31,082 bases of DNA from a virus. This document shows positions 1 through 31,082 of the stretch, one piece after another (position 1 is the stretch's first letter; every line of letters begins with the position of its first letter). The notes under the pieces were generated by a model that saw only the letters and a program-made list of their open reading frames with translations, was not told where the DNA came from and did not search any database. The stretch spans positions 1-31,082 of the IMG/VR virus record IMGVR_UViG_3300029787_000215; one strand, given 5' to 3'. A program made the translations under genes and the position numbers.

Positions 1-1
1 T

Positions 2-985
2 TTTATACAGTTAGAAAATGATGGTGAAAATCAACAAACTGCCATGTCTATTGATGCTTCTGGTAATGTTGGAATCAACAACACAAGTCCTAGTTCATAT
101 TATGCAACTAATCTGGTAGTTGGAGCAGCAGACAATGGAGGTATAACTTTAGCTTCTTCATCAACAACAGCATCTAATTATCTTATGTTTGCTGATGGCA
201 CTTCAGGAACAGATAGGTACAAAGGTTACGTAAGTTATGGACATAATGATAATCAATTAAATATGGTTTCTAGTGGTTACATGAGATTTTTTACAGGTTC
301 TAGTCAAACAGAAAGAATGCGTATTGATTCTTCAGGCAACTTGTTGGTGGGTGTTACAAGTGGAACTACACACTTTATTAAAAAAGCAGTTGGAAATGGG
401 TCAACAGTTTTAGAAATAACTGGAAATAATTTAGGCTCAAGATTTTTTAACGCAGATGGTGGTTCGCCTAATGCTGCAAACTCTGCTCAACATATTTATA
501 GTGTTGGTGCAACTGGTCGTTCTATAAATGCAGCAGGTACAATAAACGCTTCAGGTGCAGACTACGCTGAATATATGAAAAAGTCTGATAGCTGTGGAAC
601 TATAACTAAAGGCGATGTTTGTGGCGTAGATTCTACAGGCAAACTAACAGATGTATTTGCAGATGCTATATCTTTTGTAATTAAATCAACTAATCCATCT
701 TATGTTGGTGGTGATAATTGGGGTGGTACAGAATTAGAATTAACAGAAGAACAATACGAAACAGAAAGACAAAAATACGATAGAATTGCATTTAGTGGTC
801 AAGTACCAGTAAATATAACTGGTTCATTTAATGTGGGAGATTATGTTTACCCGCAAGCAAATGGAACAGAAATACAAGCAGTTGCAAAATCAACACCTAC
901 TTTTGAAGAGTATCAATTATGTGTAGGAAAGATATGGGCAACAGAAGATGATGGTAGACCTTTAGTTGCGGTAAAAATAGGATAA
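2..985 (+). CDS. Tail fibre/appendage protein, 5' truncated, Peptidase_G2-like C-terminus
   Basis: C-terminal part of a tail appendage or host-recognition protein. The reading frame is open from base 2 without a stop, so the ATG at 44 is probably internal and the true start lies left of the window. The visible part holds two copies of the collagen-like fibre phrase I-x-x-S/A-G-N-[VL] (SIDASGNVGI, RIDSSGNLLVG), typical of trimeric fibres. Near residue 175 from the ATG comes GADYAEYMK, a hallmark of the Peptidase_G2/intramolecular chaperone domain that ends phi29-type appendages, followed by a Gly-rich beta domain ending in VGKIWATEDDGRPLVAVKIG. Such domains help trimerise the fibre and may then cleave themselves; cleavage is not shown here. 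Confidence is high for a structural appendage and moderate for the domain name. Confidence 0.8.
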   Translation, partial: FIQLENDGENQQTAMSIDASGNVGINNTSPSSYYATNLVVGAADNGGITLASSSTTASNYLMFADGTSGTDRYKGYVSYGHNDNQLNMVSSGYMRFFTGSSQTERMRIDSSGNLLVGVTSGTTHFIKKAVGNGSTVLEITGNNLGSRFFNADGGSPNAANSAQHIYSVGATGRSINAAGTINASGADYAEYMKKSDSCGTITKGDVCGVDSTGKLTDVFADAISFVIKSTNPSYVGGDNWGGTELELTEEQYETERQKYDRIAFSGQVPVNITGSFNVGDYVYPQANGTEIQAVAKSTPTFEEYQLCVGKIWATEDDGRPLVAVKIG

Positions 986-1001
986 TAAAAAGGAGAATAA
1001 T

Positions 1002-1064
1002 ATGGCACTTACAAAAGCTTCACTAATTGATTTAAAATCAAGAATAGAAACGTTAGAAAGCTAA
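1002..1064 (+). CDS. 20-residue mini-cistron, amphipathic coiled-coil-like peptide
   Basis: A 20-codon ORF (starts MALTKASLIDL, ends RIETLES, TAA at 1062-1064) with a strong ribosome binding site, AGGAG at 991-995, six bases before its ATG. It lies between the fibre gene and the next gene, which starts one base after its stop. The peptide is a single amphipathic helix with Leu/Ile spacing like the short coiled coil that closes many fibre C-termini. It could be a real peptide, a detached fibre tail segment, or a translational entry point for the next gene. Function unknown. Confidence 0.5.
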   Translation: MALTKASLIDLKSRIETLES

Positions 1065-1065
1065 T

Positions 1066-1308
1066 ATGGAAATAACTACATATCTATTATGGAATGCTTT
1101 TATAACTTTAATATTAGCTCCAATACTTTACAACATTAGACAGAACACTCAAGAAAATAAAAGGATTGATATTTTATTAAATAAAACTAGGGAGGAAATC
1201 GCAAGGGAATATGTAACAAAAGCTGAGTTAAAAGATGACATGGATAATCTTATGGATAGGCTTGAAAAGTTAGACGAAAAACTTGACAGACTCATAGAAA
1301 ATAGGTAA
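1066..1308 (+). CDS. Small membrane-anchored coiled-coil protein
   Basis: An 80-residue protein of unknown function. Residues about 5-25 are hydrophobic (LLWNAFITLILAPILY) and look like one transmembrane helix. The rest is charged with regular Leu/Ile spacing (DDMDNLMDRLEKLDEKLDRL), a predicted coiled coil. The shape is shared with small phage envelope or lysis accessory proteins, and with the protein encoded at 14793-15143. It starts one base after the 20-codon cistron, so it is probably translationally coupled to it. A shorter ORF on the opposite strand here is a shadow. Confidence 0.7.
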   Translation: MEITTYLLWNAFITLILAPILYNIRQNTQENKRIDILLNKTREEIAREYVTKAELKDDMDNLMDRLEKLDEKLDRLIENR

Positions 1309-1313
1309 ACTAT

Positions 1314-3455
1314 ATGACTAAGAAAAAAAATAAAAGAGCAGGTATTAGCTCTGTACGTCAAGACTATCGTTCTGGTGGTCGAGTTCAATTTCAAAACGGT
1401 GGTCCTCTTCAAACTGAAGAAGATTTTTTTGCAGACTATGCTAAAAGTAATCCACTACCTCCCGGAGGAGGTAAGGCTGGAGGAGCAAGACGAAGAGCTG
1501 CTTATAACACTGCTAGAGCACAAGCATATGAAGACTATAAAAGTAATTATGTTTATAATCAACAAAAAGAAATTGACGATTCAACTAATAATACCCAATC
1601 CGATATTCCCGGAGATATTACGATACCCACAGGAGACGTACCAATGTCAACAAATGTAGACGAAACTAGAAAAAAATTAGAAGAACAAGCAGCAGGTCGA
1701 GGTGTAACTATACCTAAACCTCAGTTTCAAAATGTTCAAGCATCGCCTGATTCTTTCCTTCAACAAGGAACAGGAAACATTACACAACAAATTGAAGCAG
1801 ACGAATTTACTGCTGATGCTCCAAGAACGGAACAAGTATCTACCATAACTGCTCCGTCTCAAGTTCAAGCTCCTACAGTTGCCCCTACTCAAACTGTTTC
1901 TCCTCGAGTTACTACTTCAGCCGGTGTTACAAGAGCTGAAGGTGAAGTAAGCGAAGGTGCTCAAGTTGGTGACATATCTATAGATAGAGTAGCTCCTATT
2001 GAAGGAGTTGATGTTACTCCTGTTGAAGGTGCAGTTGCTCAAAGAGTTGTAGCTCAAATGTCTCCAGATGCAGTTGCTCAAGCTGCAGAAGTTAGCGGTT
2101 TAGATGTTAGAAGAGTTACCAGAGCTAAAGAAGAATTACGAACAGCCGGAATTGATGATTTAACAATTGCACAATTAGGAAATGACCCTAAAGCTCTTGA
2201 AGCTGAGTTAATGAATTTAACTGACGAGCAAAGAGGTTTAGTAGAAGGATTACCTCAAGAAGCTTTAGTAAGTAATCAAATGGATGCCTTACTAAAAGGT
2301 ATTGAAGATGGTTCAATTCCTGCATGGGCAAGACCAGCAGTTGCAGCAGTTGACCAAGCATTAGCAGCTAGAGGTTTAGAAGCTTCAACAGTTGGTAGGG
2401 ATGCATTATTAAATACTATTATTAGAAATGCATTACCACTAGCACAACAAAATGCTCAAGCTATTCAAGCTAGTATAGCTCAAGAAAAAGGCATTGAAGC
2501 TCAAGTAGCAATAGAAGAAGCTAGGTTTTCGCAACAAACTGCATTACAAAATGCTAATAATGTTTTTCAATTAAACTTAGCTCAGTTTAGTGCTGACCAA
2601 CAACGAGAAATAGCAAATAGTAAATTTTTACAAACTGTTTCATTAACAAATGCTAATAATGACCAACAAGCAGCTATTCAGAATGCAGTTTTATTATCGC
2701 AAGTAAATTTAGCTCAAGCAAGTATTGACCAACAAAGACAAGTTACTAATGCTAAAGCATTTTTGTCAATGGACCTTGCTAATTTAACTAACGAACAACA
2801 AGCTAATATTTTAAATGCTCAACAACAACAACAAGTTTTATTGAGTAATCAAGCAGCAGAAAATGCAGCAAGACAGTTTAATGCTACAAGTGAAAATCAA
2901 AGAAATCAGTTCATGGCAACTTTAGCTGTTGATGTAGGTAAATTTAATGCAAATCAAATGAATTTAATTAATCAGTTTAATGCTACACAAAAGAATGCTG
3001 CCGAAGCTAGAAATGTTCAAAGAGAAGTAGATTTAGAAAAATTTAATACAACAACAAGAAATCAAATAGAACAATTTAATACAGCTATTGAAAGTAATAG
3101 AGTAGAGTTTAATGCAAAAAATGCAATGGTTATTGCTCAATCTAATGCTCAATGGCGAAGACAAATAAATACTGCAGATACTGCTGCAGCTAATGCTGCT
3201 ACTGAAATTGCTGCAAAACAAGCTTTTGATTTAACAGCTCAAGCTCAAGCAAATTTATGGCAAGACATGAGAGACCAAGCAGGTTATTTATATGATAAAA
3301 GCTTACAAGACCAGAACATCGCTGCTAAATTAACTGCAGAGTTTTTAGCTGGTCAGTATACAGACAACAAAGCACTGTCAAATAGTTTTAAGGTAATGCG
3401 AGATATGATTGCAAACTTAACAACCTATTCAGTAAGCAATTATGTAACTGTATAA
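1314..3455 (+). CDS. Large virion structural protein with 22-residue repeats
   Basis: A 713-residue protein. The N-terminus is basic and Gly-rich (TKKKNKRAGISSVRQ, YRSGGRVQFQNGG), followed by a Pro/Gln/Thr-rich, probably disordered linker (about 90-230) and an Ala-rich helical part (about 240-400). Residues 404-645 form about eleven consecutive 22-residue units, clearest in the first five, with the core x-x-[DE]-Q-Q-x-x-I-x-N-A. Twenty-two residues is two hendecads, which predicts a long, slightly right-handed coiled coil. There are almost no cysteines. The position among late genes and the long rod suggest a virion component such as a fibre shaft, tail-associated or internal protein; I do not recognise a named family. 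The start has only a weak AGG at 1303-1305. Confidence 0.75.
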   Translation: MTKKKNKRAGISSVRQDYRSGGRVQFQNGGPLQTEEDFFADYAKSNPLPPGGGKAGGARRRAAYNTARAQAYEDYKSNYVYNQQKEIDDSTNNTQSDIPGDITIPTGDVPMSTNVDETRKKLEEQAAGRGVTIPKPQFQNVQASPDSFLQQGTGNITQQIEADEFTADAPRTEQVSTITAPSQVQAPTVAPTQTVSPRVTTSAGVTRAEGEVSEGAQVGDISIDRVAPIEGVDVTPVEGAVAQRVVAQMSPDAVAQAAEVSGLDVRRVTRAKEELRTAGIDDLTIAQLGNDPKALEAELMNLTDEQRGLVEGLPQEALVSNQMDALLKGIEDGSIPAWARPAVAAVDQALAARGLEASTVGRDALLNTIIRNALPLAQQNAQAIQASIAQEKGIEAQVAIEEARFSQQTALQNANNVFQLNLAQFSADQQREIANSKFLQTVSLTNANNDQQAAIQNAVLLSQVNLAQASIDQQRQVTNAKAFLSMDLANLTNEQQANILNAQQQQQVLLSNQAAENAARQFNATSENQRNQFMATLAVDVGKFNANQMNLINQFNATQKNAAEARNVQREVDLEKFNTTTRNQIEQFNTAIESNRVEFNAKNAMVIAQSNAQWRRQINTADTAAANAATEIAAKQAFDLTAQAQANLWQDMRDQAGYLYDKSLQDQNIAAKLTAEFLAGQYTDNKALSNSFKVMRDMIANLTTYSVSNYVTV
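2523..3248 (+). repeat. Eleven degenerate 66-bp (22-residue) tandem repeats
   Basis: Protein-level repeats within the structural gene. Successive units start at residues 404, 426, 448, 470, 492, 514, 536, 558, 580, 602 and 624. The register is exact: RFSQQ, SADQQ, NNDQQ, SIDQQ and TNEQQ each lie 22 residues apart. Later units keep a shared QFNA/KFNA phrase near the unit end. The DNA has diverged, so this is an old expansion and not a recent slippage tract. Confidence 0.8.
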
Positions 3456-3497
3456 CTATGAAAATTTTAAAAATAACAACAAAACAAAGTAAATTGT

Positions 3498-3503
3498 AGG
3501 AGG
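3498..3503 (+). promoter_or_regulatory. Consensus Shine-Dalgarno AGGAGG with no ATG, GTG or TTG behind it in frame
   Basis: AGGAGG is followed nine bases later by ATA at 3513, which opens the frame of the next gene. No ATG, GTG, TTG or CTG in that frame lies between here and 3633. The site therefore points to ATA 3513 as the start codon, or to an ATG-to-ATA change in this sequence. Confidence 0.7.
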
Positions 3504-3512
3504 TGCGACTTC

Positions 3513-4499
3513 ATAAAGAAATTATTTAAAGGAATAGGAAAAGCCGTTAAAAAGGTTGTTAAAGGTGTTAAGAAAATTGTTAAAGGAGTAGCTCGAGGAG
3601 TTAAAAAACTTGCTAAAAACAAGTTTATTCGTATGGCTGCTTTGATAACTGCTGGTATCTTTTTGCCTCCGGTGTTCATGGCATCAGCAGGTCCTCTTGG
3701 ATTTGGTTTAACTGCTGTTCAAGCTGGTGCTTTATCTGGTGCTGTAGCTTCTGGTGGATTAAGTATTTTAGCTGGAGAAAAACCTAAAGACTTCTTAAAG
3801 TCTGCAGCTCTAGGTGCTGCAATGGGTGCTCTTGGTGGTAAATTACAACAAGGTAAATTTGAAGCTAAAGCTTTTGCAAGAGATGCGAAACTTGTGGCTG
3901 GAGGTCAAACTACGACAGCAACTGTACCTGTAGCAGGTTCTCCCGGAACATTTACTCCCGCAACTGCTGCTGATTATGCTGTAGGTTCTGCTAATTATAA
4001 TACATTAGCTGAATCATATGGGGCTACTATAGTTGATGGAACACCAGTTTTTTCTAGTGGTTTTACACCCACTTTGAATGAAGCAGGAACTACTGTTACT
4101 GGTGCTGAGAGACTTGTTGAAGGAAGCACTTTAGCTCAAAGTGCTGCTGATGCCGGTATAGCTGGTTCAAGTAAAGTTGGTGATTATGCAACTCAAGCAG
4201 CTATTAGTGCTGGTGTAAACACAGGTATGAATCTTTTGACAGCTCAAATTACTCAAGAAGACCCACCGGTTAAATTTGGTGGTAGTTCTGGACAGTATTA
4301 TCAAGGTGTTCGAAATGCTGTAGCAAACCTAACTAGAAATTATATTTCTTCTGGAAGTCCTTCAGGGAATACTACAGCAGCAATATATGCTAGTATGGCT
4401 AATAACCTAAGTTATGGAACTGGTAGTATTGATTATAATCAACATGCTAGTCTTGGATTAATGAGAGGTATTAACGTTCCAAGCTTACAATACACGTAA
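3513..4499 (+). CDS. Basic/hydrophobic virion protein, apparent AUA start
   Basis: A 328-residue protein if read from ATA 3513; the first ATG is at 3633 and would give 288 residues. The 40 residues before that ATG are strongly basic and repetitive (KKLFKGIGKAVKKVVKG, KKIVKGVARGVKKLAKN), a lead-in common in phage internal or membrane-interacting virion proteins of this kind. A Gly/Ala-rich hydrophobic stretch follows (about 41-75, AALITAGIFLPPVF, then GFGLTAVQAGALSGAVASGG), and the rest is Gly/Ser/Thr-rich. ATG 3633 has no ribosome binding site, whereas ATA 3513 sits nine bases after AGGAGG. A role in penetrating the host membrane or as an internal core protein is inferred from composition and position only. 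Confidence 0.65.
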   Translation: MKKLFKGIGKAVKKVVKGVKKIVKGVARGVKKLAKNKFIRMAALITAGIFLPPVFMASAGPLGFGLTAVQAGALSGAVASGGLSILAGEKPKDFLKSAALGAAMGALGGKLQQGKFEAKAFARDAKLVAGGQTTTATVPVAGSPGTFTPATAADYAVGSANYNTLAESYGATIVDGTPVFSSGFTPTLNEAGTTVTGAERLVEGSTLAQSAADAGIAGSSKVGDYATQAAISAGVNTGMNLLTAQITQEDPPVKFGGSSGQYYQGVRNAVANLTRNYISSGSPSGNTTAAIYASMANNLSYGTGSIDYNQHASLGLMRGINVPSLQYT

Positions 4500-4503
4500 T
4501 ATT

Positions 4504-5307
4504 ATGGCAGAAGAAAAGAAAATAAGACCGATAATAGCTTCCTCGCCTAGTGAGGCAGCTTTACAGACTATTGATGAATTGAATGCTAAAGATATTTCAC
4601 TTGAGGAATTTTTAGGTTCTGATTTAGCTAAAACTATTGATGAACCTAAAGTTCCTTTAAGTGAAAAATCTAGCGAAGTTAATCAGTCTGAAAACTTAGA
4701 AGAAATTGTTAAACACTTATCAGATAAACAAGAAGTGCCCGGGAGTTCATTAGCAAGAAGTCCAGACAATGCTTTTCCTTGGGAAAGCCCTCCAACATTT
4801 GCTAGTCCTAGAGAAGCTCAAGATGCCATGTTTGGCATGTTATCTACTCCCGAAGTAACTGAAAATATTTTAAAAGGTTTAAGTATGGGAATGCCTGTTA
4901 CAGATTTAACAAGTATTTTAGTATTTAAAGGTTTTATTGATGGAGCTTATAATCCAGATGTAGCTTTACTTATTAGTGAGCCAGTAGCATTTTTTATTAT
5001 GGCTTTAGGAGAAAAAGCTAATATTGATTACAAAATAGAAAGCGATGACTCAGACTTAGATGACTTAGAAAGAACTTCAATAGACGATAGAGCTTTAGAA
5101 GAACTTGAAAAAGCTGGTGGCATTGGACAGATTCAAAAAGCTATAAAAGAAAAAGAAGTATCAAAACGTAATATTCCAGCAGATATTGTTAAAGAAGTAG
5201 AACAACGAGTAACACCAAGTTTACTAGCACCTTCTACAGATACGACAGTTGAAGCAGAACCAGAACAAACAGAAGATAAAACAGAAAGTTTATTAAGTAG
5301 GACATAA
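4504..5307 (+). CDS. Unknown late protein, probably virion-associated
   Basis: A 267-residue acidic protein I cannot assign. The N-terminal third is charged and probably disordered. A central segment (about 100-175) holds hydrophobic helices (LSMGMPVTDLTSILVFKGFI, ALLISEPVAFFIMALGEKA) that could pack as a small helical domain or touch a membrane. The tail is Glu/Thr-rich. It starts MAEEK, like the next gene (MAEDK), and lies between two structural-type genes with gaps of only four and two bases, so it is co-transcribed and probably packaged or needed for assembly. There is no clear ribosome binding site, which suggests coupling to the gene upstream. Confidence 0.65.
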   Translation: MAEEKKIRPIIASSPSEAALQTIDELNAKDISLEEFLGSDLAKTIDEPKVPLSEKSSEVNQSENLEEIVKHLSDKQEVPGSSLARSPDNAFPWESPPTFASPREAQDAMFGMLSTPEVTENILKGLSMGMPVTDLTSILVFKGFIDGAYNPDVALLISEPVAFFIMALGEKANIDYKIESDDSDLDDLERTSIDDRALEELEKAGGIGQIQKAIKEKEVSKRNIPADIVKEVEQRVTPSLLAPSTDTTVEAEPEQTEDKTESLLSRT

Positions 5308-5309
5308 TC

Positions 5310-7145
5310 ATGGCAGAAGATAAAGAATTAAATCTAGACTCGTTGTTATCAGCAAAGCAATACGAAACATCATCTAGAAAAAAAAGAGAAGATAAACAAT
5401 ACATCAAAGAAGTTGTAGCTGATTTTGGTAGTAGATTTATGAGTTCTTTATTAATTGACCAACCGGCTGCTATGCGTAAAGAATTTATCCAAGCTAATTT
5501 ACAAGATGCTAAATTTCAAGCAGCTATTGAAAGAGAAAAAATAAAACATAAAACAGCTTATGTAGCAGATAGAAAAGAAGACTTAGATTTTGTTAACTCA
5601 TTTTCTACTCCAGATATTGGATTTTATAAGTTAGCAGAAAAAAACTTTTTAGCTACTGAAGAAGGTAAAAAATATATTGAGTTAGGTGCAGACGATGCTT
5701 ATTTAGATTTTCCTACAGAAGTTACTGACAGTATTATAAAAAGTAAAAAAAATTTTTTAACGAGTGAAGGTGAAAGACTAAAGAACTTATATCAACCTTA
5801 CATTGATAACCCTGATTTAATTATTGAACAATTAACTGCTCCAGACAGATTAAGTAAACAAGTAAGAGATTCATTGTATGCTAAGACTTATGCAGATGCA
5901 CAAGCTCAGTTTGGAACTTTTAATTTTATTAAAAATTTATTTGGAGCAAACGTTGCTACACATTCTAGATATGCTTATTTACAAGATGAAATTGAATCAA
6001 GAATAGAAGCTGAAACTCAAAAAATTAAAGAGATAGCAGACTTTAATACTTTTGCTGACGGTAAAAAAGCAAGTGAGACAACATTAACTTCTCCGTTTGC
6101 ATTAGGAGCTTCTTACAAAAACAGATTTACTAAAATGAATACTGCTTTTAAAGATATGAGTACAAAAAATGCTCAACAAAGAGCTAAAGAACTTTTTACA
6201 GTGCCACCAAAAAGAATACTGGTACTAGAAGAATCAGCTCAAGCAGATGGAGAGTTAATCTCTGGTGCTTTATTAACATCTGAACAAAGAACTAAACTTA
6301 GAGAAGATAATAAAACTAATCAGTTACCGCAAAACATATTTTTTGAATCAACTACTGCAGGTTATTTTTATGGACAATATGATGGAGATGAGTTAAGAAA
6401 ACGTAAAAGTGTAGAGTTAGGTCTTAATCCTGATTTAGACCCAACACAACAAGTTAAAGTTAGAGCAAAGACTGTAGACAAAGATGGTAATATTCGTTTT
6501 GTAGAACAAAATGTTGGTCTGAATGAAGCTTTAATAGCAGACGTTACTTTAGGAGCAGAATTTTTTAGACATAAAGATTTAACAGAAACTAAGGATATGA
6601 CCCTAGTTCAACAGAATGATGTTGGCTTTAATTACGAAAGACAATATGTAAAATTCTTAGTAGAGTCTGGTAATATCTGGTATGACCGTAATAGAGTATT
6701 ACATTATGACCGACCTTCATTAGCTAGAGATTTAACTCAAGCCAATGATGTCTCTAAAGGTTTTAATGAAGCAGATGTTATAAATGCTAGATTAACGAGT
6801 CAATTAGACAAAGAATCTCTAACAACTGAAGACTTTTTTAATCAAGCGATTGATACAAAAATTAACACTATTAGAAATTCTAATATGCCACCAGATTTAC
6901 TAGAAGAAAAACTTGGTCAACTTGAAAATTTAAATACCGAAAAAGATAGACAACAAGAGTTTTTAATTAATCTTGTTATGCCACCAAAAGATTTAAAAGG
7001 TACAATTGTAAAATATAGTAATTATTATTTCTCAGCCGGTGAATTAACTGATGGACAAAAAGAAGCCTTATACAATCGTTTTATAATGGACTTTAATGAC
7101 AATGAAGACTTTCCATTATTAAAAACTCTCTTTCAAATTAAATGA
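5310..7145 (+). CDS. Unknown 611-residue late protein, probable internal virion protein
   Basis: A large, charged, mostly helical protein with no signal peptide or membrane segment and no motif I can name. The N-terminus is basic (SSRKKREDKQYIKEVV). The body carries many Lys/Glu/Gln helices, with a more globular part around 290-420. It lies immediately before the 1159-residue internal virion candidate, with an ATGA stop/start overlap (7142-7145). In T7-like phages the corresponding slots hold the internal core proteins gp14, gp15 and gp16, so a gp15-like role is a reasonable guess from position, not from sequence. Confidence 0.65.
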   Translation: MAEDKELNLDSLLSAKQYETSSRKKREDKQYIKEVVADFGSRFMSSLLIDQPAAMRKEFIQANLQDAKFQAAIEREKIKHKTAYVADRKEDLDFVNSFSTPDIGFYKLAEKNFLATEEGKKYIELGADDAYLDFPTEVTDSIIKSKKNFLTSEGERLKNLYQPYIDNPDLIIEQLTAPDRLSKQVRDSLYAKTYADAQAQFGTFNFIKNLFGANVATHSRYAYLQDEIESRIEAETQKIKEIADFNTFADGKKASETTLTSPFALGASYKNRFTKMNTAFKDMSTKNAQQRAKELFTVPPKRILVLEESAQADGELISGALLTSEQRTKLREDNKTNQLPQNIFFESTTAGYFYGQYDGDELRKRKSVELGLNPDLDPTQQVKVRAKTVDKDGNIRFVEQNVGLNEALIADVTLGAEFFRHKDLTETKDMTLVQQNDVGFNYERQYVKFLVESGNIWYDRNRVLHYDRPSLARDLTQANDVSKGFNEADVINARLTSQLDKESLTTEDFFNQAIDTKINTIRNSNMPPDLLEEKLGQLENLNTEKDRQQEFLINLVMPPKDLKGTIVKYSNYYFSAGELTDGQKEALYNRFIMDFNDNEDFPLLKTLFQIK

Positions 7146-10100
7146 ATAGATACACTATAGAAGAACCTGATTTTTTTTCTATTGCTGAAACTCCTACTTC
7201 TGAAGAAGTTAAAGAAGAAAAAATAGCAATAGATAATAAACCATACAGATATAGAATTGACGACAGGGCAGACATTGATTTATTCGGCTCTGAGGTAAAA
7301 TCACAACCTCGTCAAACTTTTCAAAGCGTATATGAGTTTGAAAATGATGAAGATGTTTTAAAAGATTGGGATATTCTTGCCAATGCTATTAATGAAAATG
7401 GCGAAGGTATAGCTGAGACTTTAAGAGATACAGACTTTAATTTAACATCAGCTATGGTAAGAGCTGGTCAAACAAATCAATTTACTCAGCAAGAAAAAGA
7501 TGCTTACAATCGATTACGAACTAAATTTGCTAATACAAAATTAAAAGGCTTTTACGAATACTTTGAATTAATAGGTAATGCAACTGTTGATACTGTATTC
7601 GACCCTTTTACCTTAGTAGCTTTAGTAGCAGCTCCTTTTACTGGAGGAACTTCTTTAGCAGCCAAACAAGCAGCAGCTACAGCAGTTTTACAAGGTTCGA
7701 AAAGATATGCATTAGCTAAATCTATTCAAGCAACAGCAACTAAACCTGTTACCTATACAACTCTTGAAGGAGCAGCTTGGAATGGACTTCACAACTATTA
7801 CAATCAAGATATAGATGTTGATTTAGGTAATCGAGACAATATTAATTGGAAAGAAGTTGGAACATCTGCAGCAATAGGAGGAGGAGTTGGTCTTGGTCTT
7901 GGAGCTGGTGTTGGCTTATATAGTGGAGCAAAATATTATAATAGATTGCAACGTTATCATAATGAAGATTCGATTTTAAAATATATAGATGGTTTAGATA
8001 AAGAAGCTGTTAAAAGTGTAGACGAAGTTACCGGAGCTAATAAAAAGTTTTATGAAGGCAAAAAAAGTATTGCGGGTAAAACAGCTTCAGAGTGGGTAGA
8101 TTATACAATATCTAGATTACCTATGTTTGGTAAAGCTACCACTGAATTTTTATCTTTAGCAAAAGGTGCAGACAGTGTTAAAGATTTTATTTTAAAACTT
8201 AGATACGATGGCACCAGAACTATCTTTGGTACAAAACAAGCCGGTGATTCAGTTGGAGCATTATCTTATTTTGAAAATTTAGCAAACTATAATGGTAAAT
8301 ATGCTGGTATAGGTATTAATCGAGCATTTAATCATATTGGTTATGGTCCGGGAAGAAAATTAACTGCTAAAGATAATAATGCTTTACATCAATTAATGTT
8401 AGATGATAACACTAAAAAGTTTATACATACTGATGGTGTTGAATACAACATACCTAAAGAAGTACAAGAAGCTTATTTTGGTAAAAAAGAAATAGGTTTA
8501 GTAGGTATCAAAGATATTATGGATGATATTTTTGAAGAGGGAGTTAAATTAGGCGAGTTTACTCCGGGTCAAAAAGTTCTTAATTATTTTCCAAGAGTAT
8601 TTAATTACGGAGCACTTTCTAAAAATCAAGATAGATTTAAAAAATTATTAAAGAAATACGGTACAACCGATGAAACTACTGGAGAGTTTACTCCTTATGC
8701 TGCTACCGATGCAGATGCCGATGCAATTGTAAAAGACATGTTAGACTTGAGATATAGTCAATTTGATGTTAAACCAAAAGGCAGTGGCACTAGAAGCTTT
8801 CAACAACATCGAGTATTTAGTGAAATACCTGATGAAGAGTTAGGTTTCTTTTTAGATAACACTGGCAGCTCTTTTGTTAGCAATAATGTGATGGAAGTTC
8901 TAAGTGAGTACGTAGGCAGTGTTGCACAATTATATGCTCGTAAAAAAACTTTTGGAGTTAGAAATATAGAACAGTTTGAAAATACTACATTAAAAACTAT
9001 TAAAGACGAATTAAAACTGTTAGGTGCGAGTGATGAACAAATAGCTACCACTGCTAATGGGCTTACAAACTTATTTGGAGAAGTTACAGGATTATCTGGA
9101 AAAGGATTAACACCTGAAGGACCATTAGGCAGAGCTGGAAACATTGCTTCTGAATCTGTTAGATTAATTCAACAAGCTGCTCATTTAACCTTTGCAGTGC
9201 CTTCAAGTATTACTGAACCTTTATTAATGTTTCAAAGAGTTGGGGTTAGAGACTATCCAAAAGTAGTGCATAATATTTCTCAAGGTATTTGGAAAGAAAT
9301 AACAAAAAATACCGACCAGCTTTTTCAACTAGGTAAAGCTAGACTAGGACTAGGTAAAGCTAAGTTTAAAGATTTAGATGATGAATACTGGCAAGAATTA
9401 TATGCTGGTGGAATGGCTATTGAAAACAATATTCTTGAAGGTTTAGATAGATTAGCAAGTGGTGAAAGATTTTATAATAAAGGTTTAAGGGCTACTTCAG
9501 ATTTCTTTTTTAAAACGAATTTGTTAACACAGTGGACTAGAGCTGTACAAGGTGCAGCCTTTACTTCCGGAAAACTTTTAATTAGAAGAAACCTACAAAA
9601 ACTTTACGACCACAAATTAGGAATTGCAAAATTAACTGAAGGTAACTTTAGAGGTCTAGGTATGAACAAAAAAGCATACTTAGAAAAACAACTACAAGAG
9701 TTAGGTATTGACCCTGAAGAAGGGATGGCTTGGTATCGAAGTTCATTAGATGACAATTTAGACTTTAATGTAAATAAATCTGAACAATCTCCTTTTTATA
9801 AAGAAAAGTATTTAGAAGGAGCTAAAAGATTTACTAATGAAACTATTTTAAACCCTAATAGAGCAGCAGCAGCTAAATCAATATTAATGCAAAGTGGTTG
9901 GGGTAAACTTGCATTTCAATTTATGAGTTACCCAACTTTATTTAATAATGTAGTAATAAAAAGAATGTTAAATGAACTTAGAGAATATCCAGTGCAGACT
10001 TCACCTAAACTTTTAATTACAGGATTTTTAATGACTTCTATTGCTATGCAAATGAATTTACTTAGGAATCCAGAAAGACATACTAAAATGTCGGATGAAC

Positions 10101-10621
10101 AAAATGTTTTAGAAGCAGCAGAAAGATGGGGTGCATTAGCTCAAGGTTCAATGGTGAAAAGAACTGCCGAAGCTGCTAAGTACGGTTCAGGATTTACAGG
10201 CTCTTTAACAAGAGGAGTCTTTGGTCCATCTGTAGGTGATGCTTTAGATTCTATTGAGTATAAATTAGGTCCAACTTCTATTGTTGCTCGAAATGTACCT
10301 TTTTCGCAAGTTATAAAAAGATTAGAACCAGAAAAATATAAAGAGTTTCAAACATGGGCTAAAGAAATGGATGAAAGTTATTTTGGTTTACTTGATGATG
10401 AAACTTCTTATCGAGAATATAGCTCATATAGAACAGGAGGTTTAGTAACAAATGTGCCTAATGCTTCTCCTGAACCACAAAAAACTGTAAACAAAGTAAC
10501 AGGTATGCCTTATGATATAGAAGCTGGACCAACAGCTCAAAGAGAAAAAGAAAGAGTAGGCTATAGTGAAGAAGGTAAGTTGTTGGCAACTATGCAACGT
10601 AGAAAAGAAAAAAATGTATAA
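7142..10621 (+). CDS. Large internal virion protein, gp16-like position
   Basis: At 1159 residues this is the longest gene here. Hydrophobic or Gly/Ala-rich stretches occur at about 153-185 (DPFTLVALVAAPFTGG), 240-265 (TSAAIGGGVGLGLGAGVGLY) and near the C-terminus (KLLITGFLMTSIAMQMNLL), separated by long soluble helical parts. The extreme C-terminus has the Gly/Pro-rich phrase TGGLVTNVPNASPEPQ, with VTGMPYDIEAG a few residues on, typical of very large core proteins of marine podoviruses. T7 gp16 is ejected into the cell and helps form the DNA channel; that role is inferred from size, membrane-prone segments and position before the lysis genes. I see no lytic transglycosylase motif, unlike T7 gp16. 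It overlaps the next gene by eight bases. Confidence 0.7.
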   Translation: MNRYTIEEPDFFSIAETPTSEEVKEEKIAIDNKPYRYRIDDRADIDLFGSEVKSQPRQTFQSVYEFENDEDVLKDWDILANAINENGEGIAETLRDTDFNLTSAMVRAGQTNQFTQQEKDAYNRLRTKFANTKLKGFYEYFELIGNATVDTVFDPFTLVALVAAPFTGGTSLAAKQAAATAVLQGSKRYALAKSIQATATKPVTYTTLEGAAWNGLHNYYNQDIDVDLGNRDNINWKEVGTSAAIGGGVGLGLGAGVGLYSGAKYYNRLQRYHNEDSILKYIDGLDKEAVKSVDEVTGANKKFYEGKKSIAGKTASEWVDYTISRLPMFGKATTEFLSLAKGADSVKDFILKLRYDGTRTIFGTKQAGDSVGALSYFENLANYNGKYAGIGINRAFNHIGYGPGRKLTAKDNNALHQLMLDDNTKKFIHTDGVEYNIPKEVQEAYFGKKEIGLVGIKDIMDDIFEEGVKLGEFTPGQKVLNYFPRVFNYGALSKNQDRFKKLLKKYGTTDETTGEFTPYAATDADADAIVKDMLDLRYSQFDVKPKGSGTRSFQQHRVFSEIPDEELGFFLDNTGSSFVSNNVMEVLSEYVGSVAQLYARKKTFGVRNIEQFENTTLKTIKDELKLLGASDEQIATTANGLTNLFGEVTGLSGKGLTPEGPLGRAGNIASESVRLIQQAAHLTFAVPSSITEPLLMFQRVGVRDYPKVVHNISQGIWKEITKNTDQLFQLGKARLGLGKAKFKDLDDEYWQELYAGGMAIENNILEGLDRLASGERFYNKGLRATSDFFFKTNLLTQWTRAVQGAAFTSGKLLIRRNLQKLYDHKLGIAKLTEGNFRGLGMNKKAYLEKQLQELGIDPEEGMAWYRSSLDDNLDFNVNKSEQSPFYKEKYLEGAKRFTNETILNPNRAAAAKSILMQSGWGKLAFQFMSYPTLFNNVVIKRMLNELREYPVQTSPKLLITGFLMTSIAMQMNLLRNPERHTKMSDEQNVLEAAERWGALAQGSMVKRTAEAAKYGSGFTGSLTRGVFGPSVGDALDSIEYKLGPTSIVARNVPFSQVIKRLEPEKYKEFQTWAKEMDESYFGLLDDETSYREYSSYRTGGLVTNVPNASPEPQKTVNKVTGMPYDIEAGPTAQREKERVGYSEEGKLLATMQRRKEKNV

Positions 10622-10979
10622 ATATTTTACAGAAGACGAACTCAAATGTAGGCACACAGGCGAGTGTAAAATGGATTATGAGTTTATGCAAGTCTTAGAT
10701 AATATTAGAGAGGAATGTGGTTTTCCGTTTGTAATTACAAGTGCTTATCGTTCTCCTGAACATCCAATAGAAGCTAAAAAGTCAAGACCCGGAGCACACA
10801 GTTCAGGAAAAGCTGTGGATGTTCTTGTTCACATGGAACAAGCTTATAAACTTGTAGAAGTTGCTATACGTTTTGGTATTCCAAGAATAGGTGTTTCACA
10901 AAAAGGACATGTTGGAGCTAGGTTTATACATTTAGACATGGACACTACTCGAGCACAACCTCGTATCTGGAGTTATTAA
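10614..10979 (+). CDS. M15-type peptidase, endolysin
   Basis: A 121-residue zinc peptidase of the M15 (D-Ala-D-Ala carboxypeptidase-like) family, probably the endolysin that cuts peptidoglycan peptide bridges. Family motifs visible: SAYRSPEHP (R46), GAHSSGKAVDV giving zinc ligands H62 and D69, and FIHLDM giving H106. The length suits a single-domain phage endolysin. The ATG at 10614 is preferred over the frame's earlier ATG at 10566, because the protein then begins MYKYFTEDEL, usual for the family; the extra 16 residues lie inside the preceding gene. It has no signal peptide, so release depends on the holin encoded two genes downstream. Confidence 0.88.
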   Translation: MYKYFTEDELKCRHTGECKMDYEFMQVLDNIREECGFPFVITSAYRSPEHPIEAKKSRPGAHSSGKAVDVLVHMEQAYKLVEVAIRFGIPRIGVSQKGHVGARFIHLDMDTTRAQPRIWSY

Positions 10980-11221
10980 TGTTGTTATATACAGAAAAAC
11001 AATTAGATAGAGCTTACAGAATAGACTGTAAAGCTAGGACTCGTAATAATAGTCCTTGGATAAAACGAGAAAAATTTAGAGATTTATATGAAGATTTAAT
11101 GGAAATGTATATGGTGCAATTTGATGAAACTCAATTGTTAGACCCAGATGCTCCAGAATTTGTTTTAGATACTTTAAATGAAATTATAGATAAAAGTTTA
11201 CATTTTGAACCGGAGGAATAA
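10979..11221 (+). CDS. Small unknown protein between endolysin and holin
   Basis: An 80-residue acidic helical protein (starts MLLYTEKQLDRAYRID, ends FEPEE). Both junctions are one-base overlaps with its neighbours, so it is translated as part of the lysis cassette. It has no membrane segment or recognisable domain. Its coding end contains GGAGG, which serves as the ribosome binding site of the holin gene. Confidence 0.7.
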   Translation: MLLYTEKQLDRAYRIDCKARTRNNSPWIKREKFRDLYEDLMEMYMVQFDETQLLDPDAPEFVLDTLNEIIDKSLHFEPEE

Positions 11222-11619
11222 TGGCTGACCCAATAACAAAATCAATCGTAGGAGTAGCTGGTAAGGTACTTAATAAATTTGTGGCTGATAAAGATTTGAA
11301 GGCTAAATTGGACCATGAGCTTAAAACAGCATTTCATTCAGCTAATCTAGCACAGATAGATTTAAACAAACAAGAAGCAGCTCATAAAAGTTTATTTGTC
11401 GCAGGATGGAGACCTTTTGTTGGTTGGACTTGCGGTATTGCTTTAGCGTATCACTTTGTTGTCTCTCCATTATTAGCTTTTATTTTAGTTTTAGCTGGAG
11501 TCGATACACCTATGCCTGAGTTTGAGTTTTCTCAACTTAGCACTATTCTTATGGGTATGCTCGGTCTTGGAGGTTTAAGGTCATATGAAAAAATGAAGGG
11601 AGTTCACAGAGAAAAATAA
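11221..11619 (+). CDS. Holin, 3-TM family
   Basis: A 132-residue putative holin of the three-transmembrane (GTA_holin_3TM-like) family, which forms inner-membrane lesions that release the endolysin. The N-terminal half is helical and charged. Then comes the family phrase AGWRPFVGWTCGIALAYHF starting the first membrane helix, a second helix VVSPLLAFILVLAGV, and the typical ending TILMGMLGLGGLRSYEKMKG. A strong GGAGG ribosome binding site precedes the ATG. The neighbouring M15 peptidase supports the lysis role. Confidence 0.85.
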   Translation: MADPITKSIVGVAGKVLNKFVADKDLKAKLDHELKTAFHSANLAQIDLNKQEAAHKSLFVAGWRPFVGWTCGIALAYHFVVSPLLAFILVLAGVDTPMPEFEFSQLSTILMGMLGLGGLRSYEKMKGVHREK

Positions 11620-11630
11620 AAGGAGTAAAA

Positions 11631-12653
11631 ATGAAAAGAGGGCTAATTCTTGGAACATTATTATTATTTGCATTAGGTATTCAAGCAGACCAAACGGGAG
11701 ATTGTACTGCTGGTACTCAGTATTGTGAACAAAATAGTTTAAATACTACAAATACTACTACTACAAATAACACCAATACAAATACTAATACGAATAATAA
11801 TACTAATACTAACACTAATACCAATACTAATACGAATAATAATACTAATAATAATACTAACGTAAATACTAATACATCGACAAATACAAATGTAAATACA
11901 AATACATCGACAAATACTAATAATAATAATAATGTAAATACAAATAATAATACATCAACATCTAATTCAACTGTAAACTCTACAGTTAATCAAAATGTTA
12001 GTAATACTAATACTAGCACTGCTACGAATAATAATAATAATACGAATACAAATAATACTACATCTGATAATACTAATAAAAATTACAACGAATCTAATTC
12101 TAATTCTAATGTAAACACCAGTAATACAAATACAAATAATTCAACTGCTAATAATACTAATAAAAATTACAACGAATCTAATTCTACTCAAACTATTAAT
12201 CAAAACATAAATCAAAAAGCTCCTCCTGCTTCTGCTATTGCCCCAAGTATAATGTCTTACTCACAAGACCTTTGTACTACTGGAGTTTCTGGAGCTTTTC
12301 AAGGTCAGATATTTGGTTTCTCTGGTGGTAAAGCAGTGCGAGACGAGAATTGTGAAAGATTAAAATTATCTAAATATTTATATGATACTGGTATGAAAGT
12401 AGCAGCAGTATCTATTCTTTGCCAAGACCCTAGAGTATTTAAGGCTATGGGTAATGCTGGAACTCCTTGTCCATACAAAGGTAAAATAGGAGAGGAAGCT
12501 AAAGTTGCTTGGGAAAAAAATGTTGAAGATACTCCGACATACAAAGAAGATTTAAAAGATTATATTTCTAAGTGTAAAAAAACTACAAATCCAAAAGGTA
12601 TAAGAAAATCTGGCAGCACGTGCCGAAAAGAATTTCATTCTACAATTAGCTAG
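11631..12653 (+). CDS. Secreted Asn/Thr-rich low-complexity protein with Cys-containing C-terminal domain
   Basis: A 340-residue protein with a clear Sec signal peptide (MKRGLILGTLLLFALGIQA, likely cut before DQTG). After a short CTAGTQYC segment, residues about 38-190 are almost only Asn, Thr and Ser in NTNT/NNNT runs. The last 135 residues are a compact domain with several cysteines (DLCTTGVSG, RDENCERLKLSKYLYDTG, VSILCQDPRVF, GTPCPYKG, SGSTCRKEF), probably disulphide-bonded outside the cytoplasm. An AAGGAG ribosome binding site is good. Placement right after the holin suggests a role in the host envelope. I do not recognise a named family; adhesin, envelope modifier or exclusion factor are all possible. 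Confidence 0.75.
   Translation: MKRGLILGTLLLFALGIQADQTGDCTAGTQYCEQNSLNTTNTTTTNNTNTNTNTNNNTNTNTNTNTNTNNNTNNNTNVNTNTSTNTNVNTNTSTNTNNNNNVNTNNNTSTSNSTVNSTVNQNVSNTNTSTATNNNNNTNTNNTTSDNTNKNYNESNSNSNVNTSNTNTNNSTANNTNKNYNESNSTQTINQNINQKAPPASAIAPSIMSYSQDLCTTGVSGAFQGQIFGFSGGKAVRDENCERLKLSKYLYDTGMKVAAVSILCQDPRVFKAMGNAGTPCPYKGKIGEEAKVAWEKNVEDTPTYKEDLKDYISKCKKTTNPKGIRKSGSTCRKEFHSTIS
11740..12200 (+). repeat. AAT/ACT codon low-complexity tract with an 84-bp internal duplication
   Basis: The coding strand is dominated by alternating Asn and Thr codons. Within it a 35-base stretch occurs twice without a mismatch, at 12067-12101 and 12151-12185, exactly 84 bases (28 codons) apart, giving the repeated protein phrase NNTNKNYNESNS/DNTNKNYNESNS. 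This is in-frame expansion by slippage or unequal recombination, so length may vary between related phages. Confidence 0.85.
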
Positions 12654-14812
12654 TGAAAATAGTAAGTTTAATTTGTTTACTATTACTCAGTGCAAATATA
12701 ACTGCTCAATATATTTACGAATCTAATCAAGCTTTATTTGATTTAACTAATCAATCTGATACAACAAGTTTAAATAGTGGTGATGACCAATTATCGGCTG
12801 CTTTTAATTTAGATTTTACGTTTCAGTTGTATGATAATTCTTACACATCTGCACGTATGGCAACTAATGGTTGTTTACATTTTGGTTTAGGTACAGGTAA
12901 TATAAACTTTAATAATTATTGTGGTGATTATACACCTGACCCATTACCTCAATACACTAATACACTATTTCCTTTTTGGACTGACTTAATACGAGATAGT
13001 AATTCACAAATGTTAGCTAAAAATTTTAGCGACAAATCTGTGTTTGGTTGGTATGACCTAAGAGAATATAATCGCAGTGGTTCAGACAATAGCTTTGAAG
13101 TTGTTTTATGGACTAACAATACTTTTGAGTTTCGCTACGGTGCATTAGATATTATAAATCATGATGTCTTGATAGGACAACAAGGTAGTTCATCGCAAAC
13201 TTATATGTACCTTTTTCATGATGAATGCTCTACAGGTACAACAAATGTTGCAGGTACATGTGTTAATACAAACTGGAACAATACACTTGCTAATAGCTTG
13301 TTAGAAAATGGTGGCTCTTTATATGGGGCTGGGTCTGGAAATAATATTGATTGTAGTAATCCATTAAATGATTCTACCTGTCCGGGCTACTGGGAAGCTT
13401 TTGATGATTTACAATGTAACTTAGACCCACAGTATGCACCTTTTTGTCCGGGCTACAGATTTGAAAATGATATTGGTTACTTTGCCCTAGAAGAAGATTT
13501 TGGTTACACCGAGGAATATGAACAAAGTCAGTTAGGTTATGACGAAGATTATGAAATAGAACAGTTTGGTTATTCTGAAGATTGGTTTGAAGATGATAGG
13601 CAAACGTTAGGACAAGAACCTATTGAAGAATGGTTTGAACCTGAAATTATATTTAATGACGAAGGTTTTGTAGTACTAGAAGAATATGATAGTATTAGTG
13701 AAGAAGTTTATATAGACTTTGATATACAGTCTTTTGATGAAGAACCTATGCTTATAGCTTTACCATCAATTGAGTATGACCCCATACAACGTTTAGATAT
13801 TTTTGATTCTAGAGAATTAATAGATTTGTATGAGTTTGAAACAATAATTAGAGAAGAAATAATACATGAAGAAGAAATTAATGAAGTGGTATTTGAAGAC
13901 TTCGAGGACCTTGAAGAATGGTTTGAAGAAGAAATGGAAGCAATTTCACAAGATGATGAAGTCATCGAGATTGCACAAAATAGTGAACAACTTGTATCCG
14001 AAATTGGAGAACAACAAGAAGTCATAGAAGAGATAGTCGAAGCCGACCCTATTATGAGAGAGGAAGGAGGTCGAAGTAACATGGATATGAATGTTGCTAT
14101 GTCTGTTGTGTCTAATACTATTACAACTGCTGTTAATAGTGTGAGTGGAACTACTGCCGGAAACTCTATTCACGCTTCTGGAAATACAGTAAATTCAGGA
14201 AGTATTAGTAGTGCTATCAATGGTGGTACTAACTCAGACTTTAGCTCTGGAAGTATCTCAAATTCTTTTGCTAACTCTTCTATGCAAACTCAGCAGGTTC
14301 TAAGTAGTTCTGTTGATACTGGCAGTATAACTACAAACACTACCGAAACAACTGTAAGCTCTCTCGAGTCTGGTTCAAGTGTTAGTATTTCTACTACTGT
14401 TGCTTCTAATAGCGGAGGTAACACAACTACTGAAACTAATACTACAGATTCTCTATCAACTATGGCAACAAGTTCAGAGGCAGATACAGTTACAGAAAAT
14501 GTTGTTGCTCAAAATTTAAAAGACCAACAGGAAGAACTAAAAGAACAACAAGAGTCTGGTGAGTATGGGGAGGAAGCTGGATTAGTAGCAGTGATGGGAT
14601 TTAATCCTGACTTTGTTGGATACTATGACCGGATTTTACCAGATAACAATTCATGGTATGAGTCTAAAAGTATCTATACATCAGTTCAATTAAATGATAA
14701 TATACAAGGTTTCTATGCTATGGCAGGACAAAATTTTACTGTCATTTCACAGTTAATAAATTCTCAACCAAGATTAAATGGAGGAAGGTACGATGAATTG
14801 GTTTCAAACTAA
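12653..14812 (+). CDS. Secreted protein with NIDO-like domain and acidic repeat region
   Basis: A 719-residue protein starting at GTG 12653, which overlaps the previous TAG by one base. A signal peptide (MKIVSLICLLLLSANITA) precedes a beta-rich domain (about 25-190) that looks like a nidogen (NIDO)-type domain: MATNGCLHFGLG, PQYTNTLFPFWTDL, FEVVLWTNNTFEFRYG. Cys-rich links follow (CSTGTTNVAGTC, then CPGYWEAF and CPGYRFEN). Residues about 275-470 are extremely acidic, with three GY repeats (FGYTEEYE, LGYDEDYE, FGYSEDWF) and many EEWFE phrases. Residues about 475-620 are Ser/Thr/Asn-rich. The last part contains GYYDRILPDNNSWYESKSIY. It is probably exported or surface-displayed; its job is unknown. 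Confidence 0.75.
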   Translation: MKIVSLICLLLLSANITAQYIYESNQALFDLTNQSDTTSLNSGDDQLSAAFNLDFTFQLYDNSYTSARMATNGCLHFGLGTGNINFNNYCGDYTPDPLPQYTNTLFPFWTDLIRDSNSQMLAKNFSDKSVFGWYDLREYNRSGSDNSFEVVLWTNNTFEFRYGALDIINHDVLIGQQGSSSQTYMYLFHDECSTGTTNVAGTCVNTNWNNTLANSLLENGGSLYGAGSGNNIDCSNPLNDSTCPGYWEAFDDLQCNLDPQYAPFCPGYRFENDIGYFALEEDFGYTEEYEQSQLGYDEDYEIEQFGYSEDWFEDDRQTLGQEPIEEWFEPEIIFNDEGFVVLEEYDSISEEVYIDFDIQSFDEEPMLIALPSIEYDPIQRLDIFDSRELIDLYEFETIIREEIIHEEEINEVVFEDFEDLEEWFEEEMEAISQDDEVIEIAQNSEQLVSEIGEQQEVIEEIVEADPIMREEGGRSNMDMNVAMSVVSNTITTAVNSVSGTTAGNSIHASGNTVNSGSISSAINGGTNSDFSSGSISNSFANSSMQTQQVLSSSVDTGSITTNTTETTVSSLESGSSVSISTTVASNSGGNTTTETNTTDSLSTMATSSEADTVTENVVAQNLKDQQEELKEQQESGEYGEEAGLVAVMGFNPDFVGYYDRILPDNNSWYESKSIYTSVQLNDNIQGFYAMAGQNFTVISQLINSQPRLNGGRYDELVSN

Positions 14813-15143
14813 CACAACACAATTAATAGCTTTAGTTTCTATAGTCGGAACATTAGCAGGATTTGGCTATACTGGAGCTACTTATATAAATAGATTAGAA
14901 AATTTAGAAGACAAAATAAGTAAAATAGGAGCAACAGAAGAAGCTCAACAACTTATTGAAGAAAGATTTGCTGGTATCGAGGCATCAGTAGAATATATTA
15001 ATAAATCTATAGATAATAAAGATACAGAAAAAGATATTGTTGAATTGAAAACTTCAATGGCAACAATTAAAACGGAGGTAAAATCTCTGGAAGGGAAGGT
15101 TCAAGAGCTAGTCGATAGTTCTAAGAATCCTTTAGCACAATAA
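14793..15143 (+). CDS. Membrane-anchored coiled-coil protein, possible spanin or lysis accessory
   Basis: A 116-residue protein. The ATG at 14793 is preferred over the in-frame ATG at 14778 because GAGG lies eight bases before it. The N-terminal membrane helix is LIALVSIVGTLAGFGYTGATY; the rest is a charged coiled coil (INRLENLEDKIS, IKTEVKSLEGKVQELV). An N-in membrane anchor plus a long periplasmic coil, at the end of a lysis cassette, resembles an inner-membrane spanin (Rz-like), but no partner lipoprotein is visible, so this stays a suggestion. It overlaps the preceding gene by 20 bases. Confidence 0.7.
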   Translation: MNWFQTNTTQLIALVSIVGTLAGFGYTGATYINRLENLEDKISKIGATEEAQQLIEERFAGIEASVEYINKSIDNKDTEKDIVELKTSMATIKTEVKSLEGKVQELVDSSKNPLAQ

Positions 15144-15167
15144 CTATTTCACATATGGAGGTAAAAC

Positions 15168-15251
15168 GTGAATCGAGAAGAATTATGCATTATGTGCTTC
15201 TTCTTTTGGATAACAGTTTCGATGTTTGTCGCAGCTTTTAATATAGTTTAA
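15168..15251 (+). CDS. 27-residue single-TM peptide
   Basis: A short ORF with GTG start and a strong GGAGG (15157-15161) six bases upstream. The peptide starts NREELCIMCFFF and continues with WITVSMFVAAFNIV, almost entirely one hydrophobic helix with two cysteines. It is the last + strand gene, ending inside the palindrome where the two operons meet. Its size and position suit a small lysis or membrane-perturbing peptide, but that is inference. Confidence 0.5.
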   Translation: MNREELCIMCFFFWITVSMFVAAFNIV

Positions 15252-15276
15252 ACTATTATTTAGAGTTCATAACTCT
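15243..15276. terminator. Palindrome plus hairpin at the convergent operon junction
   Basis: A perfect 14-bp palindrome ATAGTTTAAACTAT (15243-15256) contains the stop of the last + gene and touches the stop of the last - gene. Next to it AGAGTT-CAT-AACTCT (15262-15276) is a perfect 6-bp hairpin within the last codons of the - gene. Neither has a proper T-tract on either strand, so a bidirectional terminator is plausible from position but not proven. Confidence 0.4.
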
Positions 15277-15489
15277 GGCATTTAGACATGCTTCAATATG
15301 ATTATGAATCTCATCCATTTTTTGACTTGCTTCTCTTATCACAACCTTTAGAGTTTCATACTCTTCAAGGGTCATGAACTTCTGCAACTTTGTAATGTCC
15401 ACCTTGCTACGTTCTGTAACAAGATTTCCACTTTTATCATATAGTAATTTGTAAGCAAGTAATTGTGCTTCACTTCGTTTCGTCTTCAT
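15256..15489 (-). CDS. Small unknown protein downstream of nrdB
   Basis: A 77-residue helical, charged protein (KRSEAQLLAYKLLYDKSGN, ending NARVMNSK). It starts inside the end of nrdB (20-base overlap, different frame), so it depends on translational coupling. It is the last gene of the replication/nucleotide operon. One cysteine; no glutaredoxin or other named motif. Confidence 0.65.
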   Translation of the reverse strand: MKTKRSEAQLLAYKLLYDKSGNLVTERSKVDITKLQKFMTLEEYETLKVVIREASQKMDEIHNHIEACLNARVMNSK

Positions 15490-16462
15490 TGTTTAGTCCT
15501 GCAAAGGTCAATTGTCCGTAATCACCTCTAAGCCCTGCTTTTTGATATGAAGTAGCTCTGCCTTCAAAAAAGTTTTGATGCTCTACTCCTAACACATCAT
15601 CAAGCCACGTCAACGGATTATCCTTTTGCTTGTAGTTTGGTTTTAATCCCAATTGTAATAGCCTTCTATCTGCAATGTATTTATTGTAAGCATACATTTC
15701 TTCTTTAGTTAAACCTTCTAAGTTACCCATTTCAAATACTAAATCTAAAAACTTTTCTTCTAGTTTAACCATTTCTCTACATATCTGATAGATTTCTTTT
15801 TTAAAATCATCTGTCCAAATATCTAAATTCTCCTTTATAAATTCTCTAAATAACTTAGTCATTGCTTCAACATGTAAGCTTTCATCTTTAATAGAGTAAG
15901 CTACTATTTGACACATACCTTTCATCTTACCAAACCTTTGAAAGTTCATTAAGATTGCAAAGCTACTAAATAATTGTAACCCTTCGGTAAATGCTGAATA
16001 GACTGCTAGAGTTTTAGCAATAGTTCTCTTATCTGATTTAAGAGGTTTAAAGTTACCCACATAATCATGCTTGTCTGCCATTTCTTCATACTCAGCAAAA
16101 GCTTTATATTCTAATTCAGGCATACCTACTGTATCTAATAATAAACTGTAAGCATGTTGATGTATTGCTTCCATATTAGCAAACGAAGACATCATCATTC
16201 TTGCTTCTGGTTTTTTAAAGATAGGCATATATTTATCTATATATCCCCCGGCAACATCTACATCTGACTGAGTGAACAATCTAAAAATTTGTATTAATAA
16301 ATTCTTTTCGTTCTCAGTTAATTTTTCATTCCAATCTTTAACATCAGTATGTAAAGGTACAGACATTGGATGCCAGTGCATTCTGTTCTGTAAGTCATAG
16401 TATTCAAACATCCATGCATAATCGAATGGTTTGTAATGTTCTCTGGTTGCTAGTAATGTCAT
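15470..16462 (-). CDS. nrdB: Ribonucleotide reductase class I small subunit
   Basis: A 330-residue radical-generating subunit of class I RNR, which with NrdA makes dNTP precursors from ribonucleotides. The di-metal ligands are all present with E. coli spacing: D67, E98 and H101 (ANMEAIHQHAY), E160 (AFTEGLQLF), E194 and H197 (IKDESLHVE). Y105 occupies the tyrosyl-radical place (E98+7, as E115 to Y122 in E. coli). It is shorter than E. coli NrdB (375). The start TAATG overlaps the stop of the small gene upstream, with AAGGAG as ribosome binding site. The spacer between the two ligand helix pairs is about 27 residues shorter than in E. coli. Confidence 0.95.
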   Translation of the reverse strand: MTLLATREHYKPFDYAWMFEYYDLQNRMHWHPMSVPLHTDVKDWNEKLTENEKNLLIQIFRLFTQSDVDVAGGYIDKYMPIFKKPEARMMMSSFANMEAIHQHAYSLLLDTVGMPELEYKAFAEYEEMADKHDYVGNFKPLKSDKRTIAKTLAVYSAFTEGLQLFSSFAILMNFQRFGKMKGMCQIVAYSIKDESLHVEAMTKLFREFIKENLDIWTDDFKKEIYQICREMVKLEEKFLDLVFEMGNLEGLTKEEMYAYNKYIADRRLLQLGLKPNYKQKDNPLTWLDDVLGVEHQNFFEGRATSYQKAGLRGDYGQLTFAGLNNEDETK

Positions 16463-16671
16463 TAAAATTTCTCCTTTAATATTCTTAATTTTTCATCAGC
16501 ATTAGCGTACTGTTCCATAAGTTTATCCATTGATTCCACAACGTTAGGATGTTCTGCAACTCCTACTTTGTTTTGAAAATATATTTCTAGATTAGCTTTA
16601 GCTTCTGCTTTCTCAGCTTTGTATTTTGTTTCTAGAGCTTTATACAATAATGCTCCTGCATATTTAGTCAT
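16462..16671 (-). CDS. 69-residue unknown protein between nrdA and nrdB
   Basis: A short, Ala/Glu/Lys-rich helical protein (MTKYAGALLYKALETKYKAE, ending ILKEKF). The ATG at 16671 has GAGG upstream and is chosen over the in-frame GTG at 16683, which lies in the end of nrdA. Genes in this slot of phage RNR operons often encode glutaredoxin or thioredoxin, but this one has no cysteine and no such fold signature. Its job is unknown. Confidence 0.65.
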   Translation of the reverse strand: MTKYAGALLYKALETKYKAEKAEAKANLEIYFQNKVGVAEHPNVVESMDKLMEQYANADEKLRILKEKF

Positions 16672-16672
16672 A

Positions 16673-18568
16673 TTATCCCTCACAAGCTATACAGTCCACT
16701 TCGTCTAATTTAATTCGTGGAACTTTAATGTTTACATTCTCTGCTGCCTTGGCTGCATCAGACCTAAAATAGTACAGCGACTTTAATTTATTTGCACCAT
16801 ACCAATGTACATCACTTACATACTGCAAATACTCATCATGTTTTTCTTGGTCTTGAGCAGAGTCCGGTAAAATAAAAAATAAATTTACACTTTGACTTTG
16901 ACATACAAACTCTTGTCTTTTGTATGCATGTTCTACTACCCACACTTGATTTATTTCATCTGCAGTTTTAAATAATTCTTTTTCCTCTTTAGTAAATATT
17001 CTTATGTTCTGAATAGAACCTCTGTTATCACTAATTTGTTGCCAGAGTTTTTTTCGTTTGTTTGTTTCTGGAACTTTTTTATTAATTAATCTTTTTAAAT
17101 TTTTATTTTTAACTTTGTAGCTACCGGATAAAGTTTTGTGCGTATAGACGTTAGCACGGTATGGCTCAATACTAGGGGAAGTACCACCACATATAATACT
17201 GCTACTGGCATTAGGAGCAATAGCCAGAAGATGAGAGTTACGAAAACCACTGCCATGTACATCAGGAGCTTCACCACGTTCTGCAGCAAGTATTTTAGTG
17301 GCTTCGACAGCTTTACTTTTAATATGTTTGAAAGCTTTATAATTAAATCCTGTTGCAAAAATGCCTTCAAAAGGAATTTGATTTGATTGTAAATAGGCAT
17401 GAAAACCCATTGCACCCAATCCCACTGACCGTTCTCTGTAAGCCGAGTAAGCAGCTTTTGTGAAGCCTTCTTTCCCTTCTTTAATATGTTTTTTAAATCT
17501 TTCATAGTTTGCATTGTAACCTCCTAGTGCATCCATGTTTACTGCATTCTCAATAAAATGCTCTAATACATTGTCAAGCATTTTAATTAAATCTGATATA
17601 AATTGTTTATCTTTAGACCAAATGTCAAAATATTCTAGGTTTACACTAGACAAACAACAGACAGCAGTTCTCTCTTCATTGGTTGGTAGAGTAATCTCTG
17701 AACATAAATTACTTTGTTTAACTTCTAGTCCTAAATCTTTCTGTCCTTGTGGTAAAGCATCATTACAATTATCTAAATTAATTATATAAGGTTCGCCAGT
17801 CTCTGCTCGAGCATCTAATATCTTGGACCATAACTCTCTAGCTTTTATAATCTTAACTGCTTCTTTAGTCTTCGGGTCTATAAGTCTCCAGTCATTATCT
17901 TCTTCAACAGCTTTTAAAAAGGCATTATTAATATTAATGCCATTGTGTAGGTTTAAACATTTTCTATTTACATCCCCACCTGATTCTTTTCTCATCACCA
18001 TAAACTCTTCAATTTCTGGATGACTAATATCAGTATAAGCAGCGTAGCTACCACGTCTAGTTACTCCCTGATTAAAAGCTAACATTTCTGAATCAACAAC
18101 TTTCATAAAAGGTATTGAGCCAGTAGATTTACTACCACTGCTTGTTGCAGTTCCGTCACTTCTAACATCACCCCAGTACCCACCAATACCTCCCCCGGCA
18201 CTTGCAAGTTTGGCATTTTCTTTAAAGTGGTCTGTTAGTTCATCAATAGAATCTCCTACGTAATTTAGAAAACAACTGATAGGAAGACCTCTGGTTGTAC
18301 CACCATTAGAAAGAATAGGAGTAGAAAACATAAACCACAAATCAGAGACATAGTTGTATAGTCTTTGAGCCATCGGATAATCTGTTTCATCTTTATAAGT
18401 ACTGGCAAAAACTGCAGCTCTCGCAAAAGCTTCTTGAGGTGAGGTTTCTTCTTGCCATAAATATCTGTCTCGTAATGTATCTAAACTAAACTTATCTAAC
18501 TTTTTATCTTTATCATAATTAATTATTATACCTAAATAAGGTTTTTCTCCCACGTTGTTTTGCATCAT
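16673..18568 (-). CDS. nrdA: Ribonucleotide reductase class I large subunit
   Basis: The 631-residue catalytic subunit. Counting from ATG 18568: C99 (LPISCFLNYVGDS) and C304 (TAVCCLSSVNL) are the active-site redox pair, N287/C289/E291 (SNLCSEI) hold the thiyl-radical cysteine and its partners, Y599-Y600 (SLYYFRS) form the radical-transfer tyrosine dyad, and C626/C629 (CIACEG) are the C-terminal shuttle thiols. Only about 98 residues precede C99, against about 224 in E. coli NrdA, so the N-terminal ATP-cone that senses dATP appears to be missing. ATG 18568 follows AGGA; an upstream TTG at 18595 lies inside the preceding gene. Confidence 0.95.
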   Translation of the reverse strand: MMQNNVGEKPYLGIIINYDKDKKLDKFSLDTLRDRYLWQEETSPQEAFARAAVFASTYKDETDYPMAQRLYNYVSDLWFMFSTPILSNGGTTRGLPISCFLNYVGDSIDELTDHFKENAKLASAGGGIGGYWGDVRSDGTATSSGSKSTGSIPFMKVVDSEMLAFNQGVTRRGSYAAYTDISHPEIEEFMVMRKESGGDVNRKCLNLHNGININNAFLKAVEEDNDWRLIDPKTKEAVKIIKARELWSKILDARAETGEPYIINLDNCNDALPQGQKDLGLEVKQSNLCSEITLPTNEERTAVCCLSSVNLEYFDIWSKDKQFISDLIKMLDNVLEHFIENAVNMDALGGYNANYERFKKHIKEGKEGFTKAAYSAYRERSVGLGAMGFHAYLQSNQIPFEGIFATGFNYKAFKHIKSKAVEATKILAAERGEAPDVHGSGFRNSHLLAIAPNASSSIICGGTSPSIEPYRANVYTHKTLSGSYKVKNKNLKRLINKKVPETNKRKKLWQQISDNRGSIQNIRIFTKEEKELFKTADEINQVWVVEHAYKRQEFVCQSQSVNLFFILPDSAQDQEKHDEYLQYVSDVHWYGANKLKSLYYFRSDAAKAAENVNIKVPRIKLDEVDCIACEG

Positions 18569-18576
18569 TGTTTTTC

Positions 18577-19428
18577 CTAGTCTGTACAAAAACAATCTAA
18601 ACTTTCATCACTTTCAAATAAATCAAACTGAGATTGTTCTTCGCTTTTTTTTAATAAATCTACTACAGGTATATCAAATCTAAATGTTTTACCAGTTTTG
18701 TTTTCTTGCTCTATCCACCAATTTGATAATTCCGGTCTTGATTTCATTATATCCATAGTTTGCTTTTTACCTTTAAGGAAACACATATCACAATTTCCTA
18801 ATATAGCATGTCCATTTATAGCAACTAATTTTAAATCAAAATTAGATTTATCCCAAAAATCTTTTATAGTTTCTTTTGTAACTTTTTCATTATAAAGAGG
18901 TGTAAATTTATCTTGAGCATTATTTTTACTTTTAATTCTATGAACTCTGTGAGGCTCATCATATCTTAAACCTAACAATTGGTCAGGATTTTTTAATCCT
19001 TTAAGTCTTTCAAACCATGTAATAGCTCGTTGTTTTAATAGATATGTACAAAACCTATTAGTAGCATTAGGTAATTTATTGTAGTGATTAATAACTACTT
19101 CAAAAGGTTCTCCATTTCTACTACAATTATTATAGTCAGTTTCTTTATATTTAAATATCCATTTCCTATCGTTTTCTGTTGGTCCTTTTCCATCATCTAT
19201 AATGTGAGATAACTCCATCCAATAAACTTTACAATCCCAATGTTCTTCACAATCTTTTATAAAGTCTAAAGTTTGTGGCATTTCTTTTCCAGTATTAGCA
19301 AAAACAGGATATACATAATCCGGTAAAGTACCTCCATGTGCTTCAATAACTTTGTATAAAAGATAAGCAGAAGTCCGACCCCCGGAAAAAGAAATTATTG
19401 TAGGTTCTTTTAAAAAATAATTATTCAT
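18577..19428 (-). CDS. PAPS-reductase-like PP-loop protein
   Basis: A 283-residue member of the adenine nucleotide alpha-hydrolase superfamily related to PAPS/APS reductase and DndC. It has the PP-loop SFSGGRTSAYLLY (14-25), then the NTGKEMPQTLDFI strand-helix, NRFCTYLLK (C127) and LGLRYDEPHRVHR. GNCDMCFLKGK gives C213/C216, 85 residues after C127, which echoes the CC-X80-CXXC [4Fe-4S] site of APS reductases with one cysteine fewer. A further CFC pair ends the protein (C279, C281). Phage members rarely assimilate sulphate. Placement between nuclease/DUF3310 genes and nrdA suggests nucleic-acid or nucleotide chemistry, but the substrate is unknown. Confidence 0.85.
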   Translation of the reverse strand: MNNYFLKEPTIISFSGGRTSAYLLYKVIEAHGGTLPDYVYPVFANTGKEMPQTLDFIKDCEEHWDCKVYWMELSHIIDDGKGPTENDRKWIFKYKETDYNNCSRNGEPFEVVINHYNKLPNATNRFCTYLLKQRAITWFERLKGLKNPDQLLGLRYDEPHRVHRIKSKNNAQDKFTPLYNEKVTKETIKDFWDKSNFDLKLVAINGHAILGNCDMCFLKGKKQTMDIMKSRPELSNWWIEQENKTGKTFRFDIPVVDLLKKSEEQSQFDLFESDESLDCFCTD

Positions 19429-19666
19429 GAGACATTAATGTAAATTCATTATTATTATTTAAAATTTTTAACAATTTCTTTTCGTACCATTGAGCTTTTT
19501 GTAAATCTTGCATTCCATTCTTATAACGAAATCGCCATCTGTATTTTAAAGAGTTACCTCTTAAATAACCGATAAACTCTTCTTCTGTTAACATAGCTTC
19601 AATCGCATCTATGCACTCTATGTCACCTTGATTATAGTGTTTAGGATTATTAACTACGTCTGTCAT
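19421..19666 (-). CDS. DUF3310 family protein
   Basis: An 81-residue phage protein of the DUF3310 (SaV-like) family. Motifs: NNPKHYNQGDIECIDAIEAM near the N-terminus, then FIGYLRGNSLKYRWRFRYK and DLQKAQWYEKKLL. Its function is not established, although it commonly lies among phage DNA-metabolism genes, as here. The ATG at 19666 is chosen because it forms an ATGA overlap with the upstream stop and leaves ten bases after GGAGG; the in-frame ATG at 19675 is almost on top of the GGAGG. Confidence 0.85.
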   Translation of the reverse strand: MTDVVNNPKHYNQGDIECIDAIEAMLTEEEFIGYLRGNSLKYRWRFRYKNGMQDLQKAQWYEKKLLKILNNNNEFTLMSHE

Positions 19667-20097
19667 TCTTTCCATTCCTCCGGTAAGGTAAGTTCATCAA
19701 ACCATCTAAAATTATTTTTTTCTGCCCACTCAGCATGAGTTCTTTTAGTTTTATCTCTTCTTACTTTAGCTCCGGGCATAGGGGCAAAAGGTTTTTGAAA
19801 AAAGAAAACTAACTCAATGTGTTTGGGTAAAGCTTTTTTGATGTGTATATATTTACTATACTCAGCAAAATCCCAGAATCTGCCTTTTGCTTCTATTAGT
19901 ATAACACGACCATCATCAAACTTACGAACAAAGTCTGGTTCGTAAGTATGAGCAATAACATAATCAATGTTTTCCCAATGATGTCTCCATTCAGGAAACA
20001 GTCGCTGATGAATATCATATTCCCAATGACTATCGTAGCCTCTAGGAATGTGTAATTCTTTTTTAGGTCTACGTTTTCTTGGTCTTCTTCGAGGCAT
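19663..20097 (-). CDS. T7 gp3-like endonuclease I (Holliday junction resolvase)
   Basis: A 144-residue PD-(D/E)XK nuclease matching T7 endonuclease I, which cuts branched DNA, resolves replication intermediates and helps degrade host DNA. Catalytic residues: E26 (DSHWEYDIH), D55 (YEPDF), E69 and K71 (LIEAKG), nearly the spacing of T7 (E20, D55, E65, K67). The N-terminus is very basic (PRRRPRKRRPKK). That basic arm is encoded in a 29-base overlap with the end of the exonuclease gene, out of frame. There is no ribosome binding site, so translation is probably coupled. Confidence 0.88.
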   Translation of the reverse strand: MPRRRPRKRRPKKELHIPRGYDSHWEYDIHQRLFPEWRHHWENIDYVIAHTYEPDFVRKFDDGRVILIEAKGRFWDFAEYSKYIHIKKALPKHIELVFFFQKPFAPMPGAKVRRDKTKRTHAEWAEKNNFRWFDELTLPEEWKE

Positions 20098-20908
20098 TGT
20101 CTACTGCTGAATTATAATTTTTACAAAGTTTCCAATACTCTAGAATATTATTAAACATTGCTAAATGTTTTTGATGTGATTCTTTTTCCCAAACATGATA
20201 CAGAATAATATTTGTATTTTTTCTATCTACAAATATAGATATTCTTTCTACGTCATCAAAGCCACAACCTTGAGCATAAGCTGACAATTGCATACCATGT
20301 TCATCATAAATTAATTTAGCAGGGTCTTTGCCTTCTAAATTATCTTTAGTTTTAAAGTCTATGAAGATACCTGATTTAGAATATAAATCTATCTTACCAC
20401 CATAGCCTGAATCAGCACAGAAAGAATCTTCTGCTATCCATTCTTCTCCCGGATAATTATCATCAAGCCATTTCTGTATATCTTTATATATTTTATTTTT
20501 AGATTTACCTAAAAAACCTTTTTCAATCTGAGCATGAATCTTTGTACCTTCTTTAGCTGCATTTATACTAATTTGTTTTGAGTCTATTTTACATCTATAA
20601 GTAAAAGATTCAGTAGATTCATCTTCATATCTTTCCAGAGATAAAGCAGAATTTAAAGCTTGATTTATTTTCCAGTTTTCTAAGGATGGTTTAGCTATCA
20701 TCCCTATAATTGTAGTAACAGAAGGTACTAAACCTAAAGATTTAGCATCCCTCAATGTGGTATTTCGTTCTTTTCCATTAGCACCAATGATAGTATACAT
20801 TGGTTCTCCGTCTTGAGCATACCAGTGACCGGATTCAGACGTGAACTTATTATAATTGTCTATTTGTTTTTTGTCAAGTAAATCTTCTTCTTTATTTGCA
20901 ATCATCAT
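20069..20908 (-). CDS. PD-(D/E)XK (RecB/Cas4-type) exonuclease
   Basis: A 279-residue nuclease, in the place of T7 gp6 (5'-3' exonuclease that trims host DNA and RNA primers). RecB-family motifs: VPSVTTIIGMIAKP (61-74), GTKIHAQIEKG (H125), GGKIDLYSK (D174), IFIDFKTKD (D184, K186) and QLSAYAQGCG (Q207, Y211). There is no four-cysteine Fe-S set. AAGGAG lies just before two adjacent ATGs (20908 and 20905); either could be used. It overlaps both neighbours. Confidence 0.85.
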   Translation of the reverse strand: MMIANKEEDLLDKKQIDNYNKFTSESGHWYAQDGEPMYTIIGANGKERNTTLRDAKSLGLVPSVTTIIGMIAKPSLENWKINQALNSALSLERYEDESTESFTYRCKIDSKQISINAAKEGTKIHAQIEKGFLGKSKNKIYKDIQKWLDDNYPGEEWIAEDSFCADSGYGGKIDLYSKSGIFIDFKTKDNLEGKDPAKLIYDEHGMQLSAYAQGCGFDDVERISIFVDRKNTNIILYHVWEKESHQKHLAMFNNILEYWKLCKNYNSAVDNASKKTKKT

Positions 20909-21311
20909 CTAACTCCTTAAAAGCTTTAATAACATCACTAGAAAATAATTTTTGTAAATTAACCAAAAACATTTTACTAGCATTATGGTCTCCACCACTT
21001 ACAGTTTTAAAAGTATCTAATTGGTCCACTATTTTTTTCAGGACCTCAGTCTTAAATACTAACGTACAATATTCTTCATTACCAATGCAAAGATTATGAA
21101 ACCAATAATCAGATTCAGTGGCTCTAATACCAGATGGTTTTCTGTATGATTCATATTCAATACAAATGTTACCAGTATCTTGCCAAATATCTCGTTCTGA
21201 TTTGACTTCTATTTTTTTATTAGTAAGCATATCTGCTATCTTTTCTTCTCGTATTGACCCGTATGTTAAATCAAGGTCAAACTTTTTTCTATCTTTCTTA
21301 GTGGGTTTCAC
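20892..21311 (-). CDS. Putative nuclease-fold protein
   Basis: A 139-residue protein starting at GTG 21311, overlapping the polymerase end by 14 bases. The N-terminal half reads like a compact endonuclease fold: YGSIREEKIADML, KIEVKSERD (E35, K37 as an E-x-K pair), TGNICIEYE, then KPSGIRATESDYWFHNL, a pattern I associate with PD-(D/E)XK-like proteins in marine phages. The aspartate that should precede E35 is not obvious. It is the first of three consecutive nuclease-type genes. The substrate is unknown; the nuclease assignment is moderate. Confidence 0.6.
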   Translation of the reverse strand: MKPTKKDRKKFDLDLTYGSIREEKIADMLTNKKIEVKSERDIWQDTGNICIEYESYRKPSGIRATESDYWFHNLCIGNEEYCTLVFKTEVLKKIVDQLDTFKTVSGGDHNASKMFLVNLQKLFSSDVIKAFKELDDDCK

Positions 21312-23028
21312 TCCAGTTTTCTCCTACTTTGTATTCTCCAGTTAGTGGACAACGTAAGTTAAAATGCTTACCAGCTCTCTCTATCGCTTCTACTCCAGTA
21401 AGACCTGTAAATTCAGCAATGCTTTCTTTCACTTGCATCTGCCATTCATCATGAATGTTAGCAACAAACTTAGCATCTAATGTATTTAATTGTATATGAG
21501 TATGAAAAATACACATAGCTTTTTTCATAGCTATTGCACCTCCACCTTGTAATAAAGTATTTAAAGCAGCGTGTTCGTGCCTAACAAATATTTTTCTACC
21601 ATCTAGACCTTTTAAGAATCCTCTTCTCGAAGCTTCTCGTACTCTTGTCGTAAGGTTTTCAAGTGCAGGGAGGTTGGTAAGAAAACGCTTTCTAAGGACT
21701 GTACCTGCTTCTCTGTTTTCACCAACCACTTTTCCAAGTTTTTCGTCTCCTGCTCCGTATATAAGTGCATAGATAAAAGTCTTTGCCTTATCTCTTGATT
21801 CAAGTCCTGCAAGTTCTTGATTAGTCGTGTGTATGTCTCCATTAATAATCTCGTCTATGTAATTTGAATCATCCATGTAATGAGCTAGTAATCTTAATTC
21901 TAAACCACTAGCATCAATACCTAATAATTTATAACCTTCTGGTACTGTCCAACAAGCTCTGCAATCTTCGCCATAAGGACTATACACTCCCGGAACTTGT
22001 GCTAAATTAGGATTTCTATGAGTCATTCTACCAGTAATAGTACCATTAGGTATAACTCGACCATGCACTCGTTCACCTTGTAGTTCATCTATCCATGAAG
22101 ATATTTGAGCAATACGTTTCTGCAATAATAAAAACTCGGCAATGAGCCGAGCTTCGTTTATGTGAGTTATCTTTTTTAATGTACCTTCATCAACTATTGG
22201 TTGACCAGTCGGAGTAAATCGTTCTGGTTTCCAACCAAAGTCTATTAAGTATTCTCCTATTTGTTTACGTGAACCAAGATTAAATTCTTGTAATTCTTTT
22301 CTCATAAAAGGTTTACTATCATTAATATCAGCTCGTTGAGCATACTCTAAATTAGTTAAGCCAGATTTAGAAAGTCTGCCATCTTTTTTTAATTTAGGTA
22401 CAACTTCTTTTACATCAACCCACTTAGGTTTAAATGTTCTTTGAACTTCATCCTCAACTTCTGTCATACGAGTTTTTAATTTAGCTAAAAGTTTCATAGC
22501 TCTTTCAACATCAAATAAAAATCCTGTCTGTTCTTGCTCAAGCATAATCCTGGCAACTTCAGTTTCTAATTCTAAGCTCTCAGGGTCAAAGTTCTTACCT
22601 TCATTTATTAAAGCAAAATAAACTTTTTCATTTAACAATACATCTTGAGTACAATACTCCAACATTTCTGGAGTGTACTCATCAAAATCATCTGGTTGTT
22701 CTTGCTTGTGAAAGTTAATTCTATAGCCCCAAGTTTTTAAACTGTGTCCGTTCTCTCGGACTGGTTGATATAATCTAGACATGACTAGAGTATCAATGAC
22801 CTCTGAAGTAAAGGTAGCTCCATGAAGTTTTTCTAGAACTGGCATATCATAACCTAAGATATTATGTCCTATTAGAACATCAGCTTCTTCTAACAATTTA
22901 ATTCCTGCTGCTAGTTTATCAGGACCAAATTGATATACCTTCTGCTGTTCAATATCTTTAGCTACAATACACCAGACTTTACTAGGAGTTAAACCATCTG
23001 CTTCAATATCAAAAATCAAGTTCTTCAT
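21298..23028 (-). CDS. Family A (T7-like) DNA polymerase
   Basis: A 576-residue replicative polymerase. The 3'-5' proofreading exonuclease has FDIEADGL (D7, E9), GHNILGYDMPVL (N56, D61) and YCTQDVLLN (Y125, D129). Polymerase motif A is LLGIDASGLELR (D372), motif B RDKAKTFIYALIYG (R412, K416, Y420, Y424), motif C NIHDEW (H526, D527, E528). Y420 is the residue equivalent to E. coli Pol I F762. It is shorter than T7 gp5 (704), so the thioredoxin-binding loop is probably absent. ATG 23028 is preferred over TTG 23034; both lie in the end of the primase-helicase gene, with GAGGAG upstream. Confidence 0.95.
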   Translation of the reverse strand: MKNLIFDIEADGLTPSKVWCIVAKDIEQQKVYQFGPDKLAAGIKLLEEADVLIGHNILGYDMPVLEKLHGATFTSEVIDTLVMSRLYQPVRENGHSLKTWGYRINFHKQEQPDDFDEYTPEMLEYCTQDVLLNEKVYFALINEGKNFDPESLELETEVARIMLEQEQTGFLFDVERAMKLLAKLKTRMTEVEDEVQRTFKPKWVDVKEVVPKLKKDGRLSKSGLTNLEYAQRADINDSKPFMRKELQEFNLGSRKQIGEYLIDFGWKPERFTPTGQPIVDEGTLKKITHINEARLIAEFLLLQKRIAQISSWIDELQGERVHGRVIPNGTITGRMTHRNPNLAQVPGVYSPYGEDCRACWTVPEGYKLLGIDASGLELRLLAHYMDDSNYIDEIINGDIHTTNQELAGLESRDKAKTFIYALIYGAGDEKLGKVVGENREAGTVLRKRFLTNLPALENLTTRVREASRRGFLKGLDGRKIFVRHEHAALNTLLQGGGAIAMKKAMCIFHTHIQLNTLDAKFVANIHDEWQMQVKESIAEFTGLTGVEAIERAGKHFNLRCPLTGEYKVGENWSETH

Positions 23029-24673
23029 TATCAAATGTCTCCTCGTTATTTACTTCAAATAGTCTACCAGTTTCTGGATTGTATTGTAAAGAACAAGCTA
23101 ATCCGGTATCGCCAGTGTATCTTGATTTCAATACTCTAACTTTAGTTGTGTTTGCTTCTGTCGGGTCAGTCGCTTGTTGATTTCTTTCCAATGCTATGAC
23201 ACAGTCAGAAAGCTGTGCTATGCCCTGCGAACCTTTTAGATGACTCAGGGAGACAGTCACACCTTTTTCGTGTCCTCTGTCGCCTGTAGCACGTCTTAAA
23301 TGGGATACTAAGATAAGTCCTACATTCGTTTCTTCAACAAGGCTACGAAGTCTGTTCATTAAAGTATCAATTCCACGTCTTTCATCGCCTTCTGTTAAGA
23401 CATTGACAAGCATATGTAAGTGGTCAACCACGACCCATTTACATTCACAACCTACAATCATATAACGTAGCTTTGCAAATATCTCATCAATGTCCGTTGC
23501 ACCGAGGTGTGAATGAATAAAGACTCTATTCTTTTCAATTACTTTGTCAAACAAAGCATTCAAATCTTCTTCGCTATAACTATCTCGTTTCTCATTTAGA
23601 TATAGTCGGTCATTAGCTTCAATAGATATTAAACCATCAGCAGTTCTTAACCAGTTTTCTTCAAGGGCAATGATACCAACATTATCTTTGGTTGTCTTGA
23701 TAAGCCAATGCTCTAGCTCTCTAGTCACAGAAGACTTACCAAGACCCGTACCACCGGTTAATGTTACTAACTCGCCTTGTCTCAATCCATATAATTTCTT
23801 ATTCAATCCTTCCCAAGGATAAGCAATACTTTCTTTTACTTCTCGGTTTAACCAATTATCTTTTTGTCCAGACAATTCCATAATACCAGATGGAGTATAA
23901 GTCTTAGCTTCCCACCATGCTTTAGTAAATGCTTGGAATTGTTTTTGATTTAACATATCGTTGGCATCTTTATAACCATTAGGAAAACTCATTATCCTAA
24001 CCTTCCCGGGTTTTAAAAGACGAGCAACTTGTCTTGATGCTTCTCGACCTGCCTTATCATTATCAAAACATAAAACTATATTTTCAAATGATTCAACAAA
24101 CTCAATGCTTTCTCGTATATCTTTAACAGCTCCAGATGCTCCACGTTTAAGTGAGACTACTGCCCACTTACCTTGAAACAATTCATCAACTGCCATTGCA
24201 TCACATTCACCTTCGGTAATAGTTAAATATTTACCACCGGTATTGCGATAGAGCTGTTCACCAAATAACCCAGTACCTTCAAATGTACCTTTGGTCATAA
24301 AGTTTTTATCAGCTACAAATCTTGTTTTAGTTATTGCTATTTCGTTACCATTAAAGTAAGGATAAATATGTTGAGTGATACTACCATTTGCATCTTTTAC
24401 TATTCTAACTCCAAACTTCTTTGCAGTATCTTGAGTGATACCTCTATCAGTTAGTTCGCCAAAGATTCCAGTATAAGAATCTAAAAATGTATTTGTTGCT
24501 TTCGGTGTCGTTTCCACAATCTTGCCCTCACTTGCAGTTTCATAATCGGTAAAAAAAGTAGAGCAACTGAAACAATAAGCTGACTTATCAGCGTTCATTG
24601 AAACAGCATCAGAGCTACCACATTTTGGACAGGGTAATCTGTGCTTTACAAATTTACTTTTTTCTTGTTGCAT
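23009..24673 (-). CDS. T7 gp4-like primase-helicase
   Basis: A 554-residue bifunctional protein that unwinds DNA and makes primers. The zinc-binding domain has CPKC (C15, C18) and CFSC (C34, C37). The Toprim primase has TEGECDAMA (E154) and CFDNDKAG (D204, D206). The RecA-like helicase has Walker A GGTGLGKS (307-314), Walker B WVVVDHLHM, HLKGSQGIAQLSD and the basic VLKSRYTG near the C-terminus, a likely arginine finger. The tail is acidic and ends in Phe (EETFDNEELDF), as in T7 gp4 where it docks on polymerase. GGAG lies five bases before the ATG. An intrinsic terminator lies between it and the gene upstream. Confidence 0.95.
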   Translation of the reverse strand: MQQEKSKFVKHRLPCPKCGSSDAVSMNADKSAYCFSCSTFFTDYETASEGKIVETTPKATNTFLDSYTGIFGELTDRGITQDTAKKFGVRIVKDANGSITQHIYPYFNGNEIAITKTRFVADKNFMTKGTFEGTGLFGEQLYRNTGGKYLTITEGECDAMAVDELFQGKWAVVSLKRGASGAVKDIRESIEFVESFENIVLCFDNDKAGREASRQVARLLKPGKVRIMSFPNGYKDANDMLNQKQFQAFTKAWWEAKTYTPSGIMELSGQKDNWLNREVKESIAYPWEGLNKKLYGLRQGELVTLTGGTGLGKSSVTRELEHWLIKTTKDNVGIIALEENWLRTADGLISIEANDRLYLNEKRDSYSEEDLNALFDKVIEKNRVFIHSHLGATDIDEIFAKLRYMIVGCECKWVVVDHLHMLVNVLTEGDERRGIDTLMNRLRSLVEETNVGLILVSHLRRATGDRGHEKGVTVSLSHLKGSQGIAQLSDCVIALERNQQATDPTEANTTKVRVLKSRYTGDTGLACSLQYNPETGRLFEVNNEETFDNEELDF

Positions 24674-24682
24674 TCTATCTCC

Positions 24683-24739
24683 AAAAAAAAAGCTAGGTCA
24701 GGAATAAAAATTAGGAGAGTAAAAAAACCTAACCCAGCT
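24683..24739 (-). terminator. Intrinsic terminator before the replication operon
   Basis: In - strand RNA, AGCTGGGTTAGG (24739-24728) pairs with CCTGACCTAGCT (24702-24691) as a 12-bp stem using two G-U pairs. The loop is 25 bases, long for a terminator and itself T-rich. The stem is followed at once by a run of nine T residues (24691-24683). It lies after the stop at 24752 and just before the primase-helicase ribosome binding site, so it would limit early transcription into replication genes. Confidence 0.7.
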
Positions 24740-24751
24740 CCGTGTTCTTAA

Positions 24752-25030
24752 TTAATCAGATTCTTTATCGACCTCCTCATCGACAATTGTTTTAGTTTCT
24801 GATTCCAATAAAGTCGTACCAGACTTATCGCTATTAACTATCTCTACAATTTTATTTGAAAAGAAATTAATAGCTGCTTGAGTTTCCTCAAGGTCTAAAG
24901 TCTGATTGACTTTCTTTTGATTAAGTCGTTGTAATCTACCAAAGACTCCTTGCCCTTCTTCGGGTAAGTCTTCGACTTGAATATCAACTCCATCAATCGT
25001 GACATAGGGTTTTTGTTCTACAGTTTCCAT
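24752..25030 (-). CDS. Unknown acidic protein next to ssb
   Basis: A 92-residue acidic protein. The N-terminal part has YVTIDGVDIQVEDLPEEG, then LQRLNQKKVNQTLDLEETQ, a phrase order seen in small DUF6447-like phage proteins; this match is from memory and weak. The C-terminus is a Glu/Asp-rich tail. Its ATG overlaps the ssb stop (TAATG), so the two are co-translated. It is the last gene before the terminator. Confidence 0.65.
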   Translation of the reverse strand: METVEQKPYVTIDGVDIQVEDLPEEGQGVFGRLQRLNQKKVNQTLDLEETQAAINFFSNKIVEIVNSDKSGTTLLESETKTIVDEEVDKESD

Positions 25031-25446
25031 TAGAACTCTTCCCCGTCTGATAGTAATTCATCACCATCAGCACCTTTGTACTCTACTAAGTCAGTTACTT
25101 GCACTGCTTGAAGGTCAAGTCCAATATATGGACCGAACTTTCCTTCACCACTGTACTCATTGTACTGAACTCTTACTTTAGAGCCATTACCTACAGCAAC
25201 ATTTATTTCTTGCTTGTCGCTATCAAGTAATCTAGGAGCAGACCTAACCATTCCGTTAGGACCATTCACTTTCCTTTTGATAACTAAAGCAGGACCTTCG
25301 TCATGTTGCTTTACCTTGTGACCCCTTGATGCAAAGTCATTTGCTATGTCTTCCTCAACAATTAAGTCGAGTGTATACATAGGTTCAAACCTTGTATTAG
25401 GGGTTGTGATACTTGCCCATTTGGCAACACCATTTAATATAGCCAT
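25030..25446 (-). CDS. Single-stranded DNA-binding protein, T7 gp2.5-like
   Basis: A 138-residue OB-fold-type SSB that covers single-stranded DNA at the fork and aids recombination. Family-like phrases: GVAKWASITTPNTRFEPMYT at the start, ALVIKRKVNGPNG, NGSKVRVQYNEYSG, PYIGLDLQAVQV. The C-terminus is acidic and ends in Phe (DGDELLSDGEEF), like the gp2.5 tail that contacts polymerase and helicase. It is much shorter than T7 gp2.5 (232 residues). AGGAGG lies shortly before its ATG. Position ahead of the primase-helicase fits. Confidence 0.8.
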   Translation of the reverse strand: MAILNGVAKWASITTPNTRFEPMYTLDLIVEEDIANDFASRGHKVKQHDEGPALVIKRKVNGPNGMVRSAPRLLDSDKQEINVAVGNGSKVRVQYNEYSGEGKFGPYIGLDLQAVQVTDLVEYKGADGDELLSDGEEF

Positions 25447-25449
25447 AAT

Positions 25450-25590
25450 TTACCTCCTTATTAGCTTTATTAATATTAAAAAATCAGTGAGAGTTTTTGA
25501 GCCAACTACTCTCGAAGTTCTAACCACAGAAGCAGTAAAACCAAACCAGTCTAATTGGAGATAGAGGGCTTGTAGGGTCTGATTACTCAT
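25450..25590 (-). CDS. 46-residue ORF filling the ssb leader
   Basis: ATG 25590 opens a 46-codon frame (starts MSNQTLQALYLQLDWFGF, ends LILIKLIRR) whose last two sense codons are the AGGAGG of the ssb ribosome binding site; its stop is two bases before the ssb ATG. The ATG lies only about 14 bases after the -10 box at 25604-25609, so the message would be nearly leaderless. The composition looks protein-like. It could be a small protein or a leader peptide controlling the hairpin inside it. Confidence 0.5.
   Translation of the reverse strand: MSNQTLQALYLQLDWFGFTASVVRTSRVVGSKTLTDFLILIKLIRR
25478..25513 (-). terminator. Possible attenuator inside the ssb leader
   Basis: In - strand RNA, GAGAGT (25513-25508) pairs with ACTCTC (25494-25489). 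Five bases later is a run of six T (25483-25478). The stem is short and the T-run is offset, so termination would be weak. It lies within the 46-codon ORF, so translation could affect it. Confidence 0.3.
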
Positions 25591-25603
25591 GTTTATTTGA
25601 AAG

Positions 25604-25612
25604 ATTATACCA
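25604..25612 (-). promoter_or_regulatory. Extended -10 promoter upstream of ssb
   Basis: TGGTATAAT on the - strand is a perfect extended -10 (TG-n-TATAAT). The -35 position holds an A-rich sequence with no TTGACA match, which extended -10 promoters tolerate. It lies just after the stop of the 51-residue basic gene and would drive the 46-codon ORF, ssb and its neighbour. Confidence 0.55.
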
Positions 25613-25625
25613 CAGATAATTTTTT

Positions 25626-25781
25626 TTATCTACCCTGTCCTCTATATTTTTTATAGCTTCTTTTACGATGCTTGTTCATATGCTTCATTGAAACTTTTAT
25701 CCTTCTACTTCTACCGCCTGTACCCTGTGAGGTACTTTTTTTAGTGCGGTTTATTGTTAGTACTGCTTTCTTGACTGCCAT
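25626..25781 (-). CDS. 51-residue very basic protein
   Basis: A short gene starting at ATG 25781, inside the end of the preceding gene (41-base overlap, other frame). The protein starts MAVKKAVLTINRTKKSTSQG and ends NKHRKRSYKKYRGQGR, with about 20 Lys/Arg and almost no acidic residues. The NKH-[RK]-[KR]-x-[YW]-K-x-YRGQG[RK] ending is one I recall from small basic proteins of T7-like marine phages. It probably binds nucleic acid; function unknown. No strong ribosome binding site, so coupling is likely. Confidence 0.72.
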   Translation of the reverse strand: MAVKKAVLTINRTKKSTSQGTGGRSRRIKVSMKHMNKHRKRSYKKYRGQGR

Positions 25782-26019
25782 TTAATAATGTCTCATATAT
25801 TAATTGTTCGTTGTCTATCTTACCTCTCATTTCCCGGAGTAATCTAAAATCTCCAGTGAATGGAAAGTTATCATTAGTGTCAACTCTAGTTAAGTGAACA
25901 ATGTCCTCAACCGCTTTCATGTTAATAAGATTATCAATCGCCTCAACAACTGAAAAGGCAAAAGTTTTTATAATTTCTGGTTCGTTATCTATGATAACTT
26001 CACAATTGTATTCATACAT
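25741..26019 (-). CDS. Small unknown early protein
   Basis: A 92-residue protein (starts MYEYNCEVIIDNEPEII, with AFSVVEAIDNLINMKAVED in the middle) resembling small alpha/beta phage proteins of unknown function. It overlaps both neighbours: its start lies in the end of the upstream gene by eight bases, and its last 13 codons (SQESSTNNKPH is the tail) share DNA with the 51-residue basic gene. Confidence 0.65.
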   Translation of the reverse strand: MYEYNCEVIIDNEPEIIKTFAFSVVEAIDNLINMKAVEDIVHLTRVDTNDNFPFTGDFRLLREMRGKIDNEQLIYETLLNGSQESSTNNKPH

Positions 26020-26272
26020 TTATTTTATTCCTTAATTGTTTATAGGTTTTTACATCTGGAAATTTTTTTAATTGTTTTAAAAGCCATTTATCAGACATAT
26101 GTACTAAAGTAATTCCCTTAATACTTTTCATATATTTTTCATCTGGTAATAAATTATCTACTGTATCAATAGAAACTTTCTTAGCTTCTTCTTCGGGTAA
26201 TAAACCCCTCAACCATTCTACTTGAATTGGTTTAATTCTTTTTTTTAATTCTCTAACTTTTTTCTGGTTCAA
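26012..26272 (-). CDS. Small basic unknown protein, TTG start
   Basis: An 86-residue Lys-rich protein (QKKVRELKKRIKPIQVEWL, LLPDEKYMKSIKG, KTYKQLRNKINV). The start is TTG 26272, nine bases after GGAG and inside the preceding 51-residue gene; a later ATG would remove more than half of a coherent sequence. No named motif. Confidence 0.62.
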   Translation of the reverse strand: MNQKKVRELKKRIKPIQVEWLRGLLPEEEAKKVSIDTVDNLLPDEKYMKSIKGITLVHMSDKWLLKQLKKFPDVKTYKQLRNKINV

Positions 26273-26408
26273 TTTTTATAACTCCTTCATCTAATAAATC
26301 TTTCAAAAATGTTTTAGCGTTATCAATTAGTATTGCCTCAACTTCCTCAAGGCTACTTGCCTCAACAATTATTGCCTCCATGTTCCCTAAATAAATTTTA
26401 AATTTCAT
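26253..26408 (-). CDS. 51-residue unknown early protein
   Basis: A short ORF with ATG 26408 that overlaps the upstream stop as ATGA, so it is coupled. The protein starts MKFKIYLGNMEAIIVEASSL and is a small acidic alpha/beta polypeptide with regular hydrophobic spacing (EEVEAILIDNAKTFLKDLLD). It ends 20 bases inside the next gene. Function unknown. Confidence 0.6.
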   Translation of the reverse strand: MKFKIYLGNMEAIIVEASSLEEVEAILIDNAKTFLKDLLDEGVIKIEPEKS

Positions 26409-26653
26409 TTTCTAACTTTATAGATTCCTGAAAGTTTTTCTTTTTTAGTATGTTCACTTTGCATAATTTCATTGTACAATTGTTTTTGAATTATTTTATA
26501 TTCGGTCTTGTCCTCTACATTTAATAGTTTAACATTTTCTAATTTAGGTTTCCAAGTTTTCCACCAGATTTTTTTTAAAGGTCTGACATTCCACTGCCAT
26601 TTTATATTACGACCTTCATAGTCATAGCCAAAAATAGGATTATGTTCAAACAC
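26405..26653 (-). CDS. Small unknown early protein, Trp-rich
   Basis: An 82-residue basic protein with six tryptophans in its first half (NIKWQWNVRPLKKIWWKTWK), followed by a helical Lys/Glu-rich second half (IIQKQLYNEIMQSEHTKKE). Its start overlaps the upstream gene by eight bases. No family recognised. Confidence 0.65.
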   Translation of the reverse strand: MFEHNPIFGYDYEGRNIKWQWNVRPLKKIWWKTWKPKLENVKLLNVEDKTEYKIIQKQLYNEIMQSEHTKKEKLSGIYKVRK

Positions 26654-26876
26654 TATACTGCCTCGACATATGTTCTAAGTCTTTACTAGAAACAGCACTA
26701 TCACAATGAGTTGATAGAAAAGCAATTACTAAATTAGCAATAGTATTTTCTTCATAATGTTCCCAAATGTAATCACAACAATCAGCTTCTAAATCTGGTC
26801 TTGCTGGTAAACACCATAACTCTGCTACCTCTTCGCTTATTTTATCTTTTATTATGTCATTAGCTTCGTTGCTCAT
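26646..26876 (-). CDS. Small unknown early protein, Cys-containing
   Basis: A 76-residue acidic helical protein (EANDIIKDKISEEVAELWC, LEADCCDYIWEHYEEN, ANLVIAFLSTHCDSA). Four cysteines, including one CC pair, could bind metal, but the spacing matches no motif I know. It overlaps its upstream neighbour by 17 bases. Confidence 0.65.
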   Translation of the reverse strand: MSNEANDIIKDKISEEVAELWCLPARPDLEADCCDYIWEHYEENTIANLVIAFLSTHCDSAVSSKDLEHMSRQYSV

Positions 26877-27075
26877 TATTACCTCCTAACATTTCCTCAA
26901 AAGTATAATCAGAATGATTGGTCACAAAAAATTTATCGCCATGATAAAAAACTTCATGCCCCCATTTGTTAGTATAAAATTCTTCATAGTGATTATCTAT
27001 AAATTCATTAAACTTTTTATACTCTGACTTTGTTAGTATCTTAGTATTATCATCATAGAAATTAAACATTGCCAT
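26860..27075 (-). CDS. Small unknown early protein, aromatic-rich
   Basis: A 71-residue protein rich in Phe and Tyr (MAMFNFYDDNTKILTKSEY, FYTNKWGHEVFYHGDKFFV). The ATG at 27075 follows GGAG by five bases, two bases after the upstream stop. No family recognised. Confidence 0.65.
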   Translation of the reverse strand: MAMFNFYDDNTKILTKSEYKKFNEFIDNHYEEFYTNKWGHEVFYHGDKFFVTNHSDYTFEEMLGGNNEQRS

Positions 27076-27077
27076 AA

Positions 27078-27323
27078 TTACTCCTGACTTTCCAATTTAT
27101 TTTTAAGCTCTTCAAGTTCAGATTTTAATTCTTCATAATCAGAATACTTTATTGTTTCTTCAACATTATATTCGATATTATCTACTGTCGATTGACAATC
27201 ATCAAAGTCGGCTCTAAGTCCTTCTAGTTCTTGTTTATCATCATAAGTTCTATCATCTATTATCTTTAATAATCTATCTAGAATAATATAAGTGATAAGA
27301 TTTGCTAACCATTTTTTAAACAT
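27078..27323 (-). CDS. Small coiled-coil protein with amphipathic N-terminus
   Basis: An 81-residue protein. The first 25 residues are hydrophobic/amphipathic (FKKWLANLITYIILDRLLKI) and could lie on the membrane. The remainder is an acidic coiled coil (GLRADFDDCQSTVDNIEYN, then SELEELKNKLESQE). GGAG precedes the ATG by five bases. Function unknown. Confidence 0.68.
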   Translation of the reverse strand: MFKKWLANLITYIILDRLLKIIDDRTYDDKQELEGLRADFDDCQSTVDNIEYNVEETIKYSDYEELKSELEELKNKLESQE

Positions 27324-27335
27324 AGGTACTCCTAT

Positions 27336-28046
27336 TTAATTTATTGAAATTACAAAACCTGATGTATCCTTCTTAGCTTTACCTTTAGCAGTCAAGCCAA
27401 CAACAACATTGGGTTCATCTAAAAATCGCATATCATATTTATCGCCATCAATAACCTTACGACCTTTATACCATAAGGGTAGGGCATGATTAAATACAAC
27501 TGCGATATTATAACTCAACTTGTCAAACCATGAAGCATATTTTTTATTAGCTTCTGAGTACGACCAAGTCAAATGATAATTCTCTATCTGACTAACTTTC
27601 CTAGTAGGTATTTTAGTATAGTCATAAAACTGTATGTCGGGAAAAGTATCAAAGACATTAACACCTTGCAACTCTTGATACTCCCATTGAATATCAGATG
27701 TACCATTTAATCTGACACAAGGTTTTTTATCTAAGCGTTTTGCTTTTTGCTCAAACTTATATATTTCATCATAAAGTTTTTCAAGAAATAATTCCGGGGT
27801 ATCTAAAAACATTTTAGTCCTACGCTTACGAGCTTCTTGAATCACATTAGTAGTCTCGCCTTTTTTAAATATACCGCCACGACCAGCAGTATTTAAACAA
27901 GCATCTTTGCATTTAGCAATATCTTGATAAGGACATATTTTAGTGCTGTTGGGGTGTAAGTGCATAATAGCACTTGTCCATTGGTCATGTAGCTTATCGC
28001 CTTTAATTAATTTAGGATTACCTTGTATTGTTAATAGTGTTGTCAT
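27336..28046 (-). CDS. GP88/DUF7227-like protein with conserved Cys cluster
   Basis: A 236-residue protein resembling the mycobacteriophage gene product 88/DUF7227 family, whose function is unknown. The hallmark is ICPYQDIAKCKDACLNTAGRG (C38, C46, C50; C-x7-C-x3-C) followed by EARKRRTKMFLDTPELFLEK, then a beta-rich part with CVRLNGTSDIQW and YHLTWSYSE. The cysteines may hold a metal or Fe-S centre, but their spacing is not that of radical SAM enzymes. GAGGG lies six bases before the ATG, within the end of the upstream gene. It is the largest gene of the early block. Confidence 0.7.
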   Translation of the reverse strand: MTTLLTIQGNPKLIKGDKLHDQWTSAIMHLHPNSTKICPYQDIAKCKDACLNTAGRGGIFKKGETTNVIQEARKRRTKMFLDTPELFLEKLYDEIYKFEQKAKRLDKKPCVRLNGTSDIQWEYQELQGVNVFDTFPDIQFYDYTKIPTRKVSQIENYHLTWSYSEANKKYASWFDKLSYNIAVVFNHALPLWYKGRKVIDGDKYDMRFLDEPNVVVGLTAKGKAKKDTSGFVISIN

Positions 28047-28149
28047 GTTTTGCCCTCTTGACTGTTGGTTTAACTTTTTCTGGAAAAGGTTCTCTACCTC
28101 TTCTAATTCTATTCATCATCTCCATGTGGTCTTTCATTGTCATGCTCAT
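28018..28149 (-). CDS. 43-residue basic unknown protein
   Basis: A short gene with a strong GAGG six bases before ATG 28149 and three bases between its start and the upstream stop. The protein starts MSMTMKDHMEMMNRIRRG and continues with REPFPEKVKPTVKRAKHD; seven of the first 12 residues are Met or charged. It overlaps the GP88-like gene by 29 bases. Function unknown. Confidence 0.6.
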   Translation of the reverse strand: MSMTMKDHMEMMNRIRRGREPFPEKVKPTVKRAKHDNTINNTR

Positions 28150-28152
28150 TAT

Positions 28153-28302
28153 TTACCTCGTATTATTTTTAACTATATGTAATGCTCGTTCAACTAATTC
28201 TAGTTCATAAGATTTAATTGCATGATTATTAAAATAATTCTTTTCTAAAGTTTCTTCAATAATTGCAATCGCATCAGATACACTTCGTATCTCATCATTC
28301 AT
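28153..28302 (-). CDS. 49-residue unknown early protein
   Basis: A short helical protein (starts MNDEIRSVSDAIAIIEETL, then YELELVERALHIVKNNTR) with GAGG seven bases before ATG 28302. Its start follows directly after the upstream TGA. Its own end (ACGAGGTAA) supplies the ribosome binding site for the next gene. Function unknown. Confidence 0.6.
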   Translation of the reverse strand: MNDEIRSVSDAIAIIEETLEKNYFNNHAIKSYELELVERALHIVKNNTR

Positions 28303-28575
28303 TCAATCACCTCGTCTGTATTTCGTCAATAAGTCTTTATTAGTAAGTTTCTTACCAATTATATATCTCTTTTGAGTTTCATGTACCAACCTTTCAACCC
28401 GACCATCATTGAAAGTTGTATCAGTCACATAGCCCTCTCTAGTTGTGTTAGGATAATCATATCCCATAGTCGTAGTATCAGAATCAAAAGTATGTATATT
28501 AGCAATACCTTTTGCCCATTCTTCTGCTTCTAAAATTAGTTCTTGTTCTGCTACTTGTGTTTTATATTCAGTCAT
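28303..28575 (-). CDS. Small unknown early protein
   Basis: A 90-residue protein (AEQELILEAEEWAKGIANIH, GYDYPNTTREGYVTDT, ending TKYRRGD). The ATG is one of four that use the GAGGAAGCATGA junction. No family recognised. Confidence 0.66.
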   Translation of the reverse strand: MTEYKTQVAEQELILEAEEWAKGIANIHTFDSDTTTMGYDYPNTTREGYVTDTTFNDGRVERLVHETQKRYIIGKKLTNKDLLTKYRRGD

Positions 28576-28805
28576 GCTTCCTCTCCTTTTTTAATATAAG
28601 GACTATTAATTACAGACATTTTTTGTAGTTTTTCGTTAGCTCTTTGAAAACAAGCCAAAGGTATGCAGGTAGCAACCAACATAGTCCAATCTTTATTTTC
28701 AATTAAGTCTGTGATATAAGTTTTATTTAAATTTTCATAATGAAATATACCATCAGATAATTCTGCTAATGCATCATTAAATAATTCAATTTCCTTTTTA
28801 TTCAT
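28572..28805 (-). CDS. Small unknown early protein
   Basis: A 77-residue helical protein (KKEIELFNDALAELSDGIFH, WTMLVATCIPLACFQRANE, ending KKGEEA). It begins after AAGGAGGAAGC and ends in a TGA that overlaps the next ATG, both being copies of the recurring junction. No family recognised. Confidence 0.66.
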   Translation of the reverse strand: MNKKEIELFNDALAELSDGIFHYENLNKTYITDLIENKDWTMLVATCIPLACFQRANEKLQKMSVINSPYIKKGEEA

Positions 28806-28814
28806 GCTTCCTCC

Positions 28815-28952
28815 TTAATAATCATTGTCGTTATATTTTACCATACCTTGTTTATCAAACTTCTTAGGTTCTTGAGGTTTAATAAAAAACAAAGTTGCTA
28901 TAGCACTTGTAAATACTATAATACAAAATATTAATATGTAACCATTACTCAT
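28815..28952 (-). CDS. 45-residue single-TM protein
   Basis: A short gene with the GAGGAAGCATGA start junction. A membrane helix covers about residues 5-24 (YILIFCIIVFTSAIATLFFI), followed by a Lys/Pro-rich and polar tail (KPQEPKKFDKQGMVKYNDN). It is the only clear integral membrane protein of the early block and could act on the host envelope, for example in superinfection exclusion; that is a guess. Confidence 0.65.
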   Translation of the reverse strand: MSNGYILIFCIIVFTSAIATLFFIKPQEPKKFDKQGMVKYNDNDY

Positions 28953-29116
28953 GCTTCCTCCTCACATTCTATATTTGATATTTCATTATCTTTTAATTCA
29001 ATACCATGTTCTTCCCAGAATGATTGTTTAACCCGTTCTATATATTCTTCTTTGGTTTCACATTCTCTACCCATGTCAAATACAGAATAAGTTATTGTGC
29101 TTGTCCAACTTTTCAT
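28949..29116 (-). CDS. 55-residue unknown early protein
   Basis: A short acidic protein (starts MKSWTSTITYSVFDMGREC, then TKEEYIERVKQSFWEEHG, ends CEEEA). It starts and stops at copies of the recurring junction and overlaps its neighbours by four bases each. Function unknown. Confidence 0.65.
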   Translation of the reverse strand: MKSWTSTITYSVFDMGRECETKEEYIERVKQSFWEEHGIELKDNEISNIECEEEA

Positions 29117-29364
29117 GCTTCCTCCTGTTTCTTTTGTTGTTCTTTAGCATAGTTTACACTTTGCCATTTACTAGCATCGCCTAATATTGCAACTGCAATA
29201 GCATTTACTAAGTCTTCTAAAGTATAACCTTCTCGAAGAGTAACTTTAGATGTTTCATAATCGTACTCACAAACCTCATAGATTACATCTTCCATGCCAT
29301 CTAATATAGCCATAGCATCTGCTCCTTTTGGTATATCATCTGAATTAAAACTTACATAGCTCAT
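29113..29364 (-). CDS. Small unknown early protein
   Basis: An 83-residue acidic protein (YVSFNSDDIPKGADAMAI, LREGYTLEDLVNAIAVAIL, ending KKQEEA). The start follows GAGGTGGAATA, the second junction type. No family recognised. Confidence 0.66.
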   Translation of the reverse strand: MSYVSFNSDDIPKGADAMAILDGMEDVIYEVCEYDYETSKVTLREGYTLEDLVNAIAVAILGDASKWQSVNYAKEQQKKQEEA

Positions 29365-29627
29365 TATTCCACCTCTATTTCTTCCATAAACTCAAAATCT
29401 GTTTCCCATAACTCATTTATTCTGTCATAGTCAATTACAGCTTTTTTAAGAGTAATATTTCTGCCATATCCATCTACAACAGTATTGCCTTCTTCATCTA
29501 ACATTTTTAAAATGCCACTGTCTATAAAAGTAGATACAAAGTATCTGCCACTAGCACCTTCTAACTGTAAAAATAAACCACTGTCATAGTTTTTTAATGC
29601 TTGTTTATATACATTTATATTTTCCAT
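29364..29627 (-). CDS. Small unknown early protein
   Basis: An 87-residue protein, probably a beta-rich small domain (SGLFLQLEGASGRYFVSTF, GILKMLDEEGNTVVDGYG), ending MEEIEVE. Both ends are TAATG overlaps with GAGGT upstream. No family recognised. Confidence 0.66.
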   Translation of the reverse strand: MENINVYKQALKNYDSGLFLQLEGASGRYFVSTFIDSGILKMLDEEGNTVVDGYGRNITLKKAVIDYDRINELWETDFEFMEEIEVE

Positions 29628-29815
29628 TACTCTACCTCAATCTTACAAGTATTTAAATTTTCTTCTGATATCAAACAAGATATTTCAAACTCTTGCCCAC
29701 CACTATGAACAATAATAATATCTTTGCTACCAAAAGTCCTACCAGCACTTTCGTGTTCTCTAGTCCTTAAAACTATTCGTTCTACATTATGCAAACTAAT
29801 TTCTTTCAATGCCAT
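29627..29815 (-). CDS. Small unknown early protein
   Basis: A 62-residue protein (LKEISLHNVERIVLRTREHE, KDIIIVHSGGQEFEISC), beta-rich in appearance, ending CKIEVE. GGAGG lies six bases before the ATG, inside the coding end of the preceding gene. No family recognised. Confidence 0.65.
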   Translation of the reverse strand: MALKEISLHNVERIVLRTREHESAGRTFGSKDIIIVHSGGQEFEISCLISEENLNTCKIEVE

Positions 29816-29816
29816 C

Positions 29817-30056
29817 TTATGCCTCCAATTCTGTTATATAATCTTTAATTTTTTGTAAGTTTTTATCTTTATGTCGTTCTAGTTCTAATTTACTTTCAAG
29901 ATTTAAAGCACGAACTACATGAACTAAATCCATGTCAAGTATATTTACCCAATCGCCTTTACTTCTTGACCAATATTTAAACTCATCTGTCATATCGCAA
30001 GGTATTTTACTTTCTTCAATAACAGATTGTATTTCTAATAATTTTTTAACTTTCAT
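29817..30056 (-). CDS. First gene of the early block, small unknown protein
   Basis: A 79-residue helical protein (KVKKLLEIQSVIEESKIPC, LDMDLVHVVRALNLESKLE, KIKDYITELEA). The ATG follows TTGGAGGTG by a few bases. It is preceded by a structured leader and an extended -10 promoter, so it heads the early operon. No family recognised. Confidence 0.66.
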   Translation of the reverse strand: MKVKKLLEIQSVIEESKIPCDMTDEFKYWSRSKGDWVNILDMDLVHVVRALNLESKLELERHKDKNLQKIKDYITELEA

Positions 30057-30093
30057 AATACACCTCCAATAATGTATATAATTTATTAAATGC

Positions 30094-30153
30094 GAAACCT
30101 AATAAAGTTAATTTAAGTATGAGGTCACACTCTTCGGCTCTTCATTAGGTCTC
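30094..30153 (-). promoter_or_regulatory. 14-bp leader stem, possible RNase III site
   Basis: In - strand RNA, GAGACCTAATGAAG (30153-30140) pairs with CTTTATTAGGTTTC (30107-30094) over 14 continuous base pairs, two of them G-U. On the + strand these two would be A-C mismatches, so the structure belongs to the - transcript. It lies in the leader of the gene starting at 30056, does not cover that gene's ribosome binding site and has no T-run after it. This argues for processing, stability or regulation and not termination. Confidence 0.6.
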
Positions 30154-30162
30154 GACTTTTAT

Positions 30163-30171
30163 ATTATAACA
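30163..30171 (-). promoter_or_regulatory. Extended -10 promoter for the early block
   Basis: TGTTATAAT is a perfect extended -10. There is no good -35. It would start transcription about 100 bases before ATG 30056, just ahead of the 14-bp leader stem. Confidence 0.5.
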
Positions 30172-30307
30172 GCCGAAATTCTTAATGGCGTTGTTCATAT
30201 AGAGTAGCGTAGTCTTTAGTTAAAAAGTCAAACTCTCTAAACAGGATTTATACTTTAATAGCTATCCTCTTTTCCGCTAACCATTAAATTCTATTTAAAT
30301 TCTTTAT

Positions 30308-30368
30308 TCTCTCAGTAGTTAGACAAAGAAAACTAAACAGAAACTTTATCTAACTACCTTCGGAGAGA
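30308..30368 (-). promoter_or_regulatory. Strong hairpin in the gene-free region
   Basis: In - strand RNA, GTAGTTAGATAAAG (30357-30344) pairs with CTTTGTCTAACTAC (30328-30315), 14 bp with one U-G, closed by a 15-base loop. Below it an asymmetric internal loop (5 and 1 bases) leads to TCTCTC/GAGAGA (30368-30363 with 30313-30308). The U-G would be a C-A mismatch on the + strand. Confidence 0.6.
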
Positions 30369-30432
30369 TTTCGCAAACTTTATCCCAACCGCCCAGAAGA
30401 AGTCAAGATGTCTTAAAGGTATTAATGTTTCT

Positions 30433-30455
30433 TATAGTTTCTTTAAAGAACTATA
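30433..30455 (-). promoter_or_regulatory. 7-bp hairpin in the gene-free region
   Basis: TATAGTT and AACTATA flank CTTTAAAG with one extra base, giving a near-perfect palindrome. It could fold in either strand's RNA or be a protein-binding dyad. Confidence 0.45.
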
Positions 30456-30519
30456 AAACTCTTTAACCTTTTCTTTACTACCTTTATAAAAACTTTAAGT
30501 AGCCCTCAATAGCCCTAAA

Positions 30520-30549
30520 AGTATAAACCGAAGCCGAAGCAAAGGTCAA
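30520..30549 (-). promoter_or_regulatory. Sigma70-like promoter TTGACC-18-TATACT
   Basis: The -35 TTGACC (30549-30544) and -10 TATACT (30525-30520) each match consensus at five of six positions, with an 18-base spacer. It lies right after the stop of the upstream gene and points into the gene-free structured region. Confidence 0.55.
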
Positions 30550-30563
30550 GTAGTGTTTAAATA

Positions 30564-30779
30564 TTAATAGCGTGTCCATGTGGAAAAGATATAAATAGTT
30601 CCCATGTCCATACTATAATTGTTTAGATAATTATATTCAGTATTTAACATAGCCCTCAATCCACCTTTACGATACAGTTTAGCTCTAGTATTTTTATAAG
30701 AAATATCCTCAACAAATGAATATTTTAATGCTCTAATATATTCTTCTGCTTGTTGTTTATTGGTAAATTTTCTAATCAT
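30564..30779 (-). CDS. Rightmost early gene, unknown 71-residue protein
   Basis: A 71-residue basic, Tyr-rich protein (MIRKFTNKQQAEEYIRALKY, KNTRAKLYRKGGLRAM, ending YIFSTWTRY). ATG 30779 has GAGGG five bases before it and is preferred over the in-frame TTG at 30791. It is probably the first gene to be expressed, and is separated from the early block by about 500 bp. No family recognised; host-takeover genes often sit here in T7-like phages. Confidence 0.62.
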   Translation of the reverse strand: MIRKFTNKQQAEEYIRALKYSFVEDISYKNTRAKLYRKGGLRAMLNTEYNYLNNYSMDMGTIYIFSTWTRY

Positions 30780-30829
30780 AATAGCCCTCAATAGTTATAT
30801 ATATTAATATGTTCGTTAAACTCCCTCCA

Positions 30830-30852
30830 TTGTCGCTTATCTTCCGCAACAA
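30830..30852 (-). promoter_or_regulatory. 7-bp leader hairpin
   Basis: In - strand RNA, TTGTTGC (30852-30846) pairs with GCGACAA (30836-30830) with one U-G pair and a nine-base loop. It lies in the leader of the gene starting at 30779. Confidence 0.45.
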
Positions 30853-30892
30853 AGCTAGGGGTGTTATTTAATAGTCCTCAACCTCAACTTAT

Positions 30893-30898
30893 ATTATA
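30893..30898 (-). promoter_or_regulatory. TATAAT box upstream of the first early gene
   Basis: A perfect TATAAT. The -35 distance falls on the first TGTACCTT repeat, with TTGTAC 19 bases upstream, a weak match. It would start transcription about 107 bases before ATG 30779. The repeats upstream could supply activator or repressor binding. Confidence 0.45.
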
Positions 30899-30914
30899 AT
30901 GCTCAATAATAAAA

Positions 30915-31023
30915 AAGGTACAATTTGAAAAAGGTACAGCAAAAAAATTCAAAGGTACACAAGATAAAAAGGTACAATGATTAAAAGGTACATAAAAATT
31001 TTAAGGTACATTGAAAAGGTACA
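30915..31023. repeat. Seven AAGGTACA (TGTACCTT) short direct repeats
   Basis: Exact 8-mers start at 30915, 30931, 30952, 30969, 30985, 31003 and 31016, with spacings of 13-21 bases (several 16-18), in one orientation, in an A-rich background. Possible roles are terminal-repeat flanking arrays like the short repeats next to T7's genome ends, origin iterons, or operator sites for the first early promoter. Confidence 0.8.
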
Positions 31024-31034
31024 AAGATTTAATG

Positions 31035-31061
31035 CTGTATAAATTTACAGTATTGACAATA
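31035..31061. promoter_or_regulatory. Two dyads and a TTGACA box at the right edge
   Basis: CTGTA and TACAG (31035-31050) form an imperfect dyad. TATTG-A-CAATA (31051-31061) is a perfect one and contains TTGACA (31053-31058) on the + strand. A matching -10 would lie beyond the window, so a rightward promoter cannot be judged. Confidence 0.35.
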
Positions 31062-31082
31062 TTTTAAAAGTGTGCATTGGTT

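Follow-up and report, generated by a model that had tools for sequence, protein, structure and literature searches.

The gene-free locus and its setting

The window, that is, the whole stretch of DNA analysed here (virus record IMGVR_UViG_3300029787_000215, 31,082 bases), encodes on its minus strand a primase-helicase, a DNA polymerase, a gp2.5-like SSB, an endonuclease, and a ribonucleotide reductase. Its closest isolates by primase, at approximately 47% identity, are the Pelagibacter phages HTVC115P, 104P, and 103P, so that the host probably belongs to SAR11. A phosphoadenosine phosphosulfate reductase gene (18577-19428) lies beside the ribonucleotide reductase genes; these are auxiliary metabolic genes. 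The locus under study is located on the minus strand, 5' of the first member of a run of small genes (Table 1). Near the right end of the window (30907-31023), several direct-repeat copies of AAAAGGTACA look like protein-binding iterons, and similar GGTAC-rich repeats occur in the related loci L002, L033, and L011. Another sequence, TAGCCCTCAATAG (CTATTGAGGGCTA on the minus strand), is found three times (30500-30512, 30650-30662, and 30782-30794), and for a conserved small ORF, beginning at about 30780, one copy supplies the Shine-Dalgarno context.

Table 1. Features of the leader and of associated genes, in window positions.
Feature	Position	Strand	Remarks
Promoter-like TTGACC-18-TATACT	30520..30549	-	reads into leader
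Leader, first part	30369..30519	-	~73-75% identical in L033/L011; probably structured, within computed leader fold
Module A, long hairpin	30308..30368	-	14-bp stem plus outer stem; nearly identical copy in L002
Module B, three-way junction with H-type pseudoknot	30181..30288	-	covariation
Module B, P1	30280-30288 with 30181-30189	-	
Module B, pseudoknot helix a	30276-30279 with 30259-30262	-	
Module B, helix b	30264-30268 with 30243-30247	-	
Module B, A-rich L3	30248-30258	-	
Module B, P3 cassette	30200-30239	-	
Module B, J3/1	30190-30199	-	conserved, UAUGAACAAC
Module C, proposed H-type pseudoknot	30093..30177	-	five homologues
A/U-rich linker with GGAGG Shine-Dalgarno	30057..30092	-	
First gene 3' of leader	29817..30056	-	79 aa, no PHROG match
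gp2.5-like SSB gene	25030-25446	-	
Covarying hairpin, unlike B	24674..24751	-	immediately 5' of the primase-helicase gene of the window; place held by B in other phages

An earlier note on this DNA had described about 500 bp without a credible ORF, two long stems that would work only as minus-strand RNA, and a promoter of the locus' own. Consistently, no ORF of at least 40 aa was detected on either strand within 30073-30563 (~490 bp), and a search for a conserved reading frame found none running through the region. The two stems likewise hold as minus-strand RNA structures, because on the plus strand A-C would stand in place of their G-U pairs. Folding of the whole leader gives -110.3 kcal/mol on the minus strand (z -3.5; 0 of 100 shuffles) and -74.4 kcal/mol on the plus strand (z -1.45). 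In a coarse z scan of the window, the positions covering both stems were among the lowest values; the stem at 30093-30154 reaches -26.6 kcal/mol (z -5.6) and module A -25.8 kcal/mol (z -4.6), each on the minus strand. The same type of scan (20 shuffles) also gave unusually low values in two coding stretches, 4561-4680 (z -4.8 to -6.6) and 21841-21960 (z -5.6). Of the promoter, the sequence itself stands: it is present on the minus strand, and both hexamers are nearly kept in L033 and L011, where the spacer has diverged. As a consensus match, however, it is no better than chance, with 10 sites found in the scan versus 8.0 expected.

Covarying structure of the modules

The strongest element of the locus, module B, is located between the two stems flagged earlier. 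From 5' to 3' it consists of P1, helix a, a loop that often reads GGAAAAG, helix b, the partner of a, the A-rich loop UUAAAGUAUAA, the partner of b, the hairpin P3, which is variable, then UAUGAACAAC, and the arm that closes P1. As helices a and b cross each other, they form an H-type pseudoknot inside a three-way junction, with a adjoining P1. Because B is a pseudoknot, folding energy does not reveal it (local z -0.8), and single-sequence folding energy was discarded as an uninformative test of this module.

The evidence for B comes from 73 distinct copies in IMG/VR, many of which are close relatives, so that the following counts do not represent independent events. At two positions of helix a the pair types are UA51/AU11/GC11 and AU47/UA26, and in helix b AU40/UA33; no non-pair occurs in either helix in any of the 73 copies. 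Positions 3-8 of P1 covary as well, and an almost invariant U-G pair (69/73) is found at its inner end. Altogether 93.9% of the tested pairs form, compared to 25-45% in slid controls, in a parse where a few copies are one base out of register in helix a and P1. In an alignment of 16 copies made with the P3 loop cut out, both sides have changed in 14 of the 22 pairs (2-5 in slid controls), and the covariation score is 0.449 (0.03-0.09 in slid controls). Without selection for pairing, it would be hard to explain that, across different P1 backgrounds, helix a has three pair types at one position and two at a second one. Compensatory changes in B exceed those in slid and shuffled controls, as expected of a structured RNA under selection.

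A covariance model of B matches the window at 30177-30292 with 91.4 bits, the window copy being part of the training set. It also matches weakly B' and Q, both of which were outside the training set. Together with mini-B, a small form in L108 that precedes a primase gene, B' and Q appear to have the same helix order with different letters and are probable relatives of B. Since a generic topology scan also produces chance matches (8 in reversed sequence), these three forms were judged on shared core letters and position.

Module C may fold into a second H-type pseudoknot. Its stem S1 pairs UUCGGCU with AGCCGAA (30171-30177 with 30133-30139), and S2 pairs CGAGACCUAAUGA with UUAUUAGGUUUCG (30142-30154 with 30093-30105). 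Among the five homologues, A-U to G-C changes occur in S2 and one G-U in S1; these changes are few but compensatory, which makes a thin but consistent case for the proposed fold. In module A, the 14-bp stem (30315-30328/30344-30357) is extended by an outer CUCUC/GAGAG, but the only homologue (L002) is near-identical and A therefore contributes no covariation evidence. Taken together, the check for covariation suggested by the earlier note found compensatory changes in abundance in B and a smaller case in the pseudoknot at 30093-30177.

Searches against Rfam 15 (4227 families) at gathering thresholds gave no match in the window, and none was obtained in 11 related loci or in the L025 array. With E values up to 10, the 1.5 kb around the locus produced weak matches only, far below threshold. 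Blastn searches of GenBank phages with the leader, B, M (a second module family, see below), and two arrays found no match either. In bacterial and archaeal species genomes, searched with an M1-type pattern only, five matches were obtained, in no case together with the rest of M. The abundant compensatory changes, the missing reading frame, and the lack of Rfam matches support a selected, uncatalogued phage RNA structure. None of the known ribozyme and riboswitch folds considered (hammerhead, pistol, twister, HDV, THF, purine) appeared to fit the modules. No description of these RNAs was found in the openly accessible papers searched.

Exchange of modules and cassettes

Comparison with related loci, gathered via a nearby protein and via the primase, revealed that the leaders are mosaics. 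Of the window's leader, L033 and L011 share the first 150 bases and module C, and other structured-looking elements stand in for A and B. In L002, the leader contains A and C, and B is found 2.4 kb away before another gene. Within B, P3 is a slot for which approximately 20 interchangeable cassettes were sorted. A single 39-base P3 cassette occurs on nine P1 haplotypes, four types of a, and both types of b. Cassettes also stand free (L025, L297, L313, L146, and L320) and, in L265 and L234, sit in the P3 slot of family M, whose core is unrelated. Whole modules are exchanged, too, as clean insertions between near-identical flanks with the shared end sequence AACAACGCC. For example, L007 differs from the near-identical L005, L006, and L004 by two extra modules, one of which is B.

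Family M is built on a P1, P2, and P4 of its own, which show compensatory variants (P4: CACG/CGUG, CAUG/CAUG, and CGCA/UGCG; P2: CCUU/AAGG and CUUAC/GUAAG). Because some rows of its alignment have the 3' arm of P1 displaced by one position, this alignment was excluded from the pair counts and the variants were tabulated instead, with a few P1 rows visibly misassigned. The family comprises P1, UGUAAAAUCC...GGUUAAGGAUAAAA, a hairpin containing AAUGAGNNCUAAACC, and a P3 slot in which cassettes are nested, some of them K-turn-like (GUCUGA...GUGACGA); it was observed in L012, L025, L026, L031, L035, L104, L106, and at least ~60 other loci. Further recurrent elements were noted. One module, CAGAGTGGCAGTAGTTAATG..., is closed by an AU-rich stem (L007:7190-7282, L033, L073, and L190). 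The small motif UAUAAAUCCUAGAUUAAAUUCGGGG is nested in M and stands alone elsewhere (L106, L160, L189, L197, L218, and others). A possible H-type pseudoknot with apparently compensatory variants, GGAGGAGUUGGUAGUCAUCUCC...AAAACUACCAC, forms a separate module (L011:7338, L025, L031, L050, and L073).

The modules are recurrent in IMG/VR, where 105 stretches match one B pattern and M is at least as frequent as the matches listed, yet they are absent from Rfam and the GenBank phages searched. As a tentative proposal, marine phages may possess a large stock of uncatalogued structured RNA domains and shuffle them as protein domains are shuffled: the same cassettes would fit different cores (B, M, and others) or travel alone, and whole modules would enter and leave before early genes. 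If true, this would amount to a combinatorial layer of RNA regulation with several new folds, possibly including aptamer or catalytic activity. We know of no earlier case where numerous RNA folds without relation to one another change places as whole units, sit inside each other's helices, and move between phage genes. Taken separately, the motifs are new classes of a known kind; what we do not know to have been described is that RNA domains pass between cores and between genes. GOLLD and ROOL RNAs are also associated with phages. They are large, ornate structured RNAs without a reading frame (PMC12286853), whereas the elements described here are small, separate, shuffling modules instead of one large conserved RNA and have no Rfam match. 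The manA and wcaG motifs (Rfam RF01745 and RF01761) are phage-associated structured RNAs from marine metagenomes that probably are cis-regulatory (PMC2864571). They share this type of source with our modules, which differ in sequence, lack an Rfam match, and precede diverse genes.

Placement before genes and possible functions

Most B and M copies tested (71/78) do not overlap any ORF of at least 45 aa. This, the freely varying cassette lengths, and the gene-free leader led us to reject a coding origin. Where a downstream ORF exists, 70 of 76 B and M modules lie on its strand. The gene directly 3' of B encodes the primase-helicase in 35/72 copies, 31 of which end 14-24 nt before its ATG. Among the 68 B and M modules with a recognisable Shine-Dalgarno-led start, 24 end 13-33 nt before it; in many other cases more noncoding sequence comes first, and some modules are arranged in chains hundreds of bases from any gene. 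Some modules precede genes without a known role in replication. The site before the primase gene is occupied in other phages by B, M, mini-B, or a plain covarying hairpin. Such different folds at one site just 5' of the Shine-Dalgarno sequence suggest a shared, position-dependent role. Promoters were predicted at the 5' end of 8/72 modules versus 6/72 at one control offset, and with such weak enrichment we rejected the view that every module caps the 5' terminus of its transcript.

The earlier note had also considered a new phage noncoding RNA. A selected, uncatalogued structure is indeed present, but it is a chain of separate modules and no single RNA. The common strand of modules and next ORFs and the frequent short distance to the start codon point to an mRNA leader or an element between cistrons rather than to a free-standing RNA gene. 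We lean towards the view that minus-strand positions 30060-30520 are the 5' leader of an early phage transcript, whose modules would act in cis on the downstream message. Such a leader would carry hairpin A, the three-way-junction pseudoknot B, and pseudoknot C in series, followed by the A/U-rich linker, a strong Shine-Dalgarno sequence, and the small early gene. A compact fold that ends just 5' of the ribosome-binding site, in combination with the linker, could set translation or decay of the message, and the modules probably control or protect messages of early and DNA-replication genes. B would then be one of several families, M among them, in a wider collection of mobile and interchangeable RNA modules from uncultivated marine phages. 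The sequences show the covarying structure, the placement, the swapping of folds before one gene, and the shuffling of cassettes; transcription of the leader, its action in cis, and any protein partner, for which the phage gp2.5-like SSB is a candidate, are inferred.

The nearest described architecture is the gene 32 operator of T4 and RB69, where a pseudoknot precedes a less structured region that contains UUAAA elements and the ribosome-binding site, and cooperative binding of gp32 starts at the pseudoknot (PMC535899). Common features are a pseudoknot in a phage leader, located 5' of a less structured region and the Shine-Dalgarno sequence, and, if B acts as proposed, control of a replication gene. 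Agreement with this arrangement is seen in the topology of B and C, in the low GC content of the linkers (0.21 versus 0.27 in the background), and, in the window, in the order of module C, UUUAAUAAAUUAUAU, and GGAGG. Unlike the T4 operator, B is larger, with a three-way junction and an exchangeable P3, and it precedes many genes, is mobile, and can be replaced by other folds. The likeness concerns how these RNAs may work, not membership in that class, and SSB binding is putative here. On the available sequences, these RNAs would best be read as a new class of leader RNAs that are mobile and modular, act in cis, and resemble the gene 32 operator in architecture. The modules offer directly testable RNA targets, often before the primase-helicase gene, in phages that probably infect abundant ocean bacteria.

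Alternatively, the modules could be riboswitch-like aptamers, in which the invariant core would recognise a small molecule and regulate the gene that follows. The preQ1-I and SAM-II riboswitches are H-type pseudoknots with an A-rich third loop near the ribosome-binding site. B shares this pseudoknot type and the A-rich L3, has ~40 invariant core positions, many of them unpaired, and is positioned just 5' of the Shine-Dalgarno sequence, but it matches neither family and the Shine-Dalgarno sequence lies outside B. Aptamers of this kind seem unlikely given the diversity of the downstream genes, the swapping of quite different folds before the same gene, and the lack of a common terminator or Shine-Dalgarno-sequestering arm; no recurrent expression platform was seen among the modules.

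Trans-acting or decoy RNAs, released from stable leaders and titrating host factors, would explain the chains of several modules after promoter-like sites, the differing module content of near-identical phages, and the autonomous cassettes. We regard this as similarly unlikely, because the modules share the strand of the next start codon and keep a tight spacing to it, and the minus strand of the window contains no terminator-like site after the modules.

Processing of the type found in T7 early mRNA had likewise been proposed in the earlier note. Cleavage of a polycistronic transcript by self-cleaving ribozymes or at RNase III sites would fit the intercistronic location of stems in a phage early operon, and module A is a long, near-perfect stem of the length of an RNase III site. 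Against this stand the absence of Rfam ribozyme matches (in the window, the 1.5-kb locus, the 11 related loci, and the L025 array) and the B helices of 4-8 bp, which are short for RNase III. Unlike the T7 sites, the modules contain pseudoknots and short helices, B and C do not resemble RNase III sites, and conservation is strongest in the single-stranded core instead of a long duplex, so that a processing function appears improbable.

Finally, the clean insertions between near-identical flanks and the common end sequence would also be expected of a signal in the DNA, such as hot spots of recombination or repeats bound by proteins, maintained so that modules can be exchanged, but this is very improbable, since crossing helices with compensatory changes and the almost invariant U-G pair of P1 fit RNA and the orientation of the modules follows the genes.
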